Origin: an uncultured bacterium
Lineage (GTDB): Bacteria; Bacillota; Clostridia; Oscillospirales; CAG-272
Assembly (NCBI GenBank): GCA_945920215.1
Contig: CAMEJM010000002.1
Coordinates: forward strand, 82,760-140,460
Direction: 5' to 3'
DNA length: 57,701 nucleotides
Part shown: positions 1 to 57,701 of the stretch, one piece after another
Numbering within the stretch: position 1 is the first letter of the stretch
Layout: each line of letters begins with the position of its first letter
Notes under the pieces: model-generated
What the model saw: the letters and a program-made list of their open reading frames with translations, nothing else
What the model was told of the DNA's origin: nothing
Databases searched by the model: none
Translations under genes and position numbers: made by a program

Positions 1-187
1 TGAAAAGTGCAAGCCCGTCCTGAAAACCCTGCCGGGCTGGAAGTGCGACATCCGCGGAATCAAACGCTATGAGGATTTGCCGGAAGCCTGCCGCCGCTAT
101 ATTGAATTCATCGAACAGGAAATCGAGACTCCCATTACCATGGTTTCCAACGGTCCGCGCCGTGACGAGCTGATTTATCGCAGATAA
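1..187 (+). CDS. purA: Adenylosuccinate synthetase, C-terminal end (5' truncated)
   Basis: The open frame enters the window at base 2 and stops with TAA at 185-187, giving 61 residues. It matches the C-terminus of adenylosuccinate synthetase, which joins IMP and aspartate using GTP in AMP synthesis. Visible family landmarks are GW followed by a DIRG/KRYEDLP stretch, then YIEFIEQE, and the near-terminal S-N-GP-R-DE motif (family S-x-GP-x-R-x-x-T/L). The start and catalytic P-loop lie outside the window. A short gap separates it from the next gene on the same strand. Identification rests on C-terminal pattern only. Confidence 0.85.
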   Translation, partial: EKCKPVLKTLPGWKCDIRGIKRYEDLPEACRRYIEFIEQEIETPITMVSNGPRRDELIYRR

Positions 188-255
188 CCGCCGCTTTGAG
201 TCTCTTTTGCCGCCGCTCGTATCGGGCGGCGGCAGTTTGTATTCCGGAGGGAACA

Positions 256-741
256 ATGTCAGAAAATACTGTACGGAAATTTCTTGAAGATAACGGATAC
301 GCAAGCCGCCTGACGGATTTGGGCGTAGCGTGCCCCTCCGTCGGACAGGCGGCGGAAGCGATCGGGTGTACGGTGGGACAGATTGCCAAAACGCTCGCGC
401 TGGCAACCCGCCGCGGCGTCATTCTCGTTGTGACGGCGGGGGACGTGCGCCTCGACAATCAGAAGTTCAAATATCGCTTTTCCTGCAAGGCAGCGCTTCT
501 CGGCGCCGCCGAGATACAGGCGACACTGGGATGCGAGCCGGACGCCGTCAGCCCTTTTTGCGTGCCGGCCGGAGTGCGGGTGTATCTTGATGAAAGCCTC
601 TTTGCTCATGCCGAAGTATATCCCGCCGCGGGCAGCGCGAAACTCTCTGCGCGCCTGACGCCGGGAGAACTGGCGGGATTGCTGTCGGGGTGCGAGACTG
701 TGGACGTGACCCACGGAAGTGAAATGAACCATGCAGGGTGA
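256..741 (+). CDS. YbaK/EbsC-family aminoacyl-tRNA deacylase (prolyl-tRNA editing-type domain)
   Basis: A 161-residue protein of the YbaK/EbsC fold, stand-alone editing domains that remove wrong amino acids from tRNA(Pro) or tRNA(Cys). The sequence has the family pattern: Q-IAK-T-LAL near residue 35, LVVTAGD then N-KFK, a central SPFCVP-GV-VYLDESL block, and VYPAAGS followed by LTPGEL. Length is typical (about 155-165). The start chosen is ATG 256, preceded by GGAGGG at 246-251; an upstream in-frame ATG at 196 lacks a ribosome site. It overlaps the next gene by 11 bases (731-741), which suggests co-translation. The amino-acid specificity cannot be told from sequence. Confidence 0.9.
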   Translation: MSENTVRKFLEDNGYASRLTDLGVACPSVGQAAEAIGCTVGQIAKTLALATRRGVILVVTAGDVRLDNQKFKYRFSCKAALLGAAEIQATLGCEPDAVSPFCVPAGVRVYLDESLFAHAEVYPAAGSAKLSARLTPGELAGLLSGCETVDVTHGSEMNHAG

Positions 742-1504
742 AGTGACCGCGGATGCACGGGAGCTGTTCCGCGCGAGCGCCAACCGCGTCTACACCTCCG
801 CTCACGCGCCGTCCGGCATCGGCACCCTGTCGGAGCGTATGCTCCATGCGATTCTAAAAGGATATTTGTGCCCGGATACGACCTGCCATGAGCAGAAGGT
901 AGGGCGTTATCACGCGGATATTCTGCAAGAGGGGCGGATCTATGAAATTCAGACGCGCCGCCTCGACCGCCTGCGCCCCAAACTGGACGCATTGCTTGAC
1001 GAATATGAGATCACCGTGGTTTACCCGATCGCGGTTTCCAAAACCCTCTCGTGGCTCGACCCCGCCGACGGGACTTTGACGCCGCCGCGCAAAAGCCCCC
1101 GGCACGGGAGCATTTACGACAGCCTGTATGAGCTGTATTCGGTGCGGGAGTATCTTCTTCATCCCCATTTTCATTTTCGCGCGGTGCTGTGCGAGATGCA
1201 GGAGTTCAAACTTCTGACAGGTTACGGACCGCAGCGGAAGCGCCGCGCCCCGCGCGCGGAGCGGATTCCCACGGCGCTGGTCGGCGACTGTTGTCTCGAA
1301 AAGCCGTCGGATTACGCCCGGCTTTTGCCGCCTGCCCTGCAAAGCCCCTTTACCCTTTCCGACCTTTCCAAAGCCGCCGGGATTCCCCCTGCCGCCGCAT
1401 GGCGCGCAGTGCAGGTATACCTGACGTTGGGGCTTGTCGGTCGGGCAGGCAAGGCTGGACGCGCCAATCTGTATGCCGTTGCGGAGGGTGCCTATGCTGA
1501 GTGA
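731..1504 (+). CDS. Unrecognised protein with PD-(D/E)XK-like N-terminus and winged-helix-like C-terminus
   Basis: 257 residues, not assigned to a named family by me. Residues about 30-85 hold an E (in LSERMLH), then Y-H-A-D-I-L, then IYEIQT, which reads like the E...D...E-x-Q/K core of PD-(D/E)XK nucleases with Gln in place of Lys. A basic stretch (QRKRRAPRAER) sits near residue 175. The last 60 residues (FTLSDLSKAAGIP...VYLTLGLVGRAG) look like a helix-turn-helix or winged helix. No signal peptide or membrane segment. It overlaps both neighbours (11 bases each), so it is probably in one transcript with the deacylase and the radical SAM gene. Nuclease activity is inference from motif spacing. 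Confidence 0.6.
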   Translation: MQGEVTADARELFRASANRVYTSAHAPSGIGTLSERMLHAILKGYLCPDTTCHEQKVGRYHADILQEGRIYEIQTRRLDRLRPKLDALLDEYEITVVYPIAVSKTLSWLDPADGTLTPPRKSPRHGSIYDSLYELYSVREYLLHPHFHFRAVLCEMQEFKLLTGYGPQRKRRAPRAERIPTALVGDCCLEKPSDYARLLPPALQSPFTLSDLSKAAGIPPAAAWRAVQVYLTLGLVGRAGKAGRANLYAVAEGAYAE

Positions 1505-2393
1505 GACTGCTTATCGTTCATGCGCTTTGTGTCCCCGTATGTGCGGTGTGGACCGCACGGTCGGCGCGCACGGCTACTGCGGCATGAGTGACAAAATCGT
1601 GGTGGCGCGCGCGGCGCTTCACCACTGGGAGGAGCCGTGTATTTCGGGGACGCGCGGCAGCGGTGCCGTGTTCTTCGGCGGCTGCTCCCTGCGCTGTATC
1701 TATTGCCAGAACAGGGAAATCGCCCTCGGACAACGGGGCAGGGAAATCACACCCGCACGCCTGTGTGAGATCTATCGGGAGCTGGAGGCGCAGGGCGCGC
1801 ATAACATCAATCTCGTGACCCCCACGCACTATGCCCCCACCTTGTCGGAATCCATCCGGAGGGTGCGGGCGGAGGGCTTTTCGCTGCCGTTTGTCTGGAA
1901 TACATCAGGCTATGAACGCGTGCAAACGCTGCGGGAACTTGCAGGGGACGTGAATATTTACTTGACCGATTTCCGCTACGCCGCGGTGAAGCAGGCAGAG
2001 GCGTATTCCGCTGCGCCGGATTATCCCGCCGCCGCAAAAGCCGCTGTCGCGGAGATGGTGCGTCAGACGGGTCCCTGCCTTTTCGGCGCGGACGGCATCC
2101 TGACGCGGGGGACCGTGGTGCGCATTCTCTTGCTGCCCGGCGCTCTTGCCGCCGCAAAACTGGCGGTGCTCCATCTTTGGCGGGCGTACGGAGACGATAT
2201 TTATCTGAGTCTGATGCAGCAGTATACCCCGATGCCGGGGCTCCCGGCGCCGCTGGACAGACGCGTGAGCGCGCATGAATATGCCGCTTTGGTGGATTAC
2301 GCCGCTTCGCTCGGCGTGACCCACGCCTATACGCAGGAGCGCGAGGCGGCGCAGGACAGTTTTATCCCGCCCTTTGACCTGACGGGCGTGTAG
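1494..2393 (+). CDS. Radical SAM protein, PflX / pyruvate formate-lyase-activase-like
   Basis: 299 residues. The radical-SAM cluster motif C-x3-C-x2-C is seen as CSLRCIYC at about residue 65, inside the block FFGGCSLRCIYCQN; FGGC...CQN is typical of the PflX (COG1313) branch of glycyl-radical-activase homologues. An N-terminal Cys-rich stretch (CALCPRMCGVDR near residues 9-20, then HGYCGM) is also usual in this group. NLVTPTHYAP and the C-terminal QQYTPMPGL are further family signs. ATG 1494 is chosen (GGAGGG just upstream, overlapping the previous stop); the frame stays open upstream but without a better start. Substrate unknown; no glycyl-radical enzyme is adjacent. Confidence 0.88.
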   Translation: MLSETAYRSCALCPRMCGVDRTVGAHGYCGMSDKIVVARAALHHWEEPCISGTRGSGAVFFGGCSLRCIYCQNREIALGQRGREITPARLCEIYRELEAQGAHNINLVTPTHYAPTLSESIRRVRAEGFSLPFVWNTSGYERVQTLRELAGDVNIYLTDFRYAAVKQAEAYSAAPDYPAAAKAAVAEMVRQTGPCLFGADGILTRGTVVRILLLPGALAAAKLAVLHLWRAYGDDIYLSLMQQYTPMPGLPAPLDRRVSAHEYAALVDYAASLGVTHAYTQEREAAQDSFIPPFDLTGV

Positions 2394-2491
2394 ATGACGG
2401 CGCGGTGCCGCATTTTCCCCGCAAAACCCCGTGACTTTCATTTTTTGTACGGAATCGCTTAATTGCAATTTTTCATAATAGAGGACATACC

Positions 2492-4696
2492 ATGAACGCA
2501 GCTTTGATTCGCCATCCCGACGCACGCCACGAACGGGAGCAACTCTTTTACTTCCGCCGCGCCTACGACCTGACCGACCCGCAGGGCGGCAGGGTGTGTA
2601 TTCTTGCCGACACCCGCTATAAATTGTGGGTGAACGGGCAGTTTGTCTCCTGCGGCCCCTGCAAGGGAAACAGCCACCTGAAATACTATGATGAGGTCGA
2701 CCTCACGCCGCACTTGCGCTCTGGGCGCAACGAGCTGTGTGTCACGCTCCTGTCCTTGAAGCCGTCCGCCTACATGGACGACAAGGAAATCAATCTTGCC
2801 TCGGTGCTGCGCACGGGGGACGCCTATCTGTGCATGGAGGGCAGCTTCACCGACGGCGGGCGTGAGATCCCGCTCCTGACCGATGATAATTGGGAATGCG
2901 CGGAGGAGACGCACGTGACCTTTTCACCGCAGTTCTTCGTGGGCATGAACGAGCACGTCACGCCGGGGTACGGTAAGGAGTTGCATTGGCGCCGCGCGGT
3001 CCCCTCTCCCATGAAAGCCAACCGTATGGGAGACGATATCGCGTATGGGGAAATTCTCTCTTCCTATGCCGCGCCGCGCCCCATCCCCGCCATGACCTAT
3101 CTCCCGCGGGAATTTGCTTTTCATGACGGCTACTATGACGCCGGGGAACTCACCACGGGGTATATCCGTCTGCGGGCGCGCGGAAAGGGGAAAATCACCG
3201 TGACCTACGGGGAGTGCTTTGCCGACGGGGATAACGAGACGTTTGTCAAGGGGGATCGCACCGATACCCGCCTGCACCTGTTGGGGCACGACGATACCTT
3301 TGAGGTGGACGGTGAGCTGTCGTTTGAGAGTTTTTGGTTCCGTACGTTCCGCTTTGTCGGCGTCAAATGCGAGGGGACGGCGGCTTTGACCGCGCTGTCC
3401 TATGCCGAAACAGGCTACCCTCTGACCTATCATGAGGGGTACGACTTCGGCGGGGAGCGGGAAAACCGCCTTTGGGATATTTCTTTGAGAACCCTGCGCC
3501 GCTGTATGCAGGAAACCTATGTGGACTGCCCGTATTACGAGCAGCTGCAATACTGCATGGACACCTATGCGCAGACCCTGTTCACCTACATGATTTCACC
3601 CGATACCCGCCTCGCGCGCCGCGCGATCGACGACTTTGCGGCAAGCTGGCGCCCCGGTTATCTCACCGAAGCGCGCGCCCCCTCCTGCAAGCGTCAGTAC
3701 ATTCCCGGCTTCTCCCTGTTCTTTATCTATATGGTGAATATGTACGAGGCACGCACCGAAGATACCGACGGCATCCGGACATATATGCCCGTGGTCGACG
3801 GAATCCTGACCTATTTTGAGACTCACCGCAACGCCTGCGGCATGGTGCCGGCAAGCGATATGTGGGATTTTGTGGATTGGGCGGACGATTGGAGCGCCGC
3901 GCAAGGCGCGCCCATCACCGAAGCGGGAGAGGGCATTTCGGTCTACACCATGATGTACGCCCATGCCCTGCGCTGTGCCGCAAGATTGCAGCGTACCGTC
4001 GGGCGCGGCAGCGTGGCGGAGGAATACCTGATACGCGCCGATGAAGTGCTGGAATGCGTCAGAGAGCATTGCTACGACACCGAGCGCCGCCTGTGGGCGG
4101 ACAGTGAGCGAAAAAGACAGTTCTCACAGCACGCTCAGATTTGGGCGGTCCTGACCGGACTGGCAAGCGGAGAGGAAGCGAAAGACCTGCTGCGCCGTTC
4201 CATGACCCTGTCGGCGCAGGGCGGGTATGCGTATGCGTATTTGTGGTTTCGCGCCCTGGAGCGCGCCGACTGCTACGAGCTTTCCTCCGAGATGTACGAG
4301 CGCTTTTACAGCCTGTTGGAGATGCATTGCTCCACCGTGCCCGAAACGCTGTATTCCCATACCCGCAGCGAGTGCCATGCATGGGGCGCGGTTGCGCTCT
4401 ACGAGTTTACGACAATGCTGCTGGGCGTAAAACTGACGGACGACAGCCCGCGCATTCTCCGTGTTTCGCCGCACCCCATGGGACAGACCCATGCACGGGG
4501 TTGTGCCGAGACAAAATGGGGTCGCGTGGATGTGGCATGGGAGATCCGGGACGGTGCCTTCCGCCTTGACGTCAAGGCGCCGGATACCGCCGCTGTGGAG
4601 GTAACGGTACCCGCGGGATACGCGGAGTACGCCGTGACCCTCAACGGCAAACCGATCCCGCCGTATGCGATTGCCCCAAGAAACGGAAACAGTTGA
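2492..4696 (+). CDS. Alpha-L-rhamnosidase-like glycoside hydrolase (GH78 type)
   Basis: 734 residues with the GH78 layout: N-terminal beta-sandwich part (residues 1-280; the YKLWVNGQFV carbohydrate-binding-like motif near 45), an (alpha/alpha)6 barrel from about 300 to 650, and a C-terminal beta domain with a VDVAWEIRDG segment. In the barrel, DCPYYEQLQYCMDTYAQ supplies the D, E and D expected at the GH78 active site (family DCP-x-R/Y-E...GDA), WDFVDWADDW follows, and SECHAW holds the likely second catalytic Glu. No signal peptide, so probably cytoplasmic, acting on imported rhamnosyl oligosaccharides. RBS AGAGGA upstream of ATG 2492; followed by a strong terminator. Specificity for rhamnose is by family only. 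Confidence 0.85.
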   Translation: MNAALIRHPDARHEREQLFYFRRAYDLTDPQGGRVCILADTRYKLWVNGQFVSCGPCKGNSHLKYYDEVDLTPHLRSGRNELCVTLLSLKPSAYMDDKEINLASVLRTGDAYLCMEGSFTDGGREIPLLTDDNWECAEETHVTFSPQFFVGMNEHVTPGYGKELHWRRAVPSPMKANRMGDDIAYGEILSSYAAPRPIPAMTYLPREFAFHDGYYDAGELTTGYIRLRARGKGKITVTYGECFADGDNETFVKGDRTDTRLHLLGHDDTFEVDGELSFESFWFRTFRFVGVKCEGTAALTALSYAETGYPLTYHEGYDFGGERENRLWDISLRTLRRCMQETYVDCPYYEQLQYCMDTYAQTLFTYMISPDTRLARRAIDDFAASWRPGYLTEARAPSCKRQYIPGFSLFFIYMVNMYEARTEDTDGIRTYMPVVDGILTYFETHRNACGMVPASDMWDFVDWADDWSAAQGAPITEAGEGISVYTMMYAHALRCAARLQRTVGRGSVAEEYLIRADEVLECVREHCYDTERRLWADSERKRQFSQHAQIWAVLTGLASGEEAKDLLRRSMTLSAQGGYAYAYLWFRALERADCYELSSEMYERFYSLLEMHCSTVPETLYSHTRSECHAWGAVALYEFTTMLLGVKLTDDSPRILRVSPHPMGQTHARGCAETKWGRVDVAWEIRDGAFRLDVKAPDTAAVEVTVPAGYAEYAVTLNGKPIPPYAIAPRNGNS

Positions 4697-4733
4697 ACAG
4701 ATTCCCCCACTGCCGCCCGGACGCGGCGGAGAA

Positions 4734-4772
4734 AGAAGCAGACGGAAGAGCGCCGTCTGCTTCTTCATTTTT
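4734..4772 (+). terminator. Rho-independent terminator after the GH78 gene
   Basis: A perfect 12-bp stem (4734-4745 with 4753-4764, AGAAGCAGACGG and its complement), 7-base loop, then a T-rich tail ending in ATTTTT. Confidence 0.85.
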
Positions 4773-4926
4773 GTAAAATGTAATGCAGAGAGGCGGCGCC
4801 GGTGCTGTCCCCCGGTTGATCTGCTAAACATTTCCACCGCTCCGACGGGGTGTTTTTATCGTTTTGCGGATTAAACGCCCCTCTCTTTGCCGATACTTGT
4901 TCCTGTTGCAACACAAGGAGCAAGAT

Positions 4927-5703
4927 ATGAAAAACAGCGGGAAAGTTGAAATCTGCGGTTTGAATACCACCGATCTGACTACCTTGTCTGACAGTGAAAA
5001 AAAGGAGCTTTTGATACTTGCCCATCAGGGGGATGAGAACGCGCGCGAAAAACTGGTCCTCGGCAATCTGCGCTTGGTGCTGAGCATTGTGCAGCGATTT
5101 TCCGCAAGACGGGAAAACCCGGAGGATCTGTTTCAGGTGGGGTGTATAGGTCTTATCAAAGCCATTGACAATTTTAATACCGATCTGGACGTGAAATTCT
5201 CCACCTATGCCGTCCCGATGATCATCGGGGAGGTGCGGCGCTACCTGCGGGATAACAACGCCATCCGCGTCAGCCGCTCGGTCAGGGATCTTGCCTACCG
5301 CTCCCTGCAGGTGCGGGATCAGTTGGTCGGGGAGGAGCACCGCGACCCCGGCGTGGAGCAGATCGCCAAGCGCCTCGGAGAAAGCCCGGAGGCGGTGGCG
5401 GAGGCAATGGAGGCGATTGTGGAGCCGGTTTCGCTGTATGATTCGGTTTACAACGACGGCGACGACTCGGTATACGTCATCGACCAGCTTTCCGACCCCG
5501 ATCAGACCGACGACAGCTGGATTGAGAATCTGACCCTGAAGCAATCCGTCGCACGCCTTGACAGCCGGGAACAGCACATCATTCGAGAGCGCTTTTGGCG
5601 CGGCAAAACACAGATGGAAATCGCCGAGGAGATAGGCATTTCCCAAGCGCAGGTCTCCCGCCTTGAAAAAGCGGCGATCGAGCGCATGAGGCGCGACTTC
5701 TGA
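4927..5703 (+). CDS. sigG: Forespore sporulation sigma factor SigG
   Basis: 258 residues, the usual SigG length. It directs late forespore transcription after engulfment. The N-terminus has the SigG hallmark VEICGLNT (VEICGVNT in Bacillus). Region 2 is clear: NLRLVLSIVQRF, the core-binding DLFQVGCIGLIKAIDNF and the -10 recognition block VKFSTYAVPMIIGEVRRYLRD followed by RVSRS-RDLAY. Region 4 ends with a helix-turn-helix (TQMEIAEEIGISQAQVSRLEK). ATG 4927 follows AAGGAG at 4915; upstream in-frame codons do not resemble the family. SigF is the alternative, but the VEICG start favours SigG. spoIVB lies convergently downstream, consistent with shared late-sporulation control. Confidence 0.93.
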   Translation: MKNSGKVEICGLNTTDLTTLSDSEKKELLILAHQGDENAREKLVLGNLRLVLSIVQRFSARRENPEDLFQVGCIGLIKAIDNFNTDLDVKFSTYAVPMIIGEVRRYLRDNNAIRVSRSVRDLAYRSLQVRDQLVGEEHRDPGVEQIAKRLGESPEAVAEAMEAIVEPVSLYDSVYNDGDDSVYVIDQLSDPDQTDDSWIENLTLKQSVARLDSREQHIIRERFWRGKTQMEIAEEIGISQAQVSRLEKAAIERMRRDF

Positions 5704-5730
5704 GGAGCCTGAAAAAGTGACCCCGTTGAG

Positions 5731-5762
5731 TGGCGTAGCGATAGGGATTGATCGCTACGCCA
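5731..5762 (+). other. Strong hairpin downstream of sigG
   Basis: A perfect 12-bp stem (TGGCGTAGCGAT at 5731-5742 with its complement at 5751-5762) and 8-base loop. No T-run follows, so it may be a processing or stabilising structure, or the first and largest member of the hairpin array next to it. Confidence 0.7.
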
Positions 5763-5770
5763 CAACTATA

Positions 5771-5960
5771 TTTGCCTTGCGGCAAGCGATATGCCTTCGG
5801 CGCGATAGTTTGCTGAAAGCAAAGTGATATTTTCCCTATCGGGAAAGTGAAGGCAAATATAATATCACTTCGGCTGAAAGCCGAAATATCTCTTTCACCG
5901 CAGGTGAAAATATCTCTGTTTGCGACAGCAAACAATATAACCGTTTACAAAGTAAACGAT
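5771..5960. repeat. Tandem array of short hairpins with ATAT spacers
   Basis: At least seven short perfect inverted repeats follow one another about every 20-28 bases, joined by (G)ATAT-type spacers: TTGCC/GGCAA, TTTGC/GCAAA, TTTCCC/GGGAAA, TTCGGC/GCCGAA, TTCACC/GGTGAA, GTTTGC/GCAAAC and CGTTTAC/GTAAACG. Each has a 2-5 base loop and a different stem sequence, so structure is repeated rather than sequence. The array lies between the convergent sigG and spoIVB genes and has no coding potential that I trust. Confidence 0.8.
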
Positions 5961-5968
5961 ATAACTCA

Positions 5969-6012
5969 AAAAGCTCACTTCCTTGCAATGCAGGGTATCG
6001 TGAGCTTTTCTT
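5969..6012 (+). terminator. Probable terminator at the end of the hairpin array
   Basis: A 10-bp stem (AAAAGCTCAC at 5969-5978 with GTGAGCTTTT at 6000-6009), 21-base loop, flanked by A-run and T-run, so it could act in both directions between sigG and spoIVB. The rest of the gap to 6132 shows nothing else I can name. Confidence 0.6.
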
Positions 6013-6132
6013 ATCTTTCTTATTCTTATGGTATTTCCCTGACGGGAACACCCGTGGGGGTCACTTTTTACTCTTGCGCGCATAGTTGACATATCTTTGC
6101 GTATGCGGCATTCCGGGTATCCGGTGGGGCAA

Positions 6133-7230
6133 TCAGGAAAGCTCGCTCGGCATGGCGGCAAGCATATTGTCAAGGAATATGCCGTAACCGCGCGTGGGAT
6201 CTCCGATGAGGACGTGGGTCACCGCGCCGATCAGGCGCCCGTCCTGAATGATGGGGCTGCCGGACATTCCCTGTACAATGCCTCCTGTTTTTTCAATCAG
6301 TACAGGGTCGGTGACATGGACGGCAAAGCATTTTGTGGCGGCGTTCTCCGGGTGAATGTCGGATAGCTCGATACGGTATTCCTTGGCGGCGCCGTCGTCA
6401 AGTGTGCAGCGGAGATAGGCTTCTCCCGCATGGACGGTGCCGCGCCCCCCGACCTCCACGACCTCTCCGAGTCCTTCGGGGATGGGGGAGAAGATGCCGA
6501 ACACACCGCGCTCGCAATTCAGAAGCAAGGTGCCGATCTTCTTTGAGCAAAGGTAGCCTTTCAATTCACCGGGCGTCCCCTCCGTGCCGCGCACCACGCC
6601 GTTGATTTCCGTACTCATCACGGCGCCGCGCGTCAAAGGAAGCAACTCCCCGGTATCGGTGTCGCAGATGCCGTGCCCAAGCCCTCCGAAAGCCCCGGTT
6701 TGCGGGTCGACAAAGGTCACGGTGCCGATTCCGGCGGCGTTGTCGCGCACCCAAATGCCTGCGCGGTATTTGCCGTTTGCGTCCTTTACCGGCGTCAGGG
6801 TCGCGGTCAGTTCTTCCTCTCCGCGGCGGCAGTGCAGGGTCAGGGCTTTTCCACCTGAATTTTCGATGGCGCTGACCACGTCGCTGACGGTATGCACCTC
6901 GGCGCCGTCAATCGACAGAATACGGTCTTTCTTTTTCAGCCCCGCCTGTGCGGCAGGACAGCGGTCGTCGGACAGACCGACGATCTGCACCCCCTCGCAG
7001 AACAGACGGACGCCGAACGCCGTCCCTCCGATATTCAGGCGGGTCAGCTTCGCCCCCGCTTCGGTTTCGCTCTCGAACAGCTCCGGCAGACGCGCGCGGA
7101 TTTCCCCCTGCAAGACCGGCAGCCCGCTGTCGGGAGACAGGGCGGAAGCGGCAGTCGGGCAGAGAATGCCGCCGAGGACGCAGACTATCAGTAAAACGCT
7201 TAAAAAGCGTGGAAACAGGTTCTTTTTCAT
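6133..7230 (-). CDS. spoIVB: SpoIVB sporulation signalling serine peptidase (S55)
   Basis: 365 residues. SpoIVB is made in the forespore under SigG, crosses into the intermembrane space and triggers pro-SigK processing. Order: N-terminal signal anchor (FLSVLLIVCVLGGIL, residues 6-20), PDZ domain (about 75-150, with AAQAGLKKKDRILSIDG), then the S55 domain (about 150-365). Catalytic elements are visible: GLGHGICD (His), and QGMSGSPIIQDG (Ser nucleophile). The frame opens at 7257, but ATG 7230 is chosen because AAGGAG lies nine bases before it. Neighbouring sigG supports the call. The terminator is the shared stem at 5969-6009. Confidence 0.93.
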   Translation of the reverse strand: MKKNLFPRFLSVLLIVCVLGGILCPTAASALSPDSGLPVLQGEIRARLPELFESETEAGAKLTRLNIGGTAFGVRLFCEGVQIVGLSDDRCPAAQAGLKKKDRILSIDGAEVHTVSDVVSAIENSGGKALTLHCRRGEEELTATLTPVKDANGKYRAGIWVRDNAAGIGTVTFVDPQTGAFGGLGHGICDTDTGELLPLTRGAVMSTEINGVVRGTEGTPGELKGYLCSKKIGTLLLNCERGVFGIFSPIPEGLGEVVEVGGRGTVHAGEAYLRCTLDDGAAKEYRIELSDIHPENAATKCFAVHVTDPVLIEKTGGIVQGMSGSPIIQDGRLIGAVTHVLIGDPTRGYGIFLDNMLAAMPSELS

Positions 7231-7455
7231 GTCTTTTTTCTCCTTGCTTGCTTTCACTGAATACTTTGTCCCGCACGCCGGAAAATATAAGCGGCAGTGT
7301 ATGCCAACCGAGGAAAACGCGCGCCCGTTCTCACGTAAAAACGCAATTTCACATAGACGGCAGTAGTCTTTGTAAACAAATTCATTTTTATGTGCGATAT
7401 TGATTATGAAAAAACATGATTTTGTTTTGATTTGATTGCTTGATCAAAACCAATG

Positions 7456-7485
7456 AAAAAAAGCGGCGCCCGCACGGGGCGCCGC
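7456..7485 (-). terminator. Terminator for the 7505-9168 minus-strand gene pair
   Basis: On the minus strand a 9-bp GC stem (7477-7485 with 7463-7471), 5-base loop, then seven Ts (7456-7462 on this strand as A). Confidence 0.85.
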
Positions 7486-7504
7486 CGCAAAACATGGCAA
7501 AGCA

Positions 7505-8038
7505 TTATAGAGAAAGCGCCATAGCGTCGCGGAAAGCGCGCAGCATTTCGTCCTCCGACATTTCGCGCACTTCGAGGTCGCCGCTTTCCCAGTAAGGCAG
7601 CGGAAAGGAAACGGAAAGGCTTTGCCCGTTGGCATCCAGAGCCATTTGCGGCTTTCCGTTTTCCCCGTCGCCCGCAAGCGCCTTGCAGGCTGAGAGCGCG
7701 TCGTGCGCTTCGGCGCAGCGGGTTCCGGTTGCGGTGATACAGAGACGGATTCCCCCGTCCGCATCGTTTGCAGAAACTACCAAAACGCTGCCGGGGTCGA
7801 CCGAACGGATGCAGCGCAGAGTCACCGCAAACGCAAAGCTGAGACGATATTCGCTCACTGCCACGGAGTAAAAGGAGGGAAACGAAACGGGCATAAAAGC
7901 GACGTTTGCATCCAGTTCCCGATGGGTGTGTATTTCCAATGCCTCGTACATTGTGCGGAAGCGGACGGGTTCCGTGCGGGCGGAATCGCTCTGCGCACGA
8001 CTACCGGAGCCGATATTTGAAAGATTCTGCGGACTCAT
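7505..8038 (-). CDS. Hypothetical protein, translationally coupled to the lipoprotein upstream
   Basis: 177 residues, not recognised. No signal peptide or membrane segment. Its ATG overlaps the stop of the preceding lipoprotein gene (8035-8038), so the two are almost certainly co-translated. The middle (FAVTLRCIRSVDPGSVLVVS then IRLCITATG) weakly recalls the beta-strand part of GHKL-type ATPase domains of sensor kinases, but the N and G boxes cannot be found, so this is only a pattern impression. A clean terminator follows 20 bases after the stop. Confidence 0.7.
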   Translation of the reverse strand: MSPQNLSNIGSGSRAQSDSARTEPVRFRTMYEALEIHTHRELDANVAFMPVSFPSFYSVAVSEYRLSFAFAVTLRCIRSVDPGSVLVVSANDADGGIRLCITATGTRCAEAHDALSACKALAGDGENGKPQMALDANGQSLSVSFPLPYWESGDLEVREMSEDEMLRAFRDAMALSL

Positions 8039-9168
8039 TTTCCCTCCATCAGGGCAGCGCCGCTCAGTTCGGAAAACCTCTTTTCATAGACGACTCCCGC
8101 ATAAAGCTCGTCTGCCTTTTCCTGTATCTGTTTGCTGTACAGTTCCTCACGCCACAGCTCGACAATGATTTGCCGTAACTGGGGCTCGTCAAGTGGCGCG
8201 GTGCCTTTGCTCATGCCGTAGAGGATGTAACAGCCGTCATCCGTTTCGATGATGTCGCTGATTTCTCCCTCTTGTATGGAAAAAATCGTATCGTAAAGCG
8301 TCTCGCTGTAATCGCGGTCGGCGGAGTATTTGCCGATCCATATCCCGTTGTCGATCTGGCTGTCGGACGCCAGAGAGGAAACCGAGGAATAGGAGCGGGA
8401 GAATGCCACTTTGACAAGTTCTGCATAGTTGCCGTTTGCCGCTATCATTTTATCGCGGATTGTGACCATGGTGTTATGTACCGCCGCACGCTGCTCCTCC
8501 GGCGTGTCTCCGCCGAGGGCGCCGAAGGGAATGAACACGCGGTTGATATGCGCGTAACCGTCGCCCGAAAGAAACGCTTTCAGATCTTCTTCGGTCGGGG
8601 CGGCTTTCCCCTCCGCGCCGTTGACCGCCACATAACTGTACAGAGAGGACAGGCAAGCAGAGTAACGGTAAAGGAGCCGCCGCACCGCGTCGGTACAGTC
8701 ACTGTCGGCGAGCGCCTGCTTGTATGCTTTCACAGAGCCGTAGCCCTCGACGGTTTGCCCGGCTATTTCGCCACCGTCAATGTCAGCCTTGATATATTCG
8801 TCCACGGTATCGTCGATATTGTCCCCCTCCGGGTCGATTCCCCAGGCGCGACAGATGTCGAATACGGCGTAAATATCGGAGATGTAGGCGAGAAAGTCCG
8901 CCTTTGCGGTTTCCCACAGCGCAGCGGCTTCTTCTCCCTGCCAGCGGCTGCGGTCGCCGCCGTCGTAGCGGTCAATGCGGCTCATGAATATAAACCGCAC
9001 CAGCTCATAATTGATTTCATATTCTCCCATCTTCGCAACCACAGTCCGTTCCAGGCGGGAGGATTTGATGGGAGAGTAGTAACCGTCTCCGCATGAGGCG
9101 AGAGACAGAAGTATGATACCGGTCAGCACCAGAGATGTAAGCGCGCGCGCAAACCATTTTTGTTTCAT
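8035..9168 (-). CDS. Lipoprotein, PrsA/SurA-like peptidyl-prolyl isomerase family
   Basis: 377 residues. Signal peptide with lipobox LASC at about residues 24-27, so anchored outside the membrane. The body follows the SurA/PrsA plan: helical N-terminal chaperone part (about 45-190, with VAKMGEYEINYELVRF), a parvulin-like middle (about 200-330: ending in SIQEGEISDIIETDDGCYILYG, close to the parvulin L-x-x-G-x-x-S-x-x-x-x-T-x-x-G-Y motif), then a helical tail. Expected role is folding of secreted proteins. Whether the isomerase site is active is unclear, since the family's key residues are only partly visible. Forms an ATGA-overlapping pair with the small gene downstream. Confidence 0.8.
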   Translation of the reverse strand: MKQKWFARALTSLVLTGIILLSLASCGDGYYSPIKSSRLERTVVAKMGEYEINYELVRFIFMSRIDRYDGGDRSRWQGEEAAALWETAKADFLAYISDIYAVFDICRAWGIDPEGDNIDDTVDEYIKADIDGGEIAGQTVEGYGSVKAYKQALADSDCTDAVRRLLYRYSACLSSLYSYVAVNGAEGKAAPTEEDLKAFLSGDGYAHINRVFIPFGALGGDTPEEQRAAVHNTMVTIRDKMIAANGNYAELVKVAFSRSYSSVSSLASDSQIDNGIWIGKYSADRDYSETLYDTIFSIQEGEISDIIETDDGCYILYGMSKGTAPLDEPQLRQIIVELWREELYSKQIQEKADELYAGVVYEKRFSELSGAALMEGK

Positions 9169-9336
9169 GGGATCATCCTGTTCCGTCAGAGTTATAGATA
9201 AAATATTTTAACGCGTATATATGAATATAATATGAACGAAAGATAAGCAGCAAATTCGACACGGGACTTTTCTTTTCGCGCGGGATGTGTTACAATGGTT
9301 CCGTCAAGTTATGTAAGACCCCCAAGGAGGATGAAA

Positions 9337-10275
9337 ATGGAAGACATTTATACCGTGGCGCTCTCGAAGGTGATTGCCGAGCTGTCGCTTGAGACCATCT
9401 ATCTGCCCGGCGAGGCGGAGAATATTCTGGTCAGCGTTGCCCGCGTCAACCGCCCGGGGCTACCGCTCGCCGGTTTCTACGATCACTATGAGAGGGAGAG
9501 AATACAGATCATCGGTAAGGTGGAGAAACTCTATCTTGATCAGCTCTGCGAAAAAGCGCGCGCCGAAAGTTTGGAAACCTTTTTCGCCACCCGTCCGTGC
9601 GCCGTCATCATCACCACCAATCAGGAGGTGTCGGAGCAGATGTGCGAGTGCGCGCGGCGCTTCGGCGTCCCGCTCCTGCGGACTTCCGTAAGCACCAGTG
9701 AGTTCATGGCGAACCTGATCGCATTCCTCAACGTGCAGCTCGCGCCCCGCATTACCCGGCACGGCGTGCTGGTGGAGGTATACGGCGAGGGGATCCTGCT
9801 GCTCGGAGACAGCGGCATCGGTAAGAGCGAAACGGCTATCGAACTGGTCAAGCGCGGTCACCGCCTGATTGCGGACGACGCGGTGGAGATCAAGCGCGTG
9901 TCGGGGAAATCTTTGGTCGGGCAGCCGCCGGAGATCATCCGCCATTATGTGGAGCTGCGCGGAATCGGCATTGTGGACGTGCGCCGCCTGTTCGGTATGG
10001 GCGCCGTCAAGGAAAGCGAGAAGATCAATCTGATCGTCAATCTGGAACCGTGGGTAGAGGGGAAAATGTACGACCGCCTCGGCATCGATGAGCAAAAGAC
10101 CGAGATTCTCGGCATTGAGGTGCCGTCCGTTGTCATTCCCGTGCGCCCCGGTAGGAACCTTTCCATTATCATCGAAATCGCCGCCATGAATAACCGTCAG
10201 AAGAAAATGGGCTATAACACCGCGCAGGAGTTCAACCGCCGCATGATGGAATCTATGGGCTTCGAGATGCCGTAA
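9337..10275 (+). CDS. hprK: HPr kinase/phosphorylase
   Basis: 312 residues. It phosphorylates and dephosphorylates HPr (and Crh) on Ser46 and so controls carbon catabolite repression. N-terminal domain about 1-125, catalytic domain about 130-305. Walker A is GDSGIGKSE; the downstream HRLIADDAVEIKR, the IEVRG-type signature seen here as VELRGIGIVDVRRLFG, and VRPGRNLSIIIEIAAMN near the C-terminus are diagnostic. Two close ATGs (9331, 9337) follow AAGGAGG; 9337 has the better six-base spacing. The lipoprotein upstream is divergent. No other PTS gene sits here except a distant HPr-like gene at 51407. Confidence 0.95.
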   Translation: MEDIYTVALSKVIAELSLETIYLPGEAENILVSVARVNRPGLPLAGFYDHYERERIQIIGKVEKLYLDQLCEKARAESLETFFATRPCAVIITTNQEVSEQMCECARRFGVPLLRTSVSTSEFMANLIAFLNVQLAPRITRHGVLVEVYGEGILLLGDSGIGKSETAIELVKRGHRLIADDAVEIKRVSGKSLVGQPPEIIRHYVELRGIGIVDVRRLFGMGAVKESEKINLIVNLEPWVEGKMYDRLGIDEQKTEILGIEVPSVVIPVRPGRNLSIIIEIAAMNNRQKKMGYNTAQEFNRRMMESMGFEMP

Positions 10276-10291
10276 GGCGGCACATATTTTT

Positions 10292-10343
10292 CTCCGTGGC
10301 ATAAGATGATATCGAACGGCGTAAATGCCGAAAATCCACGGAG
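10292..10343 (+). promoter_or_regulatory. Stem that buries the ribosome site of the 31-residue peptide gene
   Basis: CTCCGTGG at 10292-10299 is the exact complement of CCACGGAG at 10336-10343. The right arm contains most of the GGAGG ribosome site for ATG 10352. A small inner stem (CGGC/GCCG, 10317-10329) stacks inside. The structure would block initiation unless opened. Confidence 0.6.
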
Positions 10344-10351
10344 GTAACGAA

Positions 10352-10447
10352 ATGAATAACTGCTTTTGCCACATCTTTGATGACAATTGCACTTGGATTA
10401 TCATCCTGGCAATCATCATCGTATTCTGCTGCTGCTGCAATAACTGA
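10352..10447 (+). CDS. 31-residue Cys-rich single-span membrane peptide
   Basis: A very short gene with GGAGG at 10340-10344 and an ATG eight bases on. The product starts MNNCFCHIFDDNCTW, continues as one hydrophobic span (about residues 15-25, Ile-rich) and ends in FCCCCNN. Seven of 31 residues are Cys. Similar tiny Cys-rich, one-span peptides occur near sporulation or housekeeping genes in Clostridia, but I cannot name a family. It sits between hprK and a strong terminator, so it may be read from the hprK transcript, with translation limited by the upstream stem. Confidence 0.7.
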   Translation: MNNCFCHIFDDNCTWIIILAIIIVFCCCCNN

Positions 10448-10484
10448 GCAGGACGAGGACTATACGATGATATTACATCGTAGG

Positions 10485-10517
10485 GCAACGGGCGGCGTCA
10501 TGCCGCCCGTTGCTTTT
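10485..10517 (+). terminator. Terminator after the small peptide gene
   Basis: A perfect 12-bp stem (GCAACGGGCGGC at 10485-10496 with its complement at 10502-10513), 5-base loop, followed by TTTTATT. Confidence 0.9.
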
Positions 10518-10593
10518 ATTCTTTTCCGCGCACCGTATAAAAAGCGGGACGCCTGCATAGAGTGTAGCATGAAAGTGCGTGAGGTGAGACAGA

Positions 10594-11088
10594 ATGTTCA
10601 TTTATACGGTACGTGCGCAAAGCGTCAGGCTGCTGGCGGTGTTGGGGGTTGCTTTGTCACTGATGCTGGGGATCGCCCTGTTTGCGGACGCCGGCGGGAT
10701 TGAAGCCGTGCGGCGGGGCACAGGCGACGCTGTGGAAACCGTCAGCTTCGGCCGTATCCGCACGGACGAGGAACGCCTGTCTTTTCTCTCCTCGCTCGGC
10801 TGGCAAACCACCGGCACGGTTGTGGATGAGGAAACTTTCACTTTACCGGAGACTTTTGACCGCGTTCTGCTCGGCTATAATGAAATTCAGAAAGACCAGG
10901 GCTTGGATCTGTCACGGTACCGCAAAAAGAAAGTGACAAGATACACATATGAAATCACCAATTACGACGGATACGACGGAAAGGTGTACGCCAACCTGAT
11001 TGTCTGGCGGAACCGTGTGATTGCCGGAGATATCAGCTCCGCCGACCCGATGGGGTTCGTGCGCGGGCTGGAGAAGGCGGCGCCGTAA
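10594..11088 (+). CDS. DUF4830-type membrane-anchored protein
   Basis: 164 residues. One N-terminal membrane segment (LLAVLGVALSLMLGIALF, residues 14-31), then an extracytoplasmic domain. The domain carries LGWQT...VVDEETFTLPETFDRVLLGYNEIQKDQGLDLSRY, followed by KKVTRYTYEITNY and VYANLIVWRNRVIAGDI, which is the pattern I associate with DUF4830. That domain is of unknown function and widespread in Clostridia. ATG 10594 has GAGGTGA upstream. It is bracketed by terminators, so it is probably a single-gene unit. Confidence 0.8.
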   Translation: MFIYTVRAQSVRLLAVLGVALSLMLGIALFADAGGIEAVRRGTGDAVETVSFGRIRTDEERLSFLSSLGWQTTGTVVDEETFTLPETFDRVLLGYNEIQKDQGLDLSRYRKKKVTRYTYEITNYDGYDGKVYANLIVWRNRVIAGDISSADPMGFVRGLEKAAP

Positions 11089-11160
11089 TCGGCGGCACAA
11101 CGCCGGGGGCATTGCCAAGTCAAGCGCAACGCTTGATCGTATCATTCACCCGCCGTGAAA

Positions 11161-11192
11161 CAAAGCCGGGCGCTCTGCGCCCGGCTTTGTCC
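11161..11192 (+). terminator. Terminator after the DUF4830 gene
   Basis: A perfect 13-bp stem (CAAAGCCGGGCGC at 11161-11173 and its complement at 11177-11189) with a 3-base loop; only a short T-poor tail follows. Confidence 0.75.
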
Positions 11193-11223
11193 TGCTATAC
11201 CGAAAAAGAAAAAATCAAAATCG

Positions 11224-11252
11224 TTTACATTTTTCGGGTTTTTAAGTATAAT
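11224..11252 (+). promoter_or_regulatory. SigA-type promoter of the HtrA-like gene
   Basis: TTTACA (11224-11229), 17-base spacer, TATAAT (11247-11252), about 57 bases before the start codon. Confidence 0.8.
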
Positions 11253-11308
11253 TTAAGGTGATATCCTATAAACAAAACGACCAAGTTGTGAAAACAAAGG
11301 AGAAAACC

Positions 11309-12631
11309 ATGAAACAAACAAGAAGAATATCCGTTCTCCTGCTTCTGACGTTGGTGCTGACTCTTTGCGTCGGCGCGTTTTCCGGCTGTACCGTACTAAC
11401 CGCTGACGGCAGCACGGATACCGCCTCTCAGCAAGTCACCAATGTACAGATCGTAGAGGGGAGCATTCTTGTGACATACGCGGACGGAACCACGAAGAAC
11501 ATCGGTTCTGCCACAACAAACGTCAACAACAATACCATTACGATCAACGGGGGCGAAACGGAACAAAGCACGCTCGCGGTTTCCAAGGCGCTGCTCAGCA
11601 CGGTCGCCGTGCAATGCTCCTTCTCCCGCACGGTCCAGGGCGGGTTCTGGGGTTCCTCCTCTCAGCAGAGCTATACCTCCTGCGGCGCCGGTGTGATCTA
11701 CTATTTGGACAAGTCCGCCGGAAACGCCTATATCATCACAAACTATCATGTGGTGTATGACTCCGACAGCAACGCGGCAAACGGAATCAGCACGGAGATT
11801 GCCGTATTTCTTTGGGGCGCGCAGACCGGTATTCCCGCCACTTATGTGGGCGGCTCGTCCAATTACGACATCGCCGTGCTGAAGGTGCAGAACAGTGCGC
11901 AACTGAAGACAGGCGCGGCGGAAGCGGCGGATATTGCGGATTCCGACGCCATCTCCGTGGGGCAGAATGTGTATGTGGTCGGTAACCCGGAGGCAGAGGG
12001 TATTTCCGCAACCGCCGGCATTGTCAGCGTGGATTCCGAATACATCTATATGAGTGTGACCGATAGTACCGGCGCAACCTCAAAGAAGCCGTTCCGTGTG
12101 ATCCGGGTGGACGCGGCGGTGAACTCCGGTAACTCGGGCGGCGGGCTCTTTGACGCGAGCGGGCGCCTAATCGGGATTGTCAACGCCAAGATCCAGTCCG
12201 AGGAAGTAGAGAATATCGGCTACGCCATTCCGTCCAATGTGGCAAAGGCGATCGCGAAAAACATCATTGATTACGCCGCACAGGGAAAAACGAACGTGGT
12301 CCGCGCGATTGTAGGAATCACAGTGGGGATTTCGGACTCCCGTATGGTGTACGATACCGAAACGGGACTCGTACACATGGAGCAGACCGTTTATGTGTCC
12401 GATGTTACCGAAGGCACTCTTGCAAAGGATGCGGGCGTGCAGGTGGGTGACGTGCTGGTATCCATCAAGGTGGGCAGCGCGGAGGCGCAGGCCGTCAACC
12501 GGCAGCACCACATCATTGACGCAATGCTGGACGCGCGTGTGGGCAATACCGTGGAGCTGGTCGTTCTGCGGAACGGGGAGCAGGAAACGCTCACCATGAC
12601 CGTCACGGCATCTTGCCTGCAAGACTATTGA
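11309..12631 (+). CDS. HtrA/DegP-like trypsin-family protease, lipoprotein
   Basis: 440 residues. N-terminal signal with lipobox (FSGC near residue 28), so tethered outside the membrane. The S1C protease domain (about 80-325) shows the triad: His in NYHVVYD, Asp in NYDIAVLKV, Ser in NSGNSGGGLFD. A C-terminal PDZ domain (about 340-435) includes TLAKDAGVQVGDVLVSI. Expected role is degradation or folding control of damaged envelope proteins. ATG 11309 is preceded by AAAGGAG; an upstream in-frame codon at 11258 lacks a ribosome site. It has its own promoter and a terminator shared with the convergent AraC gene. Confidence 0.92.
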   Translation: MKQTRRISVLLLLTLVLTLCVGAFSGCTVLTADGSTDTASQQVTNVQIVEGSILVTYADGTTKNIGSATTNVNNNTITINGGETEQSTLAVSKALLSTVAVQCSFSRTVQGGFWGSSSQQSYTSCGAGVIYYLDKSAGNAYIITNYHVVYDSDSNAANGISTEIAVFLWGAQTGIPATYVGGSSNYDIAVLKVQNSAQLKTGAAEAADIADSDAISVGQNVYVVGNPEAEGISATAGIVSVDSEYIYMSVTDSTGATSKKPFRVIRVDAAVNSGNSGGGLFDASGRLIGIVNAKIQSEEVENIGYAIPSNVAKAIAKNIIDYAAQGKTNVVRAIVGITVGISDSRMVYDTETGLVHMEQTVYVSDVTEGTLAKDAGVQVGDVLVSIKVGSAEAQAVNRQHHIIDAMLDARVGNTVELVVLRNGEQETLTMTVTASCLQDY

Positions 12632-12726
12632 TTGTCCGATGCCGTCAGAGCGAAAGCGGTGGGGCGGGCGGCGATAGCCGTCGGTTTTACCGCATCGGCT
12701 TCGGGACTTGCCGATAATGCTATCAC

Positions 12727-12777
12727 AAAACCTCCTGTGGCAGTTTGCTTTCATTCTGCCATAGGAGGTTTGTTTTT
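12727..12777. terminator. Bidirectional terminator between the HtrA-like and AraC genes
   Basis: A 15-bp stem with one wobble (12728-12742 with 12757-12771), A-run on the left and TTTGTTTTT on the right, placed between convergent genes. Confidence 0.85.
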
Positions 12778-12792
12778 CAAAACATTGCGGGG

Positions 12793-13566
12793 TTATGCCT
12801 GCTCCGGGGCAGGCGCGGAAAGCGCCGTGACAGAGGCGGCGTAAGCGGTGGGGGAAAGCCCCACCTTTTTTTTGAAGATACGGGAAAAATAAGCGATATC
12901 GGAAAAACCGCACATCTCGGCAATGCTTTCCACCGAGCTGTGAGTGGTGCAACGCAGGGCGAGAAGTTTTTTTGCAGCTCGCAGGCGTAGGTCGCAGAGA
13001 TATTCTCCCGGCGTTTTACCCGTTTCTTTGGTAAACAGGCGGCGCATATGGTCGGAGCAATATCCTGCCGCTTCAAGGCAGTCTTCGATGCGCAAATCCG
13101 GGTCCGACATATTCTGCGTCAGAAACCGGACGATCTGCCCGACGCGGATATCCACGGGTCTCTGTTCGTTGCGGAGCAGCATCAGCTCCGCAAGTGCGTC
13201 GGTGAGCGTATCCAAAAACGGCTGTATGCGTTCCTTGTCCTTCCGGTGGAGCAGGGGATAGATCAGACCCATCAGAGAGGAGGCGGTATGCCCGGCGTCG
13301 TCCTGCCACAGGATGGGTTCGGCGTTCTCGGAAAAGGGGAAGTCCTCCACATGGAACCAGTAGTCGCGGTATTGCCCCTCCGAGACCTCCCTATGGTCGG
13401 TGGCGGGCGGAATGCAGATAATGCTGTACGGGTCAAAGGGGTGGACGTCGCCGCCGAAATCAATGGTGCCGTTTCCCTCCAGGATCGCCAGCACTTCCCA
13501 TGTGTCGTGCCGGTGCTTTTCCATCTTGCTTATCAGCGGAGATTTTCCGCCGTAGAGAATTTTCAT
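12793..13566 (-). CDS. AraC-family transcription regulator
   Basis: 257 residues. N-terminal cupin-type ligand domain (about 1-100: HRHDTWEVLAILEGNGTIDFGG is the typical AraC cupin stretch) and a C-terminal double helix-turn-helix (about 155-250), ending in FSDIAYFSRIFKKKVGLSPTAY, the signature of the second AraC motif. ATG 13566 follows AGGAGGGG; the open frame extends much further upstream without a start worth using. Divergent from the MATE exporter gene at 13801, with 234 bases between them, which makes that gene the obvious candidate target. Confidence 0.92.
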   Translation of the reverse strand: MKILYGGKSPLISKMEKHRHDTWEVLAILEGNGTIDFGGDVHPFDPYSIICIPPATDHREVSEGQYRDYWFHVEDFPFSENAEPILWQDDAGHTASSLMGLIYPLLHRKDKERIQPFLDTLTDALAELMLLRNEQRPVDIRVGQIVRFLTQNMSDPDLRIEDCLEAAGYCSDHMRRLFTKETGKTPGEYLCDLRLRAAKKLLALRCTTHSSVESIAEMCGFSDIAYFSRIFKKKVGLSPTAYAASVTALSAPAPEQA

Positions 13567-13800
13567 CTCTTTCCCCTCCTGTTTCGTTTGCAATTCATTT
13601 ATAACATACAGTGCCTGAAAAGGCAATAGGAAACGATGCCAATAAGTCGGAAAAATGCAAAAACATGTCGATGCAAAACATGGATTTTTATATGCGACGA
13701 CCGTATACTGTTTAGGCGTAAAGCACAGAGGGCAAAGAATCTGTATTCTCGCGTGCTTTGAAGAGAATGTCGCCCTACGGCGACATAGGAGGTCGGTTCT

Positions 13801-15165
13801 GTGAAAGACCTGACAAAGGGGACGCCCCTCAAACTGATTGTCGGATTTGCCGTTTCGCTTTTGGCGGCAAACCTGCTGGGGCAACTGTACGCGTTTGCGG
13901 ACAGCATCATGGTAGGGAGGCTTGTCTCCTCAAACGCCCTTGGCGCCATCAGCGCCACGAATCCGCTGATTGGGTTGATTACGACCCTCAACGGCGGGAT
14001 CGTCAACGGCTTTGGCATTTTATTGGGGCGGTATTTCGGCGCGTCAGATAGCCGCAAACTCCGCCGTGCCATGGCGAACGCATTGTACCTGACGGGCGCG
14101 ATTTCAGTATTCACCGTCGTGATACTGATGAGTCTGATGAATCGTTTGCTGATTTGGAGCAATACGCCGGCGGAGCTGCTGGATATGGCAGGTCGGTATG
14201 CCACAATCATCATTCTCGCTCAGCCGATTTCATTGTTCAGCGGGGTGTTGAGCGTTGCTTACCGTTCCCTCGGCGACAGCAGGACGCCGCTGTTCACCTC
14301 CATGGCGGGCGGCGCGTTGAATGTGTGTTACAATTTTCTGTTCATTGCGGTTTTTCGGTGCGGGATTGCCGGTGCGGCATACGGAACGGCGTGCTCCTAC
14401 GCAACCAATCTGCTGCTGAACGCTTGCTTTTTCCGTGCGCGTCTGCCAATGCTGCGTATCACGCCGGCGGACGCAAGGCCGGACTTCCGTGAAATGGGGA
14501 GACTGCTGTTCACGGGGCTCCCGATCGGTCTGCAAAACTCCATTACGAATATCGGGGTGATTATTTTGCAGAGCGCCGTCAACCGGCACGGGGCGGCTGC
14601 GATCACCGGGATTGCCACGGGAGATAAAATCGTGGCGCTTATCTGGACTATCATTCAGACGTTGGAGACAACATTGATTTTCTATGCTGCCCAAAACCGG
14701 GGCGCGGGAAATTATGCGAGAATCCGACAGGGGGTGCGGCAGACCATGTTGCTGGCGATGGGGGTGGTCGCACTGCTGACCTTGGGTGTTTTCCTCGGAG
14801 GAAAGTATCTGTTTGTGCCGTTTGTGGGAAATGACGCGGAACTGCTGGACATTGCCGCGACATACGCCCATACGCATCTCCGCTTCTTTGCCTTCATGGT
14901 GCTTCTCGCTGTTTTACGCAGTGCAGTACAGGGAATGGGCTATACCTTTTCCACGGTGATTTGCGGTTGTATTGAACTTGGCTCGCGCATCCTGATCATC
15001 GGTTATGCGCAGGATTTGGAGACCCTGATACTTGCCAGCCCCGCGGCGTGGGTGCTGACCACCGCCTTTCTCGCCGTTCTGTATCCCGTGCTGTTGCACC
15101 GCTTGAAAAAGAAGCTGAACGGGTCGTGTGTCGGAAAAACGCTTTCTCCGGCAGCCGCGCGCTAA
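13801..15165 (+). CDS. MATE-family multidrug/toxin exporter
   Basis: 454 residues with about 12 hydrophobic spans, the standard MATE length and layout. It exports drugs or metabolites using a cation gradient. Landmarks: TPLKLIVGFAVSLLAANLLGQLY at the N-terminus, the D-S-I-MVGRLVSSNALGAIS stretch in helix 1-2, and a second-half repeat starting near FTGLPIGLQNSITNIGVIILQ. Starts with GTG 13801, with AGGAGG eight bases upstream. Divergent AraC regulator next door; terminator follows at 15256. Confidence 0.93.
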   Translation: MKDLTKGTPLKLIVGFAVSLLAANLLGQLYAFADSIMVGRLVSSNALGAISATNPLIGLITTLNGGIVNGFGILLGRYFGASDSRKLRRAMANALYLTGAISVFTVVILMSLMNRLLIWSNTPAELLDMAGRYATIIILAQPISLFSGVLSVAYRSLGDSRTPLFTSMAGGALNVCYNFLFIAVFRCGIAGAAYGTACSYATNLLLNACFFRARLPMLRITPADARPDFREMGRLLFTGLPIGLQNSITNIGVIILQSAVNRHGAAAITGIATGDKIVALIWTIIQTLETTLIFYAAQNRGAGNYARIRQGVRQTMLLAMGVVALLTLGVFLGGKYLFVPFVGNDAELLDIAATYAHTHLRFFAFMVLLAVLRSAVQGMGYTFSTVICGCIELGSRILIIGYAQDLETLILASPAAWVLTTAFLAVLYPVLLHRLKKKLNGSCVGKTLSPAAAR

Positions 15166-15255
15166 AAACGGTTTTCTCCATTTTCATTAAAACTTACACC
15201 TGCGGGAAAAGCTATTTTGCTCCGCAAACGGTGTGTTTTTCTCCCACATCAAAAT

Positions 15256-15297
15256 AAGCCCCTTGGCGTACTGCCAAGGGGCTTGTCATTCTTTTTT
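15256..15297 (+). terminator. Terminator after the MATE gene
   Basis: Stem AAGCCCCTTGGC (15256-15267) with its complement at 15273-15284, 5-base loop, then a T-rich tail with seven Ts. Confidence 0.92.
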
Positions 15298-15334
15298 TAT
15301 ATCAGCCCGTTTTTGTAAAATCCCTGTACACCTA

Positions 15335-15363
15335 TTGACAAGCGAGCGATTTGAGAATATAAT
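15335..15363 (+). promoter_or_regulatory. Promoter of the TetR-ABC operon
   Basis: Consensus TTGACA (15335-15340), 17-base spacer, TATAAT (15358-15363). The AT-rich stretch just downstream (15364-15395) is a plausible place for TetR autoregulation, though I see no clean palindrome there. Confidence 0.88.
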
Positions 15364-15484
15364 AACAAACGATATATAACAAATGTAATTTATCGGTTGG
15401 TTTCTCAAGAGAGAATACGGCGCGGAGCCGACAGAAGCGGGTAAACCGCGAAAGTCCGCACCGGAAACGGAGGGAGGGAACGAC

Positions 15485-16066
15485 GTGCCGCCGAAAAGAA
15501 AAATCACCCGCGAGGAGATTACCGAAGCCGCCCTTTCGCTGTTGCGCGAGCGGGGAGAAGCCGCTCTGAACGCCAGAGATCTTGCGGGCAGGCTGGGCTG
15601 TTCCACACAACCCATTTTCTCCAATTTTGCCTCCATGGAGGAGTTGCGCGGAGAGGTGATCAAGGGGGCTTACAAGCGGTATTGCGCCTATCTCGAACAG
15701 GATGTGAAAAGCGGAGAGTATCCGCCTTTCAAAGCGAGCGGCATCGCGTACGTACGTTTCGCGCGCGAGGAGCGTGAAATGTTCAAGCTGCTTTTCATGC
15801 GGGACCGCTCGGCAGAGTCGCCGGAAGCGGTCAACCCGGAGGCAGAGGCTCTGATTGATCTGATTGCCGCCGGGACGGGGCTCGACCGCGAGACGGCGCG
15901 GCGCGTGCATCTGGAAATGTGGGTGTTCGTCCACGGGATCGCCACCATGATCGCCACTTCCTACCTCGACTGGCAGATTTCCGACGTCAGCCGGATTCTG
16001 TCGGAGGTGTATCTGGGCGTTACAGAGAAAGTAAGCAAGGAGAACAAGAAGCATGAACGCAATTGA
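15485..16066 (+). CDS. TetR/AcrR-family repressor
   Basis: 193 residues. N-terminal helix-turn-helix (about 10-55: ITREEITEAALSLLRERG, then ARDLAGRLGCSTQPIFSNFASMEEL) and an all-helical ligand domain. First gene of an operon with an ABC ATPase and permease, which it overlaps by 14 bases, so it likely senses the exporter's substrate and controls the operon. Starts at GTG 15485 after GGAGGG. The ligand domain (MFKLLFMRDRS...HGIATMIATSYLDW) resembles the WHG-type TetR C-terminal domain. Confidence 0.9.
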   Translation: MPPKRKITREEITEAALSLLRERGEAALNARDLAGRLGCSTQPIFSNFASMEELRGEVIKGAYKRYCAYLEQDVKSGEYPPFKASGIAYVRFAREEREMFKLLFMRDRSAESPEAVNPEAEALIDLIAAGTGLDRETARRVHLEMWVFVHGIATMIATSYLDWQISDVSRILSEVYLGVTEKVSKENKKHERN

Positions 16067-16781
16067 AATCAGAGGTCTGACCAAGCAGTATAAAGACGTC
16101 CGCGCCGTTGACGGGCTGGATCTCGATATCCGATACGGGGAATTGATTTCCCTGCTCGGCATCAACGGTGCGGGAAAAACCACGACCATCAAAATGCTGT
16201 CCTGCCTGACCCGTCCCACCGCGGGCGATGCGCGCCTGATGGGAAACAGCATTCTGACAGACAGTGAAGGGGTGAAAAAGATCATCGCCGTCTCCCCGCA
16301 GGAAACGGCGATCGCACCCAACTTGACGGTGCTCGAGAATATGCAGCTGATGGCGGGAGTCCACGGTTTTTCCAACGGGGAGGAGCCGCAGAAGATCGCT
16401 GCGCTTTGCGAGACGTTCGGTCTGAATACCGTGCTGAACAAGCGCGCGAAAAAACTGTCCGGCGGGTGGCAGAGGCGCCTGAGTATCGCCATGGCGCTGG
16501 TCTGCGAGCCGCAGATTCTGTTCCTTGACGAGCCGACGCTCGGCTTGGATGTGGTGATCCGCCGGGAGCTGTGGGACGTCATCCGCGCTTTGAAAGGAAA
16601 AATGACAATCATTCTTACCACGCATTACATGGAGGAGGCGGAGGCGCTCTCCGACCGTATCGCGGTCATGCGTGCGGGGAAAGCCGTGTTTGTCGGTACA
16701 GCCGAAGAAATGATTGCCGCCGCGGGTGCTGACAGTTTTGAGGACGCGTTCGTCCGTCTTGTAAAGGAGGAAAAGAAATGA
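16053..16781 (+). CDS. ABC transporter ATP-binding protein (ABC-2 / drug-export type)
   Basis: 242 residues. Walker A GINGAGKTTT near residue 40, signature KLSGGWQRRL near 135, Walker B ILFLDEPTLGLD near 155, and the H-loop TTHYMEEAE. The order and the N-terminal IEIRGLTKQYKDVRAVDG are typical of the DrrA/NatA-like subfamily that powers export. It overlaps the TetR gene upstream and the permease downstream (ATGA at 16778-16781). Substrate unknown; antibiotics, lipids or peptides are all possible. Confidence 0.93.
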   Translation: MNAIEIRGLTKQYKDVRAVDGLDLDIRYGELISLLGINGAGKTTTIKMLSCLTRPTAGDARLMGNSILTDSEGVKKIIAVSPQETAIAPNLTVLENMQLMAGVHGFSNGEEPQKIAALCETFGLNTVLNKRAKKLSGGWQRRLSIAMALVCEPQILFLDEPTLGLDVVIRRELWDVIRALKGKMTIILTTHYMEEAEALSDRIAVMRAGKAVFVGTAEEMIAAAGADSFEDAFVRLVKEEKK

Positions 16782-17509
16782 GAGCATGGATCATATCCCG
16801 CAGAACGGCAAAGGAAATCTTACGCGACCCTCTGTCGCTTGCGTTCGGCATTGGCTTCCCCGTGGTGCTTCTCGCATTGTTTGCCCTCATTCAGGCAAGC
16901 GTGCCTATCCGGATGTTCGAGCCGGAAAATCTGACGCCCGGCATCGCGGTATTCGGGCTGTCCTTTGTGACGCTGTTCACGGCGCTTCTGCTTGCCAAGG
17001 ATCGCAGCAGTGCGCTCTTGCAGCGCCTGTACACCACGCCCCTGACCGCGCGGGACTTTGTTTTCGGCTATACCCTGCCCATGATTCCCATTTCGGTCTG
17101 TCAGGTGATCCTGTGTTATACGGTTTCCATGCCGTTCGGCTTGACGCCGTCCGTTCGGATCATTCCGGCTGTTCTGCTCACCGCGCCCGTGTGCCTGTTC
17201 TATATTGCGCTGGGGCTGCTGTTCGGCAGTATCCTGACGGACAATCAGGTGGGCGGGATTTGCGGCGCGCTGGTCACCACCCTGTCCGGCTGGCTTGCGG
17301 GCGCGTGGTTTGACCTCAAGGCAATCGGGGGCGCTATTGAAAAAATCGCGTACGCCTTACCGCTTGTCCACGCGGTGGAGCTGGGAAAGAGCGCTCTTAG
17401 CGGCAGCTATGACGGGGTCGGCGTGCATCTGGCATGGGTGCTCGGCTATTCCGTGCTTGCAATGGCGCTTGCGATTCCGCTCTTTATCCGTCAGATGAAG
17501 CGCCAGTGA
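16778..17509 (+). CDS. ABC-2 type transporter permease
   Basis: 243 residues with about six membrane spans (for example FGIGFPVVLLALFALI near residue 27, IAVFGLSFVTLFTALLLA, and a final VLGYSVLAMALAIPLF). The pattern LLQRLYTTPLTARDFVFGY is characteristic of ABC-2 permeases. Third gene of the TetR-ABC operon, overlapping the ATPase gene by four bases. Ends 11 bases before a convergent gene, and no terminator could be found between them. Confidence 0.9.
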   Translation: MRAWIISRRTAKEILRDPLSLAFGIGFPVVLLALFALIQASVPIRMFEPENLTPGIAVFGLSFVTLFTALLLAKDRSSALLQRLYTTPLTARDFVFGYTLPMIPISVCQVILCYTVSMPFGLTPSVRIIPAVLLTAPVCLFYIALGLLFGSILTDNQVGGICGALVTTLSGWLAGAWFDLKAIGGAIEKIAYALPLVHAVELGKSALSGSYDGVGVHLAWVLGYSVLAMALAIPLFIRQMKRQ

Positions 17510-17520
17510 GGTCTTTTCCG

Positions 17521-18336
17521 TCAGCGCTTTTCATAGACGGCGCGGTTGCTCTCGCAGTCAAGGATGAGCGTCTTGCCCTGCGTCAGACGGATGTGCAGAT
17601 AAGCGTCGCAGCTTTCGCGGATGGTTTCGCTCATTTCTCCACGCTCCGGCGCGCGGAGCGGGTGCCCGCCGCCGAGGGGACGGGCGGTGACCTCCAGTAA
17701 AAGATCCCCTTGTGAGAGGCGGAGGACGCCGTCCTCGGACGTACGCACTTTCACGCCGCGATAGGTGGCAAGGCGGTATTCCTTTCCCTCGTACACAATA
17801 GCGCAAATACACCCGGTAAAGGAAAAGCCGAGAAAGGGAATGTGCGCAACGGAAAGCATGAACGAGCAGGGCTGCGGGAAATCGTTGCATTGCATCCACA
17901 GATAGGACCGTGGGAAGGAACGCCCGCGGTCCTTTTCCGTGTATCCGCTCCCGTCGGCAAACACGTGCGCGGTTCCGTCCACCGTCACGGAGCCGTTGAC
18001 TTTGTGGTTCATGCTGACCACTCCGTGCTTGCACTGCATGGGCAGGTGCGCAAACGGCCCCATAATGTCGGAGCGCAGAGGGGTGATCTCGCCGTAGCGC
18101 AGCTCGCCCTCCACCCCCGGCAAACGGACGCGGATTCCCTGCGGAGAAAACACGCAGTCGCCGGTGCGCACCGTGTCTGCCTCAACATGGAAATCCGGCA
18201 TTTCGAATGTCCGCGTACCGTTGGAATCGATCATTTGCACAAACGCACCGTCCGCAGTCCTGCCGGGAATGAACGCAAGCATGTAGTCGCCGGTACGTTG
18301 CTTGTAGTACCAGCCTTCAAAATATCCTTTCAACAT
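17521..18336 (-). CDS. Tocopherol-cyclase-family protein
   Basis: 271 residues, soluble. It begins LKGYFEGWYYKQ, with FEGWY-K the hallmark of the tocopherol cyclase family (PF14249), and has a beta-rich body with HSINHKV-like HGVVSMNHKVNGSV and GYTEKDRGRSFPRSYLWMQCN (family E-K-x-W-G-x-x-F-P). Plants use the family for tocopherol ring closure; bacterial members of this short type have no assigned role, so only the family is claimed. Convergent to the ABC permease gene; the start has AAGGAAG upstream. Confidence 0.85.
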   Translation of the reverse strand: MLKGYFEGWYYKQRTGDYMLAFIPGRTADGAFVQMIDSNGTRTFEMPDFHVEADTVRTGDCVFSPQGIRVRLPGVEGELRYGEITPLRSDIMGPFAHLPMQCKHGVVSMNHKVNGSVTVDGTAHVFADGSGYTEKDRGRSFPRSYLWMQCNDFPQPCSFMLSVAHIPFLGFSFTGCICAIVYEGKEYRLATYRGVKVRTSEDGVLRLSQGDLLLEVTARPLGGGHPLRAPERGEMSETIRESCDAYLHIRLTQGKTLILDCESNRAVYEKR

Positions 18337-18449
18337 CGTTTTTTCTTCCTTGTTCTTAGAATACAGGATTGTTCTCCCGACGGAGAAGATTTATGCGCGG
18401 CGCCTCACGGCGTTCCCCGCGGCAATGGATGATTTTTCGGCAGTTTCAT

Positions 18450-18478
18450 TTGACTTTTACTATAGTATCTTATATAAT
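18450..18478 (+). promoter_or_regulatory. Promoter of the FAD oxidoreductase operon
   Basis: TTGACT (18450-18455), 17-base spacer, TATAAT (18473-18478). The start codon is 85 bases downstream of the -10. Confidence 0.88.
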
Positions 18479-18562
18479 ACTCCTGTACAATGTGCGGTAA
18501 GCGCAGGCAATGATGCTCCGCACAAGCTATATGAAAAAGACCATAAGGAGCAAGTTGGATCG

Positions 18563-20335
18563 ATGGGACTGGAACGTAAGATTGTCGACGCCGACCTTTG
18601 TGTGATAGGCGGCGGCATGGCAGGGGTATGCGCCGCCGTTACTGCGGCGAGACGCGGGATGAAGGTGGCGCTCATCCATGAGCGACCTGTCCTCGGCGGG
18701 AATGCCTCCGGTGAGATCCGTATGTGGATCTGTGGGGCGCAGCAGTATGAGTATCGGGAAGCCGGACTCCAGGAAGAGCTCAATCTCGAAAACTATTATT
18801 ACAACGCAACGAAAAACTGGTATCTGTTTGACGCGATTCTGTACAATAAGGTTGCCAAGGAAAAGAATATCACGGCATTTCTGAATTGCACCTGCTACGA
18901 CGCGGAAACGGAAAACGGCGTCATCAAGAGTATCACCGCGTATCAAATGACCACACAGACGCAGATTGTCGTGCGGGCGGGCTGTTATGCCGATTGCTCG
19001 GGCGACAGCATTCTGGCGCCTCTGACGGGCGCGGAATATATGTACGGCAGAGAGGGAATGCAGGAGTACGGCGAGCATATGATGCGCTCGCACAACGGGC
19101 ATGACCGAAAGACAATGGGGAACAGCGTTCTGATTCAGGCACGACGCGTTGACCACCCTGTTAAGTTTGTCGCCCCGGACTGGGCGGAAAAGGTCAGCGT
19201 TGAGAAGCTGAAGAGCAAAAACGTCTGTTTGGAAAATACGGAGGAGAATTTCTGGTACATAGAGCTGGGCGGCAATGAAGACGTCGTTGCAAATGCCGAA
19301 CAGCTCAATCGCCGCCTTTTGGCGCTGTGCCTTGGGGTGTGGGATACGATCAAGAATTCCGGCGCGTTCGACGCGGACTGCTACGACCTCGAATTTCTCG
19401 GCTTTCTCCCCGCCAAGAGAGAATCCCGCCGCATGACAGGCGATTACGTGATGACGGCGAACGATATTCTGGACGGCGGGAAATTCGCCGATACCGTGGC
19501 GTACGGCGGGTGGTGCCTGGATGATCACAACCCGGACGGCTTTGACGGAGATGAAAGCAATTATACGACCGCGGTGGATCATATCTACGGGATTCCTTAT
19601 CGTTGCCTGTATTCTCATAATATCAAAAATTTGTTCTTTGCAGGCAGAAATATCAGTCTGACCCATATGGCGATGAGCTCCGCGCGGGTGATGGGCACCT
19701 GCGGCACCATCGGTCAGGCGGTCGGCAACGCGGCGTATCTGGCAACCAAATACGGAATTTCTCCGCGCGAGGTCGGACAACATATGGAGGAGCTGCAACA
19801 GAACCTGCTTTGGGATGATTGCTATCTGCCGCAGGTGGAGCGCAAGGTGTCGGAGCTTTCAAGAACCGCGTCGCTGTTTTTGAAGAACAGCCCGGAAAAC
19901 CTTGACGCGCTGCGCAACGGGCGCGACAGGGACGCAGACGGAGAAAGCAACGCCGCAGCGATACCCAACGGGGAAGACTTGGTTTACGACTTCGGTTGTG
20001 AACGTGAGGTCAGAGAAGTCAAGATCGTATTTGACAGCGACCTGATACGCGCCGGCTTCGGGGACATGGACAGGGTAGAGAAAACGCACCTGACGCGTTG
20101 TAATATTCTGAAAGACTCCCCGGTGATGTTCGTACCGGGCACTTTGGCAAAGGCATTCTCGGTGGTTGGCGTCAAAGAGAACGGCGAACGTGACGTGCTT
20201 TTTGAAACCGAGCTGAATCTGACCAGAAACGTTGCGGTGAAAGTCAACGGCTGTTATCGGCAGATTTGCCTGCGGATCGCCTCTAATTTCGGCGGGACTT
20301 CCGCCACCCGCGTGTTTACGTTTGAGGTGCTGTAA
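18563..20335 (+). CDS. FAD-dependent oxidoreductase
   Basis: 590 residues. N-terminal FAD Rossmann motif DLCVIGGGMAGVCAAVTAARRG (GxGxxG) near residue 11, followed by a conserved PVLGGNASGEIRMW block, and a C-terminal FAD contact LFFAGRNISLTHMA...MGTCGTIGQAVGNAA near residue 350-390. The last 170 residues form a beta-rich extra domain. This is the PF12831-type group often found in carbohydrate loci; the natural substrate is unknown. ATG 18563 follows AAGGAG by 12 bases, a little long. Probably co-transcribed with the aldo/keto reductase 55 bases downstream. Confidence 0.85.
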   Translation: MGLERKIVDADLCVIGGGMAGVCAAVTAARRGMKVALIHERPVLGGNASGEIRMWICGAQQYEYREAGLQEELNLENYYYNATKNWYLFDAILYNKVAKEKNITAFLNCTCYDAETENGVIKSITAYQMTTQTQIVVRAGCYADCSGDSILAPLTGAEYMYGREGMQEYGEHMMRSHNGHDRKTMGNSVLIQARRVDHPVKFVAPDWAEKVSVEKLKSKNVCLENTEENFWYIELGGNEDVVANAEQLNRRLLALCLGVWDTIKNSGAFDADCYDLEFLGFLPAKRESRRMTGDYVMTANDILDGGKFADTVAYGGWCLDDHNPDGFDGDESNYTTAVDHIYGIPYRCLYSHNIKNLFFAGRNISLTHMAMSSARVMGTCGTIGQAVGNAAYLATKYGISPREVGQHMEELQQNLLWDDCYLPQVERKVSELSRTASLFLKNSPENLDALRNGRDRDADGESNAAAIPNGEDLVYDFGCEREVREVKIVFDSDLIRAGFGDMDRVEKTHLTRCNILKDSPVMFVPGTLAKAFSVVGVKENGERDVLFETELNLTRNVAVKVNGCYRQICLRIASNFGGTSATRVFTFEVL

Positions 20336-20390
20336 GGGTTTCTTCGGATATCTACCTTTGTTACAAATGCGGCAAAAAGGAGCCAAATGA

Positions 20391-21383
20391 ATGGATTATT
20401 CGGCAAACCAAAACAGATACGGAGATATGAAATATAACCGTTGCGGAGCGAGCGGCTTGAAACTCCCCGCGGTTTCACTTGGACTCTGGCACAATTTCGG
20501 TATGAACGCGGACTTTGATCATATGCGGGAAATATGCCGTACAGCGTTTGATTTGGGGATCACGCATTTTGACCTCGCAAACAATTACGGACCTCCCGCC
20601 GGCGCTGCAGAAGAGAATTTCGGCAGAATTCTGAAAAAAGACCTGAGAGCGTATCGCGATGAACTTCTCATTTCTACAAAGGCAGGTTATGAAATGTGGG
20701 ACGGTCCCTATGGGGACCACGGAAGTAAAAAATACTTGGTTGCAAGTCTGGATCAAAGTCTTTTACGTATGGGGCTCGACTATGTGGATATTTTCTATCA
20801 TCACCGCCCCGACCCCGAGACGCCCCTTGAAGAGACTGTGCGCGCTTTGGATGGGTTAGTCCGTCAGGGCAAAACCCTCTATATCGGGATTTCTAATTAC
20901 AACTGGGAGCAAACTGTCCGCGCCGCCAAAATGTTTCGTGAGTTGGGGACGCCGTTTATCATCAATCAGGTGCGCTACTCCATGTTGGACCGCCGGATAG
21001 AAAGCGACGGCCTAAAAGAGCATGCGGCAAAAAACGGTATCGGACTGATTGCTTTTTCGCCTTTGGCGCAAGGATTGTTGACCGACCGCTATCTCGGCGG
21101 TATTCCTGCGGATTCAAGAATACGTACGGACGGCCGTTTTCTGAAAGAGCAATCTGTCAGCGAGGAGTATATCGAAAAAGCCAATGCATTGAATGCGGTT
21201 GCCCGTAAAAGGGGACAAACGCTTGCGCAGATGGCGCTCGCATGGGTTTTGCGGGATGGAGCAGTCACAAGCGTTCTGGTCGGTGCTTCCAAACCGGAGC
21301 AACTTGCTGACAATGTGAGAGCAATCAAAGTCCCCGCGTTCTCGGAAGATGAGCTTGCGCTCATAGAAGAAATATTGCGGTAA
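20391..21383 (+). CDS. Aldo/keto reductase (YghZ / L-glyceraldehyde-3-phosphate reductase-like)
   Basis: 330 residues, NADPH-dependent (alpha/beta)8 barrel family. Catalytic residues visible: Asp and Tyr in HFDLANNYGPP (about 63-73), Lys in LISTKAGYEMW, His in DIFYHHRPD. The long loop with GPYGDHGSKKYL and the phrase WALRDGAVTSVLVGASKPEQL-type C-terminal coenzyme site (here WVLRDGAVTSVLVGASK) fit the YghZ/Kv-beta branch. RBS AAGGAG at 20376. Its partner FAD oxidoreductase upstream suggests a joint role in sugar or polyol redox. Confidence 0.92.
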   Translation: MDYSANQNRYGDMKYNRCGASGLKLPAVSLGLWHNFGMNADFDHMREICRTAFDLGITHFDLANNYGPPAGAAEENFGRILKKDLRAYRDELLISTKAGYEMWDGPYGDHGSKKYLVASLDQSLLRMGLDYVDIFYHHRPDPETPLEETVRALDGLVRQGKTLYIGISNYNWEQTVRAAKMFRELGTPFIINQVRYSMLDRRIESDGLKEHAAKNGIGLIAFSPLAQGLLTDRYLGGIPADSRIRTDGRFLKEQSVSEEYIEKANALNAVARKRGQTLAQMALAWVLRDGAVTSVLVGASKPEQLADNVRAIKVPAFSEDELALIEEILR

Positions 21384-21530
21384 GGAGAAGCTTTGCCGCA
21401 ACTGACGGGAGGTATGGGGTTGGGTTACGAGCGTCCGGCACCCGGATGGGAGAGAAGCATCAAGCGGGGAATGCCGATGATTGTATCCGGCTTTCGGCTT
21501 TTGACAGGCTTTATCAAACAATCAAAAAAT

Positions 21531-21580
21531 AATAATCCGAACATCGTTTCGATTGAAGACGATATTCGGATTGTTGTTTG
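21531..21580 (+). terminator. Terminator after the aldo/keto reductase
   Basis: A 16-bp stem with one wobble and one mismatch (21531-21546 with 21560-21575), followed by TGTTTGG. It ends right at the 3' end of the opposite-strand tRNA-Pro, so it may also terminate that gene (A-run at 21523-21532). Confidence 0.75.
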
Positions 21581-21654
21581 GTCTGAGTGACTGGACTTGA
21601 ACCAGCGGCCTCTACCACCCCAAGGTAGCGCGCTACCAACTGCGCCACACCCAG
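21579..21654 (-). tRNA. tRNA-Pro (anticodon GGG)
   Basis: 76 bases on the minus strand including an encoded CCA. Acceptor stem CTGGGTG pairs with CACTCAG (one G-T); anticodon stem CTACC/GGTAG with loop TTGGGGT gives anticodon GGG, reading CCC/CCT; T-loop is TTCAAGT. Discriminator base A73. Own promoter upstream. Confidence 0.95.
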
Positions 21655-21679
21655 ATAGATTTCTCTTTTGCGCCTTGCT

Positions 21680-21708
21680 ATTATAGCACGCCGGAAAGGT
21701 GTTGTCAA
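21680..21708 (-). promoter_or_regulatory. Promoter of tRNA-Pro
   Basis: Reading the minus strand: TTGACA (21708-21703), 17-base spacer, TATAAT (21685-21680), 26 bases before the tRNA. Confidence 0.9.
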
Positions 21709-21836
21709 GATGTTTTTTTGCCTTTTTCGGGTGTAATGAGAAAGACTGTGAGGCGGGAGTTGTGGGTTACTCAAGAAATCATGGTCGCAGAAACAGTCGT
21801 AAATAGAATTTTGCTTCAAAAAATCAAAAAAAGGTC

Positions 21837-21865
21837 TTGACAACTTGCGCTTGGCGGCATATAAT
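21837..21865 (+). promoter_or_regulatory. Promoter of the T-box-controlled ABC operon
   Basis: Perfect consensus TTGACA (21837-21842), 17-base spacer, TATAAT (21860-21865). Transcription should start near 21872. Confidence 0.92.
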
Positions 21866-21871
21866 GAAGTA

Positions 21872-22152
21872 TCTTCAAACAAACCGTTGACGAAGAAGAG
21901 TAGCATTGTGACACTTTTGCACAGAGAGCCGCAGGCGGTGGGATTGCGGTAAAAAGAGCAATGTGAATGGACTTCCGAGGGCGGAGCCGAACGGATACAA
22001 GTAGGCTTCGACGGGGTATGCCCCCGTGAACAAAGCATCGCATATCATGTGTATGTGACTGAGAGGGAACCATGGGTTCCAAATTCGGGTGGCACCGCGG
22101 ATTATTGTAATTCGTCCCGGATATCTGCTGATGGCAGATATCCGGTTTTTTG
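21872..22152 (+). ncRNA. T-box leader, tryptophan type
   Basis: A full T-box riboswitch. Stem I opens with the GAAGAAGAGTA element near 21890, has the AGAGAG bulge near 21921, and on its 3' side GAATGGAC near 21965, where TGG (21968-21970) is the likely specifier codon (Trp). The T-box antiterminator sequence GGGTGGCACCGCGG is at 22087-22100. The variable base in TGGN is C, which pairs with G73, the discriminator of bacterial tRNA-Trp: an independent match with the specifier. The terminator is a 12-bp stem (22117-22128 with 22134-22145) and six Ts. Uncharged tRNA-Trp should therefore turn the downstream importer on. Confidence 0.92.
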
Positions 22153-22176
22153 TTTTCGAGAAAGGAGAGAAAGGTC

Positions 22177-22311
22177 ATGTATATACCCGGCAGACGATGG
22201 CGGCAGTGCCGAAACGCAGTAAACGCCTGTTTCGCTGTATCGCTACAGCGCGCAATATCACATCATATCTTTCTCAACAAATCTATTAACAGAAAAGGAA
22301 TACAATCATGA
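22177..22311 (+). CDS. Possible 44-residue leader peptide between T-box and importer
   Basis: A small frame with a good ribosome site (AAAGGAG, nine-base spacing) starts at ATG 22177, just after the T-box terminator, and its TGA overlaps the ATG of the next gene (22308-22311). The product is basic (MYIPGRRWRQCRNAVNACF...) with one Trp and no recognised family. The overlap would couple its translation to that of the binding-protein gene. It may instead be chance; composition is not clearly protein-like. Confidence 0.35.
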   Translation: MYIPGRRWRQCRNAVNACFAVSLQRAISHHIFLNKSINRKGIQS

Positions 22312-23273
22312 AAAAACTACTTTCTTTTGTCCTCGTACTTTCTCTTATCGCAATCAGCTGCACGCTCTTTGCTTCCTGCGGCAAGAAAGAGACAATCGGT
22401 ATCATCCAGTTCGGCTCCCACGGTTCTCTGAACAATTGCTACACGGGCATCATGAAAGGGCTTGCCGAAAACGGCATTGACGTCAATGACTACAATGTAG
22501 AATATCTCAACAGCAATTTTGACGCAAGCGTTTCTCAGACGCAGGCGCAGAACCTTGTCAACCGCGGCGCTAAGGTGATTATCGCAATTGCCACACCGTC
22601 CGCCATCGCAGCAGCCAACGCCGCTGCCGAAAGCAATATTCCCGTTGTGTACTGCGCCATCACGGACGGCTCCGTCATGAGCAATTATGAGAATGTGACC
22701 GGCTCCTCCGACGTGCCGAACTTCGCAAAGCAGCTCGAAGTGGTCACCGCCTACATGGGCAAGACCGACCTGAAAATCGGCGTGCTGTACTCCACAGAGG
22801 AATCCAGCTCCCCCTTCCAAGTGACAAAGCTCAAAGAAGCCGCCACCGCATACAGCGGCATGACAATTGTCGACCGCAGCGTCTCCGACATTACCGCGAT
22901 TGACACGGCTGTCAGCAGTCTGATCGATGACGGAGTTGACTGCTTTGTCAATCTGCTCGACAATACGATTGTCGGAAAACTGGAAAGCAATATCCTTCCT
23001 TTGACAAACGGGGCGAACATTCCTGTGTTCGGGTCTGAGATTGAGCAGGTGAAGGTCGGTTGCGCGGCAAGCGCCTCTATCGACTATATTGACGTCGGCT
23101 ACGAGGCAGGCAAGGCGGCGGCTAAGATTTTAGGCGGCACCCCGGCGTCCGAGATTCCGGAAGCAACCATTTCCGCCCCCACCAATTATTACAACAGCAA
23201 AGTTTGCCGGGACTTGGGCTTGACGGTTCCCGCGACCCCGACCGCAACCGACGTCTCCACCTCCGACAACTGA
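22308..23273 (+). CDS. trpX: ABC transporter substrate-binding lipoprotein (TrpX-like)
   Basis: 321 residues. Signal peptide with lipobox FASC (cleavage before Cys at about 24), then the two-lobe ABC_sub_bind fold: IGIIQFGSHGSLNNCYTGIMKGLAENG at the N-lobe, VIIAIATPSAIAAANAA, KIGVLYSTEESSS, and a C-lobe ending YIDVGYEAGKAAAKILGG. This family was predicted to bind tryptophan when placed under Trp T-boxes; the tryptophan T-box immediately upstream makes that the best reading here. Other members bind different amino acids, so the ligand is inference from regulation. Confidence 0.88.
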   Translation: MKKLLSFVLVLSLIAISCTLFASCGKKETIGIIQFGSHGSLNNCYTGIMKGLAENGIDVNDYNVEYLNSNFDASVSQTQAQNLVNRGAKVIIAIATPSAIAAANAAAESNIPVVYCAITDGSVMSNYENVTGSSDVPNFAKQLEVVTAYMGKTDLKIGVLYSTEESSSPFQVTKLKEAATAYSGMTIVDRSVSDITAIDTAVSSLIDDGVDCFVNLLDNTIVGKLESNILPLTNGANIPVFGSEIEQVKVGCAASASIDYIDVGYEAGKAAAKILGGTPASEIPEATISAPTNYYNSKVCRDLGLTVPATPTATDVSTSDN

Positions 23274-23287
23274 GCGGGCAAAATACA

Positions 23288-23308
23288 AGAGGCGGCACAG
23301 CCGCCTCT
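23288..23308 (+). other. Intercistronic hairpin after the binding-protein gene
   Basis: AGAGGCGGC (23288-23296) with its complement at 23300-23308, 3-base loop. No proper T-run, so probably an mRNA-stabilising or partial terminator that favours binding-protein synthesis over the permease. Confidence 0.65.
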
Positions 23309-23376
23309 GTACTTGTTTTCCAAGAAAACGATTTACCGCGCAGCGGTATGTCAATACAGTAAAGGAGTTTGAAAAG

Positions 23377-24357
23377 ATGCTCTTTTTGAACACCACGCTT
23401 GACGGTTTGAAAATGGGACTCTGCTTTGCCATTATCGCCCTCGGCGTGTATATTTCCTATTCGATTCTGGATTTCCCGGATCTTTCGGTAGACAGCACCT
23501 TTCCTCTGGGCGGCGTGTGCAGCACGGTCTTGATGCTGCGCGCCGGTTTTCCGGCACCGATCGCCATTCTCGCTGCGTTTCCGATCGGGATGGCGGCGGG
23601 GGCGCTGACCGGCTTTTTGCACGTGAAGTGCAAGATTACCAAGCTGCTTGCCGGCATCATCACCATGACCGGATTGCTCTCCGTCAACCTTGCGCTGACG
23701 CAGTTCCTGACGAAAAACGGATATACCACCAGCATTTTTTCATACCGCTCCGAGAATCTGAAGGGCATATTTTCCTATGATTTTATCAATGGCTTCAGCC
23801 GGCAGGGGCAGACCCTCTTCCGCATCGGTATGTTGGTGCTGATCGTGATTGCCGTCAAGCTCCTGATGGATTTGTTCCTGCGCACCAAAATGGGCTATAT
23901 GCTCAAGGCAACCGGCGGCAACGAGCAATTGGTTATTTCCTTGGGGCATGACAGCGGCACGTATAAGATTCTGGGGCTTGCCCTTGCCAACGGTTTGGTG
24001 GCAATGTCCGGCGCATTGTACTCCCAGTTGTATATGAGTTATGACAACACCTCCGGCAACGGCAAGGTGGTGTTGGCGCTGGCGTCCGTCATTATCGGCA
24101 TGGCGGTGTTCGGCGGAATCAAGCGGGTCAACGGCACCACCGCCGTCATTTTCGGCGCCATCATTTATTCGCTGTGCCTGAATTACCTTGTGTTGCTTGA
24201 TAAGAACGGGATTTATCTGAAACTTTTTAACGCCGTTTTGTTCGCGCTGATCCTGATTTTCCATGACCGCATTGCCGCGATGTTCAACCGTCGCCATGCC
24301 AAAGTTATGACAACAATCGATAATGAAATACTGGAGGAGAAACGCCGTGATGCTTGA
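23377..24357 (+). CDS. trpY: ABC transporter permease (TrpY-like)
   Basis: 326 residues with eight or more membrane spans of the branched-chain amino-acid/LIV permease type (BPD_transp_2). Typical blocks: ALGVYISYSILDFPDLSVDS at residues 18-37, KITKLLAGIITMTGLLSVNLALTQF, and IIGMAVFGGIKRVNGTTAVIFGAIIY. The family partner of ABC_sub_bind proteins. AAAGGAG at 23361 precedes ATG 23377. Its end overlaps the start of the ATPase gene by eight bases. Confidence 0.9.
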   Translation: MLFLNTTLDGLKMGLCFAIIALGVYISYSILDFPDLSVDSTFPLGGVCSTVLMLRAGFPAPIAILAAFPIGMAAGALTGFLHVKCKITKLLAGIITMTGLLSVNLALTQFLTKNGYTTSIFSYRSENLKGIFSYDFINGFSRQGQTLFRIGMLVLIVIAVKLLMDLFLRTKMGYMLKATGGNEQLVISLGHDSGTYKILGLALANGLVAMSGALYSQLYMSYDNTSGNGKVVLALASVIIGMAVFGGIKRVNGTTAVIFGAIIYSLCLNYLVLLDKNGIYLKLFNAVLFALILIFHDRIAAMFNRRHAKVMTTIDNEILEEKRRDA

Positions 24358-25123
24358 ACTGCAACAGATTGACAAAACCTTTCATCGCGGCACTGTAAAC
24401 GAAAGTTGTCTTTTTCGCGGATTTTCCTTTTCCGTGCCTGTGGGACAGTTTGTGTCGGTGGTCGGCAGCAACGGCTCCGGCAAGACCACGATGCTGAACA
24501 TCATCGGCGGCTCCATGCCGATTGACGCCGGAAAGATTCTGCTTGACGGGCAGGATATTACCCATATGCCGGAATACCGCCGCGCCCGCCGGATCGGGCG
24601 GGTGTTTCAGGATCCCGCACGCGGCACGGTGCCGCAGCTGACCGTGGAAGAGAATCTCGCGCTTGCGAAAAACAAGGGGAAGCCGTATCGTCTCGGCTTC
24701 GCGCTGAACAGAAACGATCTTGCAAGTTATACCGAATTGCTCGCGCAGCTTGGGCTTGGATTGGAAGAAAAGATGCAGGTGCCGGTGGGGCTTTTATCGG
24801 GCGGGCAGCGTCAGGCACTCTCCCTTTTGATGACCACAATGACGGATATTGACCTGCTGCTTTTGGATGAACACACCGCCGCGCTCGACCCCAAGACTGC
24901 CGAAATCATTATGCAACTGACAGATCGCGTCGTGCGTGAAAAGAAACTGACTGCCATCATGGTGACGCATAATCTCCGCTATGCGGTGGAATACGGAAAC
25001 CGTCTTGTGATGATGAACAAGGGCGGCATTGTCATCGACCGTACGGGCGCCGAAAAAGAAGCCTTGACGGTCGACGATATTCTGGATACTTTCAACGCGA
25101 TCAGTATTGAGTGCGGAAACTGA
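24350..25123 (+). CDS. trpZ: ABC transporter ATP-binding protein (TrpZ-like)
   Basis: 257 residues. Walker A GSNGSGKTTM near residue 40, signature LLSGGQRQAL near 148, Walker B LLLLDEHTAALD near 170 (His replaces the usual Pro after Glu, as seen in this subgroup), and switch His in MVTHNLRYAVEYG. Third gene of the T-box operon. GGAGGAG at 24333 supports ATG 24350 (or GTG 24347); a longer frame from 24323 would run through the ribosome site. A hairpin terminator follows at 25195. Confidence 0.92.
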   Translation: MLELQQIDKTFHRGTVNESCLFRGFSFSVPVGQFVSVVGSNGSGKTTMLNIIGGSMPIDAGKILLDGQDITHMPEYRRARRIGRVFQDPARGTVPQLTVEENLALAKNKGKPYRLGFALNRNDLASYTELLAQLGLGLEEKMQVPVGLLSGGQRQALSLLMTTMTDIDLLLLDEHTAALDPKTAEIIMQLTDRVVREKKLTAIMVTHNLRYAVEYGNRLVMMNKGGIVIDRTGAEKEALTVDDILDTFNAISIECGN

Positions 25124-25190
25124 GATTCCCCATGGCAGTTTTCCCGCGTGCAGAAGTCGGTCGGAAAGCCCGGTATCAGAACGAACGTCA

Positions 25191-25221
25191 AAAAGGCGGC
25201 GCCCATAAGCGCCGCCTCTTT
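25191..25221 (+). terminator. Terminator of the T-box ABC operon
   Basis: GGCGGCGC (25195-25202) pairs with GCGCCGCC (25209-25216), flanked by AAAA and TCTTT. Confidence 0.75.
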
Positions 25222-25288
25222 CAGTCGGAGATGCACTGTATTTTGATGATAGGGGTTCCTTTTGCCGAGGACGGTCAGGCACCTGCTA

Positions 25289-25720
25289 TTACAGATAGGG
25301 GCGCATCTGCGCGCCGAGTGTTTCTTCGAGGGCAATCAGATCCCGCGCGATGTCCTTGGTGGATTCGTCCGCGTCTTTGTATTGGTTGAGATAGCGCGCA
25401 AGTGATTTTACCCCCATGTGGCACCCATCGCTGATCAGGCTTGCGGCAGCGCCGTCTTTATTTTGTCCCAGCAGTTTCATTTTCGTTTTGACAAGCGCCA
25501 TACCCTTTGCCATGATCGCGGGGTCCTTGCCCTCGTCACCGACCTTTTGCAGCTCTGCCTTTACTTCCTGCCGCAGTCTTTCATGCGCCGCTTTGTTGTC
25601 GTTCAGGTAATCTCTGAGTTGCTGTGCCTGAACATGGTCTTCTACGTTTTCAATGGTTGCAACACCCATTTTGATGCCTGCGTCGCATTCACGCAGCAGG
25701 CGCAAAGTATCTTGATTCAT
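25289..25720 (-). CDS. Hypothetical four-helix-bundle-like protein
   Basis: 143 residues, soluble, almost wholly helical by eye, with repeated patterns typical of ferritin-like or DUF2383-like bundles: LRLLRECDAGIKMGVATIENV, LRDYLNDNKAAHERLRQEV, AKGMALVKTKMKLL, and SDGCHMGVKSLARYLNQYKDAD. No metal-binding E-x-x-H pairs are evident, so iron binding is not claimed. Close relatives are common in Clostridia without assigned role. Strong ribosome site AAGGAGGG, eight bases before ATG 25720. Stands alone between the ABC operon and tRNA-Ser. Confidence 0.75.
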   Translation of the reverse strand: MNQDTLRLLRECDAGIKMGVATIENVEDHVQAQQLRDYLNDNKAAHERLRQEVKAELQKVGDEGKDPAIMAKGMALVKTKMKLLGQNKDGAAASLISDGCHMGVKSLARYLNQYKDADESTKDIARDLIALEETLGAQMRPYL

Positions 25721-25855
25721 GCGTGCGTCCCTCCTTGCCGAGACAGATGATACCTATAGTATATTCCGAAAACATAAAAATTTGCATGAAAAGCAAAATA
25801 GACTGAACAGACGTATTCTTTCACCGAGGAAAGGGAACTTTTTCGGGGCAATCTC

Positions 25856-25884
25856 TTGACATATGACACAGCATTTAGTATAAT
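25856..25884 (+). promoter_or_regulatory. Promoter of tRNA-Ser
   Basis: TTGACA (25856-25861), 17-base spacer, TATAAT (25879-25884), 40 bases before the tRNA. Confidence 0.92.
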
Positions 25885-25924
25885 ATGCAAGCGGGCTGTG
25901 AATCGGCGCCCGTTACTTTTTTAC

Positions 25925-26015
25925 GGAGAAGTACTCAAGAGGCCGAAGAGGCGCCCCTGCTAAGGGTGTAGGCCGGGTAACCGGCGCGAGGGTTCAAATC
26001 CCTCCTTCTCCGCCA
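25925..26015 (+). tRNA. tRNA-Ser (anticodon GCT)
   Basis: 91 bases with encoded CCA and a long variable arm, as expected for serine. Acceptor GGAGAAG pairs with CTTCTCC; anticodon stem CGCCC/GGGTG with loop CTGCTAA gives anticodon GCT (codons AGC/AGT); T-arm GAGGG-TTCAAAT-CCCTC. G73. Its 3' end is the template for the repeats that follow. Confidence 0.96.
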
Positions 26016-26443
26016 AAGCAGCGACACGAAAAGTGTCGCTGTTTTCATTTTGTGAGGTGGGATTTGAACACGAGCGCCGGAGGTGCGGGGGAGCCCTCAA
26101 AATCCTTTCGGTGAACGGATTTTGCGGAGCGACAAGCGGGAAAACCTTGACTTTCGACAGGGAAGCTATGCTTGCCTGACGGAAGTCTTGGTTGCCCGCG
26201 AGGGCAGAACAAATCCCTCCTTCTCCGCCAAAGCAGCGACACAAAAAGTGTCGCTGTTTTCATTTTGTGAGGTGGGATTTGAACACGAGCGCCGGAGGTG
26301 CGGGGGAGCCCTCAAAATCCTTTCGGTGAACGGATTTTGCGGAGCGACAAGCGGGAAAACCTTGACTTTCGACAGGGAAGCTATGCTTGCCTGACGGAAG
26401 TCTTGGTTGCCCGCGAGGGCAGAACAAACCCTCCTTCTCCGCC
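26016..26443. repeat. Two tandem 215-bp units derived from the tRNA-Ser 3' end and terminator
   Basis: Bases 26016-26230 and 26231-26443 are almost identical copies. Each begins right after a CCGCC(A) end with the AGCGACAC terminator hairpin and finishes with GAGGG...CCCTCCTTCTCCGCC, i.e. the T-stem and 3' acceptor strand of tRNA-Ser, with the T-loop changed (CAGAACAAAT in place of TTCAAAT). Between them lies a stretch of about 150 bases unrelated to the tRNA. Open frames on both strands merely repeat with the unit and look non-coding. Confidence 0.9.
26019..26045 (+). terminator. Terminator of tRNA-Ser (copied in each downstream repeat)
   Basis: CAGCGACAC (26019-26027) with GTGTCGCTG (26033-26041), 5-base loop, then TTTT. 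Near-identical copies start at about 26234 and 26600, and a related stem sits at 37518. Confidence 0.88.
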
Positions 26444-26507
26444 CCAATTTACGCAATGCGTATTTCAGCGTACTTTTGCGCGAATTTGACAGTCAAAAAT
26501 CAGTCAA

Positions 26508-26654
26508 AAAACCTTGACTTGCGCAAGGGAAGCTATGCTTGCCTGGCGGAAGTCTTGGTTGCCTGTGAGGGCAGAACAAATCCTCCTTCTGCGCAAAGCA
26601 GCGACACAAAAAGTGTCGCTGTTTTCATTTTGTGAAGCGGGATTTGAACACGAG
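26508..26654. repeat. Third, diverged and partial copy of the tRNA-Ser repeat unit
   Basis: From ACCTTGACTT through the GGAAGTCTTGGTTGCC block, the GAGGGCAGAACAAAT block, the terminator hairpin and GGGATTTGAACACGAG, this stretch matches the unit with many substitutions (for example CTTCTGCGCA in place of CTTCTCCGCCA). It is set off from unit 2 by 64 bases containing short GTCAAA direct repeats (26487-26509). Confidence 0.85.
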
Positions 26655-26718
26655 GACAGAAAGATCTCTTAATACGCAGTACGCAGGGAAACCGTTATAA
26701 AATACTCAAAACAGAAAA

Positions 26719-26788
26719 AAATGATATGATCCCCATAGAGTAGATGCCCAAATCATATTGGGACTACGCTAAGAAGATCATATCATTT
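26719..26788. repeat. 70-bp nested palindrome
   Basis: Perfect 13-bp terminal inverted repeats (AAATGATATGATC at 26719-26731, complement at 26776-26788) enclose a second hairpin (CCCAA/TTGGG near 26747-26763). No open frame. Could be a tiny MITE-like relic or a structured RNA. The rest of 26655-27000 shows nothing I can name. Confidence 0.8.
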
Positions 26789-27000
26789 ATTCAACAGATA
26801 TATATTTAGTTATATAGCCAATTTTGCACATGACCGGAGGCATAGTTGTAATGAAATGCAAAAGGATGTCTAAAAATGTGAAAGCAGCGGCGTTTTGCAT
26901 TTTTTGAATCACAAACTTGCAAAATTATACCAAAAAGAGCGTCGGAAAAATAAGAAAAGTTTTTTTCGTAAACCCCGCAGTTACATAACGATCGGATGTT

Positions 27001-27474
27001 TTAACTCTTCTTTTTTTTGCTTTTGCGATAGTATTTTGCGGTGGCATCCTCCGGCACGACAATGTCACATTCCAGCCATTCGCTCAGTTTTTTGATGTTG
27101 GAAGGGGTTGCCTGCACGCGGATTTCGGCACGTTTTAATGCTTTCGCGTCAAGGTAGCGGTAGTCTCTATTTGCGTCCTGCAGGCGGATCTGTGTTTCCT
27201 TGAAACGGGGATTGTAGAGAATTTTGAAGCGGACGTCCTTTTTCAGAATGGTTTTTGAGCCGTGTTTCAGCGCTTCGTCGGTCAACTTTGGGCTCATGAT
27301 TACAAAAAACCATATTATGAACAGGAACGAAACAATCAATAAAACAAAAACCGTTCCGAAAAGGGCAGGGAATCTTCCGTTCACCCACGTATAGCCGAAC
27401 AGTCCGAGAAGCAGTGCGTAAGCGATGCAGGTCATGGAGGCGGCGGAAACGGAAAAATCAAATAATCGTTTCAT
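27001..27474 (-). CDS. Hypothetical membrane protein, two N-terminal spans
   Basis: 157 residues. Two hydrophobic segments (AASMTCIAYALLLGLFGYTWV about 11-31; LFGTVFVLLIVSFLFIIWFFVIM about 38-60) are followed by a cytoplasmic domain of about 95 residues and a Lys-rich tail (YYRKSKKKKS). The topology resembles YcxB-like proteins (two spans plus a small beta-rich domain: KDVRFKILYNPRFKETQIRL), but this is not certain. AAAGGAG precedes ATG 27474. It stands alone, divergent from the lipoprotein-opp operon. Confidence 0.75.
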   Translation of the reverse strand: MKRLFDFSVSAASMTCIAYALLLGLFGYTWVNGRFPALFGTVFVLLIVSFLFIIWFFVIMSPKLTDEALKHGSKTILKKDVRFKILYNPRFKETQIRLQDANRDYRYLDAKALKRAEIRVQATPSNIKKLSEWLECDIVVPEDATAKYYRKSKKKKS

Positions 27475-27615
27475 ATTCGATCTCCTTTCGAAACGGACTT
27501 ATTATACCAGTCTTTGCACGCTCCGTCAAGTTGTTTGCCTGAAAAAGCAAAAAGCAGATCGCGAATAAACCAAAGTCGAAAGTTGCAAAAAAAGAAAGAA
27601 TTTTAAGAAAAGCAC

Positions 27616-27644
27616 TTGATATTTTGTAGGCCGCGATATATAAT
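27616..27644 (+). promoter_or_regulatory. Promoter of the lipoprotein/opp region
   Basis: TTGATA (27616-27621), 17-base spacer, TATAAT (27639-27644), about 110 bases before the lipoprotein start. The leader (27650-27755) has no clear riboswitch. Confidence 0.85.
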
Positions 27645-27755
27645 TATACAGATTTAATTTTTCCGAATACCCGTATTGTCGATTTTTTACTACCTCGATT
27701 CCGCACGGACAAGTATTACCTGATTCGGACATTCCACCCGTTACGGAGGTGTTTC

Positions 27756-29690
27756 ATGAAAAAATTGAGGTTAGCCTCCTGCATTGTACTCGTTCTGCTC
27801 TTAACGATTCTGTTTGCAGGATGCTCCAACAGCGAGGAGAATATTACTGAAGGAATGTACCTTGTGATCTATGACGGTAACGGCGGCTACCTTGGCAATA
27901 AGGCAACCACCACTCGCCGCCTCTACTGCCAGCCGGGCAGCAAGTTACCTTCCTATCCCACCGATTACACTCCCAACCAGTACACCGTTTCCTCCCTCGG
28001 TCTTGCAAACAAGGCAGGATATACGCTGGCGGGGTGGTACCTCTCCTCCGATCAGGATTACTATGTGATGGAAAACGGCGAGTACGTTTACCTTTCTGTT
28101 GACAATGGCAACGGCATTATCACCGAGGATCTGAACGGTACATACGTGATCGACTACCAAGTAAGCGAAACGGGCAAATACATTTTCGTTTATGTGGAAA
28201 CGGTTGAATCCACGAACGGAGAGGGAGATACCGCCGTTGACGACAGCACCGTTTACATTTTCCTCAAAGCAGAGATCATCGATGGTGAAAAGACCTATGT
28301 TCCGGGCTTTTATGTGTACTCTGAAGAGGTGCTGAACGGACTTGGCTCCACCGCCAGGACCGCATTTGAAGAAGCATACGCCGAAAAGACCTATTCCTAC
28401 GCAACCGTTAAGGAATGGAGCGGATGGAACAAATACGCCGACCTTGAAGGCGACGCGCAGACGCTGTTCGCCGGATTTACCCGTTACTCCGGTTCATTGC
28501 GTGAGGCGACCGACGAGGATGCCGGAGCAATCCGTTATACTCTGTACTCCGATTACGTTTCTCTTGATTTTATAATGGAAGAAGATGAGAACGGCGAGTA
28601 CGTTTCTATCGGAAAGCAGTACGTTCCATACGATAAAGATGACGATACCATGACCGGTAAGACCCGGTACTCTGTTTCCGATCGGTATCGGTTCACGGCA
28701 ACGGAAGCGGTGAAATCCCCCTCCGATCTGACCCGTTACGGCGTCACTTTCCATTATTGGTCCTTTGAAAATGACCGTGTCACCGCCGACAAGGTGGATG
28801 AAAACGGCAGATTGATCCTGTATGCGCATTGGGTAAAAAAGACCACCGTTTATTACCACTATGAAAACGGTACCGGTCAGGTAGATGAAGTGACCAAGCG
28901 CCTGGATTCCAGCAACAAAAACTACATCGAATTGACTCCCGGTGACGTGATCGGTAAAAAAGAAATTATCCCCACATACGCCGGTCACACATTTGTGGGC
29001 TGGAGCCGCAGCGCCACCGAGTTTATCCCTTGGAACTTCGCAACCGACGTGTTCCCGGAGGATCAGTCCTCGCTTGATCTTTACGCTTATTATGTGGAAG
29101 GGACTTACACCCGTGTGGTCTCCAAGGCGGATCTTGCCAAGGTCGCAAGCAACCCCGCCGGCAAATATGTTCTTTGCGCGGATATTGACTTGGGCGGACA
29201 GAAATACAGCAACACCTCTCCGACCGGACTGGACGCTGCAAAGACCTTTACGGGCGAGTTCATTTCTCACGGATTTACCATTTCCAACTTCACCGTCAGC
29301 GCGGCGGCTACCAAAACCAACACCGATAATCTGATTGCGGCATTGTTCCCGGTAACGGACGGCGCCGTTATCAGCGGAGTGAATGTGGATTGCACCGTCA
29401 GCATCGGTGCCGGGACAACTGTTGCGGGCGTTGAGACGGTAAAGCTTTTCGGCGCGGGACTTGTCGGCAAGGGTAATGCCGCCACTAAGATTTCCGATTG
29501 CAGCGTTAAGGTCAATTTCGTTCTTTCAGGAAACTTTAAATCCACGATCACCTACACGGTTATGGTGGGAGATGTGATTGCAACATCCGGCGCCACCGTG
29601 GAAAACTGTACGGCAGAAACCAATATGGCAGACCTGGAAGCAGCCGTTGCAGGGAAGACCATCGTCCTGGTCAAGAACGAGTTGCAGTGA
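27756..29690 (+). CDS. Surface lipoprotein with InlB-like (Listeria-Bacteroides) repeats
   Basis: 644 residues. Signal peptide with lipobox FAGC (about residues 20-23). At least three copies of the Listeria-Bacteroides repeat: about 30-95 (YDGNGGYLGN ... KAGYTLAGWYLSS), a diverged copy ending VTFHYWSF...ILYAHWVKK near 330-370, and 370-450 (YYHYENGTG ... YAGHTFVGWS ... LDLYAYYVEG). The C-terminal 190 residues (YVLCADIDLGGQKYS...FTGEFISHGFTISNFTV) look like a GLUG-type beta-helix. This is the architecture of surface adhesin-like proteins. It lies directly upstream of oppA in the same direction; a hairpin with T-run between them may separate the units. Confidence 0.85.
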   Translation: MKKLRLASCIVLVLLLTILFAGCSNSEENITEGMYLVIYDGNGGYLGNKATTTRRLYCQPGSKLPSYPTDYTPNQYTVSSLGLANKAGYTLAGWYLSSDQDYYVMENGEYVYLSVDNGNGIITEDLNGTYVIDYQVSETGKYIFVYVETVESTNGEGDTAVDDSTVYIFLKAEIIDGEKTYVPGFYVYSEEVLNGLGSTARTAFEEAYAEKTYSYATVKEWSGWNKYADLEGDAQTLFAGFTRYSGSLREATDEDAGAIRYTLYSDYVSLDFIMEEDENGEYVSIGKQYVPYDKDDDTMTGKTRYSVSDRYRFTATEAVKSPSDLTRYGVTFHYWSFENDRVTADKVDENGRLILYAHWVKKTTVYYHYENGTGQVDEVTKRLDSSNKNYIELTPGDVIGKKEIIPTYAGHTFVGWSRSATEFIPWNFATDVFPEDQSSLDLYAYYVEGTYTRVVSKADLAKVASNPAGKYVLCADIDLGGQKYSNTSPTGLDAAKTFTGEFISHGFTISNFTVSAAATKTNTDNLIAALFPVTDGAVISGVNVDCTVSIGAGTTVAGVETVKLFGAGLVGKGNAATKISDCSVKVNFVLSGNFKSTITYTVMVGDVIATSGATVENCTAETNMADLEAAVAGKTIVLVKNELQ

Positions 29691-29737
29691 TCGGTTTTTT
29701 CCACCCAAGCGGGGCACCTGCTCCACACACATTTCGT

Positions 29738-29764
29738 TATAAAAGCGGCAAACCCGTTTTTATA
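29738..29764 (+). terminator. Terminator-like hairpin between the lipoprotein and oppA
   Basis: TATAAAAGCGG (29738-29748) pairs with CCGTTTTTATA (29754-29764), one wobble, T-run within the right arm. Weak in GC, so possibly leaky. Confidence 0.6.
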
Positions 29765-29805
29765 TAAATATTTTTCAAACATTTTATTTAAGGAGGAAAA
29801 GGAAA

Positions 29806-32592
29806 ATGAGATTCAAGAAAATTCTGGTTTCTCTTCTGATTGCCGTGCTGTGCGTATCAATGTGCATTTCTTTCGCAGCCTGCGGCAAGAATGACGAGGA
29901 ACCCGCACCCGCTCCCGCCCCGAATCCCGGTACTGAGGGCGATGACACACCTCAGACACAGGTTGTAAACCGTGTCATCAACGACGAATACACCCTCGTG
30001 CTGCAGACCAGCACCATGGACGGTGTGTTCAACCCTTTCTTCTACAGCAACGCTTATGACGGTGATGTCGTCGGTCTGGTCAATGTTGGCCTTCTGACAG
30101 TTGACGCATCCGGCGCGATTGTTGCAGGCGATCAGTATGATACCGTTGGTAAGGATTACTCCATTTACTATACCAACGATCTTCAGAACTTCACCGAGAA
30201 AGCAACCTATGAAGCAGGCGACTACGTTGTATACGAGATCGTGATCAAGAACGGCGCTAAATTCAGCGACGGTACTGCGATTACCATCAACGATGCAATG
30301 TTTGGTTATTACGTACTTCTGGATCCCGCCTATGACGGTTCTTCCACTCTGTACACGCTGCCTATTCTCGGTTTGACCGACTACAGAACGCAGGTTCCCA
30401 ACTCTGCAAGATATGAAGCCATCGCAAATGCGATCTTTGAAGCAGGCGAGGGCTATACTGTCACCGCGTCCGACAGCTTTACTCAGGAACAGTATGACGC
30501 ATACTGGGCTGCCATGCAGACATGCGGTGTTGCGTTTGCACAGAACATCGTTGACTATGTGATGGCTGAGCACGCCTCGAACCCTGCATACGTTGCGGCA
30601 TACGGCCCCAAGAGCGGTCTGATCAATGACGCCGCTAAGGTTGCCCTTGGTATGGCAATGTGGGGATTCGGCTCCTTCAAGCCTGAGTATGAGCTTGCGG
30701 CAACCGGTACCTACGGTCTTGTTTCCACCAAAAATGTCGGACTTTATGTTGCGACCGAGTCCAAAGATGACGCAAAGTTCGCAGACGAAGACGGAAACTT
30801 CTACAGAGCTGCTACCGCAGACGATCCGGATGGCTCTTTTGTGTATATTACCGGTAAGTCCGCAACTGTTGAGGGTGCTTATGTCGTTGCTCCTTACAGT
30901 GGCGATCGCTATACAAAAATAGGCAATACCGATATCTTTGTTGACCTTATTGGCAATGAGTACGATATCAACACCGCAACCAACCTCACCGCGGCTACAT
31001 ATTGGGAAAACCTGAAGGCAGGATATTCCGATGGGACTGCTGTTGATTACGCAGAACTGGATAGCGTCGAGTCCGCAGGTTACCCCCTGGTCGCTTCCGC
31101 CAGCGAAGCATTCGTGCTGGGCTACAGCAACGTCGGTTCTGTTTCTTCCATCGACGGTCTGAGAACTGCAAAGAAGACCATTGACGGTGAAGAGTATGAC
31201 GTTCTCCGCATTATCCTGACCGAGCAGAACCCGAAGGCAATCCTGAGCCTTGGTGAAACGGTCGTTCCCGCTCACTACTACACCGCAGGTTACAATTATC
31301 AGGCAGGTGCGATTAAGAACTACGGCGTTGAGCTTGGTATCAACGGCAACAACGCATTCATGAACCACCTCAAGCAGGCTAACGGCGCTCCTGTCGGTGC
31401 AGGCACCTACAAGTTCGTTTCCTACGACGGTGACACCGTTCGCTTCGAGAGAAACGTGTACCACGAAACGCTCGGTAACGAGAACGTTTACAACGCAAAC
31501 ATCAAGTATGTTGCTCTCAAGGTGATTGATTCCGGTAAGGAATTTGACGCTATGACCGCAGGGGACGTTCACTATGCAACCGTTTCCGCAAACGCTGACG
31601 TTATGGCAGACCTTGCAAAGCCCGCAAACGCCAACCTCACTCCTATGCTTGTGGATAACAACGGTTACGGCTACATCTGCGTGAACCCCAATGCGACCGC
31701 ATACGGCCTCGATAACCTGTACGCTCGTATCGCGCTGACTTCTGTGTTTGACCTTGCAAAGGTTTACGATTACTATCCCGCAGGTCTGGCAGAAGTGATC
31801 TACCGTTCTCAGACTCAGGTTTCTTGGGCATATCCCGAGGGCGCTGAAGCAATTTACGCCTTCGACGCAACCCTTGCAACCGCTATCGCGAACTACAAGA
31901 AGGCAGGATATACCTACGACGAGGCTACCGGCAAGTTTACCGATGTTCCCGATATCGACTTCTATCTGCCCTCTGATGCTGCTGACCACCCGGCAGGCGG
32001 TACCTTTATCAGAGCTAAGGAATTGCTTGAGACCATCGGCGTGACGGCAAATATCAGGACTGACTCCGACCTTATCGCCAACATCAAGCAGAGCCCTGTG
32101 CCCGTGTATGCACTGGCATGGCAAGCCGCACAGGACCCCGATATGTACCAGGTTTACCACATCAACTCTCAGGCTGAGTCGGTTATTTCCAACGGTATCG
32201 TGGGTCTGTACGCGAATGCGAATGCTGCCAAGGCTGAATTCGGCACGATTGACGTTGTGAAGCTTGACGGTTCCACTGTGACCATGACGCAGAAGGAAGC
32301 GCTCGAATACCTCGCATTCCTCATCGAGGAAGGTGTTAAGTACATGAGCGTTGAGGAGCGTGCTCCTATTTATCAGACCGCTCTGACCGTTTTGGCTCAG
32401 TTGAACATCGAGATTCCTACTTACCAGAGAAAGAACCTGTTCGTTGCGGCTAACAGTGTGATCGACACCGCGACACTTTCGACAACCATCACTCCTTACT
32501 GGGGCCCGATGGCTGAGATCTGGAAGGTTTCCTTTGCAGAAGGAGTTACCGGAAATCAGACCATTCAGGTTACGGTACCGATTGCTGACTGA
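29806..32592 (+). CDS. oppA: Oligopeptide ABC transporter substrate-binding lipoprotein (SBP_bac_5)
   Basis: 928 residues, much longer than the usual 530-600. Signal peptide with lipobox FAAC at about 23-26, then an Ala/Pro-rich linker. The SBP_bac_5 fold is visible: LVLQTSTMDGVFNPFFYSNAYDGDVVGLV at the start of lobe I, VVYEIVIKNGAKFSDGTAITINDAMF (the family signature W/F-x-x-x-L-x-x-G-x-x-F-x-D-G), GTYKFVSYDGDTVRFERNVYH, and PVYALAWQAAQDPDMYQVY near the C-terminus. Extra length is spread through insertions at about 170-380. Followed by the full permease/ATPase set. Codon use (GCA, AAG, GGT rich) differs from neighbouring genes, fitting high expression. Confidence 0.93.
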   Translation: MRFKKILVSLLIAVLCVSMCISFAACGKNDEEPAPAPAPNPGTEGDDTPQTQVVNRVINDEYTLVLQTSTMDGVFNPFFYSNAYDGDVVGLVNVGLLTVDASGAIVAGDQYDTVGKDYSIYYTNDLQNFTEKATYEAGDYVVYEIVIKNGAKFSDGTAITINDAMFGYYVLLDPAYDGSSTLYTLPILGLTDYRTQVPNSARYEAIANAIFEAGEGYTVTASDSFTQEQYDAYWAAMQTCGVAFAQNIVDYVMAEHASNPAYVAAYGPKSGLINDAAKVALGMAMWGFGSFKPEYELAATGTYGLVSTKNVGLYVATESKDDAKFADEDGNFYRAATADDPDGSFVYITGKSATVEGAYVVAPYSGDRYTKIGNTDIFVDLIGNEYDINTATNLTAATYWENLKAGYSDGTAVDYAELDSVESAGYPLVASASEAFVLGYSNVGSVSSIDGLRTAKKTIDGEEYDVLRIILTEQNPKAILSLGETVVPAHYYTAGYNYQAGAIKNYGVELGINGNNAFMNHLKQANGAPVGAGTYKFVSYDGDTVRFERNVYHETLGNENVYNANIKYVALKVIDSGKEFDAMTAGDVHYATVSANADVMADLAKPANANLTPMLVDNNGYGYICVNPNATAYGLDNLYARIALTSVFDLAKVYDYYPAGLAEVIYRSQTQVSWAYPEGAEAIYAFDATLATAIANYKKAGYTYDEATGKFTDVPDIDFYLPSDAADHPAGGTFIRAKELLETIGVTANIRTDSDLIANIKQSPVPVYALAWQAAQDPDMYQVYHINSQAESVISNGIVGLYANANAAKAEFGTIDVVKLDGSTVTMTQKEALEYLAFLIEEGVKYMSVEERAPIYQTALTVLAQLNIEIPTYQRKNLFVAANSVIDTATLSTTITPYWGPMAEIWKVSFAEGVTGNQTIQVTVPIAD

Positions 32593-32618
32593 TTCTGAAA
32601 CAGCATAACCCTTAAAGC

Positions 32619-32642
32619 CCGGCGGCGGTTTTCCGCCGCCGG
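32619..32642 (+). other. Stable hairpin after oppA
   Basis: CCGGCGGCGG (32619-32628) and its complement (32633-32642), TTTT loop, no T-run after it. Likely protects the oppA message from 3' decay and lowers read-through to oppB. Confidence 0.7.
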
Positions 32643-32650
32643 CAAATTTC

Positions 32651-32702
32651 AAGGAGGTGCCTGCCGGTTCACACCATACGCCTGGCGGGCAGGCATATAG
32701 AT
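32651..32702 (+). promoter_or_regulatory. Split ribosome site of oppB: strong SD separated from ATG by a hairpin
   Basis: AAGGAGG (32651-32657) lies 45 bases before ATG 32703, too far for normal use. Between them TGCCTGCC (32658-32665) pairs exactly with GGCAGGCA (32688-32695). If that hairpin forms, the SD is followed directly by TATAGAT and the ATG, giving an ideal seven-base spacing. No other SD is near the ATG. Confidence 0.6.
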
Positions 32703-33812
32703 ATGTTAAAATATATTATTAAGAGATTGATGCTTTCGGTACTCATTCTGTTTGGCGTATCGCTGATTATCTACGTACTTGTCCGTATCCAGCCGGGCGA
32801 GAACTTTGTGCGTAGCAAATATGCGATGCAACTGGCACAGGATAATACCGGTGAAATTGAAAAGCAGGTTCAGGCGATGGAAGCAACCTACGGTTTGGAC
32901 GTTACCCCGATCGCAGGATACTGGCGCTGGCTCGGCAATGTTCTGCAGGGTGATTGGGGCAATTCTTTCATCTTTTCCGTTGATTCGGGGAAGAAAGAAC
33001 TGTACTACACTTATACGGACGCCGGCGGACAAACGCAAACGGTGCAGTATTACGACGAGAGCGAGGTCCCCGAGGGAGCCACGACGTTTGAGAAGCCGAT
33101 CGCAACCAGTAGCGTTATCTATATTATATACAGCAAGAGCGGCATTTCCTTCCTTATCTCTTTGATAGCAACTATTTTTGAGTTTCTGATAGCAATTCCT
33201 CTCGGAGTTATTTCCGCAACCAAGCAATACGGTGTGTTGGACTACACGGTAACGGTGATTGCCATGATGGGTATTTCGTTGCCTACGTTCTTCCTTGGCG
33301 CACTGATGTTGAAGTTTTTTTCCATTGAACTCGGATGGTTCCCATATGCCGGACTGACAGATCCGAACTCCGGACTACCTACTTTCGTTGATAATTTGTG
33401 GCATCTGGTTCTGCCTCTTACTACTTTGGTAATCCTTTCTATCGGCGGATTGATGCGCTATACGCGTACCAATATGCTGGAAGTTCTTAACGCTGACTAT
33501 ATCCGCACTGCGCGCGCGAAAGGTCTGAGCGAGCATGCGGTCATTTATAAACACGCCTTCCGCAATTCTTTGATTCCCATTGTTACCATGCTGGCAGGTA
33601 TTTTGCCCTCGCTTTTCGGTGGCGCAATGATCACGGAAACTGTGTTCAGCATTGACGGTATCGGTAAAGCCGCTTATAAGGCGGTGACCCAACGCGATAT
33701 CCCGTTTATCATGGCGTACAATATGTTTTTGAGTGCTCTGACGGTTATCGGAACCTTGTGCTCCGACCTGATGTATGCAGTTGTTGACCCGCGTGTAAAA
33801 ATCGGCGATTGA
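32703..33812 (+). CDS. oppB: Oligopeptide ABC transporter permease OppB
   Basis: 369 residues, somewhat longer than the usual 305-340 because of an extra periplasmic loop (about 95-140, rich in Tyr/Glu). Begins MLKYIIKRLMLSVLILFGVSLIIYVLVRIQPG, the classic OppB/DppB N-terminus, and carries the inner-membrane permease signature near residue 270 (YIRTARAKGLSEHAVIYKHAFRNSLIPIV; EAA loop) plus SIDGIGKAAYKAV and the terminal DLMYAVVDPRVKIGD. Six membrane spans. Start fixed by the family N-terminus. Confidence 0.95.
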   Translation: MLKYIIKRLMLSVLILFGVSLIIYVLVRIQPGENFVRSKYAMQLAQDNTGEIEKQVQAMEATYGLDVTPIAGYWRWLGNVLQGDWGNSFIFSVDSGKKELYYTYTDAGGQTQTVQYYDESEVPEGATTFEKPIATSSVIYIIYSKSGISFLISLIATIFEFLIAIPLGVISATKQYGVLDYTVTVIAMMGISLPTFFLGALMLKFFSIELGWFPYAGLTDPNSGLPTFVDNLWHLVLPLTTLVILSIGGLMRYTRTNMLEVLNADYIRTARAKGLSEHAVIYKHAFRNSLIPIVTMLAGILPSLFGGAMITETVFSIDGIGKAAYKAVTQRDIPFIMAYNMFLSALTVIGTLCSDLMYAVVDPRVKIGD

Positions 33813-33826
33813 AAGGAGGAAAATTC

Positions 33827-34900
33827 GTGAACGAGAATCAAACCATGGATGTGGAATGCACGGAATCGGAGACGGAAACCGAGTCTCTTGCCGATCGTGC
33901 GAAGATTGTCAGTCCGGGGAAACTTGTCGTAAAGCGCTTTTTCCGCAGTAAACTTTCCATCGTCGGACTTGTCATGCTTCTTGCACTCGTGCTTTTCTCC
34001 TTTGTCGGCCCTCTTTTTTCTCCGTATGGTGAAACGACCAACGCGGGGGCTTACAAAATGGTTACGTCCACCATTCCTCATGAAATGGTGGTGACCGAGT
34101 TGGACGAAAACGGGAATGAGATACAGGTCAAATACAGCTTTTTGGAGGTTTCGGAAGAATATCCCGTTTACTCCAAAACAAAGCCGTCCGCCAAAAACTG
34201 GTTGGGAACCGACCAGTACGGCTACGACGTGCTGACCCGTCTCATGTACGGCGGCAGAATTTCTCTGACCCTCAGTTTCATCGTCATTTTTGCCGAAATT
34301 ATTTTGGGTACCGTGATGGGCTCTATTTCCGGCTACTTCGGTGGCTGGGTAGACCAGATTATTATGCGTATCGTTGACATATTCAACTGCCTGCCCGGTT
34401 TGCCCATCATGCTGCTGGCGGCGTCCTTGCTTGACGGATGGGGGATCAAGCCGAGTCAGAAGATCTATTTTCTGATGTTGATCATGACCATATTCGGCTG
34501 GTCAGGCGTTGCACGTCTGGTGCGAGGACAGATTCTTGCTCTCCGTGAACAGGAATTTATGATTGCAGCAGAGGCAACGGGGCTTTCGGTTCGTCACAAG
34601 ATCTTCAAGCACCTGGTTCCTAACGTAATGCCGCAGCTGATCGTGCAGGCAACGCTGGGACTCGGTGGGATCATCCTGTCCGAGGCAACGCTCTCATGGA
34701 TGGGACTTGGCGTTCCGTTCCCGTATGCGGCGTGGGGAACTATGATCAACGCAACTTCGGGCGCCGGCGGACGTGATATTCTTCAGAATTATCCCAATCT
34801 TTGGGTGCCTGCCGGTATTTGCATCGTGATGGCGGTTCTTGCATTCAACTTTGTCGGTGACGGTCTGCGCGATGCCTTTGATCCGAAGATGAAGCGGTAA
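33827..34900 (+). CDS. oppC: Oligopeptide ABC transporter permease OppC
   Basis: 357 residues. An N-terminal cytoplasmic tail precedes the first span (SKLSIVGLVMLLALVLFSFVGPLFSPYG, residues 43-70), then NWLGTDQYGYDVLTRLMYGGRISL, the hallmark of OppC/DppC, and the EAA loop near residue 240 (FMIAAEATGLSVRHKIFKHLVPNVMPQLIV). Ends NFVGDGLRDAFDPKMKR, typical of the family. GTG 33827 is chosen because AAAGGAGG sits seven bases before it; the frame opens earlier (TTG 33809) through the ribosome site itself. 14 bases after oppB. Confidence 0.95.
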   Translation: MNENQTMDVECTESETETESLADRAKIVSPGKLVVKRFFRSKLSIVGLVMLLALVLFSFVGPLFSPYGETTNAGAYKMVTSTIPHEMVVTELDENGNEIQVKYSFLEVSEEYPVYSKTKPSAKNWLGTDQYGYDVLTRLMYGGRISLTLSFIVIFAEIILGTVMGSISGYFGGWVDQIIMRIVDIFNCLPGLPIMLLAASLLDGWGIKPSQKIYFLMLIMTIFGWSGVARLVRGQILALREQEFMIAAEATGLSVRHKIFKHLVPNVMPQLIVQATLGLGGIILSEATLSWMGLGVPFPYAAWGTMINATSGAGGRDILQNYPNLWVPAGICIVMAVLAFNFVGDGLRDAFDPKMKR

Positions 34901-34910
34901 GGAGGTTCCA

Positions 34911-36062
34911 ATGGCAAAAAAAGATTCACACTACATATCCGCAAAGGATATGCGCGCGATTGCGAAGGAAAACCGCAGGATCACCCGTGCTTTCGAAAAG
35001 AAAAAAGCGAGAAAGAACATTCCGGAATCCGAATATCTTTCGGAAATGAAGGATGAGAACAATATCGTTGAATTTGATGATCTGAAAACCTATTTTTACA
35101 CCGACGTAGGAACCGTAAAAGCGGTGGATGGCGTTACTTTTTCGGTACCGCAGGGAACCGTTGTGGGTGTTGTTGGGGAGTCCGGATGCGGAAAATCGGT
35201 TACCAGTCTTTCTCTGATGCAGCTGGTACAGGGTCCCTCCGGTCAGATCAGCGGCGGCGAGATCCGTTTCAAGGCAAGCGACGGTAAGACCTACAACATT
35301 GCCCAGATGCCTACGAACGTGATGAACCGTTTGCGCGGCAAGGAGATCGCAATGATCTTCCAGGAGCCGATGACAAGCTTGAACCCCATTTTCAAGATCG
35401 GTCAGCAGTTGGATGAGGTTGTCCTTTTGCACGAGGCGGGCGCTACCGCCGAGAGAGCCAAGGCAAGATCCATCGAGATGCTGGGACTTGTGGGTATCTC
35501 CGATCCCGAGCGGATTTACGGTCAGTATCCCCACGAGCTTTCCGGCGGTATGAGACAGCGTGTCATGATTGCAATGGCATTGAGTTGCGAGCCCCGTCTG
35601 ATCGTTGCCGATGAGCCTACCACGGCTCTTGACGTGACCATCCAGGCACAGATCCTTGATCTGTTCCGTAACATCCGCGAAAAGATCAACGGAAGCATCA
35701 TGCTGATCACTCACGACCTCGGCGTGATCGCCGAAATGGCGGACTATGTTGTGGTCATGTATGCAGGACGGGTCATCGAGCAGGGTACTGCCGAGGAGAT
35801 TTTCAAAAACCCGATGCATCCCTATACCGTCGGTTTGCAAAAGAGCAAACCCGTTGTCAATCAGAAAGTGGATCGCCTTTACAGCATTCCCGGCAGTGTG
35901 CCGAACCCTGTCGATATGCCTACATATTGTTACTTCCGCGACAGGTGCGAGCGTGCTTGCGAGGCTTGCGCCGGTGAATATCCCGAAATGTACCAGGTCT
36001 CGCCCACGCACAAAGTGGCTTGCCACCTGTGGGATTCGAAAAAAAAGGAGGGAAATGAATAA
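34911..36062 (+). CDS. oppD: Oligopeptide ABC transporter ATPase OppD
   Basis: 383 residues. An unusual N-terminal extension of about 45 charged residues (DMRAIAKENRRITRAFEKKKARKN) precedes the ABC domain. Walker A GESGCGKSV near 105, Q-loop FQEPMTSLNP, signature ELSGGMRQRVMIA near 205, Walker B LIVADEPTTALD, switch His in ITHDLGVIAEMA. The C-terminal oligopeptide_HPY region has the four-Cys iron-sulphur-like motif (CYFRDRCERACEACAG...CHLW). Starts 10 bases after oppC with AAGGAGG; its stop shares a base with the oppF start. Confidence 0.95.
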   Translation: MAKKDSHYISAKDMRAIAKENRRITRAFEKKKARKNIPESEYLSEMKDENNIVEFDDLKTYFYTDVGTVKAVDGVTFSVPQGTVVGVVGESGCGKSVTSLSLMQLVQGPSGQISGGEIRFKASDGKTYNIAQMPTNVMNRLRGKEIAMIFQEPMTSLNPIFKIGQQLDEVVLLHEAGATAERAKARSIEMLGLVGISDPERIYGQYPHELSGGMRQRVMIAMALSCEPRLIVADEPTTALDVTIQAQILDLFRNIREKINGSIMLITHDLGVIAEMADYVVVMYAGRVIEQGTAEEIFKNPMHPYTVGLQKSKPVVNQKVDRLYSIPGSVPNPVDMPTYCYFRDRCERACEACAGEYPEMYQVSPTHKVACHLWDSKKKEGNE

Positions 36063-37204
36063 TGGCAGAAGAGATCATCTCCCCCCTTGCCGAAACTGAA
36101 GACGCTGTGATCGTCAACCACCTCACAAAGCATTTTCCCATTAAGAAGACCATCACCGGTAAAGTGCTTGTCAGCGTTAAGGCGGTCAATGATGTTTCGT
36201 TCCGCATTAAGCGGGGTTCCACGCTTGGCGTGGTAGGGGAATCCGGTTGCGGTAAGACCACCATGGGCAGAACCATGCTTCGCCTTTACGATATTACGTC
36301 CGGCGAGGTGATTTACCACAATCTTTCCATTGAGAAGCTGACGACAAAGCAGTTGAGAAAACTTTTGCCCGACGGTGAAGAGTACGCAGCGTACAAGAAA
36401 GCCGGCAGGGAAGAGCTTTTGGAGGTCATTCGTAAAACGGGTGTGAATATCAGTCGGCTTACGACGTCTGCTTTGCGCCGTTTGCGTCCCGATATTCAGA
36501 TCATTTTCCAGGACCCTTATTCCAGCCTCAGCCCGCGTATGACCGTTGGCGAGATCATCGGCGAGGCGGTGCGCGAGCATAAAATCGTTCCGCCCGACGA
36601 ATATAAAGAGTATATCCTGAAGGTCATGAAAGAGTGCGGTTTACAGCCGCATTACTTTGACCGCTATCCACACGAGTTTTCAGGCGGTCAGAGACAGCGT
36701 ATCTGTATTGCGCGTGCGCTTGCTTTGAACCCCAAAATCGTTGTGTGTGACGAACCCGTCTCCGCTTTGGACGTTTCCATCCAGGCACAGATCATCAATC
36801 TGCTGAAAGATTTGCAGGAGACCCGCGGTTTAACGTATATCTTTATTTCTCACGATCTTTCCGTGGTGGAACACATCTCGACGGATGTAGCCGTGATGTA
36901 TCTTGGTTGCATGATGGAAAAGGGACCCAAGGAAAGCATTTTTGCAAATCCTCTGCACCCTTACACGGAGGCTTTGCTTTCCGCAGTTCCCGTTCCCGAT
37001 CCGTCCGTTAAGATGAAACGTATCATTCTGGAGGGGGATATACCCAGCCCCGCCAATCCGCCTGCCGGTTGTAAGTTCCACACCCGTTGCAGCAAGTGCA
37101 TGGAGATTTGCGGAAAGTGCGAGCCTCCTCTCATAGAATACGAGAAGGATCATTTCGTTGCGTGCCATCTGTACGCAAAACAGGAAAAGAAAGATGAAGA
37201 ATGA
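36062..37204 (+). CDS. oppF: Oligopeptide ABC transporter ATPase OppF
   Basis: 380 residues. Walker A GESGCGKTT near 60, Q-loop FQDPYSSLSPRMTVGEII near 150, signature EFSGGQRQRICIARAL near 205, Walker B IVVCDEPVSALDVSIQ, switch His FISHDLSVVEHI, and the C-terminal HPY domain with Cys motif (CKFHTRCSKCMEICGKCEPP...CHLY). An insertion of about 45 residues (YHNLSIEKLTTKQLRKLL...VNISRL, about 80-135) between Walker A and Q-loop is longer than in most OppF. ATG overlaps the oppD stop (TAATG). Confidence 0.95.
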   Translation: MAEEIISPLAETEDAVIVNHLTKHFPIKKTITGKVLVSVKAVNDVSFRIKRGSTLGVVGESGCGKTTMGRTMLRLYDITSGEVIYHNLSIEKLTTKQLRKLLPDGEEYAAYKKAGREELLEVIRKTGVNISRLTTSALRRLRPDIQIIFQDPYSSLSPRMTVGEIIGEAVREHKIVPPDEYKEYILKVMKECGLQPHYFDRYPHEFSGGQRQRICIARALALNPKIVVCDEPVSALDVSIQAQIINLLKDLQETRGLTYIFISHDLSVVEHISTDVAVMYLGCMMEKGPKESIFANPLHPYTEALLSAVPVPDPSVKMKRIILEGDIPSPANPPAGCKFHTRCSKCMEICGKCEPPLIEYEKDHFVACHLYAKQEKKDEE

Positions 37205-37463
37205 AAAGAAAAAGAGCAACGACATAGAACAGAATGACAATGTATCCTATACGGATATGAACGTGCCGGGAATGCCGGGGTATCGTGACCCGGAGAAAAT
37301 TCAGCAGAAAAAGGATATGGAAGAGATCAATCTTTCTCCTGCCGAGCGCCGTGCCATGATTCGAGGCGCTTATTCCGCCCTGATCCCCTTGTTCCTGTTG
37401 GTGCTTGTTGTGTTTTGTGCCGCGTTCGGTCTTCTCATGCTCTATCTTTTCCTGGTCAAATAA
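37194..37463 (+). CDS. Small single-span membrane protein of the opp operon
   Basis: 89 residues, overlapping the end of oppF by 11 bases. A charged N-terminal half (KNEKKKSNDIEQND) includes the motif SYTDMNVPGMPGYRDPEKI, followed by LSPAERRAMIRGAYSALIPLFLLVLVVFCAAFGLLMLYLFL, a long hydrophobic segment that could be one or two spans. Similar small proteins with a D-M-N-V-x-G-x-P-x-Y motif occur after opp or unrelated operons in Clostridia as far as I recall, with no known function. A regulatory or assembly subunit of the importer is a guess from position. Confidence 0.75.
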   Translation: MKNEKKKSNDIEQNDNVSYTDMNVPGMPGYRDPEKIQQKKDMEEINLSPAERRAMIRGAYSALIPLFLLVLVVFCAAFGLLMLYLFLVK

Positions 37464-37478
37464 GCCATAGACCCCATC

Positions 37479-37512
37479 GGTTGCCCGCGAGGGCAGAATA
37501 ACCCTCATTCTT
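37479..37512 (+). repeat. Dispersed copy of the tRNA-Ser repeat module
   Basis: GGTTGCCCGCGAGGGCAGAA (37479-37498) is identical to the block in the repeats at 26190 and 26405, and the following AACCCTCATTCT parallels their AACCCTCCTTCT. As there, an AGCGACA-type terminator follows. Confidence 0.85.
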
Positions 37513-37517
37513 TACCC

Positions 37518-37556
37518 AAAAGCGACATATGCAGACCTGCGTGTGTCGCTTTTTTG
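37518..37556 (+). terminator. Terminator of the opp operon
   Basis: A 17-bp stem with two wobbles (37518-37534 with 37537-37553), 2-base loop, then TTTTTT. The AAAAGCGACA core is related to the terminators in the tRNA-Ser repeats. Confidence 0.9.
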
Positions 37557-37660
37557 TAATCTTGCGTTTCGTGTATTTGTTCACTCAAATCGCCGGTTGC
37601 TGCGGCGTGCATTGGCTTCTTTGAGATTGTTGATGTGAAATGAACAAATATGACTAAAAC

Positions 37661-37689
37661 TTGAATTTTTGAAGCATTAGTGATAAAAT
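37661..37689 (+). promoter_or_regulatory. Promoter of the E2-like gene
   Basis: TTGAAT (37661-37666), 17-base spacer, TAAAAT (37684-37689). Confidence 0.75.
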
Positions 37690-37737
37690 AGAGCGGAAAA
37701 AGAATGCGGAATGCCATTTACCAAGAGGAGAAACACG

Positions 37738-38571
37738 GTGAGACGCGACGGAAAAAGAGTCAAAGACGCCAACCCCATGTATCAGGTGGCTTGTCATGTC
37801 ATGAGCGAACGAAGCGACGCGCAGAACATGATCAACCTGCATATCCCGGTTGCCCCCATGAGCCGGTACATCAGAGAAAAGCACAAAGAGGGAATCGAAA
37901 TCAGCCATTTGGCTATGGTGATCACCTCCTATCTGCGCATTTCCGCAGAGTTTGCGCAGCTGAATAATTTTGTTGTCAATAAAAAAATCTACCGCCGCAA
38001 CGAGTTTGCCTGCGGCATGGTGGTGCTGAAGCCGGGCGAAACCGACGGTACCATGAACAAAATGCACCTGGAATTCACCGACGGACTGATCGAGGTGCAG
38101 AAGAAAATGGACGAGTACATCCGGCAGAACCGGATGCAGGGAGATACCAATTCCACGGATACGCTGGTGCGCCGTCTGCTGAAGATTCCCGGTCTGCTCC
38201 GCTTTGGCGTATGCATTTTGAAATGGCTGGACAAGCACGGTCTGCTTCCACGCAAAATCATTGACGCCAGTCCGTTTCACTGTACCCTGTCCGTATCCAA
38301 TTTGGGTTCCATACGTACCAACCATATCTTCCATCACTGCTACAACTTCGGGACGACCAGTATGTTTATCACGCTGGGAAATATGGTTGAAGTGCCGAGG
38401 CGCACTTTTGACGGCGTGGAGATGGAGCGTTGTCTGCCGCTCGGCGTGGTGATGGACGAACGCATTTGCTCCGGGAGCTACTTCGCGGCGGCATTCCAAC
38501 GCATGAAAGCCTATCTCGCAAATCCGCGCCTGATGGAGGGACCGCCCGATTTTGAGCTGTTCAGCAGATAA
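37738..38571 (+). CDS. 2-oxoacid dehydrogenase E2-like acyltransferase-fold protein lacking the catalytic His
   Basis: 277 residues without lipoyl or E1/E3-binding domains. The fold of the E2/chloramphenicol-acetyltransferase family is suggested by ISHLAMVITSYLRISAEFAQLN (family T-x-x-x-x-x-K-A), SPFHCTLSVSNLGSIRTNHIFHHCYNFGTTSMFITLG (family G-T-F-T-x-S-N-x-G) and LPLGVVMDERICSGSYFAAAFQ. In the last block the family H-x-x-x-D-G is replaced by E-x-x-x-S-G, so the usual acyl-transfer His is absent. GTG 37738 has GAGGAG seven bases upstream; ATG 37711 is a weaker alternative. No dehydrogenase genes nearby. A different catalytic or a binding role is likely. Confidence 0.8.
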   Translation: MRRDGKRVKDANPMYQVACHVMSERSDAQNMINLHIPVAPMSRYIREKHKEGIEISHLAMVITSYLRISAEFAQLNNFVVNKKIYRRNEFACGMVVLKPGETDGTMNKMHLEFTDGLIEVQKKMDEYIRQNRMQGDTNSTDTLVRRLLKIPGLLRFGVCILKWLDKHGLLPRKIIDASPFHCTLSVSNLGSIRTNHIFHHCYNFGTTSMFITLGNMVEVPRRTFDGVEMERCLPLGVVMDERICSGSYFAAAFQRMKAYLANPRLMEGPPDFELFSR

Positions 38572-38589
38572 GAGTCCTACATGACCTTG

Positions 38590-38624
38590 GGCAGGCGCCG
38601 CACACCATGCGGCGCCTGCCTTTT
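38590..38624 (+). terminator. Terminator after the E2-like gene
   Basis: Perfect 13-bp GC stem (38590-38602 with 38608-38620), 5-base loop, TTTT. The dGTPase gene on the other strand may share it. Confidence 0.9.
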
Positions 38625-38684
38625 GCATTGAAAAACAGCGCGACGCCTTGGCTTTATGGCGTCACGCTGTGCAGAAGCGGCATA

Positions 38685-39893
38685 TCAGAAGCTGATCAGA
38701 TCGCCGTAGGCGCGAATCAGATAAGCGTCGGTCATGCCGGAGATATAGTCCACCGCGGCGCGCAGGAACAGGGTGCGGTCGGTCAAATCTCCGTAGATTT
38801 TCCGATTGTCATATCCCGCAAGCTCGCGGGAGAGGTAGGGACGGACAAAGTTGTCAAACCCGCCGACCAAGGTCGGATAGCGCGAGAGCATTTCTGCGGG
38901 CGCCGCGGTAAACGGAATGCCGGTATAGCAGTCTGCCAGCGCGTCGAACACCTCATGAATCACCAGAGCCGCGTAACGGACAAAAGGCTTGAAGCGGGGA
39001 TGCTGATAGACGAAGCGGTAATTGAGTTCTTTGGTGCGGTTCATCAGTTCCGCCGCTGCGGGGGACAGCACGATCCCGTCTTCGGGGGTGGAATTCTCGC
39101 AGATATCGCAGACAAGGGCATGGATGATGCCGGTGGTGTTGAGCGCGTCAAGTCCATGCCGCCGTTGCAGTTCGGTCAGCGCTTCGCGCCCCTCCGCGCC
39201 GAGAAATCCGAGGGCGTCGGCGTCTTCGATGTCTCTGCCGAGATACGCGATCTTATCCGCGACTTTCACAACGCAGCCCTCCCATGTGGCGCTTTGGTAC
39301 TGTCCCGGCGCGGAGAACTCCGAAAGGTCAAACAACTTCTCGCGCGGCTTGAGCCCGTTTTCGTCCATTTCGCCGCAATGGGAGAGAATCCCGTCCCGCA
39401 CCGCGTAGGTCAGCGCAAGATTGCGTTCCACCCGCTGCGGGTCCTCCAGAAGTTCGATGTCGTCTGCAAAATGCACGCCGTTTTCTTCATGCCAGAAGCG
39501 TTTCCCCAGATGCCGCTGTGTGATTTCGTTCAGCACGTGCTCGCCCTCGTGCCCGAACGGCGCGTGACCGATGTCATGTGCCAGCGCGATTGCTTTGGTG
39601 AGGTGCGTGGAAAGCCCTAAGTATTCCGCGATGGTGCTGCTCACGGATTCCACGTGCAGCACGTGTTCCATGCGCGTGCAGATGTGGTCGCTTTCCACGT
39701 GCGGAAAGACTTGGGTCTTGTGTTTCAGACGGCGGAACGCCGTGCAGTGCAGGACGCGGGTATAATCGCGGTAGAAGCAGTCCCGCATGGAGTCGCGCTC
39801 ATAGAGCGGAAGCCGGCGAGCGGTCAGCTCTTCCCAGTGCGGATGGGACGGCGCTGCGGCATAGGGGGCAAAGAGATTCTTTCGTGCGGGCAT
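38685..39893 (-). CDS. dgt: Deoxyguanosinetriphosphate triphosphohydrolase-like HD protein
   Basis: 402 residues. HD-domain metal ligands are visible: His in VFPHVESDHICTRMEHVLHV, the HD doublet in IALAHDIGHAPFGHEGE, and a late Asp in VVKVADKIAYLGRDIEDA. YRDYTRVLHCTAFRRLKHKTQVF is the classic N-terminal dGTPase block. The enzyme splits dNTPs into nucleoside and triphosphate; the short type-2 Dgt-like group fits the length. An extended -10 (TGCTACAAT, minus strand, 39999-39991) lies about 100 bases upstream. Confidence 0.92.
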   Translation of the reverse strand: MPARKNLFAPYAAAPSHPHWEELTARRLPLYERDSMRDCFYRDYTRVLHCTAFRRLKHKTQVFPHVESDHICTRMEHVLHVESVSSTIAEYLGLSTHLTKAIALAHDIGHAPFGHEGEHVLNEITQRHLGKRFWHEENGVHFADDIELLEDPQRVERNLALTYAVRDGILSHCGEMDENGLKPREKLFDLSEFSAPGQYQSATWEGCVVKVADKIAYLGRDIEDADALGFLGAEGREALTELQRRHGLDALNTTGIIHALVCDICENSTPEDGIVLSPAAAELMNRTKELNYRFVYQHPRFKPFVRYAALVIHEVFDALADCYTGIPFTAAPAEMLSRYPTLVGGFDNFVRPYLSRELAGYDNRKIYGDLTDRTLFLRAAVDYISGMTDAYLIRAYGDLISF

Positions 39894-40179
39894 AGCTTTT
39901 TCAACCTTTCCTGTGTTTGCTTGGGCGTGCGGTCTTGCGCGGGTATCCGATGGGGCTTCTGTTGCGCGGAGGCACTTTTTCTTCTATTCTATTGTAGCAT
40001 ATTTGAAGTGCAAAGAAAAGAGCGTACAGCGTCAAGGAAAAGAAATTTTCAACCATGCGTTTCATGCGGTAAGCAGACGGTGCCATAAAAGGGACAGTTT
40101 GGAAAGGGGTTTTTGGGGTTTTCGGTGCCGAATGCTTCTTTTTCGACGGAAAAAGTGCGCAAACTTGCGTTTTCTGCGC
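39894..40179. other. Intergenic region between dgt and the repeat-protein operon
   Basis: The divergent gap runs from 39894 to 40260. It holds the extended -10 for dgt (39991-39999) and, at its right end, the promoter at 40180. In the rest I see no gene, repeat or structured RNA. Confidence 0.5.
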
Positions 40180-40208
40180 TTGCAATCATAAACAAGAAGT
40201 GATATACT
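40180..40208 (+). promoter_or_regulatory. Promoter of the InlB-like repeat operon
   Basis: TTGCAA (40180-40185), 17-base spacer, TATACT (40203-40208); the first gene starts 52 bases later with AGGAGG upstream. Confidence 0.8.
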
Positions 40209-40260
40209 GAACTCAATAAGGATATGCGCCGCGCACAGTTGTGCGCACAGGAGGATTGCC

Positions 40261-41178
40261 ATGCCGCAGTTGCAATACATTGTTGACGGGGAAGTATATA
40301 AAACCGAGGAACACGAGGCGGTCGATACTCTGATACCGCCCGAAGCACCGGAAAAAGAGGGCTATAATTTTGTCCGCTGGGCGGATCTCCCTCCCACCAT
40401 GCCGGACGGGGATTTACAGATTCAGGCGCTTTATGAGCCGGATTCTTTCACGCTGACGGAAGTGGTGGACGACGAGGTGTATGAAACCCGCCTGTTGCAG
40501 AGCGGTACCGATCTGACCGCGCTGCCGCTGCCGGAGAAAAAAGGCTACACCTTCTCCGGCTGGATGAAAAAATACAAGAAAATGCCCAAGTCCAATCTGA
40601 CTCTGCGCGGCTCCTTTAAGGTCAATCGGTATAAGCTGACTTTTGAAATCGACGGCATGACCTTTGAGCGCACGGTGGAATACGGCGCGCCGCTGGACAG
40701 AATCGCGGTGCCGGAGCGCGACCATTACACCTTCAGCGGCTGGGGAAACATTCCCGCCGTGATGCCGGACCACGACCTGCATTTTTCCGGCAGTTTCCGG
40801 ATCAATACATATACCCTGACTTACCTGATTGACGGCGCGCTTTACCGCACCGAACGCATGGCTTTCGGAGAACCCGTCAAGCCTGCCTCCGTCGAAACAA
40901 AGGAGGGATATGTGTTCAGCGGCTGGCGCGGACTTCCCAAAACCATGCCGGAGCAGGACGTGACCATCGAGGGAAAATACTATCGGAGAAAAACCAAAGT
41001 GACTTTCCTGGTGGACGGCGAGAAATTCGCATGGCTGAGCCTGACTGCCGGAGAAAAGATGACAGTGCCGGAGGAGCCGCATAAGGACGGCTTTGTGTTC
41101 CGCGGCTGGCGCGACCTGCCCGAAACCGTTCCCGCCTATGACATTGAAACGGAAGCCGAATTCACGGCTGCCGAGTGA
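40261..41178 (+). CDS. Protein of five tandem InlB-like repeats, no signal peptide
   Basis: 305 residues made wholly of five repeats of about 61 residues (1-60, 61-121, 122-181, 182-242, 243-305). Each reads: aromatic, then strand L-T-x-x-x-D-G, polar strand, G-x-x, P-E-K/R-E-G-Y-x-F-S-G-W, then P-x-x-M-P-x-x-D-L/V-x-x-x-G-x-F/Y. This is the beta-grasp InlB/Listeria-Bacteroides-like repeat in a variant with an MPxxD ending. Such repeats are normally on secreted proteins, but here the N-terminus (MPQLQYIVDGEVYKTEEHEA) is the first repeat itself, and no lipobox, membrane span or sorting motif exists. AGGAGG precedes ATG 40261. Eleven bases separate it from the next, related gene. Confidence 0.88.
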   Translation: MPQLQYIVDGEVYKTEEHEAVDTLIPPEAPEKEGYNFVRWADLPPTMPDGDLQIQALYEPDSFTLTEVVDDEVYETRLLQSGTDLTALPLPEKKGYTFSGWMKKYKKMPKSNLTLRGSFKVNRYKLTFEIDGMTFERTVEYGAPLDRIAVPERDHYTFSGWGNIPAVMPDHDLHFSGSFRINTYTLTYLIDGALYRTERMAFGEPVKPASVETKEGYVFSGWRGLPKTMPEQDVTIEGKYYRRKTKVTFLVDGEKFAWLSLTAGEKMTVPEEPHKDGFVFRGWRDLPETVPAYDIETEAEFTAAE

Positions 41179-41189
41179 GGGAACGGAAT

Positions 41190-44100
41190 ATGTCTGTGAA
41201 TCAGAAAACGCCGACGCGTTACCGCTTGACCTATGCCATTGACGGGCAACCCTGCTATACCGAAATGGTGGAAAAGGGCGCACGCCTCGTCAACCATCCG
41301 AAGCCCGAAAAACAGTACCACACGTTCAGCGGTTGGGGAGAGGTGCCGGCACGTATGCCCGCGCATGATCTGACGCTGGACGGGCATTTTACGCCGGTGC
41401 GCTACCGCGCCCTGTTCGCCAGCGGCGTTGTGCAGTACGCCATCAAGGAGCAGTGCGCCATGACTCCCCTGACCCCGCCGGACGATCCGGTGCGAGAGGG
41501 GTATGTGTTCCGGGGGTGGCGGAATTTCACCGGGGTCATGCCGGGAGAAAACACGACCTTTGAAGCCATATTTGAACCCTGTGCCTATCGCCTGACCTAT
41601 TTGGTGGACGGGACATTCCGTTTTACTTTCACCGTGCCGTACGGCGAGGTGCCGCCGCGCCTTGAGGAGCCGAGAAAAAAGAACCATGTGTTCAGCGGTT
41701 GGTCGGAAATCCCCGCCGTCATGCCCGCCGAGGACGTGCTTGTGACGGGTAATTTTACAGAAAAACTGTACAAGCTGACGCGTATGGTGGACGGCGAAGT
41801 CTTCTGTGAGGAGATGCTCCCCTGCGGCGCCGCGGTGGATAAAAAACTGAAGCCCATCCGCGAGGGATATTATTTCAGCGGCTGGCGCAAACTGCCCGAG
41901 ACCATGCCGCCCAAGGACGTCACGGTAGCGGCGTCGATGTACCCGGCGCGTTACCGCGCGGATTTTTATATCGACGGGGAACTGTTCCATTCCCGTTACA
42001 TTCCTTTCGGAGAACGTGTGACGGCGCCCACCCCGCCTGAGAAGCAGGGAATGCTGTTCGGCGGTTGGAGCAATCTGCCCGAGACCATGCCCGCGCGGGA
42101 TATCCGTGTCGAGGGCGTGTACAACGCAAAGCTGTACACCCTGTGCTTCGTGGCGGACGGCACGGAGATCATGCGCGCGGAGTTGGCGGAGGGTGCGCCG
42201 ATTCCCAAGGAAGTGGAGGTGCCATCCAAGGAGGGCTTCGCTTTCTGCGGTTGGGACCAATCCCCCTCCGCTATGCCCGCCTCCGATCTGACGCTTCACG
42301 CGGTGTATGCGACGGTACGTTCGCATTATGTGTTCTATATCGACGGCGAGAAATACGAGGAGCTGGATCCGGGGGAAGACGGACAGATCACCATGCCGGC
42401 GCCGCCCTCCTATGAGGGACACCGCTTCAGCGGCTGGAGCGCCATGAAGCTTGACCCCATGACGGGGGTGACGACCTTTGAGGGAAGTTACGAGGACGCT
42501 CAGCGCTATACCCTGACGTTTTTGGTTCGCGGGGAGGCGTATGAAACCCGAAAGTTGGTCGCCGGAGAAGCGATAATACCGCCGGAGGTGGAATCCGGCG
42601 AGGAATATGAGTTTTACGGGTGGGGCGAATGCCCGGCTGTCATGCCGCCGTATGATCTGACGGTGGAGGCGCTCGTGCGCACGCTGCGACACCGCCTGAA
42701 CTTCGTCATTGACGGCGAGGTCGCCTATACGATGTCCCTTGACACGGGAGATGAAATCTCCTGCCCCGCGGTGGCGCAGCGCAAGGGCTTCACCTTCGGC
42801 GGCTGGCAGGACGTGCCGGCAACCATGCCCGCGCGCGATCTGACGGTATACGCTTCGTATATCCGCAATCAGCATACGGCGACTTATGTGGTGGGAGGCG
42901 AAATTCTGCTGACCGGCTCCGTCGGCTGCGGGGAACCCCTGGTGCCGCCGGAAGTACCGCAGATGAAAGAAGAGAAGTATTCCTTTGTCGGTTGGATTCC
43001 CGAAACCGACGTGATGCCGGACGAGGATCTGGTGATCACGGGCGTTTATTCCGATACGCATTGCCTTCTGGAAATATACGTGGACGGTATGCTGTTCGAG
43101 AAGAAAATCGTCAAGGCAGGGGAGGAGCTCGACCTGCCGGAAATCGAGGTGGGAGAGGGAGAGCATTTTGAATGGCAGGATGTTCCGCCGTGCGCGCCGG
43201 AGGGAAAACTGGAGGTTCACGGCGGCAGAGTCGCCAACCTGTATCAGGTCACCTATTGCGCAGGCGACACCGTGCTCGGCACCGAGGAATATCGCTTCGG
43301 CGAAACGGTGCGCTGCCGCGTTGCCGCTCCCTCGGACGGAAACGGCGTGTTTCTCGGCTGGCAGGGTTTGGAGCAGACGATGCCCGCGCACGATCTGACG
43401 GTGCAGGCGCATTTTGAAAGCCGTACCTTCCGCGTGACGTTCGTTTTGGACGACAGTGTTTTACAGGAAAGCGAAGTGGCGGTCGGCGCCCGTATTCCGA
43501 CCCCGCAGGTGCCGGCGCGCGATGGCTACTCCTTTGACGGCTGGCGCAATTATGTGGAAATCATGCCGGCGTATAATTTCACCGCGTATGGCTCTTACAG
43601 CCGCAAAAAATATACGCTGACTTACCTTTGCGGGGGGGATACGCTGGCAAGTGCGGAGTATTCTTTCGGAGAACCGATTGCGCCGATTGCCGCGCCCGAG
43701 CGCGAGGGGGAGACCTTTGACGGTTGGGAAGGCTTGACCGACACCATGCCGGCGCACGACCTGACGGTCAGCGCGCATTACGGAGGCAGGGAATTCCGCA
43801 TTTCGTATCTGGTGGATGGAGAACTGCTTTGCGCCGCCCGCGTGGAAATGGGCAGCCGCATAGTTCCGGAAACGGCGCCGGAGCGCGAGGGACTGGTGTT
43901 CGCGGGCTGGGACAATTTGCCGGAATTCATGCCCGATCACGAGGTCATTGCCACCGCGCGGTATGAACACAGAACCTACGCCGTGACCTATAAGGTCAAC
44001 GAAATCATCTGGCGTATCGACCGCTACGACGCGGGCGATACCGTCACGCCGCCCACTCCGCCCGAACACCCGCATGAGACCTTTGTCCGCTGGCGCAACT

Positions 44101-45650
44101 TTTCCCCCGTCATGCCCGAATATGATTTTACCTGCGTGGCGGAGTACAGCGAAACGTTCGGGCGCTATACCTTCATTCTGGACGGGGAGGTCGTCTCGAC
44201 CGGCAAGTGCCGGAAAGGGGAGACGATCACGCCTCCCATACCCCCTCACCGCAGCGGTTTCGCCTTTGCGGGGTGGAACGGCTTTACCGGATATATGCCG
44301 GCGGGAGACGTCACCTATATCGGCAATTATGTGAGCGACACCTTTAAGGTGCGTTATATGCTGGACGGGGAGCTGTATCACGAGGACGGCTACAACGAAA
44401 AAGAAAAGGTGGTGCCGGTGGAGGCGCCCGAACGCGATGGCTTTACCTTTTCCGGCTGGCACGGCGTGCCGAAGCGTATGCCCGCCGACGATGTGACCGT
44501 CACAGGCAAAATGATACCGCAATCCTTCCGCCTGATATATCGCACCGATGAAGCGGTGCATTTCGACGACATGGTGCCATGCGGCACAAAGCTCTGTAAA
44601 GTCGCGGCGCCGGAAGTCCACGGCATGACCTTCAACGGCTGGATCGACGAGCCGCAGACCATGCCCCCGCACGATGTGACTGTGGTCGGGATGTACGCCC
44701 ATTCCGAGCCGCTGTACAAGACGGTGGTACCCGGAGGAGAGGGAGACGCGAGCGGCAATGTTTCGGTCAGAAAAGGACCCGCCTCGGCGCCGGCGGCGCT
44801 CGCCGTGGTGAGCGGCAGTTATCTGCGCCTGATCATCGACAATATCTGCTATCCCGTGATCGGCGCTGCGGATTGTGTGCGTAATTCCCGCGTGACGGAT
44901 CAGGAGAAGCTTTCCGCTGCGCTTCATCGCACCTACCGCAAGTATGCACTGCCGCATAAGAAAATCAGGGTGCTTTTCAATGACAGCGCACTGTGTGACG
45001 CGGCGTTCGAAGCTCCCCATGCCCCCGCCACCGATCTCACTCGGACGGCACAGGCATTGTTCGGGGAGGAGCCGGAGAAAAAGCAGTTGTATCACAGCTT
45101 TGTGATGAGCGAGAGCGGCAACGGCACCGACCGCGTCTGGGTTTCCGCATTGGAGGAAGAACGCAACGAAGCCTTTGCCGCCGCATTCCGACGCTGCGGC
45201 GTGACGGTAAGCGATTGCTGCACGCTGATGGGCGCTTTGGCGGAATATCTGCAATTCAACCGCCATATGGAACGCGGGAAAAATCAGATGTGTCTGTTTT
45301 ATCTGCCGACCACCGTGTTGGGCGCGCTTCTGCTGGACGGTCAGGTGGTGTATATGAATCAGAACCGTATGCCGTACCGCGACAGGAGTTTTGACGTGGC
45401 TGCCGAAACCGAACGGCTGGTGCGCGCGATGTGTGCCTATGCCGCGCAGAAACATACAACGGAGCCGCTCGGATTGGTTGCCATCGGCGGGATTGACCGC
45501 ACGCACGTCCGGAACGCCGAGAAACTGATGCCGCATCTCCTGCGCCGCCTTGCAAGAGAAGAAAAGACCGGGCTGTTTTCAGCCAAACGGTATCGCCGCC
45601 CGAGCATGGAAACTCTCGGCTTTGCCGCCACCGAAAACAGGACCAAGTGA
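41190..45650 (+). CDS. Giant 19-repeat InlB-like protein with PilM/actin-like C-terminal domain
   Basis: 1486 residues. By hand, residues about 10-1170 divide into 19 repeats of about 61 residues of the same kind as in the preceding gene (consensus Y-x-L-T-Y-x-V-D-G-E ... G-E-x-V-x-P-P ... R-E-G-x-x-F-S-G-W ... M-P-A-x-D-L/V-T-V-x-A-x-Y). Repeat 11 is the most decayed: it lacks the GW and MP motifs. A Gly/Ser linker (1170-1208) leads to a C-terminal domain of about 280 residues with no repeats. Its order of elements (a LRLIIDN strand; helix; KKIRVLFND; a second half with MCLFYLPTTVLGALLLDGQVVYMNQNRMPYRD and a final LVAIGGIDRTHVRNAEKL) resembles PilM-type ASKHA domains. No signal peptide or membrane span. 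Possible cytoplasmic scaffold; function unknown. Confidence 0.85.
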   Translation: MSVNQKTPTRYRLTYAIDGQPCYTEMVEKGARLVNHPKPEKQYHTFSGWGEVPARMPAHDLTLDGHFTPVRYRALFASGVVQYAIKEQCAMTPLTPPDDPVREGYVFRGWRNFTGVMPGENTTFEAIFEPCAYRLTYLVDGTFRFTFTVPYGEVPPRLEEPRKKNHVFSGWSEIPAVMPAEDVLVTGNFTEKLYKLTRMVDGEVFCEEMLPCGAAVDKKLKPIREGYYFSGWRKLPETMPPKDVTVAASMYPARYRADFYIDGELFHSRYIPFGERVTAPTPPEKQGMLFGGWSNLPETMPARDIRVEGVYNAKLYTLCFVADGTEIMRAELAEGAPIPKEVEVPSKEGFAFCGWDQSPSAMPASDLTLHAVYATVRSHYVFYIDGEKYEELDPGEDGQITMPAPPSYEGHRFSGWSAMKLDPMTGVTTFEGSYEDAQRYTLTFLVRGEAYETRKLVAGEAIIPPEVESGEEYEFYGWGECPAVMPPYDLTVEALVRTLRHRLNFVIDGEVAYTMSLDTGDEISCPAVAQRKGFTFGGWQDVPATMPARDLTVYASYIRNQHTATYVVGGEILLTGSVGCGEPLVPPEVPQMKEEKYSFVGWIPETDVMPDEDLVITGVYSDTHCLLEIYVDGMLFEKKIVKAGEELDLPEIEVGEGEHFEWQDVPPCAPEGKLEVHGGRVANLYQVTYCAGDTVLGTEEYRFGETVRCRVAAPSDGNGVFLGWQGLEQTMPAHDLTVQAHFESRTFRVTFVLDDSVLQESEVAVGARIPTPQVPARDGYSFDGWRNYVEIMPAYNFTAYGSYSRKKYTLTYLCGGDTLASAEYSFGEPIAPIAAPEREGETFDGWEGLTDTMPAHDLTVSAHYGGREFRISYLVDGELLCAARVEMGSRIVPETAPEREGLVFAGWDNLPEFMPDHEVIATARYEHRTYAVTYKVNEIIWRIDRYDAGDTVTPPTPPEHPHETFVRWRNFSPVMPEYDFTCVAEYSETFGRYTFILDGEVVSTGKCRKGETITPPIPPHRSGFAFAGWNGFTGYMPAGDVTYIGNYVSDTFKVRYMLDGELYHEDGYNEKEKVVPVEAPERDGFTFSGWHGVPKRMPADDVTVTGKMIPQSFRLIYRTDEAVHFDDMVPCGTKLCKVAAPEVHGMTFNGWIDEPQTMPPHDVTVVGMYAHSEPLYKTVVPGGEGDASGNVSVRKGPASAPAALAVVSGSYLRLIIDNICYPVIGAADCVRNSRVTDQEKLSAALHRTYRKYALPHKKIRVLFNDSALCDAAFEAPHAPATDLTRTAQALFGEEPEKKQLYHSFVMSESGNGTDRVWVSALEEERNEAFAAAFRRCGVTVSDCCTLMGALAEYLQFNRHMERGKNQMCLFYLPTTVLGALLLDGQVVYMNQNRMPYRDRSFDVAAETERLVRAMCAYAAQKHTTEPLGLVAIGGIDRTHVRNAEKLMPHLLRRLAREEKTGLFSAKRYRRPSMETLGFAATENRTK

Positions 45651-45836
45651 GGCTTACCGAGCCGGGGCTTCCGCGCACGGAGTTTTCACGTGATCGGCGC
45701 TTTTCGTTGTGCAAGCGCAAAGAGACGGCAGTCGCATACAAACAAGGTTTGTTTCGCTTTCATCATTCAGAGAGACTCTTCCGTCGGTTGATACAGAGAA
45801 AAGGCGGGAGAAGCAAAATAAAATTAAGGAGCTTTC

Positions 45837-46859
45837 ATGATGGTACAAAAAGAATATTTTGACACATACCGGGGAACGGATATTTTCAAATACACCTTGC
45901 AAGGTGATATTACCGTATCGGTTCTGACGCTCGGAGCAAGAGTTTATTCTATCATTGTCCCCGATAAAAACGGCAGACCGGTGGACGTGGCGCTGAATTA
46001 CACCAATGCGGAAGACATCGTTCAGAAAAGCTCGTATATGGGTGCGACGGTAGGACGCTTCGGCAACCGAATAGGCAACAGCTGCTTTACCCTGAACGGA
46101 AAGACCTATCATCTTCCGCACGCGGAGGGAAAGGCGCATCTGCACGGCGGTTTTTGCGGCTTCGACAAAAAGGTCTTTGACGCCGAGATCGACGGGGACG
46201 GCGTGCGGATGCATTATGTCAGTGCGGACGGTGAGGAGGGCTATCCCGGAACCCTTGATTTCTCTGTGAAGTTCACGGTCGTGGGCAGCACGCTGGAAAT
46301 CGAATACTCGGCTGAAAGCGACGCAGATACCGTTTTCAATCCGACAAACCACAGTTACTTCAATCTCAACGGACAAGACGACGGCAGTATTCTTGACAAT
46401 GTAATGCAAATAAACGCGGATTATTATCTGCCTACCGATCGGATGCAGATTCCGACAGGGGAAATCAAGAGCGTGGAACATACGCCTCTGGACTTCCGCA
46501 CCCCGAAAGCGATCGGGCGGGACATCGATGCCGATGACGCCGATCTGAAGATAGGCAGCGGATACGACCACAACTATTGTCTGAACGACCGCCATGCCGC
46601 CACCGCCTACTCCGAAAAGACCGGAATTGTGATGGAGTGCTTTACCGACCGCCCCGGCGTGCAGTTTTATTCCGGCAATTTCATCGCCGCACAGACGGGA
46701 AAATCTCTTTACGGTCGCCGCGCCGGCTTCTGCCTTGAAACGCAGCTGTATCCCGATTGCGTCAACAAGCCCGATTTTGCAAGCCCGGTTCTGAGACAGG
46801 GGGAAAAGTTTTACAGCAAAACCGCATACCGCTTCAGCCTGAAGAAGCCGCTGGCGTAA
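45837..46859 (+). CDS. galM: Aldose 1-epimerase (mutarotase)
   Basis: 340 residues, standard length. It interconverts alpha and beta anomers of galactose and other aldoses. Family residues: GATVGRFGNRI (Asn/Arg substrate contacts), HLHGGFCGFDKKVF (His), NPTNHSYFNLNG (second His), DHNYCL (Asp), and the catalytic Glu in GFCLETQLYPDCVNKP. Two adjacent ATGs (45837, 45840) follow AAGGAG; either may be used. Preceded by 186 bases with no clear promoter and followed by a terminator. Confidence 0.95.
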   Translation: MMVQKEYFDTYRGTDIFKYTLQGDITVSVLTLGARVYSIIVPDKNGRPVDVALNYTNAEDIVQKSSYMGATVGRFGNRIGNSCFTLNGKTYHLPHAEGKAHLHGGFCGFDKKVFDAEIDGDGVRMHYVSADGEEGYPGTLDFSVKFTVVGSTLEIEYSAESDADTVFNPTNHSYFNLNGQDDGSILDNVMQINADYYLPTDRMQIPTGEIKSVEHTPLDFRTPKAIGRDIDADDADLKIGSGYDHNYCLNDRHAATAYSEKTGIVMECFTDRPGVQFYSGNFIAAQTGKSLYGRRAGFCLETQLYPDCVNKPDFASPVLRQGEKFYSKTAYRFSLKKPLA

Positions 46860-46949
46860 CCGCAGAGCGAGGTCGCTTTTATGTGACCGCGCGGAGGTAA
46901 AGCCGCTTGTTACGGGCGGTTTGGTCTGACGTTTTTCATTGCAATTATC

Positions 46950-46982
46950 AAAAGCTCCCGACTTTGTTCGGGGGCTTTTCAG
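46950..46982 (+). terminator. Terminator after galM
   Basis: AAAAGCTCCCGA (46950-46961) with TCGGGGGCTTTT (46968-46979), one wobble, T-run in the right arm. A second GC palindrome (47002-47010 with 47019-47027) follows without a T-run outside its loop. Confidence 0.82.
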
Positions 46983-47069
46983 TGTGGTTTATTCAGTCGG
47001 CGCGGCGCCGCGTTTTTTCGGCGCCGCTTTGCCGGGAGGGCAAGGCGCGTTCCCGGAATATGATCGCAA

Positions 47070-47099
47070 AACGAAAAGCGGGCGGCAGGAGCCGCCCGC
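47070..47099 (-). terminator. Terminator of the small 47158-47355 gene
   Basis: On the minus strand: GCGGGCGGC stem (47099-47091 with 47086-47078), 4-base loop, then TTTTCGTTTTG. Confidence 0.8.
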
Positions 47100-47157
47100 G
47101 GGGTACAGGAAACGCCGGATCACTTGGAACAACCGGGAAAGTCGCCGGGAGACGCCG

Positions 47158-47355
47158 TTAATTTTGACGGCGGGTGGACTGATATTCGTCGTAGTAGCGG
47201 TAGTACGGGCAATCAGTGGTACGCCCGACAGAGAACCGCTCCATTTCATCCTGGTCAAGGTTCTGAGTGCAGGTGTAGACTTCCAGCTCATCGTCATAGT
47301 CGTAGAACTCGCAGCTGTCACAGCCGCCGGCGCGTTTGCAGGTACGGTATTCCAT
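47158..47355 (-). CDS. Small Cys-rich DUF6472-like protein
   Basis: 65 residues. The sequence is acidic with seven Tyr-rich positions and paired Cys (YRTCKRAGGCDSCEFYDYDDE...YTCTQNLDQDEMERF...DCPYYRYYDEY). Two C-x-x-C-like pairs plus C-P-Y-Y suggest a small metal-binding (zinc-ribbon-like) protein; the layout matches what I recall as DUF6472, of unknown function. ATG 47355 is chosen because AGGAGG is six bases upstream; the frame runs on to 47550 without another ribosome site. Confidence 0.75.
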   Translation of the reverse strand: MEYRTCKRAGGCDSCEFYDYDDELEVYTCTQNLDQDEMERFSVGRTTDCPYYRYYDEYQSTRRQN

Positions 47356-47446
47356 AGATTGCCTCCTTTCTTCGGTCAACTTATTATACCATAAAAATCC
47401 GAAAAATGCAATTCCGTCGGCTCTCTTTTTCCTGCGCGCGCGATAC

Positions 47447-47476
47447 TTGACAAATTGTTTCCGTAAGTGATAAAAT
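47447..47476 (+). promoter_or_regulatory. Promoter of the GyrB/ParE-like gene
   Basis: TTGACA (47447-47452), 18-base spacer, TAAAAT (47471-47476). Confidence 0.75.
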
Positions 47477-47527
47477 AATTCAGTAAGGCATTTTGCGGAA
47501 AAGCAAGCCGGGACCAAGGAGACGCAC

Positions 47528-49546
47528 ATGGCGGACAACAAAAAAATCAAGGAATATGACGATCAGAGTATCACCTCTCTCAAGGGCGCGGACAGAGTGC
47601 GGAAACGCCCCTCCGTCATTTTCGGCTCGGACGGGCTGGAGGGGTGCGAGCATTCTTTCTTTGAGATCCTTGCCAACGCCGCCGACGAAGCGCGCGCGGG
47701 ATTCGGCGACCGCATTATCGTCACCCTTTTCCGCGACCACTCCATCGAGGTCGAGGACTTCGGGCGCGGGGTGCCGCTCGGCTACAACGAAAAAGAAGGC
47801 AGATGGAACTGGGAGCTTGTGTTCTGCGAGCTGTACGCGGGCGGGAAATACGATACCAATTCCGCCGGCTCCGCTTACAAGTATTCTCTGGGTCTGAACG
47901 GGTTGGGCGCCTGCGCCACGCAGTACTGCTCCGAGTATATGACCGTGCGCTCTTTTGCGGGGCGCAACGGGGAGCTTTCCGAAATGGACTTCCGCGGCGG
48001 GGAGCCGGTGGGAGAGCTGCGGGTCAGACCGATCGACCCCAAGGATAAAAAGAAAACGGGTACCATCATCCGGTGGAAGCCGGATTCCAAGGTGTTTACC
48101 GACGTGAAGATTCCGCTGGAATTCTTTGACGCCACCCTCCGCCGGCAGGCGGTGGTCAACGCAGGGGTGCATTTCGTTCTGAGGCAGGAAAACGAAAGCG
48201 GGAAATTCGACAGCACCGAGTATTATTATGAGGGCGGGGTCGCCCAGTACGTGCAGGAAATGGCGGGGGTGGACGCCCTCGGCACCACGGTCTCGTGGCA
48301 CATGAACGACCAGCGCGGCCGCGACGCGGACGACCGCGAGGAATACACCGTCCGCGCCGACATCGCGTTCTGTACCATGCAGCGCAACGGCAGAGCGGAA
48401 TTCTTCCACAACTCCAGTTTTCTCGAATACGGTGGGAGCCCCGATAAGGCGACCAGACTGGCGTTCACCTACGCGGTGGACAAATATCTGAAAAGTCAGA
48501 ATAAGTACAATAAAAACGAGGCAAAAATCACGTTCGGGGATATTGCGGACAGCCTGTTCATCGTCATCAGCTCCTCCTCGACCGTAACCTCCTATGAAAA
48601 CCAGACCAAAAAGGCGATCAGTAACCCCTTTATCGCGCGGGCGTTGACCGACTTCATGAAAGCGCAACTGGATTACTACTTTATTGAGAATCCGGCGGCG
48701 GGCGCGGCGTTCGCCAACGCCGTCCTTGTCAACAAGCGGGCAAGGGAAAAGGCGGAGGTCACCGTCACCGACATCAAGAAGAAACTCTCCGGCGGCAGCG
48801 GCGACAGCGCGCTGTCGAGAGTCGAGAAATTCGTTGCCTGCCGCTCCAAGGATGCCAACGTGCGGGAGCTGTATATCGTGGAGGGCGACTCCGCTTTGTC
48901 CTCCTGTAAATTGGGGCGCAACGCCGATTTTCAGGCGATCATCCCGGTGCGCGGCAAGACCCTGAACTGTCTGAAAGCCTCCTACGACCGCATTTTTGAA
49001 AGCCCCATCATCGTCGACCTGCTGCGCGTGATCGGCTGCGGGGTGGAGCTCGGCGGCAAAAAACTGAAAGGGGATATTTCTCCGTTCAATTATGAGTCGC
49101 TGCGGTGGTCGAAGATTATTCTCTGTACCGATGCGGACGAGGACGGATTCCAGATCCGCACCCTGCTGCTGACCATGTTCTACCGTCTGCTCCCCACGCT
49201 TCTGGAAAAGGAAAAGGTCTTTATCGCGGAGTCTCCGCTGTTTGAGATCACCTGCGGGGATCAGACCTATTTCGCTTACAACGAGCCGGAAAAGGTCAGC
49301 ATTCTCAAAGAACTGGGCAATAAAAAATATATTTTGCAGCGCTCCAAAGGGCTTGGCGAGAACGAGCCCGCCATGATGTGGCAGACGACCATGAACCCCG
49401 CCACCCGCCGCCTGATCGCGGTGACCCCCGCGGACGCCGAGCAAACCGCATGGATGTTCGATACCCTGCTCGGAGACGCGATTGCGGAGCGTAAGCAGTT
49501 CATTGCCGAAAACGGCGCGCGGTATCTGGCAGACGCCGACGTTTGA
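47528..49546 (+). CDS. Type IIA topoisomerase B subunit (GyrB/ParE-like), divergent
   Basis: 672 residues. GHKL ATPase: EILANAADEAR (Mg-binding Asn/Glu), DFGRGVPLG (N2 box) and SLGLNGLGACATQY (G3 box, normally G-x-H-G-V-G). Transducer about 230-400. TOPRIM: YIVEGDSALSSCKLGR (family EGDSAGG) and LCTDADEDGFQIRTLLLTMFYR (family TDADVDGSHI). C-terminal QRSKGLGEN ... TMNPATRRL is diagnostic. Several positions differ from both housekeeping GyrB and ParE, suggesting a paralogue. No A subunit (gyrA/parC) is in the window; gpmI follows 32 bases later. Role in decatenation or relaxation is by family only. Confidence 0.9.
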   Translation: MADNKKIKEYDDQSITSLKGADRVRKRPSVIFGSDGLEGCEHSFFEILANAADEARAGFGDRIIVTLFRDHSIEVEDFGRGVPLGYNEKEGRWNWELVFCELYAGGKYDTNSAGSAYKYSLGLNGLGACATQYCSEYMTVRSFAGRNGELSEMDFRGGEPVGELRVRPIDPKDKKKTGTIIRWKPDSKVFTDVKIPLEFFDATLRRQAVVNAGVHFVLRQENESGKFDSTEYYYEGGVAQYVQEMAGVDALGTTVSWHMNDQRGRDADDREEYTVRADIAFCTMQRNGRAEFFHNSSFLEYGGSPDKATRLAFTYAVDKYLKSQNKYNKNEAKITFGDIADSLFIVISSSSTVTSYENQTKKAISNPFIARALTDFMKAQLDYYFIENPAAGAAFANAVLVNKRAREKAEVTVTDIKKKLSGGSGDSALSRVEKFVACRSKDANVRELYIVEGDSALSSCKLGRNADFQAIIPVRGKTLNCLKASYDRIFESPIIVDLLRVIGCGVELGGKKLKGDISPFNYESLRWSKIILCTDADEDGFQIRTLLLTMFYRLLPTLLEKEKVFIAESPLFEITCGDQTYFAYNEPEKVSILKELGNKKYILQRSKGLGENEPAMMWQTTMNPATRRLIAVTPADAEQTAWMFDTLLGDAIAERKQFIAENGARYLADADV

Positions 49547-49578
49547 TTTGACGATTAATTTAACCGAGGTATAGAAAA

Positions 49579-51228
49579 ATGGTACAACAACTGAAGAAAT
49601 CCAAAAAATTCAAGGGCATTGACGGACCCCTGCTCACCATTGTCATGGACGGCGTGGGGCTTGCCCCCGCAAATGCCGCCAACGCGGTCGCCGCGGCACA
49701 CACGCCGACGCTGGATCGCCTCATGGCAAACTATCCGACGGTCGCCCTCAAGGCGCACGGCACCGCCGTGGGTCTGCCCACCGACGACGATATGGGCAAC
49801 TCCGAGGTCGGTCATAACGCTCTCGGCGCGGGGCAGGTTTTCGCGCAGGGCGCCAAGCTTGTTTCCCAGTCGATCGAGAACGGCAAGCTCTTTGAGAGCA
49901 GCGCGTGGAAAGACCTGACGTGCGGCGTGAAAGCCAATAGCAGCACGCTGCATTTCATCGGTCTGTTCTCTGACGGAAACGTCCATTCCCACATCGACCA
50001 TCTGAAAGCCATGATTCTGAAAGCCAAGGAGCAGGGCGTCAAAAAGGTTCGTCTGCACGTTCTCTTGGACGGGCGCGACGTCGGCGAGACCTCTGCGCTT
50101 GAATATGTGGTGCCGTTTGAGCAGTTCCTTGACGGGCTCCGCACTCCGGATTTCGACATCTGCATTGCCAGCGGCGGCGGCAGAATGCAGATCACCATGG
50201 ACCGTTACGAAGCCAACTGGGCAATGGTGGAACGCGGCTGGCAGACCCATGTGCTGGGCGAGGGCAGAGGCTTTGCCTCCGCGCAGGAAGCCGTTGAGAC
50301 CTATCGCCGCGAAACAGGCGTCATCGACCAGGATCTGCCGCCCTTCGTCATCACGCGCGACGGCAAGCCCGTCGGCGAAATAAAGGACGGCGATTCCGTG
50401 ATTTTCTATAACTTCCGCGGCGACCGCGCCATTGAAATTTCCCTTGCTTTCGAGGGCGGCGCCGACTTCGATAAGTTTGACCGCAAGCGCGTGCCGCAGG
50501 TGCTGTATGCCGGTATGCTCGAATATGACGGAGACCGTCACATTCCCTCCCGCTATCTGGTCAATCCCCCCGAAATCACCAATACCCAGAGCGAATACCT
50601 TGTGGCAACCGGCATCCCGCAGCTTGCTATCTCCGAAACGCAGAAATACGGTCATGTCACCTATTTCTGGAACGGCAACCGCTCCGGCAAATTCTCCGAG
50701 GAGCTGGAAACCTATATTGAGGTTCCGTCCGACGTGGTGCCGTTTGAACAGCGCCCGTGGATGAAGTGCGCCGAAATCACCGACCGTCTGATCGAGTGCC
50801 TGCGCTCCGGCAAGTACCGTTATCTGCGGGTCAACTTCCCGAATGGGGATATGGTCGGTCATACCGGCTCTTTCCTTGCCACAGAATGCTCTATGGAAGC
50901 GCTTGATTTGCAGCTTGCGCGCCTGTTGAAGGTCGTTGACGAGTTGCACGGCGTCGCCATCATCACCGCCGATCACGGCAACGCGGACGAGATGTATGAG
51001 CTGGACAAAAAGAGCAAGCAGCCCAAGCTGAACAAAGAGGGAACCCCCGTTGCCAAAACCTCGCACACGCTGAACCCCGTTCCCTGCGTGATCTACGATA
51101 ACTTCTACGCCGACTCCTACACCGTCAAGCGCGACGGCAAGTTCGGGCTTTCCAACGTGGCTGCCACCACGGTGAACCTGCTCGGCTACGAAGCGCCCGA
51201 GATGTGGGACGAGTCCATCATCGGCTGA
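49579..51228 (+). CDS. gpmI: 2,3-bisphosphoglycerate-independent phosphoglycerate mutase
   Basis: 549 residues. It interconverts 3- and 2-phosphoglycerate in glycolysis. Alkaline-phosphatase-like metal sites: VMDGVGLAP (Asp), DDDMGNSEVGHNALGAG (Ser nucleophile in NSEVGH), LFSDGNVHSHIDHL, LLDGRDVGETSALEY, ASGGGRMQITMDRYEANW, NFPNGDMVGHTGS and ITADHGNADEMYE near 465, TSHTLNPVP. It is longer than the usual 510, and carries FNFRGDRAIEIS-type substrate-binding text. Probably co-transcribed with the topoisomerase gene; a terminator follows. Confidence 0.96.
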   Translation: MVQQLKKSKKFKGIDGPLLTIVMDGVGLAPANAANAVAAAHTPTLDRLMANYPTVALKAHGTAVGLPTDDDMGNSEVGHNALGAGQVFAQGAKLVSQSIENGKLFESSAWKDLTCGVKANSSTLHFIGLFSDGNVHSHIDHLKAMILKAKEQGVKKVRLHVLLDGRDVGETSALEYVVPFEQFLDGLRTPDFDICIASGGGRMQITMDRYEANWAMVERGWQTHVLGEGRGFASAQEAVETYRRETGVIDQDLPPFVITRDGKPVGEIKDGDSVIFYNFRGDRAIEISLAFEGGADFDKFDRKRVPQVLYAGMLEYDGDRHIPSRYLVNPPEITNTQSEYLVATGIPQLAISETQKYGHVTYFWNGNRSGKFSEELETYIEVPSDVVPFEQRPWMKCAEITDRLIECLRSGKYRYLRVNFPNGDMVGHTGSFLATECSMEALDLQLARLLKVVDELHGVAIITADHGNADEMYELDKKSKQPKLNKEGTPVAKTSHTLNPVPCVIYDNFYADSYTVKRDGKFGLSNVAATTVNLLGYEAPEMWDESIIG

Positions 51229-51275
51229 GCCGCACCCCGGCGCTCCGAACGGACGAAAAGAAACGGTATGAAAAT

Positions 51276-51315
51276 AACGCCCAAGCGGCAGAGCCTGCTT
51301 GGGCGTTCTCATTTT
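51276..51315 (+). terminator. Terminator after gpmI
   Basis: AACGCCCAAGC (51276-51286) with its complement (51297-51307), 10-base loop, then TCTCATTTT. Confidence 0.88.
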
Positions 51316-51406
51316 GTTGAATAGGGAAGACTGCGCGGAGCCGAAAGGGTGCCGCGAAATCTTTTGGACGGCGCCTGACCGCGCCGCGCACGGTGGGCAG
51401 AGGGGG

Positions 51407-51661
51407 TTATTGCGGAATCTCCCGGAACAGGTTGAAGCGGAAGAGCTTGGTTTCATCCTCCGGCAGGTCGCACTGTAGGGTCGCTTCGGCGATGATGCCG
51501 CCTTTGATCAGCTGGGTCAGACCCACGATGGCGGACAAACGGGACTTCAGGTTGAAGCAGTCTCCCTCTTTGGTCTTGAGATACACGTTCCCTTTGCATT
51601 TTTCTATGGTGCGTACAAGGTCGGTGACGTCAATGTCATGCAATTTCATTTCAGGGCACAT
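51407..51661 (-). CDS. HPr/Crh-like protein with the Ser site but without the His site
   Basis: 84 residues. From residue 15 it aligns with HPr: LVRTIEKCKGNVYLKTKEGDCFNLKSRLSAIVGL parallels the HPr stretch running from its first helix to the Ser46 helix (here K39-S40), followed by ikGG-type IKGGIIAEATLQC. The N-terminal GIHARPA segment with the PTS His15 is missing. That combination recalls Crh, which is phosphorylated by HprK on Ser only. ATG 51661 with AAAGGAG eight bases upstream; TTG 51667 is less likely. Homology is by eye and the protein may be an HPr-fold domain with another role. Confidence 0.6.
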   Translation of the reverse strand: MCPEMKLHDIDVTDLVRTIEKCKGNVYLKTKEGDCFNLKSRLSAIVGLTQLIKGGIIAEATLQCDLPEDETKLFRFNLFREIPQ

Positions 51662-51738
51662 ATGCAATTCTCCTTTCTTTGATTTCCATTTACATTATAT
51701 TCCTGTTTTTCTTGAAAAACAATTCGCGATTTAACTAT

Positions 51739-51770
51739 TTGCACAATAAAATGTGATTAAATTTGTGCAA
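51739..51770. promoter_or_regulatory. Inverted repeat TTGCACAA-N16-TTGTGCAA
   Basis: An exact 8-bp inverted repeat in AT-rich sequence between malQ and the HPr-like gene (both on the minus strand). TTGCAC on the minus strand could serve as a -35 for the HPr-like gene, so the repeat may be an operator; a weak terminator for malQ is the alternative. Confidence 0.5.
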
Positions 51771-51775
51771 TATGA

Positions 51776-53209
51776 TTAAATTCTGCCGTAGAGCTGATTA
51801 CCGTCGCGCAGGGCGCGGGAATCGAGGGTCAACAGCTGTTCCTTTGTGATACGCCACGACCAGTTGCCGGTCGCCCTGCCGGGGGTGTTCAGGCGGCAGT
51901 CGGAGCCGTAGTGCAGCAGGTCCTGAATGGGGAATACCACAAGCGCCGCGTGAGATGCGAGCATGGTGGCGAGAATGCTGTCGTACGAGCGGTTCCAGTC
52001 GTCCCCCGCATAGCGGCAGTAACGGAGAATGCGGCGGCGGGTGTGTTCCTTTTGCTCCCACATGAAGCCGAGCAGAGTATTGTTGTCGTGCGTACCGGTA
52101 TAGGCAACGCAGTTTTCGGGGTAGTTGTGCGGCAGGTGGGGGGAAGCGGGGTCGCCCAGAAAGGCAAATTGGAATACCCGCATTCCGGGCAGCGCCGCGC
52201 GCTTCATCAACTCATGGACCGAGGGGGTGATGTCACCGAGGTCCTCGGCGATCAACAGCTTGTCGCCCGCCGCCTCTTTCAGCTTCTTCACAAAGGGGTA
52301 GCCGGGGCCTTTCACCCACTTGCCCTCCCGCGCGGTTTCGGCGTCTGCGGGCACCGACCAATAGGAATCCAGCGCGCGGAAATGGTCGATTCGCACGCCG
52401 TCAAAGAGGCGGAGCATGGTGCGGATTCGTCTGACCCACCAGTCGTAGCCGTCGGCTTTCATGCGGTCCCAGCGATAGAGGGGATTGCCCCAAAGCTGTC
52501 CGTCCGCACAGAAGTAGTCGGGCGGTACCCCCGCGACGTTCTTCGGCTTGCCGTCCGGGGTCAGCTCAAACAGCTCCCGGTTCGCCCACACGTCGGCGCT
52601 GTTGTAGGAAACGTAAATCGGAATGTCGCCGATCAACTGTACGCCGCGGTCGTTGGCATACCGCTTGATTTCCTCCCATTGGGCAAAAAAGGTATATTGA
52701 ATGAACGCCCAGCCGTCGAACAGGCGTTCGTCCGGCTCGCTGACAGTCCAGTCGCACCAGACTTTTCCCCCGTTCTGTTCCCGCAGCGCCATATAGCGGC
52801 AGAATTTTTCGATTTCGGGGTTCTCATCGAGAAATGCCTGAATGGGCGCGCGGTTCTGTACCCGCTCCGCCGCGCGGAACAGCAGCGGCAGGCGCTCCTT
52901 TTCAAGACGTGCAAATTCGCAGGCGTAGGGGCTCTGCTGTTCGGCGTCTTTGAGCTCGGAGTCTGTCAGCAGCCCGTCGCGGTAAAGGCGCGGCAGGTCA
53001 ATGAGATAAGGGTTGCCGGCAAAGGCGGAATAGGATTGATAGGGGGACCAGAATTCGTCCGGCATACAGAAGGGCAGCACCTGCCAGAAAGAATAGCCGG
53101 CGGCGGCGAGAAAGTCGATAAATTCTTTTGCCTCGTCGCCGAAACTGCCGATTCCGTAGTTGCCCCACAGGCTTGAGATGTGCATCAGCACACCGCTGGA
53201 GCGCTTCAT
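51776..53209 (-). CDS. malQ: 4-alpha-glucanotransferase (amylomaltase)
   Basis: 477 residues, GH77. It transfers maltosyl units between alpha-1,4-glucans in maltodextrin and glycogen use. Family blocks: RSSGVLMHISSLWGNYGIGSFG at the N-terminus, WQVLPF, SPYQSYSAFAGNPYLIDL, IGDIPIYVSYNSADVW, GVPPDYFCADGQLWGNPLYRW, then the catalytic Asp in FDGVRIDHFRAL (about 275), Glu in LLIAEDLGDI and the transition-state Asp in YTGTHDNNT. Complete, with its own TATAAT promoter upstream. Confidence 0.97.
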   Translation of the reverse strand: MKRSSGVLMHISSLWGNYGIGSFGDEAKEFIDFLAAAGYSFWQVLPFCMPDEFWSPYQSYSAFAGNPYLIDLPRLYRDGLLTDSELKDAEQQSPYACEFARLEKERLPLLFRAAERVQNRAPIQAFLDENPEIEKFCRYMALREQNGGKVWCDWTVSEPDERLFDGWAFIQYTFFAQWEEIKRYANDRGVQLIGDIPIYVSYNSADVWANRELFELTPDGKPKNVAGVPPDYFCADGQLWGNPLYRWDRMKADGYDWWVRRIRTMLRLFDGVRIDHFRALDSYWSVPADAETAREGKWVKGPGYPFVKKLKEAAGDKLLIAEDLGDITPSVHELMKRAALPGMRVFQFAFLGDPASPHLPHNYPENCVAYTGTHDNNTLLGFMWEQKEHTRRRILRYCRYAGDDWNRSYDSILATMLASHAALVVFPIQDLLHYGSDCRLNTPGRATGNWSWRITKEQLLTLDSRALRDGNQLYGRI

Positions 53210-53246
53210 GAGTCATTCCTTTCGGGAAAAAATATAAGACAGTCCT

Positions 53247-53275
53247 ATTATAAAGGATTGGGGTCGGGTTCGCAA
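53247..53275 (-). promoter_or_regulatory. Promoter of malQ
   Basis: Minus strand: TTGCGA (53275-53270), 17-base spacer, TATAAT (53252-53247), 38 bases before the start codon. Confidence 0.75.
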
Positions 53276-53311
53276 TGGCGAAAAAGCGACAAAATGCGCC
53301 CGCCGCCTTGT

Positions 53312-54181
53312 TCATCCGCTACAAAAAGGGGAATTCTTGATCTCCGGCGCTGTCTCGCAGCTTCCGCGGCACACCTCGCAGACGGTGGCGGTATAGTACA
53401 TATGCAGCTCGGTCGACAGGAAAACCGGGTATTCTCCGCCGGGACAGCGGATATTCAGTTCTTCTTCAAAATCCGCTTCGCCGGAAATGGCGCACGCCAC
53501 CGCCGCCGCACAGGCGGAGCAGATCTCTTCGCACGGCTCGGGCAGGGTGGAGCGCAGGGGAGTCACCTCAAGGGCGTTGGGGGCTTCTCCAGCGCGGCGT
53601 GTGAACAGGACGGTCACCCCTTGGGGGAAATCGGCAAGAAGCGGAGTCAGGGCTTCCGCTTCCGGCGGGGTCGCGTGTGCGGCGTACAGCACCGCAAATG
53701 CACTGCCGACCCGCAGGGCGGTCAGGGCATAGTCCCGCCCTGAAAAGCAAAGCGGGCGGGCGCGGGTCAGCGCGCGGTAACGGCAGGGGACGGCGGCGCC
53801 GTCGAGCGTCGGGTAGCCTAAATCCATGCGCACGCCCCACGCCCGCCCGCCGCAGCTTTCCACCCGCAGGCGGCGGGAGCCGCCAGGGTAGGCAAGGCAT
53901 AGCTCGGTGCGGTTGACCAAAGCCAGATCGTACAGGTATTTCGCGGCGCACGAGAGCGCCGCAAGGGAGGGCGGCACAGCGGCGCCGTCCGGGTTGAGGC
54001 ACCGGATCCCGTAGTCTCCTCTGTCGGAGGGAGAGAGCAGCAACAGTCCCTCCGCTCCCACTCCGTGTTTGCGCGCGCAGAGCCGGATTGCCGCGGCGGG
54101 GGCGTCCATCCCGTTTTCGGGCGCAGCGGCGCAGAGATAATCATGGCCGCAGGCGTAGTATTTGTAAAAGGGAAGCGTCAT
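53312..54181 (-). CDS. Degenerate diaminopimelate-epimerase-like protein
   Basis: 289 residues with the two-lobe DapF fold signature: PFYKYYACGHDYL (family K-x-x-G-x-G-N-D-F), ARKHGVGAEGLLLL (family R-H-x-G-I-G-A-D-G), CLNPDGAAV...AAKYLYDL (family N-x-D-G-S...A-K-Y). The family CGNGIRC loop, which holds the first catalytic Cys, is replaced by PSLAALSC, and the second site ACGTGA reads SACAAAV, keeping Cys but losing the Gly-Thr-Gly anion loop; N of GNDF is His. The C-terminus adds an extra Cys-rich tail (CEVCRGSC). A true epimerase activity is doubtful. AAAGGAGG precedes ATG 54181. Confidence 0.75.
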   Translation of the reverse strand: MTLPFYKYYACGHDYLCAAAPENGMDAPAAAIRLCARKHGVGAEGLLLLSPSDRGDYGIRCLNPDGAAVPPSLAALSCAAKYLYDLALVNRTELCLAYPGGSRRLRVESCGGRAWGVRMDLGYPTLDGAAVPCRYRALTRARPLCFSGRDYALTALRVGSAFAVLYAAHATPPEAEALTPLLADFPQGVTVLFTRRAGEAPNALEVTPLRSTLPEPCEEICSACAAAVACAISGEADFEEELNIRCPGGEYPVFLSTELHMYYTATVCEVCRGSCETAPEIKNSPFCSG

Positions 54182-54536
54182 CTGCTCTCGCCTCCTTTCG
54201 TCGGATATGGTTTCATTGTATGCGCGCGGCGTCTTGTCTTATTTCGCCCGATTTCACAAAAAGAGGAATCGAACAGGCAGAAACGGCGCCCTGTTTTCGC
54301 GGGGCTGCGACAGAGATTCTGCGGACGCGCGCTCCGCCCGCGTTTTTCGCTTTGCTTTTCGGTTGCGCGCTTTCATTGTTGCCCCGCCGCCTGCATTTTA
54401 TCACTCTCATGTTGTATAGAAGCGCCGCGGCGTGAAAATTGCAACAAGCAGAAAGAAAACCAAATATGTCTCCCGGTGAATTGTCAAGTGAAGTGCAACG
54501 CTCAGAACAATCAATTGCCAATACTCTATGTCAAAC
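54182..54536. other. Intergenic region upstream of the DapF-like gene
   Basis: 355 bases on the 5' side of the DapF-like gene and beyond the end of cca. Small frames are present on both strands, but none has a convincing ribosome site or protein-like composition. I see no structured RNA or repeat. Confidence 0.5.
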
Positions 54537-54564
54537 AAAAAACGATGCCGCGGCATCGTTTTTT
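54537..54564. terminator. Terminator of cca (perfect palindrome)
   Basis: AAAAAACGATGCCG and its exact complement abut at 54550/54551, giving A- and T-runs on either strand. It lies 14 bases after the cca stop. Confidence 0.9.
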
Positions 54565-54577
54565 AAGTTGGAACGCT

Positions 54578-55972
54578 TTAATTTGCGCTTTGCGGGGGCG
54601 GCGTTTCGGTTTTCAGTAGCGGCACGATGGTTTCCAGCGCCCGCGCCAGAGCGTCGGGAGTGTTCTCACAGCTGCCGTCAATGACGGCGTCCAGAAGCCG
54701 GTTCAGCGCCGCGCCGACGGCGGCGCCGCGCAGGGGGGTGTGCGCGAGAATATAGGCGCCGTCCATGGCAAGGTCACGCAGGCGGTAGCAGGCGCCCGCA
54801 GTTTCCAGCTCCATGCCGAGCGCGCGGGTGTGCGCGATACGGTTCAGACCGGAGCGGGTGGCGGGGGAAGCGGGATTGTGGGCACGGGTGTCCGCTTCCT
54901 CAAGCGCGAGAAGCAACAGAAAATTCGGATAACCGATTGCGGCAAGGAGGCGCAGGATTTCCGGGCGTCGCGCCGTCGTGCGATCGTCGTGGTGCAGAAT
55001 GACCGCGCGCACGCAGTCACGGCTTTTATTGTCAAAGCGGAGCCGCGCGAGAATGCCGTCCGCTATCTCTGCGCCGACGGGGGCGTGTCCTTTGAAATGG
55101 TCGGTCCCCGCCGCGTCGGTCGTGCGGCAGGCGGGCTTGCCGATGTCGTGCAGCAGCCCCATAAGGCGGAGCAGAGGCTCCTGCGGCAGATTGTCCACCA
55201 CGCGCAGGGTATGCTCCCATACGTCATAGATGTGATAAGAGGTATTTTGAGGGCACCCGAACAGCGGGATCAACTCCGGGATACAAACCGCGATGACCTC
55301 GCGGTATTCCCGCAGGATCTGCGCCGCGTTTTTACCGCCGAGCAGCTTCATCAACTCGTCGCGGATCCTTTCCGCAGAGATGTTTCGCAAAAGCCCGCGG
55401 GACGCGAAGATCGCCGCGCGGGTGGAGTCCTCTATGGTAAATCCGAGTACCGCGGCAAAGCGCAGGGCGCGCAGGATACGCAGGGCGTCCTCCTCAAAAC
55501 GCTTTTCCGGGTTTCCCACCGTGCGGATGATCTGCGCGTCAATATCCCCCATGCCGCCGAACGGGTCGATATACCCCTCCTCCGGGTGAAAGGCAATGGC
55601 GTTCATGGTGAAGTCGCGGCGGGCAAGGTCGCCCGTCAGGTCTTTCGTAAAGGATACGCTGTCGGGGTGACGGTGGTCGGCATACGCGCCGTCCACGCGG
55701 TAGGTGGTGACCTCGTACGGCTCTCCCTCGCACAGCACCGTGACGGTACCGTGGCGGGCGCCGGTTTCGATCAGGCGCATCCCCGCAAACACCCGGCGCA
55801 TCTCGTCGGGGGTGGCGTCGGTGGTCATGTCATAGTCATGCGGGGCAATGCCGCGCAGATGGTCGCGCACGGAGCCGCCGACCGTATACACGCGGAAACC
55901 GGCGCCCGTCAGCTCTCGCATGACGGCCAGGCAGGATTCCGGCAAGGGCATGGGGGTGAGTTCTTTTTCCAT
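54578..55972 (-). CDS. cca: CCA tRNA nucleotidyltransferase
   Basis: 464 residues. It adds or repairs the 3' CCA of tRNAs. Nucleotidyltransferase motif: YTVGGSVRDHLRGIAPHDYDMTTDATP (GGxVRD...D-x-D), RHGTV, then RRDFTMNAIAF, FEEDALRILRALRFAAVLGF (family E-D-x-x-R) and SAERIRDEL. The C-terminal half holds an HD domain (LMGLLHDIGKPACRT, VILHHDD), which is found in bacterial class II enzymes of this size. AAGGAG precedes ATG 55972. Note the window's tRNAs already encode CCA, so the role is mainly repair. Confidence 0.95.
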   Translation of the reverse strand: MEKELTPMPLPESCLAVMRELTGAGFRVYTVGGSVRDHLRGIAPHDYDMTTDATPDEMRRVFAGMRLIETGARHGTVTVLCEGEPYEVTTYRVDGAYADHRHPDSVSFTKDLTGDLARRDFTMNAIAFHPEEGYIDPFGGMGDIDAQIIRTVGNPEKRFEEDALRILRALRFAAVLGFTIEDSTRAAIFASRGLLRNISAERIRDELMKLLGGKNAAQILREYREVIAVCIPELIPLFGCPQNTSYHIYDVWEHTLRVVDNLPQEPLLRLMGLLHDIGKPACRTTDAAGTDHFKGHAPVGAEIADGILARLRFDNKSRDCVRAVILHHDDRTTARRPEILRLLAAIGYPNFLLLLALEEADTRAHNPASPATRSGLNRIAHTRALGMELETAGACYRLRDLAMDGAYILAHTPLRGAAVGAALNRLLDAVIDGSCENTPDALARALETIVPLLKTETPPPQSAN

Positions 55973-56097
55973 GGCGGCTCCTTTCTATTTTCTTTTGACA
56001 AGTATAGCACAAACCGCCCGTGCTGGCAAGAGGATGAAAAGAGAGGGCAAAAGAGCGAAAAATGTGCTGTGGCGGCGCTTTTTGTGCCGCCCCCCTC

Positions 56098-56127
56098 TTG
56101 CGGCGAGCGGCGCAGTTGTGCTACAAT
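56098..56127 (+). promoter_or_regulatory. Promoter of the malic enzyme gene
   Basis: TTGCGG (56098-56103), 18-base spacer, TACAAT (56122-56127); the extended TGC before TACAAT adds support. Confidence 0.55.
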
Positions 56128-56240
56128 ATTCGCAGATTGCGCCGCAAATTTTCAGAAATCGAGATTTTGCGTACGTTGCGCGAAGCACAGAACCAAACGG
56201 AACGTTCGGTTGATAGATTTTTATTCGGTCGGAGGCAATG

Positions 56241-57422
56241 ATGTCTGTCAGAGAAGAATCGCTTGCAAAGCATTATGAGTGGAAAGGAAAAATCGAGGTG
56301 GTCGCCCGTTGCCCCGTCAGGGACAGGCAGGACCTTTCGCTCGCCTATACCCCCGGCGTGGCAGAGCCCTGCCTTGTGATTGAACGGGAGCCGGAAAAGT
56401 CGTATGAGCTGACCCGCCGCGCCAATCTGGTCGCCGTGATAACCGACGGCAGCGCGGTACTGGGACTGGGGGACATCGGACCCGAGGCGGGGATGCCCGT
56501 CATGGAGGGAAAATGTGCCCTGTTCAAGACCTTTGCGGACGTGGACGCGTTCCCCCTCTGTATCAGAACGCAGGACGTGGACGAGCTTGTCCGTACCATT
56601 TATCTGCTGTCCGGCTCGTTCGGCGGGATCAATCTGGAGGACATCAGCGCTCCCCGCTGCTTTGAAGTGGAGCGTCGCCTGAAAGAGATCTGCGATATTC
56701 CCGTGTTCCATGACGACCAGCACGGCACCGCCATTGTGGTCGCCGCCGCACTTCTCAACGCCTTAAAGGTCGTCGGCAAGGAGATGGGGCAAATCAGGTG
56801 TGTGATCAACGGGGCTGGCAGCGCCGGGATTGCCATCGGCAGGCATTTGCTCAATATGGGGCTTCGGGATCTGACCATGGTGGACCGCGCGGGAATTGTC
56901 TGCGAGGGACAGCCGTGGATGAACTCCGCGCAGAGTGAAATGGCGAAGCTCACCAACCGCCGCGGTCTGTGCGGCACGTTGGCGGACGCGATGCGGGGTG
57001 CAGACGTGTTCATCGGCGTTTCCGCGCCCGGCGTGGTCAGCGAGGACATGGTGCGTTCCATGGCGCATGACGCCATTGTGTTCCCCATGGCAAATCCCAC
57101 CCCGGAGATTGAGCCGTCGCTTGCCAAGGCTGCGGGCGCGCGGATTGTGGGGACGGGGCGTTCCGATTTTCCCAACCAGATCAATAATGTGCTTGCGTTC
57201 CCCGGTATCTTCCGCGGCGCGCTGGATTGCCGCGCCTCCTGTATCAACGAGGAGATGAAGGTGGCAACCTCTTATGCCATTGCGGGGCTGATTGCGCCGC
57301 AGGAGCTCAATGAGGAGAACATTATCCCGTCCGCTCTCGACCCGCGCGTGGCGCCCGCCGTTGCGGAGGCGGTGACCCTTGCGGCATACCGTACCGGCGT
57401 GGCGCGGAAACCGAGGAACTGA
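56241..57422 (+). CDS. NAD(P)-dependent malic enzyme
   Basis: 393 residues, the short bacterial type. It decarboxylates malate to pyruvate. Family blocks: LSLAYTPGVAEPC with the catalytic Tyr, VITDGSAVLGLGDIGPEAGMPVMEGK, GINLEDISAPRCFEVE, IPVFHDDQHGTAIVV with metal-binding Asp, and the Rossmann NAD motif INGAGSAGIAIGRHLL (GxGxxG), then IFPMANPTPEI and PNQINNVLAFPGIFRGALD. Two ATGs, 56238 and 56241; GGAGG at 56231 is five bases from the second, which is preferred. The PHP gene starts two bases after the stop region. Confidence 0.95.
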   Translation: MSVREESLAKHYEWKGKIEVVARCPVRDRQDLSLAYTPGVAEPCLVIEREPEKSYELTRRANLVAVITDGSAVLGLGDIGPEAGMPVMEGKCALFKTFADVDAFPLCIRTQDVDELVRTIYLLSGSFGGINLEDISAPRCFEVERRLKEICDIPVFHDDQHGTAIVVAAALLNALKVVGKEMGQIRCVINGAGSAGIAIGRHLLNMGLRDLTMVDRAGIVCEGQPWMNSAQSEMAKLTNRRGLCGTLADAMRGADVFIGVSAPGVVSEDMVRSMAHDAIVFPMANPTPEIEPSLAKAAGARIVGTGRSDFPNQINNVLAFPGIFRGALDCRASCINEEMKVATSYAIAGLIAPQELNEENIIPSALDPRVAPAVAEAVTLAAYRTGVARKPRN

Positions 57423-57423
57423 T

Positions 57424-57701
57424 ATGGATACCGTAAAAGGCGCTTTTCACCTCCATACCCACACCACCCGTTGCCACCATGCAGAGGGGGAGGACAGGGC
57501 GTATGTCGAGGCTTCCATCCGGGCGGGGTATCGTGTGATCGGCTTCTCCGACCATGCCCCCATGCTGTTTCCCAAGGAAAGCGGTTACGACTCCAATTTC
57601 CGGATGTCCCCGCGGGAAGCGGAAGGGTATGTGACAAGCCTGCTCGATTTGCTTATGTGTGATAAAGAAGCAATAGAAGTGCAAAAAATTTTGCCGTTCC
57701 T
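57424..57701 (+). CDS. hisK: PHP-domain histidinol-phosphatase, N-terminal part (cut by window end)
   Basis: 92 residues before the window ends. The PHP metal-site motif FHLHTHTTRCHHAEGE and later IGFSDHAPM are clear, with FRMSPREAEGYV as in HisK-type histidinol-phosphatases (final steps of histidine synthesis). The last about 17 codons (LMCDKEAIEVQKILPF) no longer resemble the family, where L-x-x-x-Y-x-D-x-I-x-I-x-x-G-x-E-x-E-Y would be expected, and the DNA there becomes AT-rich. See the finding on the window edge. A few bases separate it from the malic enzyme gene, suggesting one transcript. Confidence 0.8.
   Translation, partial: MDTVKGAFHLHTHTTRCHHAEGEDRAYVEASIRAGYRVIGFSDHAPMLFPKESGYDSNFRMSPREAEGYVTSLLDLLMCDKEAIEVQKILPF

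Follow-up and report, generated by a model that had tools for sequence, protein, structure and literature searches.

A clostridial gene pair of InlB-type repeat proteins, the larger ending in a PilM-like head

Gene pair and repeat arrays

The window analyzed here is a stretch of 57,701 nucleotides from an uncultured bacterium of the CAG-272 lineage (Clostridia; Oscillospirales), in which two adjacent genes encode a small repeat protein and a large protein with a longer repeat array and a C-terminal head (Table 1). The two open reading frames are separated by 11 nt, as described in an earlier reading made from the letters alone (the sequence-only reading), with which our coordinates agree. That reading had also assigned a single promoter to the pair, in line with one promoter-like site upstream on the + strand and none between the genes; this is a consensus match and weak evidence, as the scan of both strands returned two such sites against 0.8 expected. 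A GGAGG motif lies shortly upstream of the small-gene start in the window and in all nine relatives read, and its position right before the start makes a missed upstream signal peptide unlikely. The ATG of the large gene is preceded by a weaker GAGGG. The gap between the genes is 4 to 26 nt in 10 of 10 pairs; at locus L015, an earlier Met would make the two genes overlap.

Table 1. Coordinates of the gene pair and its features in the window
Feature	Positions	Strand	Remarks
Promoter-like site	40180..40208	+	TTGCAA-17-TATACT, TG before second hexamer; consensus match only
Shine-Dalgarno AGGAGG	40249..40254	+	6 nt before small-gene ATG
Small gene/protein	40261..41178	+	305 aa; 5 InlB-type repeats only
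Small-protein repeat 2	40444..40620	+	Signature repeat of the orthologs, SGWxKKYKKMPxSNLTxxGxF in most
Alternative large-protein start	41175	+	In-frame GTG; could add 5 residues
Large gene/protein	41190..45650	+	1486 aa; 19 repeats, then C-terminal PilM-like head
19-repeat array of large protein	41217..44702	+	Residues 10-1171
Large-protein repeat 4	41766..41942	+	Residues 193-251; most conserved repeat, 63% mean identity
Linker between array and head	44703..44789	+	~29 residues; lower model confidence
PilM-like (ASKHA/actin-fold) head	44790..45647	+	Residues ~1201-1486; structure model and profile kinship

An HMM built from the window repeats finds 5 repeats in the small protein and 19 in the large one, each of ~61 residues, and the first repeat begins at residue 4 and residue 10, respectively. 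Of the 24 repeats, the two weakest reach 13.8 and 17.6 bits. The Pfam family Flg_new (PF09479; gathering cut-off, 27) scores 110 bits on the small and 254.7 bits on the large protein. The repeat numbers agree with those given by the sequence-only reading. A profile made from the window's small protein together with its orthologs matches the solved InlB B repeat (PDB accession number 2y5p) with an E value of 8.4e-6. The window proteins thus share sequence, period and profile matches with the InlB B-repeat or Listeria-Bacteroides repeat, a family known from bacterial surfaces, for example in Listeria. Unlike in InlB and internalin-type surface proteins, no signal peptide or LPxTG motif was seen in the pair, neither window protein has a Pfam match to leucine-rich repeats (LRR) or GW domains, and the large protein carries an actin-fold head. 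The glycogen-binding family AMPK1_CBM reached 36.5 bits on the large protein with no single stretch passing, and this match was discounted because the score was treated as a sum over β repeats.

The orthologs of the small protein are 42 to 60% identical to that of the window and contain 5 or 6 repeats, and the large proteins contain 19 (three times), 23 (five times), 26 or 32 repeats, with nine complete frames of 1486 to 2304 codons. In L032 and L014, the best match of each of the 19 window-array repeats is the repeat with the same number in the array, whereas most of them best match elsewhere in L015, L016 and L017. In the small protein, repeats 2 to 5 but not repeat 1 are colinear with those of L032 and L014, and all five are colinear with those of L015. 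Between subclades (nine pairs from 5 of the 10 large proteins), repeat 4 is followed in mean identity by repeats 1, 3 and 5 (48, 46 and 43%), and repeats 2 and 6 reach 31 and 37%, compared with 34% (sd 5) for random internal repeat pairs; the last seven repeats are at 37 to 45%. We read the array as having putatively specific ends and a spacer-like middle, with only a small excess at the C-terminal end. At L015 (5253-11117), three to four neighboring repeats are nearly identical by eye, which suggests a recent tandem duplication.

Fold and ancestry of the head

The non-repeat C-terminus of the large protein comprises 315 residues (1172 to 1486), of which ~1201 to 1486 form the modelled domain. 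The model matches the PilM-type ASKHA fold over ~260 residues (PDB accession numbers 2ych, 3jc8 and 5eou), and the best PilM rows of the structure comparison outscore the best FtsA rows. The PilM-type actin fold proposed by the sequence-only reading is thus borne out by the structure comparison and by sequence kinship to PilMs of pilus operons, and an unrelated fold, one of the three refuting outcomes that it had named, did not occur. The window head has no match to PF11104 or TIGR01175 at E≤1, three head orthologs have no PF11104 match in Pfam at E≤5, and a PDB sequence search with the head alone returned nothing below E 0.2.

Sequence kinship becomes visible at the level of the order. The head profile A2 (10 rows; the L014 head, cut by a contig end, was omitted) finds matches in 8 of the 396 genomes sampled from the order, 2 in the genus and 6 outside it, with E values of 8.2e-4 to 9.4e-15. 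The six matches outside the genus are frames of 297 to 528 aa, and by eye, all six directly adjoin a PilC-type gene, five have a PilB-type gene nearby (none is seen in the 9 kb of L188) and several are surrounded by pilin-like, prepilin-peptidase and PilN/PilO-like genes. At L187, PilC and PilB were also confirmed by NCBIfam, which gave no useful match for the PilN- and PilO-position genes or the prepilin peptidase. By hhalign, A2 and these six pilus-cluster PilMs align over 246 columns with an E value of 3e-19 and 14% identity. All but one of the six have a PF11104 match at E≤1 (best, 2.9e-8), and their profile matches the solved PilM structures 3jc8 (1.1e-10) and 2ych (1.5e-4). Judged by this kinship, the head is PilM-derived.

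Six genomes of the genus have pilus operons of their own (L135 to L140), which carry a long and very divergent PilM-position protein (433 to 620 residues, with an acidic insert by eye). In a 21-row tree, which is midpoint rooted for drawing only and may be distorted by a long branch, the PilM-position proteins of the genus separate at 100/100 on a long branch, and the heads, which form one group at 83/83, stay together with the PilMs of the order. An origin of the head from the PilM of the genus's own pili is not supported, given this separate branch and an E value of 0.046 in the direct hhalign comparison; alignment A4 includes five of the six PilM-position proteins (that of L140 was omitted).

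Outside its own subclade, the window head is 17 to 20% identical to its orthologs, and a GG near the C-terminus is invariant (10/10). At the putative nucleotide-site motif positions, neither presumed phosphate loop of the window and L032 heads has an acidic residue; a D or E is present in at least one of these loops in the heads of L015, L016 and the L017 subclade, none of which has D-x-G (all by eye). Since D-x-G is lacking, and in the window and L032 the acidic residues as well, we would tentatively expect the head to need no nucleotide.

With PilM of type IV pili, the head shares the fold, the sequence kinship via the order-level PilMs and, presumably, the cytoplasmic place. It differs in that no pilus operon, PilB or PilC was detected with it, in that it is fused behind 19 to 32 InlB-type repeats and falls below the family cut-offs, and in that no PilN partner is known for it. 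In contrast to PilM-PilN fusions (L185, L188 and L190, by eye) and the cytoplasmic domain of GspL/EpsL, the domain is C-terminal, behind the repeats, and no membrane span follows it. With FtsA, the head has in common the actin-like fold with the extra subdomain that PilM shares, and docking to the tail of a membrane protein is an analogy (PMC7613929); the head does not match SHS2_FTSA and has no known link to division. A likeness between the N-terminus of some small proteins and that of the PilN-position protein of L186 was set aside because the stretch is also an ordinary first repeat strand. A phage origin was rejected, as the head has no match in 50,697 phage records. PADLOC gave no match, and PHROGs gave none for the small protein or the head; for the large protein, it returned a single weak match, to a family without known function. 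The small protein matches eight plasmid records, six of them from Listeria, all at <60% identity.

Distribution of the pair and of pilus and FtsA genes

Among 45 genomes of the genus with at least 80% completeness, the head was found in 10, and an ortholog of the small protein (>500 bits) was found in 11, namely the same 10 and G021, where the contig breaks off within the large gene. In G063, the small gene and the head lie on two contigs, and a further bearer outside this sample, G033 (59% complete), has a cut head. Eleven further genomes of the genus carry the pair, complete or truncated at the end of a contig, so the arrangement is not due to chance. A search of the family found the head in 10 of 331 genomes, all of the same genus (1 of 63 genera). 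The small-protein profile matches somewhere in 39 of the 45 genomes, so the repeat type itself is common. Conserved pairing, which the sequence-only reading had listed as a check, holds in related genomes having either gene. It had also named absence of the pair from related genomes as counterevidence, an outcome that occurred only in part: the unit is missing from 34 of the 45 genomes and, by the search for the head, from ~286 sampled family genomes of other genera, but no case of a separated pair was seen wherever the contigs permit a judgment.

By eye, the gene upstream of the pair is a dGTPase in the window, L014 and L032, a HAD-type phosphatase in the L017 subclade and an oxidoreductase in L015; as the neighbors differ between subclades, only the pair is constant. 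Records of bearers include JAFQJX010000024.1 (goat cecum) and JAGCXA010000059.1 (yak rumen). In five comparisons, all within the L017 subclade, dN/dS (Nei-Gojobori) is 0.083 to 0.159 for the small protein, 0.154 to 0.252 for the repeats and 0.159 to 0.269 for the head.

PilC (PF00482) is present in 6 of the 45 genomes, all six of which also have PilB (PF00437) over the cut-off. PilC was found in none of the 10 head-bearing genomes, and PilB over the cut-off was found in none of the 12 pair-bearing genomes, 6 of which have short sub-cut-off matches only; these genomes are drafts, and single absences can be gaps. Searching the 45 genomes with PF11104 gave 16 genomes with a match at E≤0.01, 4 of them over the cut-off; by eye, the gene matched in the genome of the window is MreB-like. 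Beside the pair, no pilB, pilC, pilN or pilO was seen, the neighbors being dGTPase, galM, a HAD phosphatase and others (by eye). The overlap between the 11 pair-bearing and 6 pilus-bearing genomes among the 45 is zero, which has a chance probability of 0.165 and is not significant; exclusion between pair and pilus is not claimed as a biological rule, and what the result shows is that the pair is independent of the pilus. SHS2_FTSA (PF02491) had no match in G000 or in any of the 45 genomes, whereas 8 of 14 controls matched, so that replacement of FtsA by the head in pair-bearing species only is not supported.

Cellular location and possible role

Neither window protein has a hydrophobic N-terminus (highest 12-residue mean hydropathy in the first 70 residues, 0.15 for the small and 0.18 for the large protein), a membrane span (highest 19-residue mean, 0.56 and 1.47) or an LPxTG, NPQTN-like or lipobox motif by pattern. 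The same holds for 10 small and 10 large orthologs, among which the L014 large protein is cut at its C-terminus. The absence of export and sorting signals reported by the sequence-only reading is thus upheld by hydropathy, start sites and motif patterns. In a comparison set of 75 repeat proteins, 27 have no hydrophobic N-terminus over the threshold, and 10 of these 27 start within 3 bases of the locus end. The large-protein repeats contain 4.5 to 16.4 cysteines per 1000 residues, compared with 1.1 per 1000 (39 of 35,589) in the 75 repeat proteins from other loci, 18 per 1000 in six presumed cytosolic window proteins and 0 to 8.5 per 1000 in L172, L177 (two frames, one cut at the stretch end) and L178, which are of the same genus and look exported by eye; the small proteins hold 0, 1 or 4 cysteines. 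The cysteine argument for the cytoplasm is mixed, and it is only moderate against the exported-looking proteins of the same genus. PilM-family domains act inside the cell. Because export signals are missing and the head is akin to PilM, a cytoplasmic location of both proteins is favored.

The structural part of the sequence-only reading stands and is strengthened by the ancestry of the head and the conserved pairing, and its "cytoplasmic scaffold or filament organiser" remains an inference as to location, polymerization and partner, which leaves the reading partly supported. The data suggest that a pilus part has been reused to anchor or organize something inside the cell, and we see about an even chance that the pair is a two-gene cytoplasmic tether built from a captured part of the type IV pilus. 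PMC7613929 describes both PilM and FtsA as binding the short tail of a bitopic membrane protein in a cleft between two subdomains, and according to PMC6916266, PilM forms a ring on the cytoplasmic face of the membrane through PilN. Both proteins would remain in the cytoplasm, where the head would work like those of PilM and FtsA, probably with no need for ATP, and the cleft between its subdomains would bind a membrane protein through a short peptide on the cytoplasmic side, or the head itself. The bead string would thereby be placed at the membrane and extend into the cytoplasm as a multivalent arm. For the InlB B repeat, a groove by strand 2 is a proposed binding site (PMC8900821). The conserved repeats near the start of the array (1, 3 and 4) and towards its end may hold specific partners, probably including the small protein, and the middle may be a spacer that varies in length from subclade to subclade.

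In other taxa, the related repeats belong to exported-type proteins, and lipoprotein-like repeat proteins occur in the same genus (by eye), which would suit an adhesin, exported or on the surface, that exits by a leaderless route or by lysis and in which the head is a cytoplasmic stop or an export handle. We consider this rather unlikely, since the signals listed above are missing from all orthologs inspected, PilM-family domains are known as intracellular and PilB and PilC are not detected in the bearers. The heads might instead polymerize in an FtsA-like manner into membrane filaments or rings that present the bead strings and act, for instance, in division or in the control of shape, which is unlikely in that FtsA is lacking genus-wide and not in connection with the pair, PilM outscores FtsA in the structure comparison and no division gene lies beside the pair (by eye).

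The kinship of the head to the PilM family would also fit a leftover or regulator of the type IV pilus that still works together with components of the pilus; this is very improbable given the missing PilC and PilB and the different, long PilM-position protein in the operons of the six pilus-bearing genomes. Low head identity outside the subclade and the varying repeat number would be expected of a chance fusion decaying by drift under no selection, which is hardly credible in view of the nine complete large frames, the low dN/dS within the L017 subclade, the colinear repeats inside the window subclade and the joint retention of the pair.

The component families are known, and the combination of InlB-type repeats with a PilM-like head was not found in the literature searched, which was covered at the level of titles and the beginnings of abstracts and included few subscription papers or preprints. 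A domain of core pilus assembly is present here in genomes without a detected pilus machine, fused to surface-type repeats. If the protein is cytoplasmic, the InlB-type beads would be general binding modules able to work inside cells, and the head would be a natural minimal case of what PilM does alone (docking, dimerizing or forming rings) without PilB, PilC and pilins. More tentatively, and with somewhat less than an even chance, the pair may represent a new class of bacterial cytoplasmic scaffold, in which a PilM-derived head, membrane docked or self-assembling and perhaps a pseudo-ATPase, carries a string of 19 to 32 modules of subclade-dependent length, with the short bead protein as its dedicated partner and the pilus part reused after, or independently of, the pilus.

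Other proteins with repeats of this family were also observed. The scan that gave L045 to L116 comprised at least 596 stretches, and these loci contain very many exported-type proteins with the same repeats, mostly from Bacteroidales and many from ruminants by record title, and the C-terminus of some resembles Bacteroidota sorting domains by eye. At L176 (2405-7234; G029), the N-terminus of a frame of 1610 residues resembles a zinc ribbon by eye, and repeats of this family come after it. At L171 (1-4182; contig 27 of G043), a long array of at least 20 repeats, the 5' end of which is cut by the contig, is followed by a Glu/Pro-rich linker and a Lys-rich tail without a PilM head; it is not colinear with the window array and contains 12 cysteines in 1145 repeat residues.
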